In this document: positions 1 to 64,000 of the stretch, piece by piece | Layout of the letters: every line of letters begins with the position of its first letter | How positions within the stretch are numbered: position 1 is the stretch's first letter | Assembly (NCBI RefSeq): GCF_030643905.1 | Contig: NZ_CP121446.1 | Span: forward strand, 558,001-622,000 | Length of the DNA stretch: 64,000 bases | Direction: 5' to 3' | Origin: Flavobacterium sp. IMCC34852 | Lineage (GTDB): Bacteria > Bacteroidota > Bacteroidia > Flavobacteriales > Flavobacteriaceae | Notes under the pieces: generated by a model | Database searches by the model: none | The model's input: the letters and a program-made list of their open reading frames with translations, nothing else | Told to the model about the DNA's origin: nothing | Program-made: the position numbers and the translations under genes

Positions 1-1154
1 CAAATCATGACCACATTGAAAAGGAACACTTTGAATAAGAAATTGCCCGATTTTAAAGCAATTCTTAGAATCTTGAATAGATAAAGCAAAAATAAAGCAA
101 GACCAAATATACCGCTAGACAACAAAATGTAAAAGAAATAATTATGCGTCATGTAGTTATGATTCTCATAAAAACTGGAGTCATAGTTTGAGTGGTAACA
201 AGCATTTAGTTCGGCTTGAAGATTTTCAAAACCGACACCAAACAAAAAATGTTCTTTCGAAATGGCTACAGAGCAGTCAAAAATGGCTCTTCGAATATTG
301 GTAGAATCATAAGAAACATCCTTAGGCTTCACATTAAAACTCTGCACAAGTTCAAAAAAACGATGTTTAATTCCCGGAGTTAGCAGGGCAAGTGTAGCAA
401 TTAAACCAACAATACTCAAGGATAAAACAATTCTTTGTTGCAACTTCAGTTTGCTTCTTAAAAAAACCATCAAAATCAAGGTTGTCATGAGTAATAGTAT
501 ATTAAGCCTCGTCAACAAGAGAAAAGAAATAATTATAAAGCTAATCACGAATACCAATTCATTGTATTTTTTTTGCTTCAGAACCAAATCAAACGAATGA
601 GCTGCTCCAAAAACAAGAAGAGTGGTATAATAAGTGGGATGTATTACAAAGAGGTCAAATTGATAATAAACATAAGTTCTAAAGCTAGAAATATGCTGAA
701 AGACAATGAAAAATTCTTCGATGGAATTATTATAAAAAAAAGAAAATAAGTAGGTAATTGCAATTACCAAACAAGTTATTTTTAAAATAAACAGGTATCG
801 ATCTAAATACTTTTTATTAAAAAATTGGGGTGGAATTAATGAAAAGAAAATGGGAATGATTACAAAGAAAAGAGCATGCTGTATATGTTTAATGCTGATA
901 TTATAGTCACTGGAAAAAAAAATATTACAAAAAATAATCCAAAAAGGAATAGTAAGGAGCAATGTTTTGAAGTTCACAAAAGCAAAGTCTTTGGATGCAA
1001 TTTTGTAAACAATTGTATTAAGGCAAATTAGAATTACAATGAGACTGGACAGATTCTCTTTGAGAATTGGAAAAACAAATAAAAGTGAGAGTAAAACCGG
1101 AAACAGCTTTAATGTTATGTTAGTCGTTTTTAAGGAGAATGAGGAGTTGATCAT
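1..1154 (-). CDS. Wzy/WaaL-type O-antigen ligase/polymerase, C-terminus off the window
   Basis: An uninterrupted minus-strand frame starts at the ATG complementary to 1152-1154 and runs off the left edge, giving at least 384 residues with no stop. The product is very hydrophobic, with about ten predicted membrane segments. A large hydrophilic stretch near residues 265-335 carries a run like HNYMTHNYFF followed by a Gly-rich membrane segment, the layout of the periplasmic loop of Wzy_C (O-antigen ligase) proteins. The family joins or polymerises lipid-linked oligosaccharides at the periplasmic face of the inner membrane. The protein at 10505-11830 has the same layout. Polymerase versus ligase cannot be decided from sequence. 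Confidence 0.8.
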   Translation of the reverse strand, partial: MINSSFSLKTTNITLKLFPVLLSLLFVFPILKENLSSLIVILICLNTIVYKIASKDFAFVNFKTLLLTIPFWIIFCNIFFSSDYNISIKHIQHALFFVIIPIFFSLIPPQFFNKKYLDRYLFILKITCLVIAITYLFSFFYNNSIEEFFIVFQHISSFRTYVYYQFDLFVIHPTYYTTLLVFGAAHSFDLVLKQKKYNELVFVISFIIISFLLLTRLNILLLMTTLILMVFLRSKLKLQQRIVLSLSIVGLIATLALLTPGIKHRFFELVQSFNVKPKDVSYDSTNIRRAIFDCSVAISKEHFLFGVGFENLQAELNACYHSNYDSSFYENHNYMTHNYFFYILLSSGIFGLALFLLYLFKILRIALKSGNFLFKVFLFNVVMI

Positions 1155-1238
1155 GAAAGGGAAGTTAAGAAGAGCTATTAAAACAATGGCCTTACCGAAT
1201 AGTCAAAAGACAGCAAAAGGATAACAAAATTTAAAAAT

Positions 1239-1246
1239 CAAAGATA
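1239..1246 (-). promoter_or_regulatory. Bacteroidetes -7 promoter element for the Wzy/WaaL-like gene
   Basis: Reads TATCTTTG on the minus strand (TAnnTTTG consensus), about 85 bases upstream of the minus-strand ATG at 1154. No clear TTG box lies at the expected spacing, so support is the motif and its position in a divergent intergenic region. Confidence 0.35.
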
Positions 1247-1266
1247 TGACATAATATAAAATATGA

Positions 1267-1274
1267 TATATTTG
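1267..1274 (+). promoter_or_regulatory. Bacteroidetes -7 promoter element for the lipoprotein gene
   Basis: Reads TATATTTG, matching TAnnTTTG, 19 bases before the ATG at 1294. This implies a short leader. No obvious -33 TTG box is seen. Confidence 0.45.
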
Positions 1275-1293
1275 CTTAATAAAATTTTGTCAT

Positions 1294-1818
1294 ATGAAAA
1301 AGCTAATTCTTTTGTTTTCGGGTCTCGTTTTGGTCTTATCTTCATGCGGAAGAGAGAAGAAGAATGACGTAAATGCACCTAATGAAGAAGTTGTAAAAAC
1401 CGATAACTTCTCTATTGTTATGAGTGCAATTTATGAAAAAGACGATGAGTTAGTATTGGTTTTTAAGAAAAATGGTTATTGGGATTATGATAATCCAACT
1501 AAGTTTTTAGTGAAAGGACAACCGAATTCTCAAACTATAAATTTACAATTCCCAATGGGAAAACGATATGATAATGTTCAGATTGACGTGAGCACTAACA
1601 AAGAACAAAAGGTTTTAACCCTTACAAATATCTCTATTTTAAATAATGGAAAAGTAGAAGTTGACGGTAGGAATATGGCTTTTTTAAAGTTTTTTAATTT
1701 TGGAACAGCTTTTACTTGGGACGAAAAGAATTTAAGATATAATTTATTGTTCGATCAACAGTATCCGCCAAGAATTATGGGTAGCGAAAGCCTTGAGGCT
1801 GTTTTAATTAAAAAATAG
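1294..1818 (+). CDS. hypothetical lipoprotein, 174 aa
   Basis: The N-terminus is a lipoprotein signal peptide: Lys-Lys, a hydrophobic core, then LSSC with Cys18 as the probable lipidation site. The mature part is charged and looks beta-rich; no known domain is recognised. It has its own probable promoter and is followed immediately, with no gap, by the stop codon of the convergent glycosyltransferase gene at 1819. It sits inside a polysaccharide locus but nothing in the sequence ties it to glycan synthesis. Function unknown. Confidence 0.75.
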   Translation: MKKLILLFSGLVLVLSSCGREKKNDVNAPNEEVVKTDNFSIVMSAIYEKDDELVLVFKKNGYWDYDNPTKFLVKGQPNSQTINLQFPMGKRYDNVQIDVSTNKEQKVLTLTNISILNNGKVEVDGRNMAFLKFFNFGTAFTWDEKNLRYNLLFDQQYPPRIMGSESLEAVLIKK

Positions 1819-2901
1819 TTATAAAGAGGAATAGAGTTCGTCCCACAAAACACCTCTTTTCTCCCAACTGTAATTCATTAATACAAAATTTGAAAGATTC
1901 TCACCACGAGAAAACCTCTCTGCATCAGACCAACTTGTTACAGCGTTAATGGCTTGTGTTAATTCTTCTACTTTGGGGTTAATCATTAAACCGCCATTAG
2001 AATTCCACTTTGAGCTTATACCCGTTTCAAATGTAGTAATTACAGGGGTTTTACAAGCGGCAGCTTCCAAATTTACCATTCCAATAGCTTCTGAATACGA
2101 AGGCGCTACAAATGCTTTGGCATTAGCAAAAAGTTCGAATTTTTTATCGCCAAAAACACCGCCTAAAAATTCAATTCGGTTTTCTAATCCGGACCTCGCA
2201 ATTACTTTTTTTAAAGTGTCAGAATAACTATTTTCAGTGCCAACAATTTTGAGTTTTATTTTTTTATTCTGAATTCTACCCATTGATTCAATTAAAATAT
2301 CTAATCCTTTTTTGGGATGTAATCTACTTAGAAACAGTAGGTATTCTTCACTTGGATTATAATCAGGTAATTTAGGTAAGTCAGAATATTTTATAAAATT
2401 TGGAATTTCAATTATATTTTTATGCCCTGTAAGTTTGTACAGATTGTCTTTTTCAAAAGGGGTAATGGTATGGATAATTTTGGCATTGGATAAAATAGAA
2501 TTAAGGAGAAGTGTCAAATAAATCTTTTTTTTGAGTTGCTTGTCTTTTAGATGCCAAGGCTCTAACATTCCATGAGGAGTAATGATATAGGGCATATTGT
2601 TTTTTTTGGCAAATTTACTCGACGCATATTGTGCATGCATGAATACTCCATGCAAATGGACAAGATTGTCCGTTTTAATATTATCTGTGAGAAATCTTTT
2701 TAATTCTGAGGAATAGCCCCAAAACTTAAATTTATCGGAGGGCAAATGATAATGGAGATCATTAACCTCTATTTGATTTGCCAAAATATAAGAAGAAAAA
2801 TTTTCGCCGGCATTAAGATAATTATTTAAGTTTTCCAATACTGTTCTGACACCGCCGCTTTCAAGGGTAACACTTTCTGCAATTTGATAAATTTTTTTCA
2901 C
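1819..2901 (-). CDS. glycosyltransferase family 4 (GT-B fold)
   Basis: A 360-residue GT4-type retaining glycosyltransferase. The N-terminal half has a Gly-rich acceptor-side loop (SGGVRTVLENL) and HGVF/HGMLEP motifs. The C-terminal half has FLSRLHPKKGLD, the usual start of the nucleotide-sugar domain, and the E-x7-E signature in SEAIGMVNLEAA. These enzymes transfer a sugar from a nucleotide donor to a lipid-linked acceptor at the cytoplasmic membrane face. It follows the Wzy-like gene by 27 bases on the same strand, so the two are probably co-transcribed. Donor and linkage cannot be inferred. Confidence 0.88.
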   Translation of the reverse strand: MKKIYQIAESVTLESGGVRTVLENLNNYLNAGENFSSYILANQIEVNDLHYHLPSDKFKFWGYSSELKRFLTDNIKTDNLVHLHGVFMHAQYASSKFAKKNNMPYIITPHGMLEPWHLKDKQLKKKIYLTLLLNSILSNAKIIHTITPFEKDNLYKLTGHKNIIEIPNFIKYSDLPKLPDYNPSEEYLLFLSRLHPKKGLDILIESMGRIQNKKIKLKIVGTENSYSDTLKKVIARSGLENRIEFLGGVFGDKKFELFANAKAFVAPSYSEAIGMVNLEAAACKTPVITTFETGISSKWNSNGGLMINPKVEELTQAINAVTSWSDAERFSRGENLSNFVLMNYSWEKRGVLWDELYSSL

Positions 2902-2928
2902 AATTTTTTTTATAAATATAGTTAGTAA

Positions 2929-4104
2929 TTACTGATGTAATTCTAGATTTTGAGTTTTAAGTCTTTTGAGGGAAAAGTAAAATAACCAAATAAAAAAGAA
3001 TAATTCCGGCGGAAAATAATGGCCATCTCGAAATAATTTTAACAGAAAATAAATAAAAATTCCTTGGGCCAGAAACAGATTGTCAGATTGGTAGCATTTG
3101 ACTCCTTTCCAAAGGGCATATAAAACAAGGAAGAACCCAATAATACCAAATTCAGAAACTAATCTGGTAAATAGTGAATTTGCATCAAAGGAATTGTCAA
3201 CATGCCTTCCTTGAGTTCTTAAATATTTTGGAGGTCTCATTTCTTTCAAATACCTTTTGGTATGCATATAGTGATGGCTTCCAATACCACTGCCTAAAGG
3301 ATGGTCGGTTACATTTTTTTTGGCAATAAAAAGGTTGCTAATCAAAACATAAGAACTCAAATTAGTGTCCTCCTTAAATTTTCCTGTATTAATTACATTC
3401 AAAGAGTTGTAGGTGTCATCAACTCTCATTTTAAAAAACGGCAATTCATTATAGGCAAAATAAAAGGCAATGCAGACAATAGGAATTAAGCTGGCTAAAT
3501 ATTTAACCCTTCTGAGTGTTAGATTGGGAATTATTAACAATAGACCACAACCTACATAGCCAAGAGAAGAGTTAGATAAAATTATGGTTCCAAAAATTAT
3601 TAGAAATTCAAAGTATTTTTTGACCTTAAAATAATAATAACAGGCCGGAATTACGACAATAACATAATGAGCCGGCTCTTTTAAAATACTATTTAACCTT
3701 CCATCTGCATAATTGAATCCTAGGAAATAAAAAAGATATCCTATTATGGCCACATATAAGCTCATCTTTACATAAACTTTGATGATTTCAATAGGCTCAT
3801 ATAGTTTTGTGAAACTATAATAATAAGTTCCAACTATGCCAATTCCTATTATTTGAGAAAGCATAAAATTATATGGAATCCAAATGAAGGTGTAAGTGAT
3901 TAAACCGTGGATAAAAAAGAATAAAAGTAATAGAGCGAAATGTTTGTTAATTACTACTTGTTTTAGCCTAAACAAAAGAAAGTAATTTACTAAAATGATA
4001 AGGTAAAGTAGTTTCCAGTCAATTATAAAATTAAAATAAAAAGCTTCAGTAAATATGGCAAATACTGATGAATAGAGAAGGTAATTTTTTATGTTAATTT
4101 TCAA
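2929..4104 (-). CDS. Wzy-like polysaccharide polymerase (integral membrane)
   Basis: A 391-residue protein with roughly eleven hydrophobic segments and a long hydrophilic loop near residues 215-310 rich in His, Arg and Asn (HPLGSGIGSHHY, then RTQGRHVDNSFDANSLFTRLVSEFG). This matches O-antigen/exopolysaccharide polymerases, which join lipid-linked repeat units in the periplasm. The family is recognised by topology rather than by conserved residues. It precedes the GT4 gene and is separated from the GT2/Wzx pair by about 320 bases. Confidence 0.75.
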   Translation of the reverse strand: MKINIKNYLLYSSVFAIFTEAFYFNFIIDWKLLYLIILVNYFLLFRLKQVVINKHFALLLLFFFIHGLITYTFIWIPYNFMLSQIIGIGIVGTYYYSFTKLYEPIEIIKVYVKMSLYVAIIGYLFYFLGFNYADGRLNSILKEPAHYVIVVIPACYYYFKVKKYFEFLIIFGTIILSNSSLGYVGCGLLLIIPNLTLRRVKYLASLIPIVCIAFYFAYNELPFFKMRVDDTYNSLNVINTGKFKEDTNLSSYVLISNLFIAKKNVTDHPLGSGIGSHHYMHTKRYLKEMRPPKYLRTQGRHVDNSFDANSLFTRLVSEFGIIGFFLVLYALWKGVKCYQSDNLFLAQGIFIYFLLKLFRDGHYFPPELFFFIWLFYFSLKRLKTQNLELHQ

Positions 4105-4422
4105 AATAAACGTCTATTGTATTAAGTTAATTTTTCCTGATTAAGCCAACAAATGACAAAAACTGCTTCATGAACCTTTGTCGGGTAATCAGGACATAAT
4201 TTTAAATTCCTTACGAATTAAATTTTGCTTTCATTTTAGGTTTTAATCTTTAAATGTTGACAGATATTAAATTATAATCTCGCCAACAATTATTTTTATT
4301 TAGAGATAGTCACAAGAACAAATTATTATCATAATTGCCGGTCAAAAATAACAAATACAATCCAAAAAGAGGAAGAATTGCTTAAATCCGTCTTCACAAA
4401 TTGTTAAAGTCAAGATGATTGA
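4105..4422. other. intergenic gap with no gene (318 bp)
   Basis: AT-rich and without a convincing open frame on either strand. A minus-strand TAnnTTTG match (TATTTTTG) lies at 4343-4350, which would give the Wzy-like gene a leader of about 240 bases. An 8-bp inverted repeat, CCTGATTA at 4136-4143 and TAATCAGG at 4186-4193, brackets 42 bases. Neither is strong evidence alone. Confidence 0.4.
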
Positions 4423-5142
4423 TTACAATTTAAGCAATCCATATTTTAAAATGCAATATATTGCTCTGAAGCCATCTTTCCACCCAATTTTTTTGCCTTC
4501 ATCATAAGTTCTGCCATAATACGATATGCCCACTTCATAAATCCTTATATTGGGAATTCTAGAAATTTTTGCAGTGACTTCAGGTTCAAATCCAAACCTT
4601 TTTTCTCTCAGGGAAAGGCCTTTAATTATTTGAGTCTTAAACATCTTATAACAGGTTTCCATGTCTGTTAAATTCAAGTCGGTAAACAAGTTTGATAATA
4701 GTGTCAGGAATTTATTTCCAACGGTGTGCCAAAAAAACATTACCCGATGAGGTTTGCCACCCATAAAACGAGAACCAAAAACCACATCAGCATGACCGGA
4801 AAGTAATGGTTTTAAAAGTAAATTAAACTCCTCAGGATCATACTCCAAATCAGCATCCTGCACAATCAAATATTCACCGGTAGCTTTCTGAATTCCGGTA
4901 TGAAGCGCAGCTCCTTTGCCCATGTTTACGGGGTGTTTGAAATATTGAATGTTAAGGAGAGGATTCTTTTTTATATAAGCCAAAACTACTTCTTCGGTAT
5001 TATCGTCTGAGCAGTCATTAACTATGATAATTTCTTTTTGAAAGTCCTCGAGTAATTTTACCTTTTGAAGTTTGTCTAAAATTAAATGAATGGTTTTACA
5101 TTCGTTAAAAGTAGGAATGATGATTGATAGTTGATGTGTCAT
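4423..5142 (-). CDS. glycosyltransferase family 2, DPM1/GtrB-like
   Basis: A 239-residue GT-A enzyme. It opens with LSIIIPTFNE, the nucleotide-binding start of GT2, has the metal-binding DxD motif in QDADLEYDPEE, and the C-terminal block DMETCYKMF...RFGFEPEVTAKI that typifies polyprenyl-phosphate hexosyltransferases such as DPM1. Such enzymes usually load a sugar from a nucleotide donor onto undecaprenyl phosphate. There is no C-terminal membrane domain. It lies 20 bases downstream of the flippase gene and is probably co-transcribed with it. Confidence 0.88.
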   Translation of the reverse strand: MTHQLSIIIPTFNECKTIHLILDKLQKVKLLEDFQKEIIIVNDCSDDNTEEVVLAYIKKNPLLNIQYFKHPVNMGKGAALHTGIQKATGEYLIVQDADLEYDPEEFNLLLKPLLSGHADVVFGSRFMGGKPHRVMFFWHTVGNKFLTLLSNLFTDLNLTDMETCYKMFKTQIIKGLSLREKRFGFEPEVTAKISRIPNIRIYEVGISYYGRTYDEGKKIGWKDGFRAIYCILKYGLLKL

Positions 5143-5162
5143 TTAATTAATCTAAAGTGGAA

Positions 5163-6491
5163 TTATTCGTTTAATTTTATTTTGTTGACAATTCTATAAC
5201 ACTCTGAAGGAATATAAATTACCCAAATGAGTAAAATTATAATTGTAGAAATAACAACGCTATTAATACCCCAACCTAAATTTATGAAACAATAGGATAA
5301 AGGAATTTTTAGAACCACGCTTAAAAGCAGGAGTACAATATATTTATTTAATTCACCGATTCCGTTTAAGAAGAAAGTATAAAAAGTAACAAAAACCCTC
5401 AATATTGTGGCGATGGCTGAAAATAAAATTAACCCGTCGGGTAAAGTTATAATGTCTTTTATCCAAATAGAAATAACAAAAGGACAGGCTACAGAAATGA
5501 AAGTGATGAACAAAAACATTGCGATGAACAAAAGATTGAATTTTCGAAAAGAATCAAGCAAGACATCCTTTTTATTCTGAATGTAATTTTTGGCAAACAT
5601 TGACCATAAAGGAGAAAGTGTGGCAAACAAAATCATTATTGGAAATTGAAAATACTTATTAACTACCTCATAAGGGACTATATCTTTTGGACCAAAAACA
5701 TTGGAAAGAATATAATTATCAGAAGAAAAAACAAACAACAAACCGATTTGAATAATCATGTATTTTGTTCCCAGAACAATAATTTCTTTCAGAAATTCAG
5801 TAGGTGTTTTAACAGTAGTTTTTAAGTTCAGTTTTTCTTTGTAAAAGAATAGTAAGGTGTATACAAAGTTCACTAAAAAACAAGTAAAACCATTTAAAAA
5901 GGTTATAAGTAACAGCTTGTTTTGGTTGTTTACATCAGGCGCTACTTTTGTTAGAATAATGAGTGAAACTAAAAAAACAATTTGATTAACAGCAATAGAC
6001 TGTTCTGCATACTTTCCTTTTAAAAATGCTACAAAAAGCGATTTATGAACATTGAATAAAAAATTCAAGCAAAAAAAGAACATATTTATTACAAAAAGGA
6101 TTTTTATAAATTCTGTTGAATGATTGGGAATTTTTAAAATTTGCTTTAGGTTAATGCCGTAAATCAAAACCAGAAAAAATAAAAACAAAAAAAGGGCAAT
6201 GTAAGCGGTTATTTTGTAGGTTGATTTTAAATAACTCTTAAGTAAGTCATATCTGTTTTCATGAATTAAAACGGGCACTTTAGTTTTTAAAACACTTGCT
6301 AAACCAAAATCCATCAACAAGATCCATTGAAAAAGAGCAAACACTAAAACCCATAGACCATAATCAGTATCTCCTAGATAATAGATCAAAATGGGTATTG
6401 AAACAAACAATGAAATCCCTGAAACTCCTTTGTACAGACCACTCATTAAAAGATGGTTGTTCTTCAGCTTCTCAAATATTTTACGAATCAT
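5163..6491 (-). CDS. Wzx-like polysaccharide flippase
   Basis: A 442-residue integral membrane protein with about twelve to fourteen hydrophobic segments. The N-terminal region (MSGLYKGVSGISLFVSIP, then LGDTDYGLWVL) is typical of the polysaccharide transport/Wzx branch of the MOP exporter superfamily, which moves undecaprenyl-linked repeat units across the inner membrane. It is the first gene of a minus-strand pair with the GT2 gene. Sequence identifies the family but not the substrate. Confidence 0.85.
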   Translation of the reverse strand: MIRKIFEKLKNNHLLMSGLYKGVSGISLFVSIPILIYYLGDTDYGLWVLVFALFQWILLMDFGLASVLKTKVPVLIHENRYDLLKSYLKSTYKITAYIALFLFLFFLVLIYGINLKQILKIPNHSTEFIKILFVINMFFFCLNFLFNVHKSLFVAFLKGKYAEQSIAVNQIVFLVSLIILTKVAPDVNNQNKLLLITFLNGFTCFLVNFVYTLLFFYKEKLNLKTTVKTPTEFLKEIIVLGTKYMIIQIGLLFVFSSDNYILSNVFGPKDIVPYEVVNKYFQFPIMILFATLSPLWSMFAKNYIQNKKDVLLDSFRKFNLLFIAMFLFITFISVACPFVISIWIKDIITLPDGLILFSAIATILRVFVTFYTFFLNGIGELNKYIVLLLLSVVLKIPLSYCFINLGWGINSVVISTIIILLIWVIYIPSECYRIVNKIKLNE

Positions 6492-6819
6492 CGATTTTTT
6501 CTTTGTAAATGGTAAGATTAAATAATGTTTTAGTCAGTTCCTCTATAGGAGGATAATTGACAAATATAATCTTAAATATTATAAAGAGGTGATGACAGAG
6601 TGAGTTTAATGTCAAACAGCACTATACATCACGCGGTAAACATCTTTCGGTTTTTTCAAATTAAAATATGCCCTGTGTTTTTATTTTGGTGCTAAAATGT
6701 AAATGACAAAAAGCATTGTATGACGATAAATTATTAGAAACAAAAGCGAGAATATTGGTGTTTTATTATATCTTGCAGCGATTTTAAACAAATACAATTC
6801 AGCTTCAAATAATACCATA
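6492..6819. other. divergent intergenic region (328 bp), no gene
   Basis: Lies between the minus-strand flippase and the plus-strand FkbM gene. No open frame, hairpin terminator or RNA was recognised. It should hold promoters for both directions; only the minus-strand element at 6561-6568 fits the consensus. Confidence 0.4.
6561..6568 (-). promoter_or_regulatory. possible -7 promoter element for the flippase operon
   Basis: Reads TATATTTG on the minus strand, about 70 bases upstream of the flippase ATG. No TTG box at the expected spacing. Confidence 0.35.
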
Positions 6820-7551
6820 ATGAAATATTCAACAGTCTTAAAACAAATCTTTATTGTTGCTAAGTCAAATTGGTTTTTTTACTTCATTAGAGGAAAGGTA
6901 TTTTCCTTTTCATCATTTGAGATTGTTTCTAATTTAAAGCGAACAGTTCCCGTTTTGGATTACATTATAGATGTTGGCGCTAATTCAGGTCAATTTTCAA
7001 AGGTTGCGAGTTACCATTTTCCTAAAGCTAAAATGGATGTATTTGAACCTCTGCCCAATCTTTTTCCAAGAATAAAGAAAATGTTTGATAACAATCCCAA
7101 CATAAACACACACAATATTGCTTTAGGGAATGAATTAGGAACGATAAAGTTCAATCAGAATGAGTTTGGACACATTAGTTCTATATTAGAGATAAGTGAC
7201 GAAAACATACACTACCCTAAAGGAAACGGATTAGATCAAATTGATGTTCAAATAAAAACATTAGATTCTTTCTCTTTTAGCCAAAAAGCCAATAAAGGAA
7301 TTGCGCTGTTAAAATTGGATGTACAAGGGTATGAACTAGAAGTTTTGAAAGGTGGGGAAAATACACTTCAGCATATTGATTATATCTTACTTGAAGCCAA
7401 TTTGGAACAGTTATACGTTAACCAACCTTCATTTACTGAGGTTAACAGCTATCTTAACAGTAAAGGGTTTGAGCTTTCTGACATGCTCGATTTCAATTTA
7501 GGTTCCAAGAACAAGTATATTGAAATCGATTTGCTTTACAAAAGGGTTTAA
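6820..7551 (+). CDS. FkbM-family SAM-dependent methyltransferase
   Basis: A 243-residue protein with the FkbM order: VLDYIIDVGANSGQFS (motif I, the glycine-rich S-adenosylmethionine loop) near residues 45-62, an acidic end of strand 2 in MDVFEPLP, and LLKLDVQGYELEVLKGG near residues 165-180. Members O-methylate sugars or small molecules. In this polysaccharide locus it probably adds an O-methyl group to a glycan residue, which is inference. It starts the plus-strand block; the next gene begins 16 bases after its stop. Confidence 0.85.
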   Translation: MKYSTVLKQIFIVAKSNWFFYFIRGKVFSFSSFEIVSNLKRTVPVLDYIIDVGANSGQFSKVASYHFPKAKMDVFEPLPNLFPRIKKMFDNNPNINTHNIALGNELGTIKFNQNEFGHISSILEISDENIHYPKGNGLDQIDVQIKTLDSFSFSQKANKGIALLKLDVQGYELEVLKGGENTLQHIDYILLEANLEQLYVNQPSFTEVNSYLNSKGFELSDMLDFNLGSKNKYIEIDLLYKRV

Positions 7552-7567
7552 GAAAGATTTAATTAGA

Positions 7568-8527
7568 ATGGCAAGAATTATAATTACAGGAGGATCAGGT
7601 TTTATAGGCACTAACTTAGTTGAATATTTTTGTTCAAAAAACCATGAGGTAATCAATTTTGACATAAAAACACCCAAAAATGAAAAGTATGTCAAAAATT
7701 GGGTTCAAGGAGATATTTTAAACAAGGAGCAACTTTTTTCTTGTTTTAGTGATTTTGATCCTGATTATGTAGTTCATTTGGCCGCAAGAACTGATTTGAA
7801 CGAAAAAAAATCCATTAAAGGCTATGCCGCCAATACGGATGGTGTTCAAAATATGATTGAAATTATTAATGAATTTCCAAAAATAAAAAGAACCATTTAT
7901 GCCTCCAGTAGGATGGTTTGTAGAATTGATTATATTCCTAAAGACTTTGATGATTATTGTCCACCCAATTTATATGGGGAAAGTAAAATGATAGGAGAAA
8001 AAAAGGTCAAAGCATCCGCAAAACATGATTATGTTATGGTTCGTCCAACTTCCATTTGGGGACCTTACTTTGAAATACCATATCGAACATTCTTTGATAC
8101 TGTCAGAAAAAAAATGTTTTTTTTACCGAAGAATCATTATCCCAAAAAATCTTTTGGTTTTGTTTTAAACACAGTATTTCAACTGGAAAAAATTTTATTT
8201 GAACCAAGAGAAAACTTAGAATCGACTTATTACCTTACGGATTATCCTCCACTTGATTTAAAGGAATGGTCAGATATGGTTTCAAGAGAATTCGGAATAA
8301 AATCAACGACAGAGATACCTATGGTTGTCTTGAGAATGGTTTCAAAACTTGGTGATTTACTTCAAAAAGCAGGATGGCAAAATCCACCCTTAACAACTTT
8401 CAGATTGAATAATTTAATAACTCACATGGTATATGATACCAAAAGTTTGGAAAAAGTTTGCGGTGAATTACCCTATACTTTGCAAGAGGGAGTTAAAATA
8501 ACCGCATCTTGGCTGAAGGAAAATTAA
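7568..8527 (+). CDS. NAD-dependent epimerase/dehydratase (extended SDR)
   Basis: The reading frame is open from 7520, but the Rossmann fold starts at MARIIITGGSGFIG, so the ATG at 7568 is the better start and gives 319 residues without overlapping the FkbM gene. GGSGFIG is the NAD(P)-binding GxxGxxG loop, and YGESK near residue 140 supplies the catalytic Tyr and Lys. HLAARTD and the Ser-rich YASSRM strand complete the extended-SDR pattern. Such enzymes epimerise, dehydrate or reduce nucleotide sugars. The exact substrate is not evident. Confidence 0.85.
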   Translation: MARIIITGGSGFIGTNLVEYFCSKNHEVINFDIKTPKNEKYVKNWVQGDILNKEQLFSCFSDFDPDYVVHLAARTDLNEKKSIKGYAANTDGVQNMIEIINEFPKIKRTIYASSRMVCRIDYIPKDFDDYCPPNLYGESKMIGEKKVKASAKHDYVMVRPTSIWGPYFEIPYRTFFDTVRKKMFFLPKNHYPKKSFGFVLNTVFQLEKILFEPRENLESTYYLTDYPPLDLKEWSDMVSREFGIKSTTEIPMVVLRMVSKLGDLLQKAGWQNPPLTTFRLNNLITHMVYDTKSLEKVCGELPYTLQEGVKITASWLKEN

Positions 8528-8547
8528 TTAGCAATAAATTTTGATAG

Positions 8548-9297
8548 ATGACAATTCAAATTTTAGGGATACAGTTTTTCAAAGGTAAAGTAAACGAGGT
8601 ATTCGAGCAATTGAAAAACAAAGGCGGGCTTCTCACAGTGCCGGCAGCACCCGCATTGGTTACCATCTCAGAGGACAAAGAGTATTACGATGCGCTGTTA
8701 GAATCTGACCTAGTCATTCCCGATAGCGGTTATATGATTTTAATTTGGAATATTTTTTCTAAGCCGAGTATCAATAAAATATCCGGACTTGAATTCATCA
8801 ATTATTTTATTAGCAATATCGATTCTTTTAAAGAAGACAGGTTTTTTTTGGTCAATCCTTCTGAGCTCGACAGTAAGATTAACAGAAATTTTTTAAATGA
8901 AAAAGGTTTGAATATCCGTGAAGAGGATGTTTATACGGCTCCTTTTTATAAAGGAAATGTGAAAGACAAAGTGCTGTTGGAATTAATTGAAAAACAAAAA
9001 CCCCAATGGATTTTTATCAATATTGGAGGTGGAACGCAGGAAAAATTAGGACTCTTTTTAAAAAACAATTTAACATACAAACCGGCCATTTTATGTACCG
9101 GTGCCGCTTTGGCATTCAAAACAGGAAGACAAGTCAACATGCCTACATGGGTTGATTATATTTATATGGGCTGGTTAATTCGTTGTATTTCCAACCCTAA
9201 AGTCTTTGTACCAAGATACCTAAGTGGCTTCAAACTTTTAAGAATGATTTTAGTTAATAAATCCAATAAGGTAGCTCCTATTGAAAATAATTCATAA
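8548..9297 (+). CDS. WecG/TagA/CpsF-family glycosyltransferase (GT26)
   Basis: A 249-residue protein with the GT26 layout: an N-terminal loop TVPAAPALVTI, the conserved acidic loop as VIPDSGYMIL near residue 58, FINIGGGTQEKLG (canonical form GLGxPKQE), and CTGAALAFKTGR in place of GVGGAFDFLAGR. It ends with the WLIRCISNP...RYLSGF motif of the family. WecG and TagA add N-acetylmannosamine-type sugars to undecaprenyl-diphosphate-GlcNAc. The wecB gene in this window makes UDP-ManNAc, so a ManNAc-type donor is plausible but unproven. Several signature residues deviate from the best-known members. Confidence 0.8.
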   Translation: MTIQILGIQFFKGKVNEVFEQLKNKGGLLTVPAAPALVTISEDKEYYDALLESDLVIPDSGYMILIWNIFSKPSINKISGLEFINYFISNIDSFKEDRFFLVNPSELDSKINRNFLNEKGLNIREEDVYTAPFYKGNVKDKVLLELIEKQKPQWIFINIGGGTQEKLGLFLKNNLTYKPAILCTGAALAFKTGRQVNMPTWVDYIYMGWLIRCISNPKVFVPRYLSGFKLLRMILVNKSNKVAPIENNS

Positions 9298-9359
9298 ATT
9301 CGCACCTTAGAAAAAAATAAAATTGCATTTTATAAAGGAAAAATACAAAGTTCGTTAAA

Positions 9360-10343
9360 ATGAAAAAAATATTGGTATGTGGCGCCGGTGGTTTTATCGG
9401 AGGTCATCTGGTAAACAGATTGAAAGCCGATGGGCATTGGGTGAGAGGCGTTGATTTAAAAGAAAACGAATTTGGAAATGCTAATTCAGACGAGTTTATT
9501 TTGGGCGACTTAAGGAATCCTTTAGTGGCAGAGAAAGCGGTTAAAGGAATGGATGAAGTATATCAATTGGCAGCCGATATGGGTGGAGCCGGATATATTT
9601 TTACCGGAGACCACGATGCCGAGGTAATGAGCAATTCAGCATTGTGCAATCTAAATGTTTTAGGTGCAGCCCATAAAGAAGGTGTGAAAAAAATATTCTA
9701 TTCTTCTTCAGCCTGTATGTATCCTGAATACAACCAAATGGATCCGGATAACCCTAAATGTTCCGAAGATTCTGCTTATCCTGCCGCTCCGGACAGTGAG
9801 TATGGTTGGGAAAAGCTGTTCAGTGAAAGACTTTATTTGTCCTACCACAGAAATTACGGAATGGAAGTTAGAATAGCCAGATTCCATAATATTTTTGGCC
9901 CTCAAGGCACTTGGACCGGCGGAAAAGAAAAAGCACCGGCGGCGATGTGTAGAAAAGCAGCAGAAGCCGAAGACGGAACTTCCATTGAAGTTTGGGGTGA
10001 CGGAAAACAAACCCGCTCATTCCTTTACATTGAGGAATGTGTCGAGGCAGTAATCCGATTAATGAATTCAAACTTTACAGGTCCGGTTAATATTGGTTCT
10101 GAAGAAATGATATCAATCAATGATTTTGCTAATATGGCAATTGCTATTTCAGGTAAAAATCTTTCCATAAATAATATCAAAGGACCAACAGGGGTAAGAG
10201 GAAGAAATTCCGACAATAAGTTGTTGCTGGAAAAATTAAACTGGGCTCCGTCAATGCCTTTACTTGAAGGAATGAAAAAGACCTACAAGTGGATAGACGC
10301 TCAGGTCAAAGAAAAAGAAGTAGTAAACCTCAAAACTAATTAG
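9360..10343 (+). CDS. GDP-mannose 3,5-epimerase-like SDR enzyme
   Basis: A 327-residue extended SDR with GAGGFIG at residues 8-14 and catalytic YGWEK at 148-152. The block SSSACMYPE keeps Cys119 where GDP-mannose 3,5-epimerase has its catalytic Cys, and GTWTGGKEKAPAAMCRKA carries the family's second catalytic Lys. This block resembles the plant enzyme that converts GDP-mannose to GDP-L-galactose and GDP-L-gulose. I infer a GDP-hexose epimerase supplying the polysaccharide; the exact product is not assured. Its stop codon lies inside a terminator hairpin, so it ends the transcript begun at the FkbM gene. Confidence 0.85.
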   Translation: MKKILVCGAGGFIGGHLVNRLKADGHWVRGVDLKENEFGNANSDEFILGDLRNPLVAEKAVKGMDEVYQLAADMGGAGYIFTGDHDAEVMSNSALCNLNVLGAAHKEGVKKIFYSSSACMYPEYNQMDPDNPKCSEDSAYPAAPDSEYGWEKLFSERLYLSYHRNYGMEVRIARFHNIFGPQGTWTGGKEKAPAAMCRKAAEAEDGTSIEVWGDGKQTRSFLYIEECVEAVIRLMNSNFTGPVNIGSEEMISINDFANMAIAISGKNLSINNIKGPTGVRGRNSDNKLLLEKLNWAPSMPLLEGMKKTYKWIDAQVKEKEVVNLKTN

Positions 10344-10357
10344 TTTTGAGGTTTTTT
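10326..10357 (+). terminator. intrinsic terminator overlapping the epimerase stop codon
   Basis: A perfect 28-base palindrome (10326-10353) is followed by further T residues. The stop codon at 10341-10343 lies near its centre. It separates the FkbM-epimerase block from the Wzy/WaaL-like gene at 10505. Confidence 0.8.
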
Positions 10358-10504
10358 GTTTAAAAGAATAAAAACCTTTAGGTCAGCTTCAAAAGCAAAG
10401 ATTTTTACCTAAAAATTTAATTTGCAAAATAAAAACCCTAAATTGCCTTGTTACTAAAACGGCGTATGTTTTCTGAAAATAGATCACAAAAGAGAAACTA
10501 GGGC

Positions 10505-11830
10505 ATGAACAAATTTTTAATCAATTTTTCCGAAAGAATAAAACAGGATTTTGAAGGAGAAAAGCAGGCCTTTTTTGTGCTTTTGGTATTGCTGAGCATT
10601 CCTTTTCCTTACATAGTCAGTACAATTGCTGTTTCTGCTTTAGGCTTGTATACACTGTTGTATCTGAAAAAGGAGCAAATCAGCTTTAGGAATTATCTTT
10701 TATTTCCTATTCTATTGTATTTTTTAATGGTACTTTCTTTCTTTTGGAGCATAGATAAAAGTTTATCATTACCGGCCTTATCCAAAGAACTCTCTTTACT
10801 TGTTATTCCGGTATGTTTTTGGCTTTTTGGCGGGATTTCTAAAGCGAGAAAAACCTTGGTGCTCAAATATTACAGTTATGGAATTTTGGTTTTCGCGCTG
10901 TATTATTTGTCAAGGGGAACAGTAAGGTATTTTTTAACCGATAATGTTGCTGTTTTTTTCTATCATGAATTAGTGACTAAAGATGTGAATGCCATTCACG
11001 TATCAGTTTATATGGCAATGTCTTTTTTCTGGTTTTTAGCCAAAGACACTAAAAAAATTCTTGATTATCTTGCGTTAACCATTTTACTGCTGATGGTACT
11101 TTTGCTTTCCTCCGGCAATATCATTATTACTTTCTTCGGATTAATCATTATTTATTTTTTATTCTATGCCAAAGTTTCAAAGCAAATGAGACTGAAGAAT
11201 TTAATCGTAATGTTGGTATTGTTGGTTTCTTTGGGATTCATAGGAGAAATAAAAGAACAGTTGCGCCGAGAATACGAAACTATAATGACTAACAGTACGG
11301 TTAACGATGTCATTTCAAAAGAAAAGAACAGCACCTTTTTCAATGTCAGTATCAAACAGGCTTGGACTAAAAAGGTTTTTAACGAAAACGACTTTTTTCC
11401 CGGTACGGCATTCAGGGTATATCAGTTCAGAATATTTTTGGAAATGCTTCGTGATGATGCCATTTTTTGGAAAGGATACGGACTCAATGCTTCCTATCCT
11501 AAGATTGAAGCGAAAGGATTAACCTATAACGTGTATCAAGGAAATGCCTCTTTGGAAGGCTATCAAAAAAAGAATTTTCACAATCAATACATCCAAAATT
11601 TTGCCGAATTGGGTGTTTTTGGGTTCCTACTTTTAATCATCATCATTACCCTAACATTAAAAAAAGCAATTCAGTCAAAAGATTTTACTCATTTTGCTTT
11701 TGCATTTCTAATGATAAGTTTATTTTTGACCGAATCATTTTTATGGAGACAAAGAGGAGTGGTTTATTTCACAATGATGTATTGTCTTTTTAATTCAGGA
11801 ATTGCTTTTCAGAGTTCCAAAACAGAATAA
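10505..11830 (+). CDS. O-antigen ligase/polymerase family membrane protein
   Basis: A 441-residue protein with about ten to twelve membrane segments and a large hydrophilic loop around residues 260-365. The loop holds [17 protein letters not shown] and [17 protein letters not shown], the His- and Arg-containing pattern of Wzy_C/O-antigen ligase proteins. They act at the periplasmic membrane face on undecaprenyl-linked glycans. The decarboxylase gene starts 5 bases downstream, so this begins a three-gene operon with the UXS-like enzyme and the initiating transferase. That linkage favours a role in the same polymer. Confidence 0.8.
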
Positions 11831-11835
11831 AATTT

Positions 11836-12819
11836 ATGAAAAGAATATTAATTACCGGAGCAGCCGGTTTCTTGGGTTCTCATCTATGTGACAGATTTTT
11901 AGCAGAAGGCTATTTTGTGATAGGAATGGACAACCTGATTACCGGAGATTTAAAAAATATTGAGCATTTATTTAAAGAAAAAAACTTTGAGTTTTACCAC
12001 CACGATGTAACCAAGTTTGTTCATGTTCCGGGAAAGATAGACTACATACTTCATTTTGCCTCACCGGCCAGCCCGATAGATTATTTAAAAATCCCGATAC
12101 AGACCTTAAAGGTCGGCTCATTGGGAACCCACAATCTTTTAGGATTGGCCAGAGTAAAAAAAGCCAGGATTCTTATTGCGTCAACATCAGAAGTTTATGG
12201 CGATCCATTGGTGCATCCGCAAACAGAAGAATACTTCGGCAATGTGAATACTATAGGGCCAAGAGGTGTTTACGATGAAGCCAAACGTTTTCAGGAATCT
12301 ATAACTATGGCTTACCATACTTTTCACGGTGTAGAAACCAGGATAGTTAGGATTTTCAATACTTATGGACCAAGAATGCGCCTAAATGACGGTCGCGTTA
12401 TTCCTGCTTTTATCGGTCAGGCTTTGAGAGGCGAAGATTTGACTATTTTTGGAGATGGTAGTCAAACCCGTTCTTTTTGTTATGTAACTGATCAGGTAGA
12501 AGGTATTTTCAGATTATTGCATTCCGATTATGTTTATCCGGTTAATATCGGAAACCCTGACGAAATTACCATCAAGGATTTTGCTGACGAAATAATTAAA
12601 CTCACAGGAACCAATCAAAAAGTAGTTTACCATCCGTTACCGGTAAACGATCCGTTACAGCGACAACCGGATACCACTAAAGCAAAGGAAATTTTGGGAT
12701 GGGAAGCCAAAGTATCGCGTGAAGAAGGGATGAAATTAACTTATGAATACTTTAAATCGCTTTCCAACGAAGAGCTTTTAAAAGAAGAGCATAAGGATTT
12801 TAAAGGATATATCCATTAG
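11836..12819 (+). CDS. UDP-glucuronate decarboxylase (UDP-xylose synthase)-like SDR
   Basis: A 327-residue extended SDR closely matching UDP-glucuronic acid decarboxylase. It has GAAGFLGSH at residues 8-16, [11 protein letters not shown] near 73-83, STSEVYGDP near 117-124, catalytic Tyr146 and Lys150 in YDEAK, and [16 protein letters not shown], hallmarks of UXS proteins. The reaction converts UDP-glucuronate to UDP-xylose through a 4-keto intermediate. No UDP-glucose dehydrogenase lies in the window, so the UDP-glucuronate source must be encoded elsewhere. It is 5 bases from each neighbour in a tight operon. Confidence 0.9.
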
Positions 12820-12824
12820 TATTT

Positions 12825-14192
12825 ATGGTGGCACAGCAAACAGGAAGATATTCAAAATACATCAGGCCAATTAGTGTATTTTTTGATATAGTGACGCTCA
12901 CGTTTTTAAGCTTATATTTCTTTAGAGATTTAAACATATCAGCGGCTTATTATATCATTTATCAAACTATTACTTGGTTGTTGATAGCGGCTATTGTTGG
13001 GTATTATGAAGTTTTTCGGTTTACGACTCCCGTAGAAATATTGTCAAAACTCATCAAGCAATTCAGCATTTTTTTGCTGATTGTAATCGCTTTTTTCCCG
13101 TTTGCTAAAACAGCGGTTTTCAGCATAAAAGCGATCACTTATTTTATACTATTTAGTTTTATCATTATAGTTGCCTTTAAAAATTTTCTTTTCATTTATC
13201 TCAAAAAATATAGGATAACCACCGGAAGTAATTATCGCAACGCCATTATCATTGGATACACACCGGAAGCAATCCGTTTAAAAGAAGTATTTGAAAACAG
13301 AAAAGATTATGGGTATCGTTTCTATGGCTATTTTTCGGATAAAAAACAAAATCCGGAGATTTTAGGAAAAATAGAGGAACTCAAAAATTATGTTTTAGAG
13401 AACAAAATAGATGAGATTTATTGTTCATTGAATGAAATCTCTAATGAAAAATTAAAGGAACTGGTTGAGTTTGCCGATGATAACCGAAAAGTCATCAAAT
13501 TTATTCCTGACACTAAAGAGATTTTTTCCAAAAGCCTAAAAATCAATTACTACGAACTATTCCCGGTACTTTCCCTAGAAAAGACCCTATTGCACAATCC
13601 GTTTATCAAAGGAATAAAAAGGGCTTTTGATGTTTTGTTTTCCCTTATTGTCATTGTTTTTTTGCTCTCCTGGCTCATTCCATTATTGGCTATATTGATA
13701 AAGCTTGAATCCAAAGGACCGGTGTTTTTTAAACAAGGCAGACCCGGATTGGATGAAAAAGAATTCTTCTGTTACAAATTTCGTTCCATGCAAGTTAATG
13801 GTTTTACCGAAAAAGAGGCCTCTAAAAACGATCCTAGGGTTACCAAAATGGGTAAATTCATGAGAAAAACCAGTATTGATGAATTACCACAATTTTTCAA
13901 TGTGTTGTTAGGTGATATGTCGGTTGTGGGACCAAGACCGCATTTATGGTCTCAAAATAAAGCGTATGCCAGCAAAATCAAAAAATACATGGTGCGTCAT
14001 TATGTAAAACCCGGCATCACCGGTTTGGCACAAGTCAAAGGATTCAGAGGAGAAATAGAAACCGAAGAAGACATGGTAAACCGAATCAAACTCGATGTTT
14101 TTTACATTGAAAATTGGTCGATGATTATGGATTTAAAAATCATCTTTCAAACCGTCATCAATATTTTTAAAGGAGAAGACAAAGCCTATTAA
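12825..14192 (+). CDS. initiating undecaprenyl-phosphate sugar phosphotransferase
   Basis: A 455-residue polyisoprenyl-phosphate hexose-1-phosphate transferase of the WbaP/WcaJ type. The N-terminus has four or five membrane helices, followed by a Rossmann-like domain (AIIIGYTPEAIRLKEVF). The C-terminal bacterial sugar transferase domain (from about residue 262) has a membrane re-entrant helix, then KFRSMQ, RKTSIDELPQFFNVL, DMSVVGPRP and KPGITGLAQVKG. It starts a repeat unit by moving a sugar 1-phosphate to undecaprenyl phosphate. Its stop overlaps the stop of the convergent GT4 gene by 4 bases. Confidence 0.93.
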   Translation: MVAQQTGRYSKYIRPISVFFDIVTLTFLSLYFFRDLNISAAYYIIYQTITWLLIAAIVGYYEVFRFTTPVEILSKLIKQFSIFLLIVIAFFPFAKTAVFSIKAITYFILFSFIIIVAFKNFLFIYLKKYRITTGSNYRNAIIIGYTPEAIRLKEVFENRKDYGYRFYGYFSDKKQNPEILGKIEELKNYVLENKIDEIYCSLNEISNEKLKELVEFADDNRKVIKFIPDTKEIFSKSLKINYYELFPVLSLEKTLLHNPFIKGIKRAFDVLFSLIVIVFLLSWLIPLLAILIKLESKGPVFFKQGRPGLDEKEFFCYKFRSMQVNGFTEKEASKNDPRVTKMGKFMRKTSIDELPQFFNVLLGDMSVVGPRPHLWSQNKAYASKIKKYMVRHYVKPGITGLAQVKGFRGEIETEEDMVNRIKLDVFYIENWSMIMDLKIIFQTVINIFKGEDKAY

Positions 14193-15373
14193 AAAACTTT
14201 TTTGGCAATCAAATCTTTAACCTGATTATCTAAATCAAATGCTTTTTGAGCTGTGTCAAAAACACGCTGTTTCATCACCGCTAAATCCGATCTGGTAAGC
14301 TCTGAAATTTCGCTGAGCTTTTCATTCAAATCAGCAAAGTCTTCCACTTTGGCCACCCAACCCAATTTGTTTTCCGAAACAATGGTTTCTCCTTCACCAC
14401 CACCAAAATATAGGATAGGAAAACCCAATGCGCCATATTCAAAAATTTTAGACGGAACTGAACCGTAAATTCGCGTTTTTAGCGGCACAATAGCAATGTC
14501 AAAGGTTTTTAAAGTATCATGCAAAGCTTTTCGCTCCATCATGCCATGAAAGAAGATTTTCGGCTCTTTTTGGGCTAAAATCAAAGCTTCTATTTGATTT
14601 TTCTCTGCACCGTCCCCAAACAGATGCAATTCGATATTTAAATGGCTTAAATCGATTTTATCGCAGAGTTCCAAGACGCCTTGGGCAACACCCAAAAGTC
14701 CGGCATAAAAGATTTTTACAGGCTGGTTTTCGATGGTTTTTAATTCCATTTCAGCCACTTGATGGTCAGGATAATTTCTATACAAATAACACTCTTTTTG
14801 TGGCGTGATGGTTTTTACATGCATAACAATTTCATTAGATTGTCCTAAAACCAAGTTCGCCTTGCGATAGATATACCGCTCAAAAAACAAAGAAATTTTA
14901 TGCGAAAACGAACCTTCTTTCAAAGCCTCTAATTCTATTGCTGCTAATGGCCACAAATCGGACACATTGAGAATTATTTTTTTATTTTTAAGCGAAAGCA
15001 CCAAAACGGAGATAAAAGAAAGCAATAACGGCGGCGATTGCACCACTACTTTTTGGGGTGTTTTTTTGAACAATAAATAGAAGAAAAGGCTCAAAGAAAA
15101 AGACAAAATAGAGACAATTCTAACTAAAATGTTTTTGCTCACACTCGGATAAATCCACAAACGTTTTACGGTAATATTGTCTCGGTTTTCGGTTACTGAG
15201 AATTTACCTTTGTATTCAGGAAACAATTCGCCTTTAGGGTAATTTCCTAGCGGACAAACAACACTAACATTGTAATTGTGTTGGTGCAACTTCAAAGCCA
15301 ACTGCTCAATTCTATTGGCAGCAGCACCTTTTTCCGGCGGATAATAATTGGATATGATGAGAACTTCTTCCAT
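14189..15373 (-). CDS. glycosyltransferase family 4, WbuB-like
   Basis: A 394-residue GT-B enzyme opening with ISNYYPPEKGAAANRIEQLA, characteristic of WbuB-type GT4 transferases. A hydrophobic patch near residues 85-135 suggests membrane association. The C-terminal domain has KIFYAGLLGVAQG, HLFGDGAEK, a VPLK stretch, and PSKIFEYGALGFPILYFGGGE, the donor-binding and acidic region. It follows wecB with overlapping start and stop codons (TAATG), which implies translational coupling. Acting on a UDP-ManNAc- or UDP-GlcNAc-derived sugar is plausible from that coupling. Confidence 0.88.
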   Translation of the reverse strand: MEEVLIISNYYPPEKGAAANRIEQLALKLHQHNYNVSVVCPLGNYPKGELFPEYKGKFSVTENRDNITVKRLWIYPSVSKNILVRIVSILSFSLSLFFYLLFKKTPQKVVVQSPPLLLSFISVLVLSLKNKKIILNVSDLWPLAAIELEALKEGSFSHKISLFFERYIYRKANLVLGQSNEIVMHVKTITPQKECYLYRNYPDHQVAEMELKTIENQPVKIFYAGLLGVAQGVLELCDKIDLSHLNIELHLFGDGAEKNQIEALILAQKEPKIFFHGMMERKALHDTLKTFDIAIVPLKTRIYGSVPSKIFEYGALGFPILYFGGGEGETIVSENKLGWVAKVEDFADLNEKLSEISELTRSDLAVMKQRVFDTAQKAFDLDNQVKDLIAKKVF

Positions 15374-16458
15374 TATTTTTTTAAAAGTATCTCAATGATG
15401 CGCTCAGAAGCTTTTCCGTCCCAAAGTTCGGGAATTCCCGATTTTCTGCGACCATTTTGTAGAAATTGCGCAAACACTTTCTCCAGATTTTCAATGGAGG
15501 TTCCAACCAAAGTATTCGTTCCAATAGTTTGCGTTTCAGGTCTTTCGGTATTATTTCGCATCGTAAAACACGGAATGTTTAAAACGGTAGTTTCCTCCGA
15601 AATACCGCCAGAATCCGTAATCACGGCAAAGCTGTTTTTAATTAAAAACATAAAATTCAAATAGCCTTGCGGTTCCACGAAAAGTATGTTTTTTAACGCC
15701 AAATTAGTTTCGCCTAAAATAGCCTTGGTTCGCGGATGAATAGGAAAAATTATCTTTTTGTCTCCAACCATTTTATCAATACCCTGAAGCAATGTTACCA
15801 ATGATTTTTCTTCATCCACATTGGCCGGACGATGTAAGGTCAGAATGATATAATTTCCGGTTTCCAATCCAAATTCGCTCCAAAAAGCCGGAGCTGAAAT
15901 CCGGTCTAAATTTTGGTATAAAGTGTCAATCATCACATTGCCCACAAAGTGAATATTTTTTTCATCCGCACCATATTTGAGCAAATTTTCGGAAGCTGTT
16001 GTTGAAGTGGTAAAGAAATAATCGGTGATACTGTCGGTAACAATTCGGTTGATTTCCTCAGGCATGGTCATATCTCCCGAGCGAATTCCGGCTTCAACAT
16101 GCGCTACTTTTACATTTAATTTTTTGGCCACAATCGTACAAGCCATAGTCGAATTGACATCGCCTACCACCAAAACCAAATCACAAGGATGTTGGATTAA
16201 TTCTTTTTCAAAGGCGATCATAATGGCTGCGGTTTGCTCGGCTTGTGAACCACTTTTGACTTCTAAATTGGCATGAGGTTGCGGAATGTTTAACTCTTCA
16301 AAGAAAGTATCGCTGAGGTTTTTGTCATAATGCTGACCGGTATGTACCAACCTATAAGAAACGTTTGCGCCTTCGGCTTGCTTTTTTTCAATCGCCTTGA
16401 TGATGGGTGCGATTTTGATAAAATTGGGTCTGGCACCCGCTATTATAGTGATTTTCAT
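15373..16458 (-). CDS. wecB: UDP-N-acetylglucosamine 2-epimerase (non-hydrolysing)
   Basis: A 361-residue protein with the WecB/MnaA pattern: AGARPNFIKIAPII at the N-terminus, VHTGQHYD, VVGDVNSTMAC, HVEAGIRSGDMTMPEEINR with the catalytic acidic residues, LTLHRPANVD, HPRTKA, and TDSGGISEE near residue 278. It interconverts UDP-GlcNAc and UDP-ManNAc in the cytoplasm for surface glycans. It lies 4 bases after the CapK-like gene and overlaps the GT4 start by one base, forming a three-gene operon. Confidence 0.95.
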   Translation of the reverse strand: MKITIIAGARPNFIKIAPIIKAIEKKQAEGANVSYRLVHTGQHYDKNLSDTFFEELNIPQPHANLEVKSGSQAEQTAAIMIAFEKELIQHPCDLVLVVGDVNSTMACTIVAKKLNVKVAHVEAGIRSGDMTMPEEINRIVTDSITDYFFTTSTTASENLLKYGADEKNIHFVGNVMIDTLYQNLDRISAPAFWSEFGLETGNYIILTLHRPANVDEEKSLVTLLQGIDKMVGDKKIIFPIHPRTKAILGETNLALKNILFVEPQGYLNFMFLIKNSFAVITDSGGISEETTVLNIPCFTMRNNTERPETQTIGTNTLVGTSIENLEKVFAQFLQNGRRKSGIPELWDGKASERIIEILLKK

Positions 16459-16462
16459 AGGA

Positions 16463-17785
16463 CTATTTTACTAACGAAACAAATTGCTTCAATTTGCCGC
16501 TTTTGCTTCTTTCTAACTTTTCTTTTCGGGTGAATGTGAAAGTCAAACCGGTTTCTAAATAGGTTGTAATGGCTTTTTCAATGTTTTGAATTTGGCCCAA
16601 TGTCAATTCGTGCTGACTCACATATTCAATATCAAAAGTATCGATTTTGGTTTGTTTTATGACAAATTCTTTCACATTTCCATCGTCTTCGATAATACTT
16701 TTGGTGACGTAATAAAAGGTTAATCCGGGTGATTTTTTTCCGCTGGGCAGGATAGCTATATCGTTGGTTCTTCCGATTAATTTTTTAAGTATGGGTTTCT
16801 TGAAAGTGCTTTTTTCATCTAAAATCCCAACATCGCCAATGTCATAGCGAATAAATGGATGGGCTTTGTTGTAGAGAGAAGTAATCACGACGCGACCTTC
16901 TTTTCCATACGGCAAAACCTTGTTTTCCTCGTCTAAAATTTCCACAAATAAGGTTTCCGAATTCACTTGCCATTCACCTTGAGGATTTTGAAAGGCAATC
17001 AAATCCAATTCGGAAGCGCCGTATTCATTGACTACCGGAACGCCAAACTGTTTTTCAAGCAGTTCTTTATCGTCTTCAAATAACATTTCCGAAGTGACTA
17101 CACAACATTTCAACGTTGGGCAAACTGTTTTTAAGATAATGTTTTTTTGCTGTAAAAATTTGGCGAACAACACGATGGAGCTGGTATAGCCATTGATATA
17201 ATCGAATCGTTTTTGTTCGAATTTTACCAGTACACTTTCCAAAACTTTGTCTGATAAATCAAAAATGGGAAACCGATACCGATGGCTTAATAAATCTTTG
17301 ATTCGTTCTTTGGTATTGCCAACAAAATCTAATGGAATTCCATAAAAACGAGCCTGTAAAGAACTATTAAAATTAATATTATACCATCCGAATCGGTCAA
17401 AAATATTGACCCAAGTCAGCGCGTGCGAAAATTTATCTTTGGCAAAAATAAAAGGATCACCGCTCGACCCCGAAGTTTTATTGACATATATATTCTTTGG
17501 TGTATAGCCTTCCGAGAGTCTTTCCACTAATGGCTTTTGAAAATCCTTTTTGGTCATTATCGGAAGTTCTTCCCAATTGTCGGGGTTTTTATTTCCAACT
17601 AATGCTTTGTAAGTAGCATTGTATTGGAGATGAAAAGCCACAATTTCATTTCTTTTTGCTTCAACATAATTCTGATAGTTGTCTTCTGATATCGCTTGAA
17701 TTTTTTCAAATTCATTTGCAGCTTTCTTTAAGGGAAAGCCTTTCAACCAAAGCGAAAAATGGAATAGTGGAAACACAAAAATCAA
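16463..17785 (-). CDS. CapK/PaaK-like adenylate-forming enzyme
   Basis: A 440-residue AMP-binding protein related to phenylacetate-CoA ligase. It carries the P-loop-like NKTSGSSGDPFIF near residues 103-115, VNEYGASELDLIAF, and RYDIGDVGILD with the ATP-ribose-contacting Asp. Capsule-locus homologues are called CapK. Their chemistry is not established; the fold suggests adenylation of a carboxylic acid, perhaps for acyl decoration of the glycan. The N-terminus starts only about 8 bases from a minus-strand TAnnTTTG match at 17793-17800, so the start codon or that promoter may be misplaced. First gene of the operon with wecB. Confidence 0.82.
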   Translation of the reverse strand: MIFVFPLFHFSLWLKGFPLKKAANEFEKIQAISEDNYQNYVEAKRNEIVAFHLQYNATYKALVGNKNPDNWEELPIMTKKDFQKPLVERLSEGYTPKNIYVNKTSGSSGDPFIFAKDKFSHALTWVNIFDRFGWYNINFNSSLQARFYGIPLDFVGNTKERIKDLLSHRYRFPIFDLSDKVLESVLVKFEQKRFDYINGYTSSIVLFAKFLQQKNIILKTVCPTLKCCVVTSEMLFEDDKELLEKQFGVPVVNEYGASELDLIAFQNPQGEWQVNSETLFVEILDEENKVLPYGKEGRVVITSLYNKAHPFIRYDIGDVGILDEKSTFKKPILKKLIGRTNDIAILPSGKKSPGLTFYYVTKSIIEDDGNVKEFVIKQTKIDTFDIEYVSQHELTLGQIQNIEKAITTYLETGLTFTFTRKEKLERSKSGKLKQFVSLVK

Positions 17786-17867
17786 TTTTCCTCAAAAATA
17801 AGAAAAGCAAAGTGTTAAGTGCCTAAATTTTTTAAAAGAATGACTTTAAATTCCATCAAAAACAAAC

Positions 17868-17875
17868 TACTTTTG
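17868..17875 (+). promoter_or_regulatory. -7 promoter element for purD
   Basis: Reads TACTTTTG (TAnnTTTG), 27 bases before the purD ATG. No matching TTG box upstream. Confidence 0.5.
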
Positions 17876-17902
17876 CGCAGCAACTACTAACAATACAACA
17901 CT

Positions 17903-19177
17903 ATGACTATCCTATTACTCGGATCGGGCGGAAGAGAACACGCTTTAGCCTACAAAATTTTGAAAAGTTCAAAATGTCAAAAGCTATTTGTAGCACCCGG
18001 GAATGCCGGTACCGCAGCGATTGCTGCTAATGTTTCTATGAGTCCGACAGATTTTGAGAGTATCAAAACTTTTGCAATCAATGAAAATATTGACATGGTA
18101 GTAGTTGGTCCGGAAGATCCTTTAGTGCATGGCATTTATGATTTCTTCAAGAATGATTCAGCGCTTAATCATATTCCGGTTATTGGTCCTTCAAAAGTGG
18201 GCGCCCAATTGGAAGGCAGTAAAGAATTTGCCAAAGAATTTCTAATCAAACACAAAATACCAACCGCGGCTTACGACAGTTTTACTTCGGAAACAGTTGA
18301 AAACGGCTGTGAATTTTTAGAAACATTACAACCGCCATACGTTCTGAAAGCAGATGGATTGGCTGCCGGAAAAGGCGTTTTAATTCTGAATGATTTAGAA
18401 GAAGCTAAAACCGAGTTGCGAAACATGTTGGTACACGCCAAATTCGGAACCGCCAGTTCAAAAGTAGTTATCGAAGAATTTCTGGACGGTATTGAGTTAA
18501 GTTGTTTTGTGTTGACTGACGGTAAAAATTACAAAGTGTTACCAACAGCCAAAGATTATAAAAGAATCGGAGAAGGCGATACCGGATTGAATACCGGTGG
18601 AATGGGAGCCGTTTCTCCGGTACCATTTGCCGACGAAATTTTATTAGAGAAAATAGAAACCCGCATAGTAAAACCAACTGTTGAAGGTTTGCAAAAAGAC
18701 GGCATAGAATACAAAGGTTTTGTTTTCATCGGACTTATTATTGTCAAAGGCGAACCGATGGTAATTGAATACAACGTCAGAATGGGCGATCCGGAAACCG
18801 AAGTAGTGATGCCAAGAATCCAATCCGATTTGGTAGAATTGTTTCAAGCAGTGGCCAATCAAAAACTAGACGAAGTTACTTTAGAAATTGACCCAAGAAG
18901 TGCCACAACCATTATGGTGGTTTCGGGCGGATATCCTGAAGAGTATGACAAAGGTTTTGAGATTACCGGAATTGAAAACGTGCAAGATTCGATTGTTTTT
19001 CATGCCGGAACCAAATTGGAAAACGGCAAAGTTGTAACCAACGGTGGAAGAGTATTGGCGGTGACTTCTTATGGCAATAATTTCCAAGAGGCCATAAAAA
19101 AATCTTACCAAAACATAGACAAGCTACATTTTGATAAGATGTATTTCAGAAAAGATATCGGATTCGATCTAGCTTAA
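17903..19177 (+). CDS. purD: phosphoribosylamine-glycine ligase (GAR synthetase)
   Basis: A 424-residue ATP-grasp enzyme, the usual length for PurD. It has LLLGSGGREHALA at the N-terminus, APGNAGTAAIA, VVGPEDPLV, the ATP-grasp loop LKADGLAAGKGVLI, NTGGMGAVSPVP, and EYNVRMGDPETEVV for metal binding. It joins 5-phosphoribosylamine to glycine in the second step of purine synthesis. It appears monocistronic, with its own promoter and a small convergent gene overlapping its last 9 bases. Confidence 0.98.
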   Translation: MTILLLGSGGREHALAYKILKSSKCQKLFVAPGNAGTAAIAANVSMSPTDFESIKTFAINENIDMVVVGPEDPLVHGIYDFFKNDSALNHIPVIGPSKVGAQLEGSKEFAKEFLIKHKIPTAAYDSFTSETVENGCEFLETLQPPYVLKADGLAAGKGVLILNDLEEAKTELRNMLVHAKFGTASSKVVIEEFLDGIELSCFVLTDGKNYKVLPTAKDYKRIGEGDTGLNTGGMGAVSPVPFADEILLEKIETRIVKPTVEGLQKDGIEYKGFVFIGLIIVKGEPMVIEYNVRMGDPETEVVMPRIQSDLVELFQAVANQKLDEVTLEIDPRSATTIMVVSGGYPEEYDKGFEITGIENVQDSIVFHAGTKLENGKVVTNGGRVLAVTSYGNNFQEAIKKSYQNIDKLHFDKMYFRKDIGFDLA

Positions 19178-19408
19178 GAAAGAGTGTGCCGTAGTATCTT
19201 GGTTTTCTTCGTTATTGTCTTGGTGCTTTTTCAATTCTTTACACCAGTAAACGATGTAATAGCTACATACAATGATTAATGTCCAGCTAACGATGTTGGC
19301 TAACCACCAACCAATGGAACCATTTAGCTCAAGTGCTCTTAACCAATCTAATGGTTTGAAAAGAAAATCTACAAATAAAGTTTGAATACCTTCAAAAAAT
19401 GCTCTCAT
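19169..19408 (-). CDS. small conserved flavobacterial membrane protein, 79 aa
   Basis: A 79-residue protein with a Trp-rich amphipathic N-terminus (FFEGIQTLFVDFLFKPLDWLR), one clear membrane helix near residues 34-54, and a charged C-terminal tail. It resembles a small family found beside upp in Flavobacteriaceae (I think DUF6341), of unknown function. The coding capacity is supported by a well-formed promoter and by the convergent overlap with purD. It sits back to back with the DUF6427-like gene. Confidence 0.7.
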   Translation of the reverse strand: MRAFFEGIQTLFVDFLFKPLDWLRALELNGSIGWWLANIVSWTLIIVCSYYIVYWCKELKKHQDNNEENQDTTAHSFLS

Positions 19409-19433
19409 TGTATAAAATGTTATATTTACAGCA

Positions 19434-19463
19434 CAAATGTATAAAATATCCGTATGATTACAA
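19434..19463 (-). promoter_or_regulatory. full Bacteroidetes promoter for the 79-aa gene
   Basis: On the minus strand, TACATTTG at 19434-19441 matches the -7 element. A TTG box at 19461-19463 lies 19 bp upstream, the expected -33 spacing. The -33 box lies inside the first codons of the divergent gene at 19454. Confidence 0.6.
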
Positions 19464-20383
19464 GCATTTTTAAAAAATCGAGCATTGTTAATTATGCTTT
19501 GGTGGTAATTTTATTATTGGCTGCCTTTTTTTTACATCAAAGCGGTCAGTCAAACCAACTTTCAACGCCAACGGATTTATCGGATAAGTTGTTATTAATC
19601 ACACTTTTACTCAGCTCATTTTTTTTGGTCAACTTTATGGTTAAAAAAAATGGGTTGACTAAAAACAGCAGTTACACCATTTTATTTTTTCTGTTGTTTT
19701 TAATGATTTTCCCTATCGTCTTTAGTCATACTAATCTTTTGTTTGCCAATTTCTTCCTGCTGCTGGCCATGCGAAGATTAATTTCACTCCAAACTTTAAA
19801 AGCGCCTAAAGAGAAAATATTTGACGCTTCGATGTGGATTTTCATTGCCAGTTTGTTTCACTTTTGGTGTATTCTTTTTATTGTTTTGGTTTACATCTCT
19901 ATCATCTTTCATGTTTCCAGAGATTATAGAAATTGGTTGTTGCCTTTTGTGGCTTTTGTGACTACAACCGTGGTATTTTTGGGAGCTGCATTATATTTTG
20001 ACAAGACTTGGATTGACCATATTTTGACCCAAACCCAAACCCATTTTGAACTCGATTATTTTACCAATAATTACCAAAATGCCGCGCTTTCATTTTATGT
20101 GGTTGTTGCGCTGTATTTTCTGTTTTCGATGGTTATTTCATTAACCAACAGACCTTTGATTCTACAGGCGTCTTATAAGAAAATGATTTTCGGATTTTTA
20201 ATCGGAAGTGTTGTTTTTATCCTTTCGCCTGATAAAAATAATGCAATGTTGTTGTTTACTTTTTTCCCTTTAGCAGTGATGACGACCAACAATATAGAGT
20301 ATTCCCAGAGTCAAATGTATCAGGAAATTGTACTAATGTTATTGATTACAGGAAGCTTTTTTGCGTTTTTTGCCCAACTATAA
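19454..20383 (+). CDS. DUF6427-like multi-pass membrane protein
   Basis: A 309-residue protein with about eight hydrophobic segments spread over its whole length and few charged residues outside short loops. The N-terminus begins with MITSIFKKSSIVNYALV. It resembles the membrane protein found next to upp in many Flavobacteriaceae (DUF6427). No function is known and no catalytic motif is visible. Its stop overlaps the end of the convergent upp gene by 6 bases. A related small gene is divergent from it. Confidence 0.75.
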   Translation: MITSIFKKSSIVNYALVVILLLAAFFLHQSGQSNQLSTPTDLSDKLLLITLLLSSFFLVNFMVKKNGLTKNSSYTILFFLLFLMIFPIVFSHTNLLFANFFLLLAMRRLISLQTLKAPKEKIFDASMWIFIASLFHFWCILFIVLVYISIIFHVSRDYRNWLLPFVAFVTTTVVFLGAALYFDKTWIDHILTQTQTHFELDYFTNNYQNAALSFYVVVALYFLFSMVISLTNRPLILQASYKKMIFGFLIGSVVFILSPDKNNAMLLFTFFPLAVMTTNNIEYSQSQMYQEIVLMLLITGSFFAFFAQL

Positions 20384-21031
20384 TTTACTACCATAAGCCA
20401 AATCTCCGGCATCACCTAAACCCGGAATGATGTAGTTTTTCTCGTTGAGTTTATCATCTAAAGCCGCTACCCAAAGATGACAGTTTTCGGGCAGGTTTTC
20501 TTGTAAATAAGCTATGCCTTCCGGCGCAGCAATTACTACCGCAATGTGAATTTCTTTGGGTTTTTGTTCCAAATGTAATTTGTGCAAAACCGCTACTATT
20601 GATTGTCCGGTGGCTAACATTGGGTCAATTAGAATCAGATTTTTATTTTCAAAAGAAGGCGCGGCTTGGTATTCGACTAAAATTTCAAACTTATCATCGT
20701 TGTCATAATGATGGCGATAGGCAGAAACAAATCCGTTTTCGGCATTGTCAAAAATGTTCATAAACCCGGTATGTAAAGCCAATCCGGCACGAAGTATAGA
20801 ACACAAAACCACATGGTCAGCAATCGTAGTAGTATGTTTGATACCTAAAGGCGTCTGTACATCAATGTTTTTATATTCCAAAGTTTTACTCAATTCATAA
20901 GCCATAATTTCCCCAATGCGTTCAATGTTTTTGCGAAAACGCATACTGTCTTTTTGGATGGTAACATCGCGAATTTGTGCCAAAAAATGATTGAGAATAC
21001 TATTCTGCTCGGAAATGTAATGAATGTGCAT
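20378..21031 (-). CDS. upp: uracil phosphoribosyltransferase
   Basis: The frame is open from 21130, but family alignment starts at MHIHYISEQNSILN, so the ATG at 21031 is preferred (217 residues). Key parts are the arginine-rich MRFRKNIERIGE, LCSILRAGLALHTG, and the PRPP-binding loop LILIDPMLATGQSIV. The C-terminal GLGDAGDLAYG block binds uracil. It salvages uracil with PRPP to UMP. It is divergent from the DUF4254 gene and its end overlaps the convergent DUF6427-like gene. Confidence 0.96.
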   Translation of the reverse strand: MHIHYISEQNSILNHFLAQIRDVTIQKDSMRFRKNIERIGEIMAYELSKTLEYKNIDVQTPLGIKHTTTIADHVVLCSILRAGLALHTGFMNIFDNAENGFVSAYRHHYDNDDKFEILVEYQAAPSFENKNLILIDPMLATGQSIVAVLHKLHLEQKPKEIHIAVVIAAPEGIAYLQENLPENCHLWVAALDDKLNEKNYIIPGLGDAGDLAYGSKL

Positions 21032-21052
21032 GGACGACTTTAATTTTGTATG

Positions 21053-21081
21053 TTGAGGTAAAAGTATAAAAACTATCTTTG
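21053..21081 (+). promoter_or_regulatory. full Bacteroidetes promoter for the DUF4254-GT9 pair
   Basis: TATCTTTG at 21074-21081 matches TAnnTTTG, with a TTG box at 21053-21055 and an 18-bp spacer. It reads toward the ATG at 21133. Confidence 0.65.
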
Positions 21082-21132
21082 CACCCAAGACCTTTCGGTT
21101 GAATAGTATCAAATAAAATAAAAACTGCAACT

Positions 21133-21738
21133 ATGTTTTCAGAATTTGCCTTTCCTATTTTTGAGCAAAGTATCAATGATTATCATATAATAAACGATGT
21201 GTATCAACCTACGTTAAATCCTTATACTAAAGGAACTATCGAATATTTATTGTATGCCAAAAACTGGGTAGATACTGTACAATGGCATTATGAAGACATC
21301 ATCCGCGATCCTAATATTGACCCGGTAGCAGCCTTAGATTTGAAAAGAAAAATTGATGCTTCCAATCAAGTTCGTACCGATATGGTAGAGTATATCGACA
21401 GCTATTTTCTCCAAAAACACAAAGATGTTCAAGTAAAACCAAACGCCAAAATCAATACTGAAAGTCCGGCTTGGGCTATCGACCGTTTGTCTATCTTGGC
21501 CTTGAAAATTTACCATATGAGTGAAGAAGCCAATCGTGCCGAAGCCACTGCCGAACACAGAGCCAAATGTCAGGAGAAATTAAATGTATTGTTAGACCAA
21601 AAAAGTGATATGTTTATCTCTATTAATGATTTGTTGACCGATATTGAAAACGGAGACAAATTCATGAAAGTCTACAAGCAAATGAAAATGTACAACGATG
21701 ACGATTTGAATCCGGTGTTGTACCAAAATAAAAAATAA
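21133..21738 (+). CDS. DUF4254-family protein
   Basis: A 201-residue soluble, mostly alpha-helical protein. It resembles DUF4254, a Bacteroidetes family usually encoded directly before a GT9 heptosyltransferase-like gene, as here, where the next start codon is 12 bases away. Conserved-looking parts include HYEDIIRDPNIDP, DLKRKIDASNQVRTDMVEYID and ESPAWAIDRLSILALKIYHM. The association suggests a role in lipooligosaccharide assembly, but no activity is known. Confidence 0.8.
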   Translation: MFSEFAFPIFEQSINDYHIINDVYQPTLNPYTKGTIEYLLYAKNWVDTVQWHYEDIIRDPNIDPVAALDLKRKIDASNQVRTDMVEYIDSYFLQKHKDVQVKPNAKINTESPAWAIDRLSILALKIYHMSEEANRAEATAEHRAKCQEKLNVLLDQKSDMFISINDLLTDIENGDKFMKVYKQMKMYNDDDLNPVLYQNKK

Positions 21739-21749
21739 ATAGGCCGCAT

Positions 21750-22793
21750 TTGTCAAATCCAATCCAACATATAGCCGTCATCCGATTGTCTGCCATGGGC
21801 GATGTTGCAATGACGGTTCCTGTTTTGCGAGCTTTTCTAAATCAAAATCCGAACGCGAAAATTACAGTAGTTTCTCGACCGTTCTTCCAACCTTTTTTTG
21901 TCGGAATTCCGAATGTGGAATTTTTTGCTGTTGATGTCAATGGAAGACATAAAGGTTTTCCGGGTTTATTTCGATTGTATTCGGATATCAAAAAGTTGCA
22001 AGTTGATGCTATAGCTGATTTGCACAACGTTTTGCGATCAATAGTTATTAGAAATTTATTCGCTTTGAGCGGTAAAAAAGTAGCTTACACAGCCAAGGGC
22101 AGAGCCGATAAAAAAGCCTTGACCCGAGCCAAAAACAAAATCTTTCAACCCTTAAAATTAATGGTCGAGCGCCATGTTGATACTTTTAAAAAGTTGGGTT
22201 TTCAGGTCGATTTATCCAATCCGATTTTTCCGGAAAAAGCCATTTTGTCTGCCGAAATTTTAAAAATTTCAGGTGAAAAAGAAAATCAAAAATGGATAGG
22301 TATAGCACCATTTGCTCAATATGACAGCAAAGTTTATCCTCTCGATTTGATGCAAAAAGTGATCAACGAATTGGCCAATATCAACGCCAATAAAATTTTC
22401 CTTTTCGGTGGCGGACAGAAAGAAACAGAGCAACTGAAGACTTTAGCAGCCAATAAAGAAAATATAATAGTAGTAGCCGGAAAATTAAAGTTACCTCAAG
22501 AACTTCATTTGATTTCTAATCTCGATTTAATGCTTTCCATGGATTCCGGAAATGCTCATATTGCGGCCATGCTCGGCATAAAGGTCATCACACTTTGGGG
22601 TGCCACACATCCTTATGCCGGTTTCAAACCATTCAATCAACCCATGGAAAACTGTTTGGTTTCCGATAGAGAAAAGTATCCGTTATTGCCAACCTCAGTT
22701 TACGGAAATAAAAATATTCCGGGTTACGAAGATGCTATGCGAACCATTACTGTTGACAATGTAGTCGAAAAAATAAATTCCAATCTCGCTTAG
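21750..22793 (+). CDS. glycosyltransferase family 9 (heptosyltransferase-like)
   Basis: The product needs the N-terminal strand IAVIRLSAMGDVAMTVPVL, and the only start before it is TTG at 21750, so a TTG start is called (347 residues). GT9 features follow: DLHNVLRS, a mid-protein WIGIAPFAQYDSKVYPLD donor-domain start, LFGGGQKE, and SMDSGNAHIAAMLGIKVITLWGATHPYAGF. GT9 enzymes add heptose or similar sugars to the lipid A core at the inner membrane. In this genus the sugar may differ. It is co-transcribed with the DUF4254 gene. Confidence 0.88.
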   Translation: MSNPIQHIAVIRLSAMGDVAMTVPVLRAFLNQNPNAKITVVSRPFFQPFFVGIPNVEFFAVDVNGRHKGFPGLFRLYSDIKKLQVDAIADLHNVLRSIVIRNLFALSGKKVAYTAKGRADKKALTRAKNKIFQPLKLMVERHVDTFKKLGFQVDLSNPIFPEKAILSAEILKISGEKENQKWIGIAPFAQYDSKVYPLDLMQKVINELANINANKIFLFGGGQKETEQLKTLAANKENIIVVAGKLKLPQELHLISNLDLMLSMDSGNAHIAAMLGIKVITLWGATHPYAGFKPFNQPMENCLVSDREKYPLLPTSVYGNKNIPGYEDAMRTITVDNVVEKINSNLA

Positions 22794-22835
22794 ACAAAAT
22801 TGGAATTTATAATTGTTATGTTGGAATTTTAAAAA

Positions 22836-23891
22836 CTATACATCATCAAAATCTACATAGATTTCCGAAGAAGTCGGATGGGCTTGGCAAGTTAGAATTA
22901 ATCCGTCGGCAACTTCGCCATCTGTTAGGATGGAATTCTTTTTCATCTCAGCCGAACCATTGGTAATTCGTGCCAAGCAAGAACTGCAGATTCCACCTTG
23001 ACAAGAATAAGGTGCATCAATGCCTTGTTTCAAAGCAGCTTCCAAAACCGTTTGTTTCTGCGACATTTCAAAAGTGGTTTCTTCGTCATCTACCATCACA
23101 GTAATTTTCGTGTGGCCTTCATGAGAAGCTGCGGCTGTATTTTCGGCAGCGGTCGAGGTCGAAAACAATTCGAATTTGATATTTTTCTCAGGAATGTTGT
23201 GCTCTTTTAATACATTGGAAACCAAATTAATCATGTCTTCCGGACCACACAAATAAAACTTGTCAAACTCTTTTTCTTTGTGTTTGTTGTTCAAGACAAA
23301 GTTTACGGTTGACTTATCGATTCTACCAAAAAGTTCGTTTTCTACTTTGGCTTGACTGTATACAAAATGCACAAAAAAACGGCCGACATATTTCAATTGC
23401 AAGTCGTGAAGTTCATCGTGAAAGATGGTTTCTTCCGGCGTTTTATTACCGTAAACCAATACAAAAGAACTGTTGGGCTCACTCTCTAAAACCGATTTTA
23501 AGATCGACATCACCGGTGTAATTCCGCTTCCTGCCGCAAAAGCGGCATAGTTTTTTAAGTTGGAAAAAGAAGGCTCAAAAGTAAATCTTCCTTCGGGTTG
23601 GCTGACTTCTAAAATATCACCCACTTTCAAATTGTCATTGGCAAATTTGGAAAAATGACCACTTTTTACCGATTTGATAGCGATGCGCAATTCACCACTA
23701 CTAGGCGAAGAACAAACCGAATATGCGCGGCGTACTTCTTGACCATCAAGGGTTAGTTTTAAGTTCACGTATTGACCGGCGGTAAATTGATAAGCCGATT
23801 TTAATTCGGCCGGAACGGTAAAAGCAACAGAAATCGCACTTGGCGTTTCGCGCTTAACTTCTTTGATATGTAATTTATAAAATGAAGACAT
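22836..23891 (-). CDS. PaaE-like FAD/NAD(P)H reductase with C-terminal 2Fe-2S domain
   Basis: The frame is open to 23969, but the promoter at 23906-23913 and family alignment favour the ATG at 23891 (351 residues, MSSFYKLHIKEV). The order is a ferredoxin reductase FAD domain (RRAYSVCSSP binding flavin), an NAD domain (AAGSGITPVMSILK; FYLCGPEDMI), then a plant-type 2Fe-2S domain with Cys spacing CQGGICSSC and a distal Cys in LTCQAHP. PaaE is the electron-transfer subunit of phenylacetyl-CoA epoxidase, but no paaABCD genes are adjacent, so the partner is unknown. Confidence 0.88.
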   Translation of the reverse strand: MSSFYKLHIKEVKRETPSAISVAFTVPAELKSAYQFTAGQYVNLKLTLDGQEVRRAYSVCSSPSSGELRIAIKSVKSGHFSKFANDNLKVGDILEVSQPEGRFTFEPSFSNLKNYAAFAAGSGITPVMSILKSVLESEPNSSFVLVYGNKTPEETIFHDELHDLQLKYVGRFFVHFVYSQAKVENELFGRIDKSTVNFVLNNKHKEKEFDKFYLCGPEDMINLVSNVLKEHNIPEKNIKFELFSTSTAAENTAAASHEGHTKITVMVDDEETTFEMSQKQTVLEAALKQGIDAPYSCQGGICSSCLARITNGSAEMKKNSILTDGEVADGLILTCQAHPTSSEIYVDFDDV

Positions 23892-23905
23892 ATAGTTTGT
23901 TTTTG

Positions 23906-23913
23906 CAAAGGTA
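23906..23913 (-). promoter_or_regulatory. -7 promoter element for the PaaE-like gene
   Basis: Reads TACCTTTG on the minus strand, 15 bases before the chosen ATG at 23891. It rules against the longer upstream start. Confidence 0.5.
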
Positions 23914-23961
23914 GCGAACGTTACACTTTTGAGAAAATAATAATTTATACCTAAGAATTTT

Positions 23962-23989
23962 ATATACATATAAAACTTATGTATATTTG
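23962..23989 (+). promoter_or_regulatory. promoter with overlapping inverted repeat, candidate PadR operator
   Basis: The -7 element TATATTTG lies at 23982-23989, 15 bases before the padR-like start. A perfect 9-bp inverted repeat, ATATACATA at 23962-23970 and TATGTATAT at 23978-23986, separated by 7 bases, overlaps it. A dimeric PadR regulator bound here would block its own promoter. Autoregulation is inferred from position and symmetry only. Confidence 0.5.
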
Positions 23990-24003
23990 AATTTCAAAAA
24001 TCA

Positions 24004-24345
24004 ATGCTCATGAAAAATTCGCAATTATACAAAGGAAGTTTAACCACCATAGTGATGAAACTTTTAGAAGAAAACGGCAGAATGTATGGGTATGAAATTA
24101 CCCAAAAAGTAAAAGAAATTACCAAAGGAGAATTAAAAATAACAGAAGGCGCATTGTATCCGGCGTTGCATAAACTCGAAGCCGATGGCGTTCTAGAAGT
24201 AGAAGTCGAACATGTAGACAATCGGTTGAGGAAATATTATAAGCTTACAGAAAAGGGTTCGGCAGAAACTTTGAATAGATTGGCCGAATTGGAAGATTTT
24301 ATACGAAACATGCAAACTTTGGTTCAACCTAAATTAGCGAATTAA
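24004..24345 (+). CDS. PadR-family transcriptional regulator
   Basis: A 113-residue winged-helix protein. It shows the PadR sequence GSLTTIVMKLLEENGRMYGYEI, then ITEGALYPALHKLEADGVLEVE (recognition helix and wing) and RKYYKLTEKG. There is a second possible ATG at 24010; six bases make no functional difference. PadR proteins are small dimeric repressors that often control neighbouring transporters. The next gene starts 2 bases after its stop, so it probably regulates its own operon with the downstream membrane protein and perhaps the ABC exporter. Confidence 0.92.
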   Translation: MLMKNSQLYKGSLTTIVMKLLEENGRMYGYEITQKVKEITKGELKITEGALYPALHKLEADGVLEVEVEHVDNRLRKYYKLTEKGSAETLNRLAELEDFIRNMQTLVQPKLAN

Positions 24346-24347
24346 GT

Positions 24348-25040
24348 ATGAAACTCTCCGCCGAACAAATTGAAAGACTTTATGCTTTCACGCGCCAACA
24401 TTATGTAGAATACTACGATTTGCAAACCGAATTGGTCGACCATTTGGCCAATGCCATCGAAGAACAATGGCAGCAAAACCCAAAATTGTCTTTTGAAGAA
24501 GCTTTGCAAAAGGAATTCAAAAAGTTTGGTGTATTCGGATTCATGGAGGTCGTTGAAAAAAGGCAAGCTGCCCTTAACAAGAAGTACAATAAATTGGTAT
24601 GGAATGAACTGAAATCCTTCTTCCGTTTGCCTAAAATCATAGGAACTTTTGCTACGATCGGAATCGTTTTTTACTTGTTGAAGTATTTCCAAGAAGATGT
24701 GTTAATTGTACAATTGGTTTTTTTGGCTTTGGTAGTTTTCTTTTTTGTCGGGATTTTTATCCTTTCCGGAAAAAACAAAAGGAACCATCAAAAAACCGGC
24801 AAGAAATGGCTGCTTAAAGAGATAATCTTCGGCTATGGTTCGTTTACCGGCTTGATGAATTTACCGATTCAGCTTGCCCTTAATATAAGAAGCGAAAGCT
24901 ACAGCGATTGGGCATTATTGGGATTCAGTTTTCTGTTGATTTTTATGGCTTTATGCGAATATATTATATTGGTTTTAATTCCTTCAAAAGCCGAAACATT
25001 TCTCAAACAAACTTATCCTGAATATGAATTTGTAAATTAA
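24348..25040 (+). CDS. membrane protein co-encoded with PadR, 230 aa
   Basis: The first 90 residues are soluble and helical (LSAEQIERLYAFTRQHYVEYYDLQTELVDHL-like start), resembling the cytoplasmic helical domain seen in proteins paired with PadR regulators. Four hydrophobic segments follow, near residues 95-112, 119-138, 160-180 and 190-212. No enzymatic motif is seen. Because it starts 2 bases after padR, it is likely a partner or target of that regulator. Function unknown. Confidence 0.7.
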   Translation: MKLSAEQIERLYAFTRQHYVEYYDLQTELVDHLANAIEEQWQQNPKLSFEEALQKEFKKFGVFGFMEVVEKRQAALNKKYNKLVWNELKSFFRLPKIIGTFATIGIVFYLLKYFQEDVLIVQLVFLALVVFFFVGIFILSGKNKRNHQKTGKKWLLKEIIFGYGSFTGLMNLPIQLALNIRSESYSDWALLGFSFLLIFMALCEYIILVLIPSKAETFLKQTYPEYEFVN

Positions 25041-25095
25041 ATTGTAACAATTTTCTATCTTTAGGAACTAATTTCGAAACCTAAAACCACCAACT

Positions 25096-26562
25096 ATGTT
25101 CAAACATTTCATCAGGCTCGAGTGGAAATCCTTTTTGCGTTCGGCTTCCTTTGGAACCAATCTTGCGCTGAAAATCATCATGGGATTGGGCGCTTTATAC
25201 TTTATGGCTTGCTTTGCCATTTTGGGAACTGCCGTCTTTTTTATTTTGAAAGACCAAGGATTAGAACCATTGGCAGCCATTAATAAATTTATGATTTATT
25301 ATGTGCTTTTTGATTTGGTCATTCGTTATTTTCTTCAAAAAATGCCGGTAACGAATATTAAACCGCTATTGATTTTGCCTATCAAAAGAAGCACAATAGT
25401 CCATTATTCTTTGGGGAAAACAATCATTTCTTTTTTCAATGTGCTGCATGCTTTTTTCTTTATTCCGTTTACCATAGTGTTATTGGTTCAAGGTTATGGC
25501 TTCCAGGCATTTTTGTGGTTTTTAGGAATGACGGCTTTGATATACGCTAACAATTTTCTTAATATTTTGGTCAACAGTAAAAATGTTGTTTTTTACACGG
25601 TTTTGTCTTTGTTGGTCACATTAGCTGCATCGCAATATTATGAGATTTTTGATTTTACAGTTTACTCAAAGATTTTCTTTCAAGGCATGTATGACACCGT
25701 TTATATGTTTGTTATTGCCATTGCTTTGTTGGCCACAACTTATTATTGTTCATTTAATTATTTTAAAAATAGACTAAATCTCGACGATGGATTGGCCAAG
25801 AAAAGTGATGTGGCGAAGACCGAAAATTTCACTTGGTTGGATCAGTTTGGCACTTTAGGGACTTTTCTCAAAAACGACATTCGCTTGTTGAAACGCAATA
25901 AACGCTCAAGAACTACTTTGGTAATGAGTTTTATATTTATCTTTTACGGATTGCTTTTCTTTACCCAATCGATAGAATCTTACGATAATCCGTGGATGAA
26001 GGTTTTTGCCGGCATTTTTGTTTCCGGAGGATTTTTATTCACTTTCGGGCAGTTTGTACCAAGTTGGGACAGCGCCTATTACCAATTGATGATGAGTCAA
26101 AATATCCAATACAGAGAATACATCAGCTCCAAATGGTGGCTGATGGTGATTGGTACAGTAATTTCAACATTGTTGGCTTCTTTTTATTTGTATTTTGGGT
26201 TGCATACCTATTTGATTATCGTGGTTGGTGCTATTTTTAATATTGGGGTCAATTCGCATTTGGTTATGCTTGGCGGTGCTTTTGTAAAAACGCCTATCGA
26301 TTTAACAACTTCCAAACAAGCTTTTGGCGATAAGCAAGCTTTTAACGTTAAAACCATGTTGATTTCGTTACCCAAAATGTTGGTTCCCATGGGATTGTAT
26401 ACTTTGGGCTACTATCTTTTTTCACCAAACGTTGGGTTGATTATGGTGGCAGCAGCCGGTGTTTTGGGCTTTGCGTTCCGAAATTATGTGTTCGATCAGA
26501 TAGAGAAAATATACAAAACCCAAAAGTACGAGACCATCGCAGCTTACAAGCAAAAAAACTAA
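25096..26562 (+). CDS. DUF5687-like ABC exporter membrane subunit
   Basis: A 488-residue protein with about twelve hydrophobic segments and a charged central loop near residues 235-280. It begins MFKHFIRLEWKSFLRSASFG, the amphipathic entry typical of ABC-2-type permeases. It resembles DUF5687, a Bacteroidetes family encoded next to an ABC ATPase, as here, where the ATPase begins 33 bases later. It probably forms the channel of an exporter. Substrate unknown. Confidence 0.78.
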   Translation: MFKHFIRLEWKSFLRSASFGTNLALKIIMGLGALYFMACFAILGTAVFFILKDQGLEPLAAINKFMIYYVLFDLVIRYFLQKMPVTNIKPLLILPIKRSTIVHYSLGKTIISFFNVLHAFFFIPFTIVLLVQGYGFQAFLWFLGMTALIYANNFLNILVNSKNVVFYTVLSLLVTLAASQYYEIFDFTVYSKIFFQGMYDTVYMFVIAIALLATTYYCSFNYFKNRLNLDDGLAKKSDVAKTENFTWLDQFGTLGTFLKNDIRLLKRNKRSRTTLVMSFIFIFYGLLFFTQSIESYDNPWMKVFAGIFVSGGFLFTFGQFVPSWDSAYYQLMMSQNIQYREYISSKWWLMVIGTVISTLLASFYLYFGLHTYLIIVVGAIFNIGVNSHLVMLGGAFVKTPIDLTTSKQAFGDKQAFNVKTMLISLPKMLVPMGLYTLGYYLFSPNVGLIMVAAAGVLGFAFRNYVFDQIEKIYKTQKYETIAAYKQKN

Positions 26563-26594
26563 TTACTATTCACTAATTACTAATCACACGAAAA

Positions 26595-27293
26595 ATGATA
26601 CAAGTTACCAATCTTTCAAAAACCTATGCCAACGGTGTTCGCGTGTTAAATATCGAACATCTTGAAATTCCAAAAGGACAAAGTTTCGGATTAGTCGGAA
26701 ACAACGGCGCCGGAAAAACCACTTTTTTCAGTTTGTTGCTCGATTTGATTCAGCCGAGTTCAGGATTTATTTTAAACAACGGCATTCAGGTAAATACCAG
26801 TGAAGCTTGGAAACCTCTAACAGCTGCGTTTATTGATGAAAGCTTTTTAATTGGTTATTTGACGGCCGAAGAATATTTTTATTTCATAGGAGATTTACGC
26901 GGACAGAACAAAGCCGATGTAGATGCCTTGTTAAAAAAGCATGAAGAATTCTTCAACGGAGAAATTTTGAACAGCCGAAAATATCTTCGAGATTTGTCTA
27001 AAGGAAACATGAAAAAAGTGGGCATTATTGCGGCTTTAATCGGTAATCCTGAAGTAGTTATTTTAGATGAGCCTTTTGCCAATTTAGATCCAACCACTGT
27101 GAATCGATTGAAAAAAATCATCAAAGAATTGGCCGATGATCCTAACCGAACAGTTTTGGTTTCGAGCCACGATTTAGTTCATACAGTTGAGGTTTGTAAC
27201 CGAATTGTTGCTTTGCATTTGGGCGAAGTTGTGAAAGACATCCAAACCTCACCCGAAACTTTGAAAGAGTTAGAGGCATTTTTTGCAGTCTAA
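26595..27293 (+). CDS. ABC transporter ATP-binding protein
   Basis: A 232-residue ABC ATPase: Walker A GNNGAGKTT at about residues 35-43, a signature that reads LSKGN rather than LSGGQ near 133-137, Walker B VVILDEP near 153-160 and the switch His in SSHD. Export ABC ATPases of the CcmA/BcrA type often have this LSKG form. It pairs with the membrane protein just upstream. Substrate unknown; a link to the PadR regulator 2.2 kb upstream is possible. Confidence 0.9.
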   Translation: MIQVTNLSKTYANGVRVLNIEHLEIPKGQSFGLVGNNGAGKTTFFSLLLDLIQPSSGFILNNGIQVNTSEAWKPLTAAFIDESFLIGYLTAEEYFYFIGDLRGQNKADVDALLKKHEEFFNGEILNSRKYLRDLSKGNMKKVGIIAALIGNPEVVILDEPFANLDPTTVNRLKKIIKELADDPNRTVLVSSHDLVHTVEVCNRIVALHLGEVVKDIQTSPETLKELEAFFAV

Positions 27294-27306
27294 TTTTTTG
27301 CCATAT

Positions 27307-27385
27307 CAAAAAGAAACGTATTTTTACCAGTTAGTTATACTATTTATAACATTTTCACGTTATTATAAAAATACGTTTCGTTTTG
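27307..27385 (+). repeat. 20-bp inverted repeat whose right arm contains the sprE start codon
   Basis: Left arm 27307-27326 and right arm 27366-27385 are complementary at 19 of 20 positions, separated by 39 bases that themselves hold a small GTTATA/TATAAC hairpin. The right arm ends with the TTG start codon of sprE at 27383-27385 and covers the ribosome-binding region. If transcribed, it could hide the start site, or it may be a DNA-binding site. Confidence 0.65.
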
Positions 27386-30184
27386 AAAACCAATACTACT
27401 AAATATTTTATTTTCACCGGATTACTCTTTTTTTTGATAGCTTGTTCTACCAAGAAAAATACTTTTCTTTCCAGAAATTCCCACGCACTCAGTACTGAAT
27501 ACAACATTCTTTATAATGGTCAATTGGCTTTAGATAAAGGTATTGAGGATGTGAAGTTGCAAAACAAAGACAATTTTTGGGAAATGTTGCCTATCGAAAG
27601 AATGCAGGTCACAGAAGACCGAATGCTTCCTGGAGAAAACCGAAACGCCAATTTTGAAAGAGCGGAAACCAAAGCCACCAAAGCAATTCAAAAACACTCC
27701 ATGAATATTCAGGGTTCAGAAAAGAATCCCCAAATGGACGAAGCACATTTGCTGTTAGGAAAATCAAGATATTACGAACAAAGATTTGTACCGGCATTGG
27801 AAGCCTTCAATTATGTGCTTTATAAATATCCGAAAAGTGACAAAATCTACGAAGTAAAAATTTGGCGTGAAAAAACCAATATGCGTTTGGAAAATGATGC
27901 CATCGCCGTTAACAATTTGACCAAACTTTTACAAGAAATCAAATTCAAAGACCAAATTTATGCCGACGCTAATGCGGCTTTAGCACAAGCTTTTTTAAAT
28001 TTAGAAGAAAAAGACAGTGCAGTGGCCAAAATCAAATTGGCCACAGAATTCACCAAATCCAACGAGGAAAAAGCAAGATACCGATTCATATTGGCACAGT
28101 TGTACGAACAATTAGGCTATAAAGACAGTGCTTATGCCAAATACCAAGAGGTCATCGACATGAACAGAAAGTCATCTCGACAATACATCGTTCAGGCGCA
28201 TGCCAAACAGGCCGGTCAGTTTGATTACGAAAAAGGAGACTCGATTACCTTTTTGAAAAAATTTAATGATTTAATTGAAGACAGAGAAAATCGTCCTTTC
28301 TTAGACGTTTTACACCACCAAGTGGCATTGTTTTATGATAAAAATAAAAACTTCTCCCAAGCTAAAAAGCACTACAATCTTTCGCTTAAAAAGAAAACAC
28401 AAGACACTTACTTAACGGCTTCTAATTACAGAAATCTGGCAGATATTTATTTTAATTCGGCCAAATATGTCACTGCGGGAAAATATTTCGACAGTACACT
28501 TGTGCAATTAAAGCCAAGAACCCGCGAATTCAATTCGATTAAAAAGAAAAGAGAAAATCTCGAAGATGTCATCAAGTATGAAGGCATTGCACAAAGAAAC
28601 GACAGCATTATAGCCTTGTATGCTATGTCGGGTGATGAGCGAACCGCTTATTTTGAAAAGCACATAGAGAAACTAAAAAAAGCAGAAGAAGCCGCTCAAA
28701 AGTTGGCTGAAAAAGAAGCCCAAATTAAAGAAAACCAAGACAGAAACGAAGGCAAAATCGATTCTAAAGATGCTTCGAATGCCAAGAAAACCGACGCTAC
28801 ATCAAAAACGGAAGGCAAAGACAATTCGTTTTATTTTTACAACCCAACAACCGTTGCTTACGGGAAAAAGGAATTTGAAAAAATTTGGGGCAAAAGAACC
28901 CTTCAGGACAATTGGAAATCTGAATCCGGGTCAGGTAAAAACAGTGAAAAAGAAGAGGATGACCTGACCGAAAAAGAAACCTCAAAAGACTCTAAAGAAG
29001 AAGTTGTTGAAGCCCGATTTACGCCTGATTTTTATATCAAACAATTGCCGACAAGCCAAATACTCATTGACAGTTTGAGCAAAGAGAGAAACTTTGCCTA
29101 CTATCAATTGGGCGTTATTTACAAAGAGAAATTCAAAGAATACCAATTGGCCGCCAACAAATTGGAGCAATTGTTAAAAAACAGTCCGGAAGAAAGATTG
29201 GTTTTACCTTCAATGTACAATTTGTTCAAAATCTACGAAATCATCGATAAGAACAAAGCCGAAAGCATGAAAGCGAGAATAATTTCCTTGTATCCGAATT
29301 CGAGATACGCCCAAATATTAAGCAATCCTAACAATGAGTTTGCCGAATCGGATGATTCTCCTAAAGCTGTTTATGAAAGTCTTTACAAACAATACCTCGC
29401 CGGAGATTATAAAGCGGTTTTAATGGCTACAACTGCGGCTATTGATAGGTTTACCGGAGATGAGATTGTTCCCAAATTAGAATTGTTAAAAGCCAATATT
29501 ATTGGAAAATTAGCCGGATTGGAGGAATATGGTAAAGCTCTGAATTTTGTAGCACTCAATTATCCGAACGTAGAAGAAGGTAAAAGAGCCGAAAAAATGT
29601 TAACGGTTGACATGCCTAAATTAAATGCGTTACAATTGTCAAGTTTGGATTCTAAAAATTGGAAAATTCTTTACCGAACCAAAGATTTTGAAGATAAAAA
29701 CACAAAAATTCTAAGAGAAAAAATCGGTAAATTCATCAAGGACAGAAGCTTAGACAGGTTGTCGGTTTCCTTAGACATATACACGATGACCGATAATTTT
29801 GTGGTGATTCACGGGTTGAATTCTAACGATTTGGCGGTTGGAATTACCTCTATTTTAAAGGATTACAAAGATTATAAAATACAAGACACACCGATAATTA
29901 TCTCTACTGAAAATTATACGATTGTTCAAATCAAAAAAAACATTGACGAGTTTTTGGCCGGAAATTTAACGGATAACCCAACCCAACCCAATTGGGACGG
30001 AACCATAGAAAAAACGGTGGTTCAACAAGAACAGCCTGCTCCAAATCAAGAGAAGCCTGCAAAGGAATCTAAAGACCCAATCAATCCTCAACCCATAAAC
30101 CCAACCAAAGGAGTAGAAGAAAGTAGCGGCCCTATTGGTTTACCGCCATCACCTCAATCACAAAAGTCAGGCAAAAAAGGATAA
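27383..30184 (+). CDS. sprE: T9SS/gliding motility TPR lipoprotein SprE (PorW)
   Basis: A 933-residue lipoprotein with a TTG start, a signal peptide and a lipobox ending at Cys21 (LIAC). Next come SRNSHALSTEYNILYNGQLAL and a series of tetratricopeptide-like repeats from about residue 110 to 400, a charged Lys/Glu-rich linker near 430-550, more TPRs, and a Pro/Gln-rich tail. This matches SprE of Flavobacterium johnsoniae and PorW of Porphyromonas gingivalis, periplasmic lipoproteins needed for type IX secretion and gliding. Its neighbours (bactofilin, atp genes) fit that locus as I recall it. Confidence 0.88.
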   Translation: MKTNTTKYFIFTGLLFFLIACSTKKNTFLSRNSHALSTEYNILYNGQLALDKGIEDVKLQNKDNFWEMLPIERMQVTEDRMLPGENRNANFERAETKATKAIQKHSMNIQGSEKNPQMDEAHLLLGKSRYYEQRFVPALEAFNYVLYKYPKSDKIYEVKIWREKTNMRLENDAIAVNNLTKLLQEIKFKDQIYADANAALAQAFLNLEEKDSAVAKIKLATEFTKSNEEKARYRFILAQLYEQLGYKDSAYAKYQEVIDMNRKSSRQYIVQAHAKQAGQFDYEKGDSITFLKKFNDLIEDRENRPFLDVLHHQVALFYDKNKNFSQAKKHYNLSLKKKTQDTYLTASNYRNLADIYFNSAKYVTAGKYFDSTLVQLKPRTREFNSIKKKRENLEDVIKYEGIAQRNDSIIALYAMSGDERTAYFEKHIEKLKKAEEAAQKLAEKEAQIKENQDRNEGKIDSKDASNAKKTDATSKTEGKDNSFYFYNPTTVAYGKKEFEKIWGKRTLQDNWKSESGSGKNSEKEEDDLTEKETSKDSKEEVVEARFTPDFYIKQLPTSQILIDSLSKERNFAYYQLGVIYKEKFKEYQLAANKLEQLLKNSPEERLVLPSMYNLFKIYEIIDKNKAESMKARIISLYPNSRYAQILSNPNNEFAESDDSPKAVYESLYKQYLAGDYKAVLMATTAAIDRFTGDEIVPKLELLKANIIGKLAGLEEYGKALNFVALNYPNVEEGKRAEKMLTVDMPKLNALQLSSLDSKNWKILYRTKDFEDKNTKILREKIGKFIKDRSLDRLSVSLDIYTMTDNFVVIHGLNSNDLAVGITSILKDYKDYKIQDTPIIISTENYTIVQIKKNIDEFLAGNLTDNPTQPNWDGTIEKTVVQQEQPAPNQEKPAKESKDPINPQPINPTKGVEESSGPIGLPPSPQSQKSGKKG

Positions 30185-30188
30185 TATC

Positions 30189-30593
30189 ATGTTTGAAAAA
30201 AGCCAAAAATCATATACCGATCTTTTAGGGAAAACCAACCGAATTGTCGAGGGTACAACCATTACCGGCGATATTATTTCTCCGGCAGACTTTCGTTTAG
30301 ACGGCCATTTGATTGGTAACTTTCAGTCGAAAGGTAAAATTGTCATCGGTCCGGCCGGAAGTGTAAAAGGCGATATTGTTTGCAAAAATGCGGATATCGA
30401 AGGCACTTTTGAAGGGAAAATTCAAGTCCAGGAAATCCTCAATGTAAAATCAAAATCCCACATTACAGGAGAAGTAATTTGCGGCAAATTAGCCGTCGAA
30501 CCCGGAGCCGAATTCAGCGCCACTTGCGTAATGAAGCCTCATGTGAAAAACCTTCCCAATAATGGACAATCCGCAGAAGAAAAGAGCGCGTAA
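30189..30593 (+). CDS. bactofilin family cytoskeletal protein
   Basis: The frame is open from 30135, but that would overlap sprE; the ATG at 30189 gives a 134-residue protein starting MFEKSQKSYTDLLGK. The core is a bactofilin beta-helix with repeating hydrophobic-Gly turns: GTTITGDIISPADFRLDGHLIGNFQ, then KGKIVIGPAGSVKGDIVCKNADIEG-type rungs. Bactofilins polymerise at the inner membrane without nucleotide and position envelope machinery. It starts 4 bases after sprE and overlaps the next gene by 32 bases, so it is in the same operon. Confidence 0.9.
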   Translation: MFEKSQKSYTDLLGKTNRIVEGTTITGDIISPADFRLDGHLIGNFQSKGKIVIGPAGSVKGDIVCKNADIEGTFEGKIQVQEILNVKSKSHITGEVICGKLAVEPGAEFSATCVMKPHVKNLPNNGQSAEEKSA

Positions 30594-30795
30594 CAAGTGG
30601 CTGACACTTATCAACATTCCCATCAAAATGGGTGTCATTGTTTTTTTGTTTGCTTATTTGGGTCGATGGCTTGACGAAAAATATGATAATCCACACCACA
30701 TTTATGTAAAAATCTCAACCCTGGTAGGTGTCGCTATAGCTTTTTACAATCTCAATCGTCAATTGAAAGAAATTAATAAATCAGATAATCAGTAG
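30562..30795 (+). CDS. AtpZ/AtpI-like small membrane protein
   Basis: A 77-residue protein with two membrane helices near residues 17-35 and 48-65, joined by the short loop GRWLDEKYDNPHH. This matches the AtpZ/AtpI family encoded just before F0F1 ATP synthase genes and thought to help assembly of the c-ring or ion transport. It overlaps the bactofilin end by 32 bases in another frame, and the next gene starts one base after it. Confidence 0.85.
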   Translation: MDNPQKKRARNKWLTLINIPIKMGVIVFLFAYLGRWLDEKYDNPHHIYVKISTLVGVAIAFYNLNRQLKEINKSDNQ

Positions 30796-30796
30796 T

Positions 30797-31195
30797 ATGA
30801 ATTTAGATAAATTCAAATCCATTTTTACCGTTTTAGTTTTAGGCATAATCGGTTTTATTGTTCATAAAATCTTGTTTCATTTTTTGGTGCCCAAAGCTTA
30901 CGAGGCAGGATTTATCTATTCGATTGAACTATTGTATTTGTTCTTTTTCTTCTTTTCGGCAATGTTGATTTTGGCCTTGGATAAGGTTAAAGAAAAGAGC
31001 ATTAACTCAGTAGGTTACACCTTTTTATTACTCACTACTTTAAAAATGGGAATCGCTTTTGTTTTTTTGAAGCCAATCTTGGCCGGAAACCTGCCTAAAA
31101 CACCAACCGAAAAAATGAGTTTTTTTATCATTTTTATTTACTTTTTGGCAATAGAAACCTTTGTAACTATCAGAATTTTAAATAATAAACAATAA
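30797..31195 (+). CDS. small four-helix membrane protein before atpB
   Basis: A 132-residue protein with four membrane helices near residues 10-30, 40-60, 70-90 and 105-125. It lies where many Bacteroidetes encode a second AtpI-like protein, between AtpZ and atpB, and resembles the flavobacterial DUF6168 family. No catalytic residues are seen. A role in ATP synthase assembly is inferred from position only. A promoter at 31264-31271 separates it from atpB. Confidence 0.7.
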   Translation: MNLDKFKSIFTVLVLGIIGFIVHKILFHFLVPKAYEAGFIYSIELLYLFFFFFSAMLILALDKVKEKSINSVGYTFLLLTTLKMGIAFVFLKPILAGNLPKTPTEKMSFFIIFIYFLAIETFVTIRILNNKQ

Positions 31196-31263
31196 AAGAG
31201 TTTTAAATTGACAATTCTGTCAAAAAAAATAAAACATATACTTTTTAATATTAATTAATATTG

Positions 31264-31271
31264 TACTTTTG
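31264..31271 (+). promoter_or_regulatory. -7 promoter element for the ATP synthase operon
   Basis: Reads TACTTTTG (TAnnTTTG) 40 bases before the atpB ATG. No good TTG -33 box, but the region upstream is very AT-rich. Confidence 0.55.
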
Positions 31272-31311
31272 CACCAAATTTGAGAAAATAAAATTTAGAT
31301 AATTATCAGAT

Positions 31312-32466
31312 ATGGTGTTTTCAAAAAAACCACTCCGTTTTATCATCGCTACCTTAGTAGCTTTTTTACCATTAGTAAGTTCGGCAAACCCTACAGTTGA
31401 TTCAACCCATGTTTCAACAGAAGCAACTCATGCAGTGGAAGCTACTCATGGAGAATCAGCTGAACCAAAAGACGTCAAAACCGAAATCAAAGAGTTTATA
31501 GATCACCACTTGAAAGACTCATATGACTTTAATATTTTTGGCTACAAAGACGAAGCCGGAAAACAACACCATGTTGGATTTCCCCTACCGGTAATTTTGG
31601 TTGACAATGGTTTAAAGGTTTTCTCTTCTTCAAAATTCCATAACGATCATGAAGTGGCTGAGGTTAACGGAACTTTCTACAAATTGCACCACGGTAAAAT
31701 TTATAAAGTTGACAGCGCTCAAGGCGAAGTAACTATGGATGAGCACCACCATGCTACCAATGAAAAGCCGCTTGATTTTTCGATTACCAAAAACGTATTC
31801 ATGATTTTTGTAGTAGCTTTAATCATGTTCTTGTTGTTTAAAAGTTTGGCCAAATCATATATTAAAAACGGCGGAATTGCTTCCGGAGTTGGACGTATTT
31901 TCGAACCGATTGTTCTTTATGTTAGAGACGAGATTGCTATTCCTAACATTGGAGAGAAACACTATAAAAGATACATGAGTTATTTATTGACCATATTTTT
32001 CTTTATTTGGTTCTTAAATATCTTCGGATTAACACCACTTGGAATCAACGTAACCGGAAACATTGCCGTTACTGCTTGTTTGGCATTAATCACATACTTA
32101 ATCACAACTTTTACCGCTAAAAAAGATTATTGGGGTCACATTTTCTGGATGCCGGGAGTTCCTGTACCGATGAAATTTATCTTAGCACCAATTGAATTGT
32201 TGGGAACGATTATCAAACCATTCTCATTAATGATTCGTCTTTATGCAAACATTGTAGCGGGTCACATCGTATTGATGAGTTTGATAGGGTTGATGTTTGT
32301 TTTCAAAAACTGGATCGGAAGCAGCTTGTCTTTCTTCCTTTCGTTTGCGATTTCTTTAATTGAAATATTAGTTGCTTTATTGCAAGCTTATATATTTACT
32401 ATGTTGTCGGCCCTTTATTTTGGTTCGGCTGTAGAAGAGCATCACCACGATGAAGCTCACCATTAA
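31312..32466 (+). CDS. atpB: ATP synthase F0 subunit a
   Basis: A 384-residue protein, clearly longer than the ~270 residues of E. coli subunit a. It starts with a cleavable signal peptide (LPLVSSANP), then about 130 His-rich residues before the first core helix. The core has the essential Arg in LMIRLYANIVAGH, and the C-terminal helix is followed by a second His-rich tail (EEHHHDEAHH). Subunit a forms the proton half-channels against the c-ring. It heads atpBEFHAG. Confidence 0.97.
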   Translation: MVFSKKPLRFIIATLVAFLPLVSSANPTVDSTHVSTEATHAVEATHGESAEPKDVKTEIKEFIDHHLKDSYDFNIFGYKDEAGKQHHVGFPLPVILVDNGLKVFSSSKFHNDHEVAEVNGTFYKLHHGKIYKVDSAQGEVTMDEHHHATNEKPLDFSITKNVFMIFVVALIMFLLFKSLAKSYIKNGGIASGVGRIFEPIVLYVRDEIAIPNIGEKHYKRYMSYLLTIFFFIWFLNIFGLTPLGINVTGNIAVTACLALITYLITTFTAKKDYWGHIFWMPGVPVPMKFILAPIELLGTIIKPFSLMIRLYANIVAGHIVLMSLIGLMFVFKNWIGSSLSFFLSFAISLIEILVALLQAYIFTMLSALYFGSAVEEHHHDEAHH

Positions 32467-32497
32467 TATTAATGTTTAATTTTTAATACATATTTTT

Positions 32498-32689
32498 ATG
32501 GAAATTCCTAAAATCATTGGAGCTGGATTAGTAGTAATCGGAGCTGGTATCGGTATCGGAAGAATTGGTGGTTCTGCAATGGACGCTATTGCACGTCAAC
32601 CGGAAGCTACTGGTAAAATCCAAACAGCTATGCTTATTGCTGCTGCGCTTATTGAAGGTATCGGATTTGCTGCTTTATTCGCAGTATAA
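32498..32689 (+). CDS. atpE: ATP synthase F0 subunit c
   Basis: A 63-residue two-helix hairpin, short for the family. Helix 1 has the Gly repeat GAGIGIGRIGG, the loop is ARQPE, and helix 2 carries the ion-binding Glu in LIEGIGFAALF. There is no Na+ motif (no Gln in helix 1 and no Glu-Ser/Thr pair), so it should carry protons. A hairpin follows in the gap before atpF. Confidence 0.97.
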   Translation: MEIPKIIGAGLVVIGAGIGIGRIGGSAMDAIARQPEATGKIQTAMLIAAALIEGIGFAALFAV

Positions 32690-32700
32690 TTCAAACAAAA

Positions 32701-32732
32701 CAAAAAGCTGCAACGGTTGGTTGTAGCTTTTG
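32701..32732 (+). terminator. hairpin between atpE and atpF (attenuator or processing site)
   Basis: Arms 32701-32714 and 32720-32732 pair over about 12 bp with one wobble or bulge around the loop GGTTG, and T residues lie in the right arm and beyond. Because atpF and later genes depend on read-through, it is more likely a partial terminator or an mRNA-stability structure than a full stop. Confidence 0.55.
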
Positions 32733-32773
32733 TTTAAAAATTAAATTAAAAGACTATATAATTACTTTATAAT

Positions 32774-33274
32774 ATGGAAAAGTTAATAAATGATTTTTCA
32801 TTAGGATTGTTCTTCTGGCAATTTTTGATTTTCGTAGGATTGATTTTCTTATTGAAAAAATTTGCTTGGAAACCCATTCTTGATGCCGTAAACGAAAGAG
32901 AAGAAGGAATCAGAAACGCGTTGCTTTCAGCTGAAAATGCTAAAAAAGAAATGCAAAACTTGAAATCAGATAATGAGAAATTATTAGCTGAAGCAAGATT
33001 AGAGCGTGATACCATGATGAAAGAAGCTCGTGAAATCAAAGAAAAAATGATTAACGATGCTAAAGCAGAAGCACAAGTGGCCGGTCAAAAAATGATTGAG
33101 CAAGCTAAAGCTTCTATCGAAAGCGAGAAAAATGCAGCGTTAGCTGAATTGAAATCTCAAGTTTCTTCTTTGTCATTAGACATTGCTGAAAAATTATTAA
33201 AAGACGAATTATCTAACAAAGAAGCTCAAACCAAATTGGTAGAGAAAATGTTAGGTGATGTAAAATTAAATTAA
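32774..33274 (+). CDS. atpF: ATP synthase F0 subunit b
   Basis: A 166-residue peripheral-stalk protein: one N-terminal membrane helix (FFWQFLIFVGLIFLLKKFAW), then a long Ala/Lys/Glu-rich coiled coil that dimerises. KPILDAVNEREEGIRNAL is the conserved tether region. It links F0 to the delta subunit. The next gene starts 5 bases later. Confidence 0.96.
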   Translation: MEKLINDFSLGLFFWQFLIFVGLIFLLKKFAWKPILDAVNEREEGIRNALLSAENAKKEMQNLKSDNEKLLAEARLERDTMMKEAREIKEKMINDAKAEAQVAGQKMIEQAKASIESEKNAALAELKSQVSSLSLDIAEKLLKDELSNKEAQTKLVEKMLGDVKLN

Positions 33275-33279
33275 TCGTT

Positions 33280-33807
33280 ATGTCAAGAGCTGCGATTAGA
33301 TACGCGAAAGCAATTTTAGAAACTGCCGTTTCAAGCGGAAACGCTGCTAAAGTAAATGACGACATGTCGTCTATCGTTGCTTCAGTGGCCGGAAGCGCTG
33401 AACTAAGCGAATTTCTATCAAGCCCAATCATTTCTTCAGAAGTGAAAATGAGTGCCTTGAAAGAAGTTTTTGCTGCTGTTCAGTCGGAAACCAATTCTTT
33501 ATTCAGATTGCTTCAGGAAAACAAAAGATTTGAAATTTTAGCTGATGTTGCTATGCAATTCAACGCCCAATTCGACGAAATGAATGGGGTAGAATTAGCC
33601 AAAGTAACCACTGCTTTCCCAATCACGGCGGATTTACAAAACAAAGTATTGGCTAAGATTGCGACCATTTCAGACAAAAAGATAACTATTGAAAACATCG
33701 TAGATCCATCCATCATTGGCGGATTTATTTTGAGAATAGGAGACAAACAATACAACGCTTCTGTGGCGAACAGATTGCAAGAATTAAGAAGAGAATTTAG
33801 TAATTAA
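33280..33807 (+). CDS. atpH: ATP synthase F1 subunit delta
   Basis: A 175-residue protein starting MSRAAIRYAKAILETA, the conserved N-terminal helix that binds the alpha subunit, and ending with IIGGFILRIGDKQYNASVANRLQELRR, the family C-terminal signature. It connects the b-stalk to the F1 head. Normal length, between atpF and atpA. Confidence 0.96.
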   Translation: MSRAAIRYAKAILETAVSSGNAAKVNDDMSSIVASVAGSAELSEFLSSPIISSEVKMSALKEVFAAVQSETNSLFRLLQENKRFEILADVAMQFNAQFDEMNGVELAKVTTAFPITADLQNKVLAKIATISDKKITIENIVDPSIIGGFILRIGDKQYNASVANRLQELRREFSN

Positions 33808-33828
33808 TACCATTAAAGATATATCAAA

Positions 33829-35406
33829 ATGGCGGAAATTAAAGCTGCTGAAATTTCAGCAATATTAAAGAAACAAGTAGAAGGATTTCAATCCGGTGCT
33901 ACGTTAGAAGAAGTAGGAACTGTTCTTCAAGTGGGTGATGGTATCGCTCGTGTTTATGGTTTGTCAAACGCACAATACGGCGAGTTAGTACAATTCGATA
34001 ACGGGTTAGAGGCCATCGTTTTGAACTTAGAAGAAGACAATGTGGGTGTGGTACTTTTAGGACCATCTACCGGAATTAGAGAAGGTTCAACCGTAAAAAG
34101 AACACAACGTATTGCTTCCTTAAAAGTAGGTGAGCAAATCGTAGGTCGTGTTGTAGATACTTTGGGTAATCCAATCGATGGTAAAGGACCAATCGGTGGT
34201 GACTTATACGAAATGCCATTGGAAAGAAAAGCACCAGGAGTTATTTTCCGTCAACCGGTAACTGAGCCATTACAAACAGGTATCAAGTCAATCGACGCGA
34301 TGATTCCTGTAGGTAGAGGTCAACGTGAGTTAGTAATTGGTGACCGTCAAACCGGTAAAACTACCGTTTGTATCGATACTATCTTGAACCAAAAAGAATT
34401 CTACGATGCTGGGCAACCGGTATTCTGTATTTATGTTGCTGTTGGGCAAAAAGCTTCTACAGTAGCAGGAATTGCAAAAACATTAGAAGAAAAAGGCGCT
34501 ATGGCTTATACGGTAATCGTTGCTGCTAACGCTTCAGATCCTGCGCCAATGCAGGTATATGCTCCAATGGCAGGTGCTGCTATCGGAGAGTATTTCAGAG
34601 ATTCAGGGCGTCCGGCTTTGATTATCTATGATGATTTATCAAAACAAGCGGTGGCTTACCGTGAGGTGTCTTTGTTGTTAAGAAGACCACCGGGACGTGA
34701 AGCTTATCCTGGAGACGTATTCTACTTACACAGCCGTTTATTAGAAAGAGCTTGTAAAGTAATTGCGGATGACGATATCGCGAAAAACATGAATGACTTA
34801 CCGGATTCTTTGAAACCAATCGTAAAAGGGGGTGGTTCATTAACGGCCTTACCAATTATTGAAACTCAAGCGGGTGACGTTTCTGCGTATATCCCAACCA
34901 ATGTAATTTCGATTACTGACGGACAGATCTTCTTAGATGGAGATTTATTCAACTCAGGGGTTCGTCCGGCAATTAACGTAGGTATTTCGGTATCACGTGT
35001 TGGAGGTAACGCTCAAATTAAATCGATGAAAAAAGTAGCCGGTACTTTGAAATTAGACCAAGCGCAATTCCGTGAATTGGAAGCGTTCGCAAAATTCGGT
35101 TCTGATTTGGATGCCGTTACTTTAAACGTAATTGAAAAAGGTAGAAGAAACGTTGAAATCTTAAAACAAGCCGTAAACGATCCTTACACTGTAGAAGACC
35201 AAGTAGCGATTATCTACGCAGGTTCTAAAAACTTGTTGAGAAACGTTCCTGTAAACAAAGTAAAAGAATTCGAAAGAGATTATATCGATTACTTGAATAA
35301 CAAACACAGAGATGTTTTAAACGCTTTAAAAGCCGGTAAGTTAGATGATAACATTACTGACGTTTTAGAGAAAACAGCTAAAGAAATTTCAGCGAAATAT
35401 AACTAA
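33829..35406 (+). CDS. atpA: ATP synthase F1 subunit alpha
   Basis: A 525-residue nucleotide-binding subunit with the non-catalytic P-loop GDRQTGKTT near residues 173-181, the [27 protein letters not shown] block, and the alpha signature around [14 protein letters not shown]. The N-terminus carries the helix binding delta. It pairs with beta (AtpD), which is not encoded in this window. Typical length. Confidence 0.98.
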
Positions 35407-35408
35407 GA

Positions 35409-35484
35409 ATTATTTTAAATTTTGAATTATAAATTTTAAATGGTCTCCATAATTTATAATTCAGAATTTATAATTTAAAATAAT
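35409..35484 (+). repeat. nested AT-rich inverted repeats between atpA and atpG
   Basis: Arms 35409-35421 and 35472-35484 are perfectly complementary over 13 bp. Inside them arms 35424-35435 and 35451-35462 pair perfectly over 12 bp. This fills nearly the whole 82-base gap and could form a long stem in mRNA just before the atpG start. Confidence 0.6.
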
Positions 35485-35488
35485 ATAA

Positions 35489-36349
35489 ATGGCAAACTTA
35501 AAGGAAATCCGTAATAGAATTACTTCCGTTCAGTCGACGATGCAGATTACATCGGCGATGAAGATGGTTTCTGCCGCAAAGTTGAAAAAAGCACAAGATG
35601 CTATCACAGCTATGCGACCTTATGCCGAAAAATTAACGGAATTATTACAAAGTGTAAGTGCTACTTTAGACGGAGATGCCGGTGGACAATACACGACGCA
35701 GCGCGAAGTAAACAAAGTGTTGGTTGTGGCCATTACCTCAAACCGTGGTTTGTGTGGTGCTTTCAATACTAACGTAATTAAGCAAGCAAAAGTAGTAGCT
35801 GATGGTTACGCCGGAAAACAAGTTGACTTCTTCGCCATCGGTAAAAAAGGAAATGATTTTTTCAGAAAAACCAATACCGTAATCGATAACAAGAGCGAAG
35901 TATTTGACAGCTTAACGTTTGAAAATGTGGCCGAAATCGCTGACGTATTAACTCACAAATTTGTTTCCGGAGAATACGACAAAATAGAAATCGTATACAA
36001 CCAATTCAAAAATGCCGCTACACAAATCGTTCAAACCGAACAATTTTTGCCATTAGCACCGGTACAATCAGACAAACCTGTTTCCACCGGAGATTACATT
36101 TTTGAACCTTCAAAAGAAGAGATTGTGTTGACCTTGATTCCAAAATCATTAAAAACACAATTGTACAAATCCATCAGAGATTCATTTGCTGCTGAACACG
36201 GCGCTCGTATGACGGCAATGCACAAAGCAACCGACAACGCAACCGAATTGAGAAACCAATTGAAATTAACTTACAACAAAGCGCGTCAAGCGGCAATTAC
36301 TAACGAAATCTTAGAGATTGTTGGTGGTGCAGAAGCCTTGAAAGGATAA
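35489..36349 (+). CDS. atpG: ATP synthase F1 subunit gamma
   Basis: A 286-residue rotor subunit. The N-terminal helix NLKEIRNRITSVQSTMQITSAMKMVSAAKLKKA and the C-terminal helix with ARMTAMHKATDNATE form the central coiled coil; NRGLCGAFN marks the conserved middle. The terminator 22 bases after its stop ends the operon, so atpD and atpC must be elsewhere. Confidence 0.97.
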   Translation: MANLKEIRNRITSVQSTMQITSAMKMVSAAKLKKAQDAITAMRPYAEKLTELLQSVSATLDGDAGGQYTTQREVNKVLVVAITSNRGLCGAFNTNVIKQAKVVADGYAGKQVDFFAIGKKGNDFFRKTNTVIDNKSEVFDSLTFENVAEIADVLTHKFVSGEYDKIEIVYNQFKNAATQIVQTEQFLPLAPVQSDKPVSTGDYIFEPSKEEIVLTLIPKSLKTQLYKSIRDSFAAEHGARMTAMHKATDNATELRNQLKLTYNKARQAAITNEILEIVGGAEALKG

Positions 36350-36370
36350 ATTTCAATTAAATAAATTTAA

Positions 36371-36399
36371 AAAGAGCCGACTATTGTCGGCTCTTTTTT
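36371..36399 (+). terminator. intrinsic terminator of the atp operon
   Basis: An 11-bp perfect stem (36371-36381 with 36386-36396), loop TATT, and a T tract. GC-rich middle GAGCCGAC/GTCGGCTC. Confidence 0.92.
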
Positions 36400-36517
36400 A
36401 TTTGGAAAATATCGAATTTAAAACAGTATCGATAAGGAAATTTTTATATTTTTATAAACTAATAGTAACTTTTTATAAATTAATACGTAAAACCGTAGCA
36501 AACTAAAAAGCAACCAC

Positions 36518-37180
36518 ATGGGTATAGAAAGTTTTAATTGGAAAAGTCTTTTTATTAATGAAGAGACAAATCAACCAAAAAATGAAGAAGTTAAATCAAC
36601 TTCGTTTCCTCAAAACAATAAATTTCCTGACGCTGAAACAAATTTGAATCCCGTAAACCTTAATGCTAATCCTTTTTTAGGGGAAGTTTTAGAAGTTTAC
36701 CAAAAGGGATTTGAAGGATTAAATGCTGATGGCTTTGATTTTTTCGAATTGTACAAATCGGTTAATGCTGTTGGGGTTACCAATCCGCAAAGCTATCAAA
36801 TGGCTTTTACCATGGGTAAAACCATCAATCCTAATTTGACAAAGGAATTTCTTTTAGAGAAAGCAAAGTTTTATTCCACAGAAATCGAAAAGGTTTACGA
36901 AAAGTACAATATAACCGGAAACTCCAAGAAATCGGATTTAAACTTAAAGATTAATGAAGAAAAGAAAAATCTGAGCAAGAATATCAGTGATTTAGAAGCT
37001 CAACTGGCGCAATTGCAAAAAGAATTGGAAGCCAAAAAAATAGAATTGAGCAGAATTGACAGCGACAATGCACAAGAGTTCTCAGAATTGCAATTAAAAA
37101 TAGAGGCTAATAATATGGCCAAACAAAAAATTCAAGACTCAATAAACTTAGTGGTAACAGGAATCAATCAATACTTGTAA
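36518..37180 (+). CDS. unknown soluble coiled-coil protein, first gene of the ABC/OmpA/AAA operon
   Basis: A 220-residue protein with no signal peptide or membrane segment. The first 60 residues are polar and probably disordered. A helical part with GVTNPQSYQMAFTMGKTINP follows near residues 85-110, then a strong Lys/Glu/Gln coiled coil near 140-200. No family is recognised. It ends one base before the next gene, so it is co-translated with the membrane coiled-coil protein and could be its soluble partner. A 118-base gap with AT-rich sequence precedes it; no exact TAnnTTTG promoter was found there. Confidence 0.75.
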   Translation: MGIESFNWKSLFINEETNQPKNEEVKSTSFPQNNKFPDAETNLNPVNLNANPFLGEVLEVYQKGFEGLNADGFDFFELYKSVNAVGVTNPQSYQMAFTMGKTINPNLTKEFLLEKAKFYSTEIEKVYEKYNITGNSKKSDLNLKINEEKKNLSKNISDLEAQLAQLQKELEAKKIELSRIDSDNAQEFSELQLKIEANNMAKQKIQDSINLVVTGINQYL

Positions 37181-37181
37181 G

Positions 37182-38303
37182 ATGAACAAATACGAACAGG
37201 AAAAAAGTACACTATTAGAATTACCGATATTAAAACACTTTGACGAATCCAAAGGCGAAATTGCCTTAAACACCAATACCTTAAAAAAAGGCGAAAAAGG
37301 ACTTTTTTGGGCTCTGGCTTTAGCTTTAATGGGAGTTGGCGGCTATCTTATTTGGACGTATATCATTCCGCCATTATTCACCATGTTGGGACAAGTGGTT
37401 GCCTTATCTGCGACAGCCGTTTTCCTGATTTTTTTAGTCTTGATGTTTCCGGTAATTATGAAAGGACTCCGATTTGCTACCAAAAACCTTCACAAAGCTT
37501 TAATTCAAAGCAATCCATTCAATGAATTGGAAGAGCAAAAAGAAAAGATGCTGAAAAATCGCGAGGTTTTTAAAAATACCAAAGCAAAGTTAAAAGGCCT
37601 GAAAAACGAAATGGAAATCGAAGCCGCCAAGTCTGAAAAAGAAGCCAAAGACTTCCAAGAAGATGTTTTGAGTCTGCAACGTCAATCCGAAAAATTGAAA
37701 TCAGCCATGGATGAAATGGTAAAAATCAACGGAATCGGAGCCAAAGACACTGACGAATATGTAGCGCTTCAAAGTGAATTGGCCAAAAAATTAAGTGATT
37801 CCCAACGAGTATCAAACCAATACGAGCAAAGCAAAAGCTTTATCCAAAAATACGGCGTAAGAGCCAATGTTTTAGGTAAAATGGATAGAAAATTAACCCT
37901 TGCCGGAACTGCTATCGACATCAAAATTGCCGATTTCGATACAACCATTACCATGTTGCGCAAAGAATATGAATTTGCCAAAAATGCCAAAGCCGCTACC
38001 GAAAGTGCCAAAAGCGCCATGATGTTTACCAAAGACTGGGAATTGGAATACGCTTTAGAAGTCGTAACATCAACTATCGCACAAGACATTGCCAGAACTT
38101 CGGAAAACCTTATTGATATCGATGCGTTAACGTCTAAATATTCGGTAGACAATGATGAATTGTATTCGCGCTTAGATTCGTTGGCAGATGAAATCAAAAC
38201 CGGTGACAACACCATTCCGGATTCTACAAAATATACCAGTCCGAATTACAAAATGACTAAAGAGGACAAACAAAATGCCGGAGGTTTCGGAGATATTTTT
38301 TAA
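37182..38303 (+). CDS. membrane-anchored coiled-coil protein, 373 aa
   Basis: Two membrane helices lie near residues 41-62 and 70-92, followed by a cytoplasmic-looking coiled coil from about 110 to 290 rich in Lys, Glu and Ala, and a polar tail. The pattern of a long helical hairpin is reminiscent of PspA/ESCRT-III-like or TelA-type membrane-stress proteins, but I cannot assign it to a family. It lies between the soluble coiled-coil protein and the OmpA-fused binding protein. It may scaffold the ABC complex at the inner membrane. Confidence 0.75.
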   Translation: MNKYEQEKSTLLELPILKHFDESKGEIALNTNTLKKGEKGLFWALALALMGVGGYLIWTYIIPPLFTMLGQVVALSATAVFLIFLVLMFPVIMKGLRFATKNLHKALIQSNPFNELEEQKEKMLKNREVFKNTKAKLKGLKNEMEIEAAKSEKEAKDFQEDVLSLQRQSEKLKSAMDEMVKINGIGAKDTDEYVALQSELAKKLSDSQRVSNQYEQSKSFIQKYGVRANVLGKMDRKLTLAGTAIDIKIADFDTTITMLRKEYEFAKNAKAATESAKSAMMFTKDWELEYALEVVTSTIAQDIARTSENLIDIDALTSKYSVDNDELYSRLDSLADEIKTGDNTIPDSTKYTSPNYKMTKEDKQNAGGFGDIF

Positions 38304-38331
38304 TTGAAAATCAAACTAATTTTATATAAAA

Positions 38332-40146
38332 ATGGGAAAAATTTTAAGAACAACTAAATTAACAACTTTATCAGAATTTTTAATCGTAGTTGTCGGAATT
38401 GGTGGCATCTTGGCGGGAATTTATTTCTTATCTCCCGGATTAAGAACAGCCGTTTCCAAACAACTTAATGGAATAGAACTTAATACGCAAGACGTAAATA
38501 ATGTAACCAATGCGGAGAAAATCGCATTGCCTTCTAAAGAAATTTCTACCGAAGTTTCCAATAAACCTTTAGTGAGAATCGCAGGGTATGCTTGGAATGC
38601 TCAATCGGGAATGATTGTTTCTAATGGTGGACCAAAAACCACCAAAGGCTCTTTGATGGAAAAAAATGGAGTAAATCTTGAAATCATCCGTCAAGACTGG
38701 TTATCAGAATTGCGCAACATGCAAATGAAATTTATTGAAGAATTTGATGGCGGAACAGAATTCCCGTCTTCGGATAAAAGTGCTTTCGCCGTTATGATCA
38801 TGGGTGACGGAGCGCCATTCTATATCAGCTCGGTACAAAAAGCATTAGACGAAAAATACGGGAAAGACAAATACCATTTGCAAGTAATGGGTGCAGTCGG
38901 AATGAGCTACGGAGAAGATAAATTAATCGGTCCACCAAGCTGGAAATCAAATCCGAAAAGCATGAAAGGCGCTGTTATCTCTGCCGTTTTAGGCGATGGT
39001 GACTGGGTAACTACGGTGAACTACTGTTTTGCTAACGGATTAAAAGTGAATCCTGATCCAACAACTTACGATGCTGATGCCGTAAACATCTATCCTTCAG
39101 AAAATGACGATTATATCAAATCAGCGGAAGAGTTGATTAAATCTCAAACTACCGGTTGGTCAGTGTCTTTGAAAGAAGTAATAAACGGTAAACTAACCGG
39201 AAAATCAGTAAACAGAAAAATCGATGGTTGTGCCACTTGGACACCCGGAGATAAATTAGTTTTCGACAAACTTTCTGGTTTTGTAGACATTGTTTCTACT
39301 AAAGAATTCAACAACCAAATGCCAACGGTATTAATTGGTTTAAAAGAATGGGCAACCAAAAATCCGGATATCGTGACAAACATTTTGAAATCGGCTTTGA
39401 CCGCTTCTAACCAAATGAAAAACTACGATGACTGGAGAGTGAGAGCTTCTGAAGCTGTTACAGATACTTACAAGATGGAAAGCCCTGAATATTGGTACAA
39501 AATGTTCCAAGGACAGCAAGGCACCAAAAACGGCTTGACTTACAACATGGGTGGTTCCAAGGTGTTTAACTATGCTGACGGAATGCAATACTTCGGAATG
39601 ACCGATGGCGTTAACCGATACAAATCCGTATACAACCAAGTAGGAACTTATTTAACCGAATTGAATCCCTTTGGGTTCAACGAAAATGTCGGAAGAGTGG
39701 TTCCTTATGAAGAAGCGGTGAATCTTTTCTTTATGAAAAACATCAACGATATCGAATCAACTGCAGCTGACAAAGCGGACTATACGGCTCAAGCTACTGA
39801 AGTAATGGCTTCCGGAGAATGGAAAATCAACTTTAGCTCTGGTAGCGCGTCTATCCAAAGCAATTCTAACAAAGATTTAGAAAGAATTTACAACCTTTTG
39901 GTACAAGCCGAAAATTCTAAATTAACGATAGTAGGACACACAGACAATGTTGGTGGTGATGCGGCAAATATTCCTTTATCCAGAAACAGAGCGCAAGCTG
40001 TAGTAGATTATTTGAAACAAAAAGGCATTCCTGAAAGTCGTTTCCAATTAATCGACGGAAAAGGCGCCAGCGAACCGGTGGCGGACAACAGCACCGAATC
40101 GGGCAAAGCCAAAAACAGAAGAGTAGTAATTACATTCTTGAAATAA
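38332..40146 (+). CDS. membrane-anchored substrate-binding protein fused to an OmpA domain
   Basis: A 604-residue protein. One N-terminal hydrophobic segment near residues 13-34 has no lipobox, so it is probably an uncleaved anchor. Residues about 80-490 look like a type 2 periplasmic binding protein of the kind that serves TauC/SsuC-like ABC importers (including VRIAGYAWNAQ, VLIGLKEWATKNPDIV). Residues about 495-604 are an OmpA/MotB-like peptidoglycan-binding domain with TIVGHTDNVGG, SRNRAQAVVDYL and KAKNRRV. The fusion would tie a solute-binding domain to both membrane and cell wall. Permease and ATPase genes follow. Confidence 0.85.
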   Translation: MGKILRTTKLTTLSEFLIVVVGIGGILAGIYFLSPGLRTAVSKQLNGIELNTQDVNNVTNAEKIALPSKEISTEVSNKPLVRIAGYAWNAQSGMIVSNGGPKTTKGSLMEKNGVNLEIIRQDWLSELRNMQMKFIEEFDGGTEFPSSDKSAFAVMIMGDGAPFYISSVQKALDEKYGKDKYHLQVMGAVGMSYGEDKLIGPPSWKSNPKSMKGAVISAVLGDGDWVTTVNYCFANGLKVNPDPTTYDADAVNIYPSENDDYIKSAEELIKSQTTGWSVSLKEVINGKLTGKSVNRKIDGCATWTPGDKLVFDKLSGFVDIVSTKEFNNQMPTVLIGLKEWATKNPDIVTNILKSALTASNQMKNYDDWRVRASEAVTDTYKMESPEYWYKMFQGQQGTKNGLTYNMGGSKVFNYADGMQYFGMTDGVNRYKSVYNQVGTYLTELNPFGFNENVGRVVPYEEAVNLFFMKNINDIESTAADKADYTAQATEVMASGEWKINFSSGSASIQSNSNKDLERIYNLLVQAENSKLTIVGHTDNVGGDAANIPLSRNRAQAVVDYLKQKGIPESRFQLIDGKGASEPVADNSTESGKAKNRRVVITFLK

Positions 40147-40154
40147 TAAAAAGC

Positions 40155-40182
40155 AAAAAGCTGTCAGCAATGGCAGCTTTTT
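40155..40182 (+). terminator. intra-operon hairpin before the permease gene
   Basis: Arms 40155-40166 and 40171-40182 pair over 12 bp with one wobble around loop GCAA; T residues end the right arm. It lies between the binding-protein gene and the permease gene, where a partial terminator would keep the binding protein more abundant than the channel. Confidence 0.6.
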
Positions 40183-40192
40183 ATCTCTTACT

Positions 40193-40963
40193 ATGATAAA
40201 ACTCTTCACGCCTTTTGAAAAAATTGCCAAGTCTCAAAAAGCTATCATTCTAGCCGTTTGGGTTGCTATTTTACTGCTGATTTGGTTCTTAGGAACTTCT
40301 GGGCAAAAACATCTTTTCCCTTCGCCTTCTCAGGTTTTGGAAGGTTTCAGAGGATTGTATAACGAAGGATTGGTGGTGCATATTTTCAACTCCTTAAAAC
40401 TGTGTTTTATCTCCATTGTTTTGGCTATAACTATTGCTTTGCTTTTTGCTTACAGTTGGCCGATTCCATTATTAAAACCAGTGTCGGAATTTGTAACCAA
40501 ATTTAGATTTCTCCCTTTTACTGGCTTGTCATTCTATATCACATTGGTTATCCACGATGCCCGAAATATGCAAATCTGGATTATGGTTATTTTTTTAACG
40601 ACATTCTTAACAACCTCTTTAATTGCTGTGATTAAAGATATCCCGGAAGAAGAATTTGACCACGCCAAAACACTCAAATGCAGCCGATGGGAAGTTCTTT
40701 GGCAAGTCATAGTCTTAGGCAGAATCGATTATGTAATTGATGCTATCCGTCAAAATTTAGCCATTACTTGGATGATGTTGGTTACAGTAGAATCAATTGT
40801 TGTGGCTTCAGGAGGTTTAGGGTTTTTAATCAAAAACTCGGATAAGTTTATGAACCACGGCAGAATTATTGCCCTGCAAATTATCATTCTTTTGATTGGA
40901 TTGTTTTTGGATTGGAGCATTAACTATTTGAGAAAAGCACTTTTTAGATATTCAAAAATATAA
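40193..40963 (+). CDS. ABC transporter permease, TauC/SsuC-like
   Basis: A 256-residue inner-membrane protein with six hydrophobic segments of the binding-protein-dependent transport (BPD) type. The N-terminus resembles TauC/SsuC: helix, then GQKHLFPSPSQVLEGF. The EAA-like loop that docks on the ATPase is EEEFDHAKTLKCSRWEVLWQVI near residues 150-172. SSuC-type systems import sulfonates and similar anions, but the substrate here is unknown. It starts 46 bases after the binding protein and ends 3 bases before the ATPase. Confidence 0.9.
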   Translation: MIKLFTPFEKIAKSQKAIILAVWVAILLLIWFLGTSGQKHLFPSPSQVLEGFRGLYNEGLVVHIFNSLKLCFISIVLAITIALLFAYSWPIPLLKPVSEFVTKFRFLPFTGLSFYITLVIHDARNMQIWIMVIFLTTFLTTSLIAVIKDIPEEEFDHAKTLKCSRWEVLWQVIVLGRIDYVIDAIRQNLAITWMMLVTVESIVVASGGLGFLIKNSDKFMNHGRIIALQIIILLIGLFLDWSINYLRKALFRYSKI

Positions 40964-40966
40964 CCT

Positions 40967-41797
40967 ATGGATTTTTCATTTAAAGAAACAGTATTATATG
41001 TTGAAAATCTAAGCGTGGCTTATGACGACACGGTAATCATTAAAGATATTAACCTAACCGAAAAAGATGTTGTGAGAAACGGTGTGGATTGTACCGGACA
41101 AGTAATCGCTTTTGTAGGCAGATCAGGCCGAGGCAAATCTACTTTTTTCAAAGCCTTAACCGGATTAGTGCCTTTGCATACCGGTAAAATTTTAATCAAA
41201 GATTTTGAAAGCGAAGATCCGGCAGCCGCCAAAATGGTAAAAGAAGGTGACATCGGTTTGGTAAACCAAAAATACACGTTGTTCCGACATAAAACAGTGA
41301 CCCAAACCCTCAGGTTTGCCCTGAGAAAAAGCACACTTTCAGAAACTGAAAAAGATAAAAAAATAAAAGATTACATTCACCAATGGGGTTTAGAAACCTG
41401 CGCCGATAAATACCCGAATGAATTGTCGGGCGGACAGCGTCAGAGAACGGCCATCATTGAGCAGCTTTTCTCTTCGGATAAATTCATTGTGCTCGACGAA
41501 CCATTTTCTGGTTTGGATGTCGGCAACATTGAAGAAGTTAAACAATCATTCGAATTGCTAAGCAGTTTGTCGGAATACAATACGGTGATTTTTTCCACGC
41601 ATGACATAGAATTGGCTTTGCAATTGGCACAATCTATTTATGTTATTGGTCACCCAACAATCAATGGAGAAAAGAAAGATTACGGTACGATAGTGGCCAA
41701 ATACGATTTACGTGAAATGGGATTGGCATGGAAAGAAGTTGGGGAAAAACACGACAAACTCTATGATGAAATTGTGCGTCAAATGATGAATTCTTAA
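40967..41797 (+). CDS. ABC transporter ATP-binding protein
   Basis: A 276-residue ABC ATPase with Walker A GRSGRGKST at residues 51-59, signature LSGGQ at 153-157, Walker B IVLDEP at 174-179 and switch His in STHD. The Q-loop is at VNQKYTLF. It forms the motor for the adjacent permease. It has a longer, unusual first loop (VVRNGVDCTGQ) before Walker A compared with SsuB/TauB. The AAA+ gene starts 25 bases later. Confidence 0.92.
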   Translation: MDFSFKETVLYVENLSVAYDDTVIIKDINLTEKDVVRNGVDCTGQVIAFVGRSGRGKSTFFKALTGLVPLHTGKILIKDFESEDPAAAKMVKEGDIGLVNQKYTLFRHKTVTQTLRFALRKSTLSETEKDKKIKDYIHQWGLETCADKYPNELSGGQRQRTAIIEQLFSSDKFIVLDEPFSGLDVGNIEEVKQSFELLSSLSEYNTVIFSTHDIELALQLAQSIYVIGHPTINGEKKDYGTIVAKYDLREMGLAWKEVGEKHDKLYDEIVRQMMNS

Positions 41798-41821
41798 GCC
41801 AATTAAAAGAGCATAAATCAC

Positions 41822-43336
41822 TTGAAAAAAAACAATCCCATATCGTTTTTAGAAGATTCTTTTTTATCAATAAAGGAATACTTGGAAGGAGAAATGAATC
41901 CGAAGAAACCTTTTTTTGATGAAAAATTCATCCTGCAATTAAAAGTCGAGACCACTTCGCTTTTATCATTGTGCGAAACACTGAATGCAGATCAAAAAAT
42001 AATCAAAGCTCTGAACGCCTTGATTAATCAAAACAACACTAAAGAAATACAATACAAAGCCGAACATTTTTTCCTGTCGGATTTAATTACGGTGTATAAC
42101 CAACAGTCGGCCAAGGAAGATGAAAAGGCAAGGTTTGTTTTGGCTTATTATTTTGATGTTTTGAAAAACCATCAATTTGCCGATGCTAATGCCATTCAGA
42201 CCTTGAATAGGTTGGTCGCCAATCCTGATTTCAAAGCCAATTTAGACCATATCAGAAAGCAAAATGTTTTGCATTCCATTGACCAAAAAAGCAACCAAAG
42301 TTTTTTGATTACAGCATTGTCACAAACCAAGAGTGATAAACTTCAGCAGACTTTAGAGGCAATGAATAATTTTGCAACGTTGGCTTTTAACCTCAGTTTT
42401 GACAAAGCAGCCTTAGACCAAATTGTGGCCTCTGCCCAATCCAAAGAAAAAAACAGCGCAGTAAACAATCTTCCCGATAATGATTCGCTCGAAAAAGTGC
42501 TCGAAGAATTACACCAATTAGTCGGTTTAGAAAAAGTTAAAAACGATGTCAAAGAATTAATTAACCTCTTGGAAATCCAAAAAAGAAGGGATTCCGAAGG
42601 ATTAAAAAACATTGATATTACTTTGCATACTGTATTCCTCGGACCTCCGGGAACCGGGAAAACTTCGGTGGCAAGATTGTTAAGCCGAATTTACAAACAC
42701 TTAGGATTTTTATCCAAAGGACAACTCTACGAAACCGATCGTGAAGGAATGATTGCCGGGTATGTTGGACAAACAGCGACCAAAGTGGATAAAGTAGTTC
42801 AGGAAAGTCTAGGCGGCGTTCTTTTTATAGACGAAGCTTATGCGCTCACTCAAAACCTGATGGGGAATGACTACGGAGCCGAGGCAGTCAATACATTGCT
42901 GAAAAGAATGGAAGACCATCGCGATGATTTGTCGGTGGTAGTGGCCGGTTATACTGAGCCGATGAAAATATTTGTCGAATCAAATCCGGGTTTGCGCTCG
43001 CGTTTTAACCGCTTTTTTTATTTTGACCATTTCACAGCAGAGCAACTGTATCAAATTTTTGAAACGTTCTGCAAGCAATCTGATTTTATCATAGATGAAA
43101 GTGCCAAAGAAAAACTGGAAGACACATTTGACCTTTTGGTAGACCAAAAAGACGACAGCTTCGGAAACGCCAGAGTAGTGCGAAACTTGTTTGAAAAATG
43201 TGTTCAAAATCAGGCCAATCGCATCATTAAGTTGACTAAAATTTCGAAGAAAACCCTAAAAACCTTTACCGAAGAAGACATTCCGGAACCCAAAGACACC
43301 CAAGAGCAGGTTTCCTTTTCTGTAGATAAAAAATAG
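41822..43336 (+). CDS. CbxX/CfqX-type AAA+ ATPase with an unknown helical N-terminal domain
   Basis: A 504-residue protein with a TTG start (the first ATG, at residue 25, would cut the conserved-looking helical start). Residues 1-230 are helical and unassigned. The AAA+ core has Walker A GPPGTGKT at 274-281, Walker B VLFIDE at 333-338, sensor 1 near VVVAGYTE, the arginine finger in GLRSRFNRFF near 390-398, and a sensor-2-like GNARVVRNLFE. CbxX relatives remodel partner complexes, for example activating Rubisco. Being last in the ABC/OmpA operon, it probably acts on that complex. A terminator follows. Confidence 0.88.
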   Translation: MKKNNPISFLEDSFLSIKEYLEGEMNPKKPFFDEKFILQLKVETTSLLSLCETLNADQKIIKALNALINQNNTKEIQYKAEHFFLSDLITVYNQQSAKEDEKARFVLAYYFDVLKNHQFADANAIQTLNRLVANPDFKANLDHIRKQNVLHSIDQKSNQSFLITALSQTKSDKLQQTLEAMNNFATLAFNLSFDKAALDQIVASAQSKEKNSAVNNLPDNDSLEKVLEELHQLVGLEKVKNDVKELINLLEIQKRRDSEGLKNIDITLHTVFLGPPGTGKTSVARLLSRIYKHLGFLSKGQLYETDREGMIAGYVGQTATKVDKVVQESLGGVLFIDEAYALTQNLMGNDYGAEAVNTLLKRMEDHRDDLSVVVAGYTEPMKIFVESNPGLRSRFNRFFYFDHFTAEQLYQIFETFCKQSDFIIDESAKEKLEDTFDLLVDQKDDSFGNARVVRNLFEKCVQNQANRIIKLTKISKKTLKTFTEEDIPEPKDTQEQVSFSVDKK

Positions 43337-43348
43337 CAACATAAATCC

Positions 43349-43378
43349 AAAAGAGTCAATAACCATTGGCTCTTTTTT
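43349..43378 (+). terminator. intrinsic terminator of the ABC/OmpA/AAA operon
   Basis: Arms 43349-43360 and 43365-43376 pair over 12 bp with one wobble, loop AACC, followed by T residues. It marks the right edge of the six-gene operon. Confidence 0.85.
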
Positions 43379-43404
43379 ATTACTTTTAAAATAAAATTTA
43401 ACCG

Positions 43405-43842
43405 ATGGAAGTCAGAGAACTCACCACCATACCCGAGATGCTGGAGCAATTCAGCACCATCCAATTTCTGTATCCGAATATGACCATCGAACGCTATGAA
43501 GCTTTCCTGAAAGATATGATTCCCAAGAGCTACAAACAAGCCGCTGTTTTCGAAGACAATGTTTGTGTCGGATTGACTGGCTTTTGGTTTGGCACGAAAT
43601 TATGGACCGGAAAGTACATCGAAATCGATAATTTTATTGTGCATCCCGACCATCGGCAAAAAGGTATTGGCACCATAATTTCTGATTATATCGATAATAA
43701 AGCCAAAGAATTAGAGTGTACTTGTATCGTCTTAGATGCGTTTACCGGAAATTTTCCGGCGCACAAATTCTATTACAATTTAGGCTATGTACCCAGAGGT
43801 TTTCATTTTATTAAAACTATTGACGAAAATGGATTTTCATAA
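43405..43842 (+). CDS. GNAT-family N-acetyltransferase
   Basis: A 145-residue GNAT protein. The acetyl-CoA-binding motif A is VHPDHRQKGIGTIISDYI (Q/R-x-x-G-x-G/A) near residues 90-106; the later CIVLDAFTGNFPAHKFYYNLGYVPRGFHF matches motif B. The substrate amine is unknown. It has weak context: between the terminator of the preceding operon and the flippase gene. Confidence 0.88.
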   Translation: MEVRELTTIPEMLEQFSTIQFLYPNMTIERYEAFLKDMIPKSYKQAAVFEDNVCVGLTGFWFGTKLWTGKYIEIDNFIVHPDHRQKGIGTIISDYIDNKAKELECTCIVLDAFTGNFPAHKFYYNLGYVPRGFHFIKTIDENGFS

Positions 43843-43855
43843 TCCAATAAAAACC

Positions 43856-43863
43856 TATTTTTG
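43856..43863 (+). promoter_or_regulatory. -7 promoter element for the flippase-dut gene cluster
   Basis: Reads TATTTTTG (TAnnTTTG) 20 bases before the TTG start at 43884. No -33 TTG at the expected distance. Confidence 0.4.
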
Positions 43864-43883
43864 CTATACTAACCCGAATTACT

Positions 43884-45350
43884 TTGAGTCTCTATAAAAA
43901 TCTTTTTAAGCAAACCCTTATATACGGACTGGCAACAGTTTTTCCCAGAATTATCAGTTTTATTCTGAATCCGTTGTTTGTTTATTATTTGCCCGATAAG
44001 AGTAATATGGGAGAAGTATCGGTTATTTTTGCCTACTTGGTTTTTTTCAATGTAGTCTTGTCCTACGGGATGGAAACGGCGTTCTTCCGATTTTACAATA
44101 GCGAAGACAACAAAAAAAGCGTCATTTCAACAGCCACCATTTCTTTATTTTGGTCCTCAATTGGATTTTTGGTTTTGGCTTTATTGTTTAGAAAAACATT
44201 GTCCGGTTGGTCGGGAATTGGGGTAGAATATGTTACCTATACCATTTGGATTTTAGCACTTGATGCCTTAGCTATTATTCCCTTTTCTAAATTAAGAGCT
44301 GAGCGAAAACCTATGAAATATGCCGTGATTAAAATGGCGAACGTTACTATAAACTTACTCTTAAACGTTTTCTTTTTGGCCTTTTTACCCAAGCTTGTAG
44401 CCAATAATCCCAATGGTTTTTTAAGCACGATTTACTATGAAAACTTCCCAATAGGGTATATTTTTATTGCCAATGTTGCGGCCAGTTTGTTTACTTTGTT
44501 GGTTTTGATTCCAAACTACATTCATATTTCTTGGAATTTTGATAGGGTTCTTTGGAAAAAAATGATGAAATACGGACTGCCTATTTTATTTGCCGGCATT
44601 GCCTTTGCCATCAACGAACACTTTGACAAAATCCTTTTAGATTGGATGCAGGTGCCTATGTCTGACATTGGAGCTTATTCGGCTTGTTATAAGATAGGAA
44701 TGTTTATGGTACTTTTCAGAACCGCTTATACCTTAGGAATTGAACCGTTCTTTTTTAGCCATGCGGCCAACGATAATGCACAGCAAACCTATGCTACGAT
44801 AACCAAGTATTTTGTAATTTTCGGGTCATTTATTTCCCTGTTTGTCATTGTTTTTGTCGATTTGTTGAAGTTTCCTATTGTACCTGATGCGAAATATTGG
44901 GACGCTATTAAGGTCGTGCCACTGATTGTCTTTGCTAATTTCTTTTTGGGAATTTACACCAATCTTTCCGTTTGGTACAAATTAACGGACAAGACTAAAG
45001 TTGGGGCTTATATTTCCATTGTGGGCGCAGCCATAACACTGACATTGAATTTTTTATTAATCCCATCCATGAGTTATTACGGTTCGGCCATTGCTACGAT
45101 TGCGGCTTACGGCAGTATGATGTATATTTCGTATCAATTGGGGCAAAAACACTATCCGATTCCGTATGACTTTAAAAGGATTTTCGGCTATATCGGATTG
45201 TCTGTCTTGCTTTCGGGGATTTCATTTTACATTCCGGTTTTAAGAGAAAATTATCCTTTAAAAATAATTTTACTATCGTTATTTTTATACTTTATTTACC
45301 ACAACGAAAAAGAAACCTTACTTCGAATTATCAAAAGAAAAACCAAATAA
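43884..45350 (+). CDS. oligosaccharide flippase (MOP superfamily)
   Basis: A 488-residue protein with about fourteen membrane helices, beginning [24 protein letters not shown], typical of Wzx/MviN-like lipopolysaccharide biosynthesis proteins. It uses a TTG start; the first ATG is well inside the conserved helix region. It probably flips a lipid-linked glycan or related lipid. It is a second flippase, distinct from that at 5163-6491. dut starts one base after its stop. Confidence 0.85.
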
Positions 45351-45351
45351 A

Positions 45352-45786
45352 ATGACCATCAAAATCATCAATAAATCCCAACACGAATTGCCCAATTATG
45401 AAACCATTGCCTCAGCAGGCATGGATTTAAGAGCCAATTTGACCGAATCAATCGTGTTGAAACCTTTGGAAAGAACCATTGTAAAAACCGGTCTTTTTAT
45501 AGAATTACCCATTGGCTACGAAGCACAAGTTCGACCAAGAAGTGGTTTAGCCGCTAAAAAAGGCATCACCGTTTTAAATTCTCCCGGAACAGTAGATGCG
45601 GATTATCGCGGAGAGATTGGGGTGATTTTAGTAAATTTATCCCAAGAAGATTTTGTCGTTGAAAATGGCGAAAGAATTGCCCAACTAATCATCGCCAAAC
45701 ACGAACGCGCTGAGTGGATTGAAGTTCAGGAATTATCCGAAACTTCCCGGGGCGAAGGTGGTTTTGGAAGTACAGGCGTAAAATAG
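45352..45786 (+). CDS. dut: dUTP diphosphatase
   Basis: A 144-residue trimeric dUTPase with all five motifs: [31 protein letters not shown] (with the catalytic Asp), GERIAQLII and [10 protein letters not shown] at the C-terminus. It hydrolyses dUTP to dUMP and pyrophosphate, keeping uracil out of DNA. It lies in an envelope operon, a placement also seen in other Bacteroidetes. Confidence 0.98.
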
Positions 45787-45881
45787 TCAGCAGTGTTCTT
45801 TTGGCAGTAAACAGTTAAATAATATATTCGAGTATTTAATCAGTCTTAATACTTAATACTCAAATCTTAATACAATAAAAA

Positions 45882-46892
45882 ATGAAAATAATAGTACCAA
45901 TGGCCGGTCGCGGTTCGCGTCTTCGTCCACATACGTTAACCATTCCGAAACCCTTAATTCCCGTTGCCGGAAAACCAATCGTTCATCGTTTGGTAGAAGA
46001 CATCGCCGGAGTTTTAAACCAGGAAATTGAAGAAGTAGCTTTTATCATCCATGAAAGTTTTGGCCAAAAAGTAGAAGAAGAATTAATAGCGATAGCCAAA
46101 AAGTTGGGCGCCAGAGGAACTATTTACTACCAAAACGAAGCTTTAGGAACCGGACATGCCATTATGTGTGCCAAAGATTCTTTGAGCGGTCCGGCAGTAA
46201 TTGCTTATGCCGACACCTTAATTCGCGCCGATTTTGATTTAGACAAAACGGCTGACAGTGTGATTTGGGTAAAACAAGTAGAAGATCCAAGCGCTTTCGG
46301 GGTTATCAATTTAAACGAAAACAACGAGATTATCGAATTGGTGGAAAAACCAAAAGATTTTGTTTCTGACTTAGCCGTTATCGGGATTTATTATTTTAAA
46401 GACGTGGCCGTGTTGAAAAACGAACTCCAATCGGTTTTAGACAACAACATTGTCCATGGCGGCGAATACCAAATTAATGACGGAATCAAACAAATGATGG
46501 CAAAAGGCATGAAATTTGTGCCCGGAAAAGTGGATGAATGGATGGACTGCGGAAATAAAGATGTTACGGTAGAAACCAACTCCAGAATGTTAGGCTTTTT
46601 GCACAATGACGGAGAAAATTTAATTGCCGAAACAGTACGATTAGAAAATGCTACCATTATTCCGCCATGTTATATCGGTGAAGACGTTGCCATCATCAAC
46701 TCAATCGTTGGACCCAATGTGTCTTTAGGCAAAGGAACTCATGTGACTAATACCAAAATCCAAAATAGTTTGGTGCAAACCCACGCACACATTAAAAATG
46801 CTAAATTGGATAACGCAATGATTGGAAATCACGCTACCTTTGACGGTGAATTCAAAAGTATAAGTATCGGAGATTATTCGGTTTTAGAATAA
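45882..46892 (+). CDS. sugar-phosphate nucleotidyltransferase
   Basis: A 336-residue enzyme. The N-terminus IIVPMAGRGSRLRPHTLTIPKPLIPVAGKPI is the nucleotidyltransferase signature with catalytic Arg and Lys. YADTLI supplies the metal-binding Asp. A left-handed beta-helix follows from about residue 240 (IGEDVAIINSIVGPNVSLG), as in GlmU/RmlA-long relatives. It makes an NDP-sugar from NTP and sugar 1-phosphate; sugar unknown. A 95-base gap with repeated CTTAATAC-like units precedes it. Confidence 0.88.
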   Translation: MKIIVPMAGRGSRLRPHTLTIPKPLIPVAGKPIVHRLVEDIAGVLNQEIEEVAFIIHESFGQKVEEELIAIAKKLGARGTIYYQNEALGTGHAIMCAKDSLSGPAVIAYADTLIRADFDLDKTADSVIWVKQVEDPSAFGVINLNENNEIIELVEKPKDFVSDLAVIGIYYFKDVAVLKNELQSVLDNNIVHGGEYQINDGIKQMMAKGMKFVPGKVDEWMDCGNKDVTVETNSRMLGFLHNDGENLIAETVRLENATIIPPCYIGEDVAIINSIVGPNVSLGKGTHVTNTKIQNSLVQTHAHIKNAKLDNAMIGNHATFDGEFKSISIGDYSVLE

Positions 46893-46899
46893 AGAAAAA

Positions 46900-48249
46900 A
46901 TGAAAAGACTTCTAATTTATGGTTTGTTACTAGGAATGTTCTTCATTCCCAATATTGCTGTGGCCCAAGAGGAACCCAACAATATTGCCGTAATAGACGA
47001 TGGATTTCAAGATCATTTCTATGAAGCACTCAAACAAAAAAGCATCGAAAACTACGACAAAGCCATTCAGTCATTGGAACGATGCAAAGAAATTCAGCCC
47101 GAAAATGCGGTGGTTTATTTTGAATTGGGGAAAAATTATTTGGCCCAAAAAAAATACAAAGACGCCTACGATAATTTCGAAAAGGTAACCCAAATGGATC
47201 CGCAAAATCGTTGGGCTTGGGTTGGCATGTACGACGTTTGTTATGACACACACGACTACAATCAGGCGATTGTCATTGTGCAAAAACTAGTGGAATTCAA
47301 AGCAGAGTACAAAGAAGATTTGACTTCGCTATACATGAATACACAGCAGTTTGACAAAGCTTTAGAACTCATTAATGAACTGAATGAAAAAGTCGGAAAG
47401 TCGGACAAACGTGAATTGTACAAAGCCGATATTCTCAAAGACGCCAAATACCAATCGGCGGAAAAGAACAACTTGTTAGATCAAATTAAAAAATTCCCCA
47501 AAGAAGAATCCAATTATATTGCGTTGATTTATATGTATTCGCAGAGCAATCAGGAAGAAAAAGCTTTGGAAATTGCTAAAAAACTAGAGAAAGAAATCCC
47601 TACTTCCGATTGGGCGCAAGTGAGTTTATTCAAATTTCACTTAAATAATAATGATGGTGACAATGCGGTTAAAGCCATGAATATTGTCTTGCCGAGTCAA
47701 AAAATCGATGCCAAAATCAAACACAGAATACTCAATGAGTTTCTGATTTTTGCCAAAAACAATCCAAAATACGAAGCCGATTTAGACAAAGCCATTGCCT
47801 ATTTTGACAACGATAAAGAAGTCAAAGTCGCCAAAGAAATCGGGAAGTTTTATTACGCAAAAGCCGCTTGGCCCAAAGCGGTGAAGTATTTTGAGATGCA
47901 TTTAAAAAGCAATCCTGAAGACATGGAAACGCTCTTGTTGTTGCTTCAGGCTTATACCGAAAACCAACAATTTGACGTCTTGTCTAAAAAGGCTGACGAT
48001 TTGACGCAATTGTTCCCAACCCAACCACAGTTTTACTATTATGCAGGTTTGGCTTACAATCAAACCGGAAATTTCAAGAAAGCCGCTTCCATCTTGGAAA
48101 CTGGCTTGGATTTTGTTATCGATGATACGGCTTTGGAAATCAATTTCAACATTCAATTAGGCGAAGCTTATAATGCTTTGGGTGATATGAAGAAGAAGGA
48201 AAAGTATTTTGTCAAAGCCAATGAACTCATTAACAAACAAAAGAAATAA
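46900..48249 (+). CDS. secreted TPR-repeat protein
   Basis: A 449-residue protein with a signal peptide cleaved near AVAQE, then about ten tetratricopeptide repeats to the C-terminus (for example AVVYFELGKNYLAQKKYKDAYDNF). No other domain. It starts 7 bases after the nucleotidyltransferase gene and overlaps the DUF4292 gene by one base (TAATG), implying translational coupling. It is likely a periplasmic scaffold, inferred from TPR content and the envelope operon. Confidence 0.85.
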   Translation: MKRLLIYGLLLGMFFIPNIAVAQEEPNNIAVIDDGFQDHFYEALKQKSIENYDKAIQSLERCKEIQPENAVVYFELGKNYLAQKKYKDAYDNFEKVTQMDPQNRWAWVGMYDVCYDTHDYNQAIVIVQKLVEFKAEYKEDLTSLYMNTQQFDKALELINELNEKVGKSDKRELYKADILKDAKYQSAEKNNLLDQIKKFPKEESNYIALIYMYSQSNQEEKALEIAKKLEKEIPTSDWAQVSLFKFHLNNNDGDNAVKAMNIVLPSQKIDAKIKHRILNEFLIFAKNNPKYEADLDKAIAYFDNDKEVKVAKEIGKFYYAKAAWPKAVKYFEMHLKSNPEDMETLLLLLQAYTENQQFDVLSKKADDLTQLFPTQPQFYYYAGLAYNQTGNFKKAASILETGLDFVIDDTALEINFNIQLGEAYNALGDMKKKEKYFVKANELINKQKK

Positions 48250-49037
48250 TGAAGTATTGGTATTTTATAATGTTGGTCGTTTTTTTTGCTTCTTGTAAGT
48301 CAAAGGCTGTAATGGTGGATACTAATTCCGCAAAACCGGTTGTGGTGACTAATGAAAACGAACTTACTTCTCAAAAAATCATTGAGAATCACTACAACAA
48401 TAAAAGCAATTTTTCTACGTTATACATTAGGTCAAGTGCCAAATACAAGGACGAAAATCAGTCTCAAAATGTATCTGCCGAAATCAAGATTAAAAAAGGA
48501 GAAAAGATTTTAGTAAGCATTCGTTTTTTGGGAATCACTATGGCCAAAGCCTTGATAACACCCAATGAAGTGAAGTATTACGAAAAAATAAACGGGACAT
48601 ATTTCGAAGGTGATTATGCTTCGTTAAGCGAATGGTTGGGTACCGATTTGGATTTCAATAAAATTCAAAATATGCTCGTAGGGAAACCCATTGATGATTT
48701 GACCCAACAAGCCTACGCTACAGAATTAACCGATAAATTTTATAAGCTCAATAGCGTTCAAGATAAAACTGAAAAGACTTTTTTCTTTGAATCAAAAAAT
48801 TATCTACTCAAAAAACAAGAGGTAATTCAACCCGAAAAAGAAAGAATGTTTGCCGTGAATTATTCCGATTTTCAGACGTTTACTTCAGCCATTTTGCCGG
48901 CCGGTTTGTTTATCAATGCGGTGCAAAAGAAAGGGAAAACAGAAATTTCAATTGATTACAATTCGGTTACTTTTAACGAAGAACTTTCATTTCCTTACAG
49001 CGTACCCGATGGATATGACCGAATTTTTATAAATTAG
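48249..49037 (+). CDS. DUF4292 lipoprotein
   Basis: A 262-residue lipoprotein (lipobox FFASC, Cys16). The mature part resembles DUF4292, a Bacteroidetes family with an LolA/LppX-like fold judging by its alternating beta pattern, IKIKKGEKILVSIRFLGITMAKALITP. It could carry lipid or lipoprotein in the periplasm, which is inference. It is coupled to the TPR gene and lies 22 bases before the EnvC-like gene. Confidence 0.82.
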   Translation: MKYWYFIMLVVFFASCKSKAVMVDTNSAKPVVVTNENELTSQKIIENHYNNKSNFSTLYIRSSAKYKDENQSQNVSAEIKIKKGEKILVSIRFLGITMAKALITPNEVKYYEKINGTYFEGDYASLSEWLGTDLDFNKIQNMLVGKPIDDLTQQAYATELTDKFYKLNSVQDKTEKTFFFESKNYLLKKQEVIQPEKERMFAVNYSDFQTFTSAILPAGLFINAVQKKGKTEISIDYNSVTFNEELSFPYSVPDGYDRIFIN

Positions 49038-49059
49038 ACGAGCCAAAATTTACTTTACT

Positions 49060-50316
49060 ATGCCAAGATTCCTTTTCTGCTTATTATTCTTTTGTTTAGC
49101 TATGCCAATGTGGAGCCAGCCGCCCACACAGGAAGAACTCGAACAAAGAAAAGCCAAAATCCAACTCGAAATTCAGGAGAAAGAAAAGTTGTTGCAATCG
49201 GTTAAGAGTAAAGAAAAATCAGTGGTTGGTCAGTTGTTGATTCAAAAAGAGAAAATCGGACTCAAAGAAAAACTCATCCGCACCACCGAAAAACAAACCA
49301 AGTTGTTGAGCAATGATATTTATATCAACCAACTCAAAATAAACCAGCTCAACCGCGACTTAGAACAACTGCGCAAAGACTACGCAGAGATGATTTTAAA
49401 GTCGTATAAGAGCCGTTCGGAACAAAGCAGAGCCATGTTCTTATTGTCGTCTCAAAACTTCCTTCAGGCTTATAAAAGAGCGCAGTATATGAAACAATAT
49501 GCAAGCTATCGCAAAATGCAAGGCGAAGAGATTAAAGGCAAAACCAAACAGCTCGAAGATTACAATGTAAAAATTGGCGCTCAAAAATCGGAAAAAGAAA
49601 AGCTGATAGCCGAGAACGAAAAGGAAAAGCAGGAATTGGTCAAAGAAAAGCAAGAGCAAGAAAAGATTGCCAATCAAATCAAAAAAGAGAAAGGTAAAAT
49701 CACGGCAGAAATCAAAAAGAAACAAGCCGAAACTAAAAAGATAGATGCCCAAATTAAGAAGATGATTCGCGATGCGATTGTGGCAGCCAATAAAAAAACC
49801 GCTGCTGCCAATGTCAAAGCCAATCCGAAAATTACAGCCGCCGAGAAAAAAGCGATTGAGTCTTCCACTAATATCGTTTTAACCCCGGAAGGGAAATTAG
49901 TTTCTGATAATTTTAAAGCCAACAAAGGGCGATTGCCTTGGCCCGTGGAAAAAGGCGTTGTGAGTTTGGGTTATGGTAATCAACCACATCCGGTTTTTAA
50001 AACCATCGAAGTTCACAATAGCGGTATTGAAATTTCAACAGAAAGCGGCGCTTCGGCCAGAGCGGTATTCTCGGGAGAAGTAATTCAAATCCAACAAGTC
50101 ACACCACTTAAAAAAGCCGTTTTGGTAAGACATGGTGATTTCTTTACGCTTTATCAAAATTTAAGCACGGTAAATGTTAAACCCGGAGATAAAGTTTCGG
50201 CCAAAGAAGTACTCGGAAAGATAAGAACCGATGCCGATGGACGCACCATTCTTAAGTTTGTGATTTCTCAAAACAGCACTTATTTTAATCCGACCACTTG
50301 GTTATCTTCAAGATAA
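49060..50316 (+). CDS. envC: EnvC-like murein hydrolase activator (degenerate LytM/M23 domain)
   Basis: A 418-residue protein: a signal peptide, a long Lys/Glu coiled coil near residues 25-235, and a C-terminal LytM domain near 300-410. The Zn-binding motifs are lost: HxGxD has become HNSGIE, and HxH has become LKFVI. This is the EnvC pattern, where the protein activates cell-division amidases instead of cutting murein itself. A signal peptide and the division-type coiled coil support this. A terminator overlaps its end. Confidence 0.88.
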   Translation: MPRFLFCLLFFCLAMPMWSQPPTQEELEQRKAKIQLEIQEKEKLLQSVKSKEKSVVGQLLIQKEKIGLKEKLIRTTEKQTKLLSNDIYINQLKINQLNRDLEQLRKDYAEMILKSYKSRSEQSRAMFLLSSQNFLQAYKRAQYMKQYASYRKMQGEEIKGKTKQLEDYNVKIGAQKSEKEKLIAENEKEKQELVKEKQEQEKIANQIKKEKGKITAEIKKKQAETKKIDAQIKKMIRDAIVAANKKTAAANVKANPKITAAEKKAIESSTNIVLTPEGKLVSDNFKANKGRLPWPVEKGVVSLGYGNQPHPVFKTIEVHNSGIEISTESGASARAVFSGEVIQIQQVTPLKKAVLVRHGDFFTLYQNLSTVNVKPGDKVSAKEVLGKIRTDADGRTILKFVISQNSTYFNPTTWLSSR

Positions 50317-50350
50317 AAAAAACCGACTTAATTTACTAAGTCGGTTTTTT
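50317..50350. terminator. bidirectional terminator between envC and the DUF3857 gene
   Basis: A perfect 14-bp stem (50317-50330 with 50337-50350), with A residues on the left and T on the right, so it can terminate transcripts from both convergent genes. Confidence 0.9.
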
Positions 50351-50370
50351 GTTTAGAATGATATTCAGCA

Positions 50371-52530
50371 TTAGTTTTTCTTTAATAAAATCTTTTCCTG
50401 AGTAAATTGATATGCCGCATCTAAGAAAGCAATCATCTTGCTCCAATTGGCATTGGTCTCATAGTAGTTTTTATAGTACTTAAAAGTTTTGATGACCAAT
50501 TGATTTCCTTTTACTTCAGCTGTAGCCGTAAATCCTCCGGTTTCATTTTCTACTTTCTTGTTTAGTTTTTCCAATCCGGAAACGCTGTAACCGGCCGGAA
50601 TTTCCAAAATAATTTCATTCTCAAAAGAACGCGGATAAACCATGTAAATATTGTTTTTTCGGTCTTTCTCTTTTTGGTCAATTTCAATTTGGGAAGTCAA
50701 CATTTTGCCAATTTCTATCAAATATTTATCGCCCGCTTTTTTGATTAAATTATTTTTAACCGTAAAAGTTTCTTCGGTTTCCAAAGCCGATTTTTTGCCG
50801 TAACGACCGGTGCTTTTGATTTCAAACTTGTAATCGTCAACGTCAAACTCATATTCTTCTTCGGTCGATTTTTCGAAGGCTTCCTTTTGGTTGTCCTTCA
50901 TTTTGTTGACCAAAGCGTTCAACTCATTAGTGTATTGCTCTTTTTTCTTTTTGTTTTTAACGTATTCCAAAAGCTGGGTTGTGCCGTACTTTTTGTAATC
51001 TTCATACACATAATCATAGAAATTGAACTTGTCTTTTTGTTCGTTTTCTTTCAAATGACCCAAATAAAAAGATTCTCTTTTTACAGCAAAACCGGTAAAG
51101 TTATCCAACGTTAAGGTCGTTTTGGTTTTATAGCTGTTTTCCTGATAAGTACTTGAAGGAAGCATAACTGTTGAGGCATCGGTTACTTTTTTCCCTTTAG
51201 AAACTTCCAACACATAAGCTTTAGAATTTTCTACAGTATAATCAATTTGATCAGCGCTGGTGTAAGGCGAAAAATATTGTAAATACACCGGATTTTTGGT
51301 ATTCACTCGGATCAATTTGGTCACATTGCCTTGAATTAACAAATCATCTATAGAACCATTATATCTTGGCGTTGCTACGATAATGTCATAATCAATTTCG
51401 TTCTTTTTAAGGAAATACATGAAGTAATTGATAAACGATTCTTCACTACTAAAGAATATCGGATTGTAGCCGTAATATTCAAACGGATAAAAAAGTTTGG
51501 CTTCATTAACAACAAAGGCTTCCAAATATCGGGTATAATATTCGTGTCGACAGAAATAATATACTTCGCGAATCTTTTCTTCGTCACTGGTAAATGTTTT
51601 CCCTTTCAAGAAATCCTTGATAGGGTCTAAATTTCCGTTAGGGACAAACTTTTTGTTGTAATAGTCGTAAATGTCTTGTTTGGCGACGGTTTTCTTGATT
51701 TCTTTTTCACTTTCAGATAAAAAACCATCTGCTAATTTTTCAAACTTCCCCGAGCGGGCAAAAATCACCTGAAACTTGTAACAAGGCATTTCTGCCAAAG
51801 GATAAAACCAACGCGGGAATTCATTTTTCTCGATGTTTTTCTCGGCCAATTCATAACTTCTTTCACCACTGTTTTTGGTTGGTATTTGCTTCAATTCCGG
51901 TGCTCCGTTATAAGTGTTGAAGTTGACAAAGAAGTCGTTTTCGGTTTCCAGCGTAATCTTTAAATCCATCGTTGGATAAACATCGCCTAAAGGTGTTTCA
52001 ACCGCTTCAAAACTGTAATCATAAACGGATTTGAAAGGTTCAATGCTGTAAAAATAAAAATCGATAATGTCACCAACTTCCAAATTGGAAATGGCTAATT
52101 TTTGTTCACCGTTAACTTCCTTTGATTCTTTTTCAGCATCGATTTCAATTTCTTTTCCATCGGGTTTAACCACTTTTACACCAATAAAATTGGTTCCTCT
52201 GCGCCAAAATCCGCTACCGTAAGCTTTGTTGGAATAGAATTTGGTTTTATAAGAAAACTGCGAAAACTCAGTTACTGCTGCTTGGTCTTGAAGCTTAATT
52301 CTTTTTCGAATGGCCGAAGTGTAAGTAACATTGGCACCAAACTTATGGTAATTGTAATGCTCTCTTTTGTGAATGATAACCGCCGATTCATTTTTCCACT
52401 TATCGGGAACTGTATTGGCTTTTTTGAATTCATCTTTGGCGCCCCAAAAAAATTCTTTCACTTCTTTTTTATCTTGTGCTACTATCGAAGTGGTAACTAA
52501 TAGCAAAAGCAATAACAGTTTGGCTCTCAT
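50371..52530 (-). CDS. DUF3857 secreted protein with a degenerate transglutaminase domain
   Basis: A 719-residue protein with a signal peptide (LLVTTSIVAQ). The N-terminal third is DUF3857-like (YNYHKFGANVTYTSAIRKRIKL; YSFEAVETPLGDVYP). The middle is a transglutaminase-like region from EKIREVYYFCRHEYYTRY, but it lacks the GDCK Cys motif found in its neighbour and has FFSSEESFINYF in its place. The C-terminal part is beta-rich. Apparently non-enzymatic. It follows the active paralogue by 12 bases on the same strand. Confidence 0.82.
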   Translation of the reverse strand: MRAKLLLLLLLVTTSIVAQDKKEVKEFFWGAKDEFKKANTVPDKWKNESAVIIHKREHYNYHKFGANVTYTSAIRKRIKLQDQAAVTEFSQFSYKTKFYSNKAYGSGFWRRGTNFIGVKVVKPDGKEIEIDAEKESKEVNGEQKLAISNLEVGDIIDFYFYSIEPFKSVYDYSFEAVETPLGDVYPTMDLKITLETENDFFVNFNTYNGAPELKQIPTKNSGERSYELAEKNIEKNEFPRWFYPLAEMPCYKFQVIFARSGKFEKLADGFLSESEKEIKKTVAKQDIYDYYNKKFVPNGNLDPIKDFLKGKTFTSDEEKIREVYYFCRHEYYTRYLEAFVVNEAKLFYPFEYYGYNPIFFSSEESFINYFMYFLKKNEIDYDIIVATPRYNGSIDDLLIQGNVTKLIRVNTKNPVYLQYFSPYTSADQIDYTVENSKAYVLEVSKGKKVTDASTVMLPSSTYQENSYKTKTTLTLDNFTGFAVKRESFYLGHLKENEQKDKFNFYDYVYEDYKKYGTTQLLEYVKNKKKKEQYTNELNALVNKMKDNQKEAFEKSTEEEYEFDVDDYKFEIKSTGRYGKKSALETEETFTVKNNLIKKAGDKYLIEIGKMLTSQIEIDQKEKDRKNNIYMVYPRSFENEIILEIPAGYSVSGLEKLNKKVENETGGFTATAEVKGNQLVIKTFKYYKNYYETNANWSKMIAFLDAAYQFTQEKILLKKN

Positions 52531-52542
52531 TTGACTTTGGTT

Positions 52543-54456
52543 TTATTTGGATAAGGTAATTTGTTGGTTGTAATTTTCGATTAGTTTTTTGTTGAAATCA
52601 TTCCATTTTTCAATTTCATTGGCCTTGATGCAGCCGTTTTTGAAGAGGAATGTTTTTTTATAAACGATTTCCTTTCCGGTGTTTTCAAAACTAATGTTGA
52701 TGTCAAAATTGGGCTCTTTAATTACAAGATTAGAAGGAATTTTGGTCACTTTATAACCGTCGGGAATTTTTAAAGTTATGAGCGAATTGAAGTTGGTTTT
52801 GTAATCCATCTCATAATCCACTTTTCGGTCTTTTAATTCGAAGTTTTTATATTCATTCATAAAGTCTAAATCGACATAAATTTCATCGTCAAAAGAGGAA
52901 ACTTTATTCGAAATGGTAATGCCGTAGTCGAGCGTCAACGGAATATCGCGGTCTTTAAAGTCACTGGTTTTTACCTCTTTTACTTGGATGCTTTTGTTTT
53001 GACGTGATAAAAATCCGTCTAGGCGTTCTTTCTTTTTATTGGTTTCAAAGCTGTTGTAAATGTTTAAAAATTGGGTTTTGCTTTCGCCGAAAAAACTTTT
53101 GTTACAAGTGCCGATCATGGTTTCATTTTCAATGCTGAGCGTAGCTTTGAAGAGCTCTTTATTAGCCTCTGCCGTTCCGCCCGGTACTTTTTCAATAATA
53201 CATTTTTCGCCGTCTTCAATCATGACTTCTTTGTTTTGAATGCGCTCGGCATAGTCACCTAAAGAATTGAATTTTTCTGTACCATCAAGATAAATCTTTT
53301 TCCCTTTGTGAAATAAAGTGCAAATCATGTGGTTATCTACTGCCAAAGAAGGCGTTCGGTAATCATAAGCAATATGTTTGGTTCCGATCCATGTCAGTCG
53401 CGCATCAAAACCGGCTAGTTTCAGCATTTGTTTGATTAAATTGGCCATGCCTTTACAATCGCCATATCTTTTGGTGAACACATTGTTGGATTCATCGGGT
53501 TTGAAACCGGCAATCCCATCTTCAAAGGCAATGTATCGAATGTTATCTTGAACCCAATAATAGATATTTTTGATTTTTTCTTCATCGGATTTGGCATTGG
53601 CGGTCAGTTCGGCTACTTTGTCTTTGAGCACGTTGGTGTCGTCTTTCATCATTAAAATCAATGAGCGATACCATTTGTATAAGTCGTTATAATCTCTGAA
53701 CAAAGGCGTTTTAACACCGTCTTTGGTAAATGATTTGGCCAAAATTAAAATGTGCGGATAGAGGTAACTTCTACCCGGTGTTTCTTCTTCTTTATAAATG
53801 GCCGGAACCTCGTCAAAGGTGTAAGTAACGTGAGTAATATTGCCTTCTTGGGTAGATGTTTTGGTGATTTTATGTCCTTCAAAATTGAATTCTCTTAATT
53901 CAACTTCAAGCCAATTCGGAATATCAAAGGCTATTTTTTTCTTTAAAATAGGGTATTCATCATTGAAGTACAAGGCCGTAAAATATTTTACGTCATCGTA
54001 TTTTTTCTCCATTTCGTATTTGTAATTGTACCCTTGAACCGGGAAATCAACAGCGATATACTTTACTTTGGCATCGTTATAGAACAAATCATTGTCTTTG
54101 TAAAATTCATCAGTTACGCTAAACTGTGCCGGCTTATCATTTCGGTATTTCAAGCTAAAAGTTTGAATGCTCGATTCACTGTCATAAAACTCATATTTGT
54201 GAATATCTGCACGATGGTTGATGTTCATTAAGTTCTCTCGTGCCGTATGATTGACAATGACTTTCCCGTCCTTTTTGTTCAAATCAAAACTGACAAAATC
54301 ACTACTTTCCAGGATAGCAATATCGTCTTTAGCATATTTTTCTCTTAATTGTTTTGCTTTACTAATGTCTTCAGGTGTTGGATCAATCCCTTTTTGCGCC
54401 ACAACAGTATTCACAAAAAGGCATAAAAAACCCAACCAAAGTTGAGAGGTTTTCAT
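52543..54456 (-). CDS. DUF3857/transglutaminase-like secreted protein
   Basis: The frame opens at 54513, but the signal peptide begins at the ATG at 54456, giving 637 residues (MKTSQLWLGFLCLFVNTVVAQ). A DUF3857 beta domain precedes a transglutaminase core with a complete triad: Cys334 in RYGDCKGMANL, His376 in DNHMICT and Asp391 in YLDGTEKF. Such proteins are periplasmic or outer-membrane associated and may cut or crosslink peptide bonds; no substrate is known. It is first in the operon with its degenerate paralogue. Confidence 0.85.
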   Translation of the reverse strand: MKTSQLWLGFLCLFVNTVVAQKGIDPTPEDISKAKQLREKYAKDDIAILESSDFVSFDLNKKDGKVIVNHTARENLMNINHRADIHKYEFYDSESSIQTFSLKYRNDKPAQFSVTDEFYKDNDLFYNDAKVKYIAVDFPVQGYNYKYEMEKKYDDVKYFTALYFNDEYPILKKKIAFDIPNWLEVELREFNFEGHKITKTSTQEGNITHVTYTFDEVPAIYKEEETPGRSYLYPHILILAKSFTKDGVKTPLFRDYNDLYKWYRSLILMMKDDTNVLKDKVAELTANAKSDEEKIKNIYYWVQDNIRYIAFEDGIAGFKPDESNNVFTKRYGDCKGMANLIKQMLKLAGFDARLTWIGTKHIAYDYRTPSLAVDNHMICTLFHKGKKIYLDGTEKFNSLGDYAERIQNKEVMIEDGEKCIIEKVPGGTAEANKELFKATLSIENETMIGTCNKSFFGESKTQFLNIYNSFETNKKKERLDGFLSRQNKSIQVKEVKTSDFKDRDIPLTLDYGITISNKVSSFDDEIYVDLDFMNEYKNFELKDRKVDYEMDYKTNFNSLITLKIPDGYKVTKIPSNLVIKEPNFDINISFENTGKEIVYKKTFLFKNGCIKANEIEKWNDFNKKLIENYNQQITLSK

Positions 54457-54505
54457 TGTACGGAATTTTTCGAAATATACTGCTTTTTTGAATAAAAAAC
54501 GACCG

Positions 54506-55015
54506 TTAAACAAATAAAGCTTTTAGTTCTGTGGCGTCGTGAGGATTCATTTTTCCGGCCAAGACCAAGCTCAATTGTTTTCTGCGAAGAGCTGCATCAA
54601 ATCTAGATTTTTCCAACTCTGTTTCCGGCTCAATTTGCGGTACGGGCACCGGATGTCCCATTTCATCAACGGCAACAAAGGTATAAATGGCCTCGTTAGC
54701 CTTTGTTCTGTTTCCAGATTCTCTGTCTTCAATCCAAACATCAATAAAAATCTCCATGGATGAATTAAACGCTCTGGATACTTTGGCCTCAACAGTAACA
54801 ACACTTCCTAGAGGAATCGCACGATTAAATGCCACGTGATTTACCGAAGCCGTTACCACAATTCTTCGAGAATGTCTGCGGGCTGCTATACTAGCGGCTC
54901 TGTCCATACGAGCCAATAATTCACCGCCAAAAAGATTATTCAAAGGATTGGTTTCGCTAGGCAACACTAAATCGGTTAAAACCGTTAAGGAATCGGAAGG
55001 ATGTTTAGGTGTCAT
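54506..55015 (-). CDS. acyl-CoA thioesterase (hotdog fold)
   Basis: The frame opens at 55048, but the promoter at 55027-55034 means transcription starts after that, so ATG 55015 is chosen (169 residues). It has the hotdog signature PLNNLFGGELLARMDRAASIAARRHSR, with Asn, Gly and the catalytic Asp, and VVTASVNHVAFNRAIPLGSVV, as in YciA/ACOT thioesterases that hydrolyse acyl-CoAs. Substrate chain length unknown. Confidence 0.9.
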   Translation of the reverse strand: MTPKHPSDSLTVLTDLVLPSETNPLNNLFGGELLARMDRAASIAARRHSRRIVVTASVNHVAFNRAIPLGSVVTVEAKVSRAFNSSMEIFIDVWIEDRESGNRTKANEAIYTFVAVDEMGHPVPVPQIEPETELEKSRFDAALRRKQLSLVLAGKMNPHDATELKALFV

Positions 55016-55026
55016 GTTTTTTTTTG

Positions 55027-55034
55027 CAAAGGTA
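55027..55034 (-). promoter_or_regulatory. -7 promoter element for the thioesterase
   Basis: Reads TACCTTTG on the minus strand, 12 bases before the ATG at 55015. It excludes the upstream ATG at 55048 as the main start. Confidence 0.5.
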
Positions 55035-55045
55035 ATTACTGAAAA

Positions 55046-55068
55046 CAAAAAATCCCGATTTCTCGGGA
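55046..55068 (-). terminator. terminator of the HU/SPOR gene
   Basis: On the minus strand, TCCCGA (55063-55068) and TCGGGA (55053-55058) pair around a 4-base loop and are followed by T residues (55047-55052). It separates this gene from the thioesterase promoter. Confidence 0.85.
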
Positions 55069-55073
55069 CTTTT

Positions 55074-56018
55074 TTATAACTCTTCTATCAGCAACCAAGC
55101 GTCTTTATTGTCTAATTTTTTGATGTCTTTCATAGTGTCCTGCGCATCGGTATAGGAGGAAAAACTTCCGTAAAGCACCGGGAACATGCCGTGTTTGTTG
55201 GCAGGCAGTCTTTTGGCTTTAAAACCTAATTTCAGTAAAGATTGGTAAGCATTCTCTGCATTGCTTTCGATTCTGAAAACACCGGCTACTACATGGTAGG
55301 GCATTTTTTGATTCGGTACGGTCAAGGTCACACTAGGTAACGGATTTTCAATAAAGAAAGTCGCTTCTTGTATTTTTTGATTGATTTTTTTCTGAACGTT
55401 CGATTGTACCAATAAAGTTTCTCGCTCGATTTGGGTCAAATAATTGTCATATAATTTGTAACCTAAAGCGCCGGTTAAACCTAAAGAAAGGGTAAAAACA
55501 GCTGCAAACTTTAAGGCTTTGTAGCTTTTTCTCTTTTCCGGAGTAAAGGCAATAGGTGCTTTTTCTTCTAAGGTTTCAATGACTTGTTTGTACTCTTCGC
55601 GTTTTACTGCCGGAGAAACAAACGAACTCAAACCAAAAGATTCTTTAAGGTAGTTGACTTGATCAGCCGGAATAAACACTAAATTTTTTTCAGCATTCAA
55701 GGTGAATTCGCCTATATTTTTTACCGAAAAACGACCCAATTCCTGAATTTTGTTTTTCCATTCAGACACTTCATTTTGAATAACGTTCACCGCTATTTCA
55801 TAGGCTATTTTTTCGGTTTGTGCCAAATGGTTGGCCAATAAACCGTCATTGTTTTTGATAAATGGATTGAACGAAATCATTTTTTTTGGCGGATAAAACG
55901 AATGAGCGCTTTCATCCAATTGCGCCGACTGGTATTCGGTCAAAAAAGCACCAAATCCGGGAACAGTAACGCACTGATAACGATATAATAATTGGGAAAT
56001 GTAAGGTTCAATCTTCAT
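55074..56018 (-). CDS. HU-like (CCDC81-type) and SPOR domain membrane protein
   Basis: A 314-residue protein. Residues 1-130 resemble the bacterial CCDC81-type HU-like domain pair (YQCVTVPGFGAFLTEYQ; LGRFSVKNIGEFTLNAEKN). A membrane helix lies near 168-188. Residues about 235-314 are a SPOR domain (YHVVAGVFRIESNAENAY...FPVLYGSFSS), which binds denuded septal peptidoglycan. It joins a cytoplasmic, possibly DNA-binding part to a periplasmic cell-wall sensor. It has a nearly leaderless promoter. Confidence 0.88.
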   Translation of the reverse strand: MKIEPYISQLLYRYQCVTVPGFGAFLTEYQSAQLDESAHSFYPPKKMISFNPFIKNNDGLLANHLAQTEKIAYEIAVNVIQNEVSEWKNKIQELGRFSVKNIGEFTLNAEKNLVFIPADQVNYLKESFGLSSFVSPAVKREEYKQVIETLEEKAPIAFTPEKRKSYKALKFAAVFTLSLGLTGALGYKLYDNYLTQIERETLLVQSNVQKKINQKIQEATFFIENPLPSVTLTVPNQKMPYHVVAGVFRIESNAENAYQSLLKLGFKAKRLPANKHGMFPVLYGSFSSYTDAQDTMKDIKKLDNKDAWLLIEEL

Positions 56019-56023
56019 GTCAA

Positions 56024-56052
56024 CAAATTTAGAGAAACAATAGTACTATCAA
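56024..56052 (-). promoter_or_regulatory. full promoter for the HU/SPOR gene, close to its ATG
   Basis: On the minus strand, TAAATTTG at 56024-56031 and a TTG box at 56050-56052 with an 18-bp spacer. The element ends 5 bases before the ATG, so the mRNA should be leaderless or almost so. Confidence 0.6.
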
Positions 56053-56096
56053 AAAATTATTCACAAATTTTATTAACAATCCAAAAGAAAAATATT

Positions 56097-56104
56097 TAGT
56101 TTTG
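56097..56104 (+). promoter_or_regulatory. -7 promoter element for dprA
   Basis: Reads TAGTTTTG (TAnnTTTG) 15 bases before the dprA ATG. It is divergent from the HU/SPOR promoter. Confidence 0.5.
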
Positions 56105-56119
56105 TAGTAATTTATTGAT

Positions 56120-57232
56120 ATGAATACAATCGAACTTTTTCACCTTTTGGCTCTTTTACGCGTTGATGGCGTAGGTGATATTGTGGCCAAAAAACTGATA
56201 AATCACTGTGGTTCAGCAGAAAATGTTTTTAAGGCCAAACTAAAAGAGTTAAAAGCAATTGACGGCGTTGGAGAGGTTTTAATTAAAAACCTAAAAGACA
56301 AAACTGTTTTTGAGAAAGCCGAACAAGAATTGACATACCTCCAAAACGAAAATACTAAAGTTTTGTATTTTCAAGATAACGATTATCCGGACCGTTTAAA
56401 ACATTGCGTTGACGGACCGGTTTTGCTTTTTGCTTCCGGGAATTTTGATTTTCAAAACCGCAAAATGATTAGCATTGTCGGAACAAGACAAATTACGGCT
56501 TACGGGACAGAATTTTGCAAAAAACTCATAGAAGATTTAGCCATTTTTAACCCGGTAGTTGTTAGTGGTTTTGCTTATGGTGTAGATATAGTAGCGCATC
56601 AAGCAGCAATGGAGTACGATTTGCAAACCATAGGTGTTTTGGCACATGGGTTGACCCAAATTTACCCCAAAACCCATAAAAAACACGTCGCAAAAATGGA
56701 ACAAAACGGCGGATTTCTAACAGAGTTTTGGAGCCATTCCAATCCCGATAAAGAAAATTTTGTCAAACGAAATCGAATCGTAGCCGGTATGAGTGAAGCT
56801 ACAATTGTGATTGAAAGTGCCGAAAAAGGAGGTTCGCTAATCACAGCCAATATGGCCAATGATTATAACCGAGATGTATTTGCGGTTCCCGGAAGAACTA
56901 CCGATAAATACAGTCAGGGATGCAATGATTTAATCAAAACCCAGCGTGCCAATTTGATTACGTCAGCGGCCGATTTGGTTTACGGTTTGAACTGGGAAAT
57001 TCATCCGCCGACACAAAAAGACCATAAAGTGATTCAAAAACAACTTTTTGTGTCTTTGGATTTTGAGGAACAAAAAATTTATGATTACTTGCAGCAAAAT
57101 GGAAAACAGTTGCTTGACATTGTGGCTCTCGATTGCGATTTTCCTATTTTTAAACTTTCTTCAATTCTCCTGACCATGGAATTAAAAGGAATTATAAGAC
57201 CTTTGCCCGGAAAATTGTTTGAAGCAATTTAA
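56120..57232 (+). CDS. dprA: DNA processing protein DprA
   Basis: A 370-residue protein. Residues 1-80 are a helix-hairpin-helix/SAM-like N-terminus (LLRVDGVGDIVAKKLI). The Rossmann-like core has SIVGTRQITAYG near residue 115-125, VVSGFAYGVDIVAHQAAM, and MSEATIVIESAEKGGSLITANMA. A winged-helix-like C-terminus follows. DprA loads RecA on incoming single-stranded DNA during natural transformation. The unknown membrane gene 9 bases downstream is probably co-transcribed. Confidence 0.96.
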   Translation: MNTIELFHLLALLRVDGVGDIVAKKLINHCGSAENVFKAKLKELKAIDGVGEVLIKNLKDKTVFEKAEQELTYLQNENTKVLYFQDNDYPDRLKHCVDGPVLLFASGNFDFQNRKMISIVGTRQITAYGTEFCKKLIEDLAIFNPVVVSGFAYGVDIVAHQAAMEYDLQTIGVLAHGLTQIYPKTHKKHVAKMEQNGGFLTEFWSHSNPDKENFVKRNRIVAGMSEATIVIESAEKGGSLITANMANDYNRDVFAVPGRTTDKYSQGCNDLIKTQRANLITSAADLVYGLNWEIHPPTQKDHKVIQKQLFVSLDFEEQKIYDYLQQNGKQLLDIVALDCDFPIFKLSSILLTMELKGIIRPLPGKLFEAI

Positions 57233-57241
57233 AAAACAACT

Positions 57242-58657
57242 ATGAATATTATTCAAATAGCTACACTATTGTCTGTTGATGTAACCCAATTTGGGTCATT
57301 GACTAAAGCAGATTTTACCGAAATGGAAAGCAGATTGGAACAAGAAAAACTAAACCATTCCAATTTGACGGACCACTCCATTGCTCAGTTTTTTAAAGCT
57401 TTGAAAAAGCATGCTCAACCATTTCAGGCGGTGATGAATAACCGTGCGTTGTTTAACTTTTTTGCCCAAAAAAATTATTCCAAAAAACAGTTTCCAACCG
57501 CAGTTGAGGTGCAAGATACCACTGCGATTAAAGCTTTTATTCAAACATTTTTGATTGAAGAGCTCAATCCGTTTGTTTTGGATAAAATTCAGGCCAATGA
57601 GTTTCAGGAGATAGCATTATTGGTTGAAGCGCATGAGTTCTTGCCGGATGAAATGGCAAATCTAATTTACTTTTTTGCCAAAGAAAAACTCGATTTAGCC
57701 AATCGGACTTTAAAGCCACCATTTGGCGATTTTTCGAAAATACTTTACGTCAAAGATGCCCATTTCTTTATCTTCCTGAATGGTTTAAAAAACGAAGAGT
57801 TGGAAGAAAAAATCAAACTATTTTTTACCACGGTAATGAATATGTATATGGCAGATAAGACTTCTGAATTGGCAAAGCAGACTTTTACCGCAATGAAAAA
57901 TTATGATGCGCTTGACGATCAGCTTTCAAAAAACATAGGAACCTTAAAAGAAAGTGCCGAGATCAATTACAAACCTTTTGCGGTTAACCGAAAGAAATAT
58001 TATTGGATTTATGCCGTAGTAGGATTGTTTATATTGATAAGAGTTTCTCTTTTTATCAGCGATATTTCTGAAATGAATAATCAGTATGACGATTACGAGA
58101 ATTATGATGATTATGAAACCGAATCTGAGCCTAGAAAGTTAGACCGTTATTATACTGACATGAAGTTTAAAATTGACAGTTTTCGCACTTTTTTAGTCGA
58201 TTATAATCAAGATCAAATCAAGCGATTGACCAAAATCAGTGATATTAAAACCGGGCAAAACCCTTTTGAAACCTTCTACGAAAACCAGCCCACAGGCGAA
58301 AGCGGTAACAACATCAGAATACAAAACAGTAGCGATTATGACATGTTGTTATTAGAAAACGCGGTATTATATGACAGCATCAAAATTCCACGAACCGCTC
58401 ATTACATAAAAGCAGGTGATTTTCTTTATGTTAACTTCAATAGCGAAGAAGCCAAGACCATTTTTAATGTTTATTTGGGAAAAAAATTGGCTACTTTCCA
58501 AACGGAAAGCAACCATTTATTTGTTAGAGGCGGTTCGGTTGTAGAATACCGTTTCAGTGAATTGGCTCCAAGGGCCAAAGCCATTTTAGCAGAAGATCAT
58601 ATTTTTGAAAACGATGTCAAACTAAACTACAAAAACGGCGGTTTGATAGAGGACTAA
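57242..58657 (+). CDS. unknown single-pass membrane protein downstream of dprA
   Basis: A 471-residue protein. The first 250 residues are soluble and helical. One membrane helix lies near 258-277, followed by an Asp/Tyr-rich linker (NQYDDYENYDDYETESEP) and a beta-rich probably periplasmic domain to the end. No signal peptide, so the N-terminus is likely cytoplasmic. No family recognised. It starts 9 bases after dprA. Confidence 0.75.
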   Translation: MNIIQIATLLSVDVTQFGSLTKADFTEMESRLEQEKLNHSNLTDHSIAQFFKALKKHAQPFQAVMNNRALFNFFAQKNYSKKQFPTAVEVQDTTAIKAFIQTFLIEELNPFVLDKIQANEFQEIALLVEAHEFLPDEMANLIYFFAKEKLDLANRTLKPPFGDFSKILYVKDAHFFIFLNGLKNEELEEKIKLFFTTVMNMYMADKTSELAKQTFTAMKNYDALDDQLSKNIGTLKESAEINYKPFAVNRKKYYWIYAVVGLFILIRVSLFISDISEMNNQYDDYENYDDYETESEPRKLDRYYTDMKFKIDSFRTFLVDYNQDQIKRLTKISDIKTGQNPFETFYENQPTGESGNNIRIQNSSDYDMLLLENAVLYDSIKIPRTAHYIKAGDFLYVNFNSEEAKTIFNVYLGKKLATFQTESNHLFVRGGSVVEYRFSELAPRAKAILAEDHIFENDVKLNYKNGGLIED

Positions 58658-58658
58658 G

Positions 58659-59636
58659 TTATTCAAATCCCAGTTTGGTTCTTACTTTTTGCAAAACACC
58701 ATCCGCAATTTTCCCGGCTTTAGTGGCGCCTAATTTGAGTAAAGCATCTACTTCAGCTTGATTATTCATGTAGTAGTTATATTTTTCTCTTTCGGTTTTG
58801 AATCGTTCACAGATCAATTCAAACAAAGCTTGTTTGGCATGGCCGTAACCAAAGTCACGATTGGCATTGGCATACTTTACTTTCATTTCGGCAATTTGCG
58901 CCGCATTGGCTACCAATTTATAAAGGGCAAATATTTTACAAGTATCCGGATTCTTTGGGTCTTCCAATGGCGTACTATCGGTTTCGATGCTCATGATTTG
59001 TTTGCGCAACGCTTTATCTTCGAGGAATATATTGATGAGATTGCCTCGAGATTTACTCATTTTATGACCATCTGTTCCCGGAACATACATGGTTTCTTCT
59101 TGAACTTTGCCTTCCGGAAGAACAAAAGTTTCTCCCATTTGATGGTTAAAGCGAGCCGCTACGTCGCGGGTAATTTCAATATGCTGCATTTGGTCTTTCC
59201 CTACCGGAACAAATTCGGCATCATACAACAAAATATCGGCTGCCATCAACATCGGATAGGAAAACAAACCGGCATTTACATCTTCCAATCGGTCGGCTTT
59301 ATCTTTAAAAGAATGCGCTAAGGTTAACCTTTGGAACGGGAAAAAGCAACTCAAGTACCAAGACAATTCAGCCGTTTGCGGCACATCGCTTTGACGGTAA
59401 AAAATCACTTTATTCACATCCAATCCGCAAGCTAGCCATACAGCTGCTGTGCTGTAAGTGTTTTGGCGAAGTTCATCACCATTTTTAATTTGGGTCACCG
59501 AATGTAAATCGGCAATAAAAAGAAACGATTCGTTGCTTGGGTTTTCTGACAACTCAATAGCAGGTAATATAGCGCCTAAAAGGTTTCCCAAATGTGGCGT
59601 TCCTGTACTTTGAATTCCGGTTAATATTTTTGACAT
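58659..59636 (-). CDS. trpS: tryptophan-tRNA ligase
   Basis: The frame opens at 59711, but family alignment begins at MSKILTGIQSTGTPHLGNLL, so ATG 59636 is chosen (325 residues). The class I HIGH motif appears as PHLGN and the KMSKS motif as KMSKSRGN. AGLFSYPMLMAADILLYDAEFVPVGKDQMQHIE is the Trp-binding core. It charges tRNA-Trp. It is divergent from the acyltransferase gene and converges tightly on the dprA partner. Confidence 0.97.
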   Translation of the reverse strand: MSKILTGIQSTGTPHLGNLLGAILPAIELSENPSNESFLFIADLHSVTQIKNGDELRQNTYSTAAVWLACGLDVNKVIFYRQSDVPQTAELSWYLSCFFPFQRLTLAHSFKDKADRLEDVNAGLFSYPMLMAADILLYDAEFVPVGKDQMQHIEITRDVAARFNHQMGETFVLPEGKVQEETMYVPGTDGHKMSKSRGNLINIFLEDKALRKQIMSIETDSTPLEDPKNPDTCKIFALYKLVANAAQIAEMKVKYANANRDFGYGHAKQALFELICERFKTEREKYNYYMNNQAEVDALLKLGATKAGKIADGVLQKVRTKLGFE

Positions 59637-59656
59637 CTTTAATTTTTTTCTAATCG

Positions 59657-59664
59657 CAAAGTTA
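59657..59664 (-). promoter_or_regulatory. -7 promoter element for trpS
   Basis: Reads TAACTTTG on the minus strand, 20 bases before ATG 59636. It lies inside the longer open frame, supporting the shorter start. Confidence 0.5.
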
Positions 59665-59696
59665 AACCTTTGTATTAAAAATTGCATACCTTTCAT

Positions 59697-59704
59697 TACA
59701 TTTG
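59697..59704 (+). promoter_or_regulatory. -7 promoter element for the acyltransferase, 5 bases before its ATG
   Basis: Reads TACATTTG (TAnnTTTG), ending 5 bases before the ATG at 59710, implying a leaderless mRNA. No good -33 box. Confidence 0.4.
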
Positions 59705-59709
59705 ACCAC

Positions 59710-60459
59710 ATGAGAGCATTGAAAATTGTTTTTTGGACGCTTTACCGCATTTGGTTTTACATTTTGATGGCCATTCCCATCATCGTCATGTTTCCGTTTT
59801 TGTTTGTTTCTATTCTTTCGGAAAAATGGTATGCGTATTTTTTTGTGATGGCCAGAATTTGGGCTAAATTTATTCTTTTCGGGATGGGTTTTCGGGTCAA
59901 AGTAACCTTTGAAGAAGAACCGCAGCAAGGTAAAAGTTATATGTTTGTAGCCAATCATACTTCGATGACCGATATCATGTTGATGCTTTCTATAGTTAAA
60001 AATCCCTTTGTATTTGTGGGGAAAAAAGAATTGGCTAAGATTCCGTTATTTGGGTTTTTCTATAAAAGAACTTGTATTTTGGTGGATCGAAGCAGTTCTA
60101 AAAGTAGAATGGCGGTTTTTGGGCGTGCCCAAAAAAGATTAAATCAAGGCGTAAGTATTTGCATTTTTCCTGAAGGCGGCGTTCCCGAGGAGAGTGTGGT
60201 TTTGGATGAATTTAAGGATGGCGCTTTCCGCTTGGCCATTGAACACGAAATTCCCATTGTTCCTATGACTTTTTATGATAATAAAAGACTTTTTTCTTAT
60301 ACCTTTTTCAGCGGAAGTCCCGGATTGATGAGGGCAAAAGTGCATCGTTTTTTTGACACCAAAAATCAAACGGCAGATTATAAAAAAGCATTAAAAAGCA
60401 ATGTCAGGGCTTTACTTTTAAAAGATTTAGAAGAAGATTTAGAAGAAGATTTAAAATAA
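59710..60459 (+). CDS. 1-acyl-sn-glycerol-3-phosphate acyltransferase-like
   Basis: A 249-residue PlsC-family enzyme: two N-terminal membrane helices, then catalytic HxxxxD in NHTSMTDIM near residue 80, the acceptor motif FPEGGVPEE near 154-160, and VPMTFYDN. It makes phosphatidic acid from lysophosphatidate at the inner membrane. The gene ends in a 12-base tandem repeat encoding DLEEDLEEDLK. Confidence 0.92.
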   Translation: MRALKIVFWTLYRIWFYILMAIPIIVMFPFLFVSILSEKWYAYFFVMARIWAKFILFGMGFRVKVTFEEEPQQGKSYMFVANHTSMTDIMLMLSIVKNPFVFVGKKELAKIPLFGFFYKRTCILVDRSSSKSRMAVFGRAQKRLNQGVSICIFPEGGVPEESVVLDEFKDGAFRLAIEHEIPIVPMTFYDNKRLFSYTFFSGSPGLMRAKVHRFFDTKNQTADYKKALKSNVRALLLKDLEEDLEEDLK

Positions 60460-60500
60460 AAAAGAGTTCCTCCCGAAGCTTCGGGATCGGAACTCTTTTT
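60459..60500. terminator. bidirectional terminator, long hairpin
   Basis: Outer 12-bp arms 60459-60470 and 60489-60500 pair perfectly; an inner 16-base palindrome (60471-60486) lies between. A residues on the left and T on the right let it serve the acyltransferase and the convergent operon at 60555. Confidence 0.88.
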
Positions 60501-60554
60501 AGTTATTACTCGAAAGCAATAACACCACTTAACTAATTTTTAAACAATCACAAA

Positions 60555-62129
60555 CTAGAATTTATAACTTATTCCGCTGTAAATGCCAAACACGTAAGGT
60601 TTGAAATTTCCGTCATCTGCGCGGAAGGTATTTAATTGGTATTTGAAGGTTGGCTCTACATTAAGTTCAAAAGACTTCATAAAGCCATATTTGATTCCCA
60701 AACCGATATTGGTACTAAAATGAACCGAATTCAAATTATTGGCTCTACCCAAAACAGTTGTTCGGTTGTTGGAAACAATGGAGATGGAATTGTCTTGTAG
60801 AAATAAAGTACTGAAACCACTGATAATTTTTAAACCAAAACGTTTCTCAACAATGGCATAAGACATTTCCAACGGCATTTCTAAAAAGCCCATTTCTTGG
60901 TGAATGTATCCTTCATTTTTGTGAACAATAGCTTCCTCAAATGCCAAAAGATCATTTTCAGAAGGCATAAGAGCTGCCGGAGAATTGGAAGGAACTGCAC
61001 TTTCCACTTGCAAAGTATAACCGGCACCGGTTGGACTTAAGCCCGACAAATATCGCGTTTGCATAGTGGCATAATAAAATACATTATTGGTGTTGTAATT
61101 CATGTTTAATTTGTTCAAACCTGTTCTTATAGTCAATTTTGAATTGACGGCGTAGCTTACGCCAAGACCAAAACCAACACTTGTATTATAGGTTTTGGAA
61201 TTGTTCACAAGAGTTGAATCAATGGGTGAACCATTTGAAATTGAACCTAAAAAAATAGGAGCAACATTTGAGGTAAGTTGCCACCTATTTTGTTTAGATT
61301 CTTGTTTAGATTTTTTTTCTTTTTCAGCCAGCAATTCTTCCAAAGGATTATTCTCTTGATTTTTGTTATTGGTTGTGTCATTAACCTTACTTTCAACTTC
61401 TTTGTCAGCGATTATAGTATTATTATCACCTTTTAGCGCTTCAAGATTGATTTCTTTTGTAACTGCAATTGTATTGGTTTCCTTTGATTTAGAATCATTA
61501 TTGTCAGTTTGAGCAATTCCATTTTTAGCAATGGTTTGGCTGGAAGTCTCTTTGCTCACCGTAACCGGCGTTTCATGTTTTACAAAAATGTTCTCTGCAA
61601 CTGAAGACTTGCTTTTTTCTGAAGCTATTTTGTTTTTAGAAGCGCTATTTTTAGCTGATTTTCCTTGAGCTACAGTCGTTTTTGAATGGTTTACGATAGG
61701 CGATGAATAGATGTTTCTATCCAATTTTCGTTGTTTTGAATTGGTAGTCGGAGCCTCATCAGTGTTATCTGTTTTTAAAACGTGATTGCTTTGACTTTCT
61801 TGAGTAGTTACCCCTTCGGTAGTGTTTTCCATTTTGCTTGGAATACCTTTTTCCAAATCGCTATTCCCACGATTTTGTTTAGAATTCTCTTGATTGACTA
61901 CTGAATTTGTTTGGGGAACATCATTGTTAAAAAAGTTTTGGGTCAGTAGTATTCCTATGAGGATTGCCACCGCCACGCCGGAAAGTTTCCACCAAAACGG
62001 AATTACTCTTTTGCGTTTTTTATCGGCTAGCTTTGCTTCAATATTGCCCCAAAGATCATCAGCAGGGCTGACTTCATAATCTTTGAACTTTTCTTGAAAA
62101 AGTCTGTCTATGTTCTTTTTATCATTCAT
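60555..62129 (-). CDS. anti-sigma-like membrane protein fused to a beta-barrel-like domain
   Basis: A 524-residue protein. Residues 1-45 are a cytoplasmic segment (LFQEKFKDYEVSPADDLWGNIEAKL) typical of Bacteroidetes proteins paired with ECF sigma factors. A membrane helix lies near 46-65. Residues about 70-280 are a Ser/Thr/Asn/Lys low-complexity linker. Residues about 285-524 are beta-rich with alternating aromatic residues like an outer-membrane porin (PorT/OMP_b-brl). Its ATG overlaps the sigma factor stop by 4 bases. Confidence 0.8.
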   Translation of the reverse strand: MNDKKNIDRLFQEKFKDYEVSPADDLWGNIEAKLADKKRKRVIPFWWKLSGVAVAILIGILLTQNFFNNDVPQTNSVVNQENSKQNRGNSDLEKGIPSKMENTTEGVTTQESQSNHVLKTDNTDEAPTTNSKQRKLDRNIYSSPIVNHSKTTVAQGKSAKNSASKNKIASEKSKSSVAENIFVKHETPVTVSKETSSQTIAKNGIAQTDNNDSKSKETNTIAVTKEINLEALKGDNNTIIADKEVESKVNDTTNNKNQENNPLEELLAEKEKKSKQESKQNRWQLTSNVAPIFLGSISNGSPIDSTLVNNSKTYNTSVGFGLGVSYAVNSKLTIRTGLNKLNMNYNTNNVFYYATMQTRYLSGLSPTGAGYTLQVESAVPSNSPAALMPSENDLLAFEEAIVHKNEGYIHQEMGFLEMPLEMSYAIVEKRFGLKIISGFSTLFLQDNSISIVSNNRTTVLGRANNLNSVHFSTNIGLGIKYGFMKSFELNVEPTFKYQLNTFRADDGNFKPYVFGIYSGISYKF

Positions 62130-62677
62130 TTTGCAGAAGGAAGCTTTTTGGCTTCTTCGTTTTTGTGTTGTTCTATTTTTTCTTTTAAAATCATTCTGGC
62201 TCGTGCCAAGTTTGATTTTGAGGTACCGATATTGATGGTCAGCATTTCAGCGATATCAGCATGGGAATATCCATCGATTACATAAAGGTTGAAAACCAAT
62301 CGGTATCTGTCGGGCAATTCTTGAATGATTTTTAACAAATAATCCATAGAAATATAATCGTCCTCAACTTCAACCTCAAAATCCTCGGTTACATCTTCAT
62401 TCACTAAACTCAAAAAAGTTTGGCTTCGGTATTGCTGTAACACGTTATTAATCATTATTCGCTTTAGCCAACCCTCAAAAGAACCTTTGAACGAAAACTG
62501 TTCAATTTTATTAAAAATCAGTAAAAACCCGTCTTGCAAATTGTCTTGAGCCTCAGTATAATTGCGCGAATACTTTAAGCATACAGCAAACAGTTTTGGC
62601 GAATACATTCTATATAACTGTTCTTGTGCTTTTCTATCATTGTTTTTGCAATCATTTATGAGTTGATTTAAATCCAA
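62126..62677 (-). CDS. ECF-type RNA polymerase sigma factor
   Basis: A 183-residue sigma-70 family protein. Region 2: YRMYSPKLFAVCLKYSRNYTEAQDNLQDGFLLIF; region 4: LPDRYRLVFNLYVIDGYSHADIAEML with its helix-turn-helix, then SKSNLARARMILKEKI. It directs RNA polymerase to target promoters and is likely controlled by the membrane protein overlapping its end by 4 bases. Confidence 0.94.
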   Translation of the reverse strand: MDLNQLINDCKNNDRKAQEQLYRMYSPKLFAVCLKYSRNYTEAQDNLQDGFLLIFNKIEQFSFKGSFEGWLKRIMINNVLQQYRSQTFLSLVNEDVTEDFEVEVEDDYISMDYLLKIIQELPDRYRLVFNLYVIDGYSHADIAEMLTINIGTSKSNLARARMILKEKIEQHKNEEAKKLPSAK

Positions 62678-62701
62678 TTTTCAAAAATTGATTGTTGTGT
62701 T

Positions 62702-63109
62702 CTATTCGAGTACCGGTATTTCGTATTCTAAATAAATATCGTTTCCTTGTTCGTCTTTTCCTTGCCAAAACTTAAAAACATAGGAGCCATTACTGGTTAC
62801 TTGGAAATCGAAAGAGCAAGTTGAAACATCATTTGGGGTTGCTGTACAGTCATTTCTTTCTTCTTTGGCGGTTTCAACCGCTATGGTTCTTTCGTTAAGG
62901 TATTTGTGGTAGGAAATTGCATTATAATAATGACAAGTAGTAGGCCTATTGTAGTGCAGTGTAATAGTATAGACTCCTCCTAATGTAAATTCACTCGGGA
63001 TATCAACACTTACTATCGGTCTTAACTCATAACTATAATTAGGACCATCCTCCGGCGAACAAGAATTGAATAAAAAAAATGAGACTAAAAGAAAAAGTAT
63101 TCTTTTCAT
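62702..63109 (-). CDS. small hypothetical lipoprotein, 135 aa
   Basis: A lipoprotein signal with lipobox FNSC (Cys17) and a beta-rich mature part containing three further Cys residues in CHYYNA, DCTATP and CSFDF, which may form a disulfide. It resembles an Ig-like fold by pattern, without family match. It lies 24 bases upstream of the sigma gene on the same strand and may be co-transcribed. Confidence 0.75.
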   Translation of the reverse strand: MKRILFLLVSFFLFNSCSPEDGPNYSYELRPIVSVDIPSEFTLGGVYTITLHYNRPTTCHYYNAISYHKYLNERTIAVETAKEERNDCTATPNDVSTCSFDFQVTSNGSYVFKFWQGKDEQGNDIYLEYEIPVLE

Positions 63110-63168
63110 AATAAAGTTAATTTTTGGGTAAGATGAATGTACTTTAAAAAGGTTGCGTTAAATTAATA

Positions 63169-63203
63169 AAAAAACGCCTCGGTTTTTTATCGAGACGTTT
63201 TTT
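63169..63203 (-). terminator. terminator of recA
   Basis: Arms 63169-63181 and 63191-63203 pair over 13 bp with one wobble; the minus-strand T tract lies at the 63169 side. It follows the recA stop at 63207 by a few bases. Confidence 0.85.
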
Positions 63204-63206
63204 GTT

Positions 63207-64000
63207 TTAGGCATTATTTTCTTTAATGACTTCTTTGATTTTTTGTTCTAATTCATCGGCTAATTCCGGATTGTCTTTGATTAAAACTTTGACAGCATCT
63301 CGACCTTGTCCGAGTTTGGTATCACCATAACTAAACCAAGAGCCGGCTTTTTTAATGATTTCAAATTCAACGGCCAAGTCTAATATTTCACCGGTTTTAG
63401 AAACGCCTTCTCCGTACATGATATCAAATTCTGCCGTTTTGAAAGGTGGTGCTACTTTGTTTTTAACCACTTTGACTTTGGTTCTGTTTCCGATTACGTT
63501 TTCACCATCTTTAATTTGTGACGAACGACGAATATCCAAACGAACGGAAGCATAAAATTTCAAAGCATTTCCACCGGTAGTGGTTTCCGGATTTCCGAAC
63601 ATTACTCCGATTTTCTCTCTCAACTGGTTGATAAAGAAAACCGTACAGTTGGTTTTGCTGATGGTTCCGGTTAATTTTCTCAAAGCTTGTGACATCAAAC
63701 GCGCGTGTAATCCCATTTTAGAATCACCCATTTCGCCTTCAATTTCACTTTTCGGAGTTAGTGCGGCAACCGAGTCAACTACCACAATGTCTATAGCTCC
63801 GGAGCGAATTAAATTTTCTGCAATTTCTAAGGCTTGTTCTCCGTTATCGGGTTGGGAAATGATTAAGTTTTCAATGTCAACCCCTAACTTTTCTGCATAA
63901 TGTCTGTCAAAAGCATGTTCTGCATCTATAAATGCCGCAATACCTCCGGCTTTTTGGGCTTCGGCAATGGCGTGTAAGGTCAGGGTTGTTTTACCCGAAG
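63207..64000 (-). CDS. recA: recombinase RecA, N-terminus off the window
   Basis: The minus-strand frame is open from the stop at 63207 to the right edge, at least 264 residues. The edge cuts the Walker A loop (SGKTTL remains), then [28 protein letters not shown], Walker [42 protein letters not shown] (L2 DNA-binding loop), and the acidic C-terminus. RecA forms filaments for strand exchange and SOS induction. A shorter start at 63785 is an internal Met, not the true start. Confidence 0.97.

Follow-up and report, generated by a model that had tools for sequence, protein, structure and literature searches.

In the window, the whole 64,000-nucleotide stretch of DNA analyzed here from Flavobacterium sp. 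IMCC34852, we found a set of five adjoining genes, g1 to g5, that recurs in the same order in other bacteria and in several of the largest known phages. We consider the chance about even that it encodes a wall-tethered NitT/TauT-type importer with dedicated cytoplasmic organizers, also carried by giant phages. If so, a complete five-part membrane machine undescribed in the papers searched would be common to some of the largest known phages (735 kb, Lak, and G), and phages would, unusually, encode an entire ABC transporter. Culturable Flavobacterium species would hold the same machine, which would make a question about uncultivated megaphages testable by gene deletions in ordinary laboratory bacteria.

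Organization of the Locus

The genome around the window is a single contig of 3.17 Mb, and the nearest named relatives of g2 and g3 belong to Flavobacterium. Six plus-strand genes, g1 to g6 (36518-43336), lie directly downstream of atpA and atpG (Table 1). The initial annotation had described six same-strand genes between terminators, and their coordinates, strand and end hairpins were verified; the hairpin next to atpG is flanked on both sides by A- and T-runs. Domain and structure searches also bore out its description of an importer-like permease and ATPase, a wall-tied binding protein and a membrane coiled-coil protein.

Table 1. Features of the g1-g6 operon and its flanking hairpins (positions in the window).
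Feature	Position	Strand	Basis or remark
Hairpin, terminator-like	36369..36398	. (listed on - strand)	13-pair stem, between atpG and operon
g1, soluble coiled-coil protein	36518..37180	+	No family over cut-off
g2, two predicted TM helices and long helical hairpin	37182..38303	+	AlphaFold model, hydropathy
g3, NitT/TauT-type binding domain fused to OmpA domain	38332..40146	+	Domain and structure searches
g4, ABC permease (BPD_transp_1)	40193..40963	+	Domain search
g5, ABC ATPase	40967..41797	+	Domain search, motifs
g6, CbxX/SpoVK/EccA-type AAA+ ATPase	41822..43336	+	Domain search
Hairpin, terminator-like, operon end	43349..43376	+	12-pair stem

Protein Components

The g3 protein consists of a membrane helix (residues ~12-34), a NitT/TauT-type (taurine/nitrate/bicarbonate) binding domain (~76-470) and an OmpA-type peptidoglycan-binding domain (~491-603). 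A fold search recovered the TauA/SsuA/NrtA binding-protein fold, and the C-terminal part is a PF00691 domain with the peptidoglycan-binding fold. The binding domain is a true two-lobed fold with many invariant residues, and in megaphage homologs of g3 PF13379 was found over cut-off in 3/3 and PF09084 in 2/3. Between the window and phages, median identity is 64% for the binding domain and 62% for the OmpA part, a near-equal conservation that would only mildly favor a ligand. Among the best 120 of 920 relatives of g3 from a 595-kb phage are full-length, ~52% identical cellular proteins from one Lentisphaeraceae and one Thorarchaeota MAG, together with Pirellulales proteins of the OmpA family, indicating that a wider cellular family exists.

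The permease g4 scores 28.3 bits against BPD_transp_1 (cut-off 26.4), and the permeases of phage G and the 735-kb phage score 83.4 and 56.0 bits respectively. Its best NCBIfam matches (SaoP, TauC, and NtrB) are all below cut-off, and its EAA loop appears degenerate by eye in the Flavobacterium form. The ATPase g5 has both Walker motifs (A and B) and the signature motif; across 113 sequences both Walker motifs are found in 113/113 and the signature in 111/113. Among the matches listed, no NCBIfam transporter cut-off was reached by g3, g4, or g5.

The coiled-coil pair represents two protein families without a Pfam entry, and neither g1 nor g2 reached a family cut-off in Pfam and NCBIfam searches. 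g1 comprises a helical part followed by a C-terminal coiled coil, and is predicted to be cytoplasmic from the absence of a hydrophobic stretch. In the AlphaFold model of g2 (pLDDT 75.7), the two predicted TM helices are followed by hairpin helices at residues 112-189 and 191-280 and a short C-terminal tail, and the hairpin is predicted from hydropathy and charge counts to be on the cytoplasmic side. A relationship of g1/g2 to TelA/XpaC was rejected, as there was no such Pfam or NCBIfam match, and searches of known structures by sequence returned only coiled-coil noise (best for g2, CT398, E 5e-5). We make no ESCRT-III/PspA (Vipp1) claim for g2 because coiled coils of SMC, dynein and PI3K score as high or higher.

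Both the AAA core and AAA_lid_6 of g6 are over cut-off, and its scores are below the equivalog cut-offs of SpoVK (259.4 of 422.95 bits), EccA (237.3 of 466.65 bits), and CbbX (216.1 of 459.25 bits).

Conservation and Distribution in Bacteria

A profile of five g3 proteins yielded 167 relatives in the genome collection, 80 of which were kept, and 41 distinct loci in IMG/VR; iterated profiles were then run against every ORF at these loci. The groups comprised 41 Flavobacterium-type contigs (g3 at least 83% identical, a set that takes in one Pedobacter and some MAGs that carry other names), 41 IMG/VR contigs, 29 Chitinophaga/Hymenobacter-type contigs and 10 intermediate MAG contigs, before filtering for contigs "with room", i.e., with at least 2.6 kb on each side of g3. 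As the loci were found through g3, all co-occurrence counts are conditional on it. Among contigs with room, the order g1-g2-g3-g4-g5 on one strand is kept in 38/38 of the Flavobacterium type and 35/36 from IMG/VR; the five genes are likewise ordered in 19/22 of the Chitinophaga/Hymenobacter type (33-37% identical; the three misses lack g1 only) and in three of the five intermediate MAG contigs.

The initial annotation had treated all six genes as one operon and suggested a machine whose assembly the AAA+ ATPase drives. Co-occurrence is indeed strong for g1-g5, given g3, but g6 is confined to Flavobacterium-type loci: it is present in 38/38 of these with room, and in the loci searched it was found in 0/36 IMG/VR contigs, 0/22 Chitinophaga/Hymenobacter-type contigs and none of the intermediate MAG loci (n = 5) with room, and in none of 51 further phage loci. 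This distribution led us to reject g6 as a core part, and a central role for it is not supported. The conserved unit consists of g1-g5; g6 does not belong to it and is an accessory of the Flavobacterium-type form.

Four Saprospiraceae/Bacteroidota MAG genomes contain g3-g4-g5 without adjoining g1/g2. All four have g2 relatives elsewhere, three of them in two distant copies (seven places, L229-L235); g1 directly precedes g2 in three of the seven, and no g3, g4, or g5 was found near any of them within the 12-18 kb read at each. The unit can therefore split into two halves, g1-g2 and g3-g4-g5, which usually stand together.

Full-length g3 is present in 11/150 Flavobacterium and 8/395 Bacteroidota genomes; the remaining genomes, judged by E-values and match ranges, match at the OmpA end only among the matches listed. 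The distance from atpG to a flippase gene is 1.1-3.3 kb in nine Flavobacterium genomes without the unit, 8.1, 8.3, and 15.3 kb in three genomes with it, and 7.5 kb in the window (36349-43884). The operon is thus either inserted whole between these two genes or absent, and is an accessory island in Flavobacterium.

In a tree of g3+g4+g5 from 71 loci (after removal of near-duplicates among the phage loci and of most Flavobacterium loci), the Flavobacterium sequences form one clade (support 1.0) and 23 phage members form another (0.995); the node joining the two has a support of 0.218. A recent transfer from phage to Flavobacterium was not seen in this tree; because the two sets form separate supported clades, the exchange of the unit between phages and bacteria appears to be old. 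One IMG/VR contig of 51.5 kb (L123) nests inside the Hymenobacter clade; its sequence probably comes from a bacterium or from the flank of a provirus, and not from a phage gene.

Occurrence in Giant Phages

Homologs of g1 were detected in megaphages by HMM and profile comparison, and those of g2 in phage loci by profile searches and profile comparison. In the 462-kb uncultured phage LR756500, g1-g5 are 38, 53, 64, 53, and 57% identical to the window respectively. The 735-kb phage LR756501 and the Lak genomes B2 and A1 have the order g1-g2-g3-g4-g5, with g1 and g2 at E 1.4e-22 or better and the next ORFs at E 0.0015 and 0.016; g3, considered alone, was seen in all 15 matched Prevotella (Lak) records. 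In Bacillus phage G, the genes are permuted to g4-g5-g1-g2-g3, and another copy of g3 adjoins the first. Its g1 and g2 were missed by single-profile search; in profile-to-profile comparison, matched pairs have probabilities of 85-100%, compared with 1-13% for mismatched pairs. The tandem SBP-OmpA genes of phage G, whose host is Gram-positive, are gp249 and gp250 (L131 7666-10871), and in the alignment gp249 has Asn where the usual diaminopimelate site has Asp.

A variant in the 595-kb phage LR756511 (L135 7282-15844; SBP-OmpA identified by profile, other names by eye) encodes a permease and an ATPase together with three binding proteins, two of them fused to OmpA and one separate. It also encodes a VWA-like protein and two coiled-coil proteins that were not significant in profile search. 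This composition suggests that the unit may have a larger relative.

An IMG/VR scan with g3 of the 735-kb phage alone returned no relative. Two further scans gave 16 loci (alignment A9) and 29 loci; the 45 loci together include phage G itself (L200) and several near-duplicates. All five genes are on one strand in 40/45 of these, ordered g1-g2-g3-g4-g5 in 13 and g4-g5-g1-g2-g3 in 27; the loci without the full set are L184, L199, L202 (a short contig), L219, and L221. In L193 and L194, the g1-g2 pair is ~8 kb from g3. Since TerL (PF03237) is over cut-off in 8/18 and 11/21 of the viral records tested, many, not all, can be identified as phage by this marker, and a record without TerL may be incomplete or may be bacterial DNA entered there by mistake. 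L195, a 512-kb IMG/VR contig in which the unit adjoins a MoeB/ThiF-like gene (by eye), gave no TerL match and may be bacterial DNA listed among the viruses.

Carriage of the unit is not a rule among megaphages. The search covered nine records larger than 450 kb; the five with the unit had been found via a g3 or OmpA match, and the four chosen by accession (642, 636, 635, and 484 kb) had no match to g3 or g4. A conserved flanking partner in phages was rejected, as no other family is near the frequency of g1-g5: the commonest occurs in 15 de-replicated phage loci, compared with 62 for g3 (near-duplicates grouped by a hand-made list). No pathway or substrate gene consistently adjoins the unit, and therefore its context names no solute.

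Upstream of the unit, a 380-aa protein (class-II-aldolase-like by eye) is encoded in both the 462-kb phage (L002 3331-4470) and Lak-B2 (L133 5386-6540), and the two proteins are 37% identical. In the 462-kb phage, the unit is also flanked by two TnpB-like ORFs (by eye; L002 7492-8457 and 23019-24341).

Proposed Function and Alternatives

From the observed gene order, folds, motifs and co-inheritance, we infer that the five proteins may bind one another, import a solute, and rely on g1/g2 for organization or gating. g3 would be anchored by its N-terminus in the inner membrane and by its C-terminus to peptidoglycan, and because of these two anchors its binding domain could not diffuse away. This domain would pass a small solute to g4, with g5 supplying the power. 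In the same membrane, g2 would extend its long helical hairpin into the cytoplasm, and together with g1 may organize, cluster or gate the transporter from there. g6 may have been added in the Flavobacterium branch, perhaps to remodel or dismantle the complex. As carrier phages bring the whole unit, giant phages could install a self-sufficient transporter in the infected cell, with no borrowing of host parts.

Counting against import are the absence of a consistent pathway or substrate gene beside the unit, the apparently degenerate EAA loop of g4, and the presence of g1/g2, which are not known from NitT/TauT importers; the same parts might instead serve in a non-transporting machine. A broader reading, which we hold more tentatively than that of a tethered importer, is that g1-g5 encode an unnamed wall-anchored, ATP-driven envelope machine with its own cytoplasmic scaffold. 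It would be a fixed block in several diverged giant-phage lineages, feeding, stretching or guarding the host envelope during infection for very large virions, and an optional island in bacteria.

The chief rival, rather unlikely in our judgment, is a force or signaling machine like FtsEX or MotAB/TolQR, which would spend energy to pass force or a signal from a wall-anchored periplasmic arm across the membrane to cytoplasmic g1/g2, e.g., to protect wall and membrane from rupture as the infected cell fills with phages and swells. The anchoring of g3 has a MotB-like layout, g1/g2 recur about as regularly as the transporter genes, and the carriers include giant phages of both Gram-negative and Gram-positive hosts. 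PcsB and RipA, coiled-coil proteins that are parts of wall-cutting systems, both appear in the Foldseek search with g2, PcsB as the top match (E 0.03, not significant) and RipA at E 0.23. However, every fold match of g2 lies above E 0.03, a level that unrelated long helices reach as well, no peptidoglycan hydrolase or MotA/ExbB domain is found among the six proteins, and the true two-lobed binding domain of g3, with its many invariant residues, argues against this function.

We regard a superinfection-exclusion or anti-phage device, carried by bacteria and phages to block competing phages at the envelope, as improbable. A patchy bacterial island at a fixed site (the 11/150 Flavobacterium genomes above) that is shared with many phages is a common pattern for such devices, and the location at membrane and wall is compatible with it. 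Nevertheless, the PADLOC matches are partial or generic: the OmpA part alone of g3 matches ZorB (8.7e-11), g5 matches generic ABC ATPases such as mad3 (8.6e-23), g6 matches IetA (1.3e-9), and g2 has a weak 46-residue match to PDC-M13B (6e-4). Moreover, the six proteins contain no nuclease or toxin domain, and the unit remains whole across very large distances.

An envelope-stress machine assembled by g6, the idea of the initial annotation, fits the constant presence of g6 in Flavobacterium-type loci and seems very improbable given that g6 was not found at the locus in any other form of the unit; none of the present results points to envelope stress. That unrelated genes are chance neighbors in an ordinary operon is barely credible, despite the individually unremarkable domains, with order and strand kept in nearly all viral and all Flavobacterium-type contigs with room and across three diverged unit types.

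Comparison with Known Systems

We found no description of the g1-g5 set in the papers searched, and the prospect raised by the initial annotation, that it is already described with an established substrate, did not materialize there. The phages described by Al-Shayeb et al. (PMC7162821) encode proteins predicted to localize to the membrane or cell surface; the main text of that paper does not mention transporter, OmpA, permease, substrate-binding or peptidoglycan, and its supplementary tables could list such genes. The Lak paper PMC8346664 contains a passage on a magnesium transporter. A word search of the texts of PMC12363816, PMC13037316, PMC9723777, and PMC11165621, whose supplements could likewise list such genes, found no transporter, OmpA, permease, substrate-binding or ABC.

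The Lentisphaeraceae and Thorarchaeota relatives of the 595-kb phage's g3, which share its size and OmpA end, bear the NCBI database name "Phosphate ABC transporter substrate-binding/OmpA family protein". The phosphate label finds no support here because the predicted fold of g3 in the window is TauA-like. In its binding-protein fold, permease and ATPase motifs, the three defining features tested, the predicted unit resembles NitT/TauT importers (TauABC, SsuABC, NrtABCD, and CmpABCD). It differs from them in that the binding protein has a membrane anchor and a peptidoglycan-binding OmpA domain, g1 and g2 are present as additional conserved proteins, and the whole set is carried by phages. To our knowledge, no NitT/TauT importer has these additions or anything equivalent to g1/g2.

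MotB/PomB/TolR-type stators, like g3, combine one TM helix and an OmpA-type wall anchor in one protein, the membrane-plus-wall layout typical of MotB-like stators. Unlike MotAB/TolQR, the unit has no MotA/ExbB partner among the six proteins, its energy source would be an ABC ATPase, and the binding domain of g3 lies between the anchor and the wall domain. Zorya differs in a similar way: the ZorB-like match is to the OmpA part alone, and no MotA-type (ZorA) domain is present among the six. FtsEX with EnvC/PcsB also couples ABC machinery to coiled-coil parts, whereas in the unit the coiled coil of g2 is placed in the cytoplasm, the permease is importer-type, and there is no amidase or hydrolase. 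Finally, phages carry nutrient uptake genes such as pstS, a binding-protein gene; in contrast to phage-borne pstS, the g1-g5 set includes the permease, the ATPase and two partner proteins, and is thus a complete unit.
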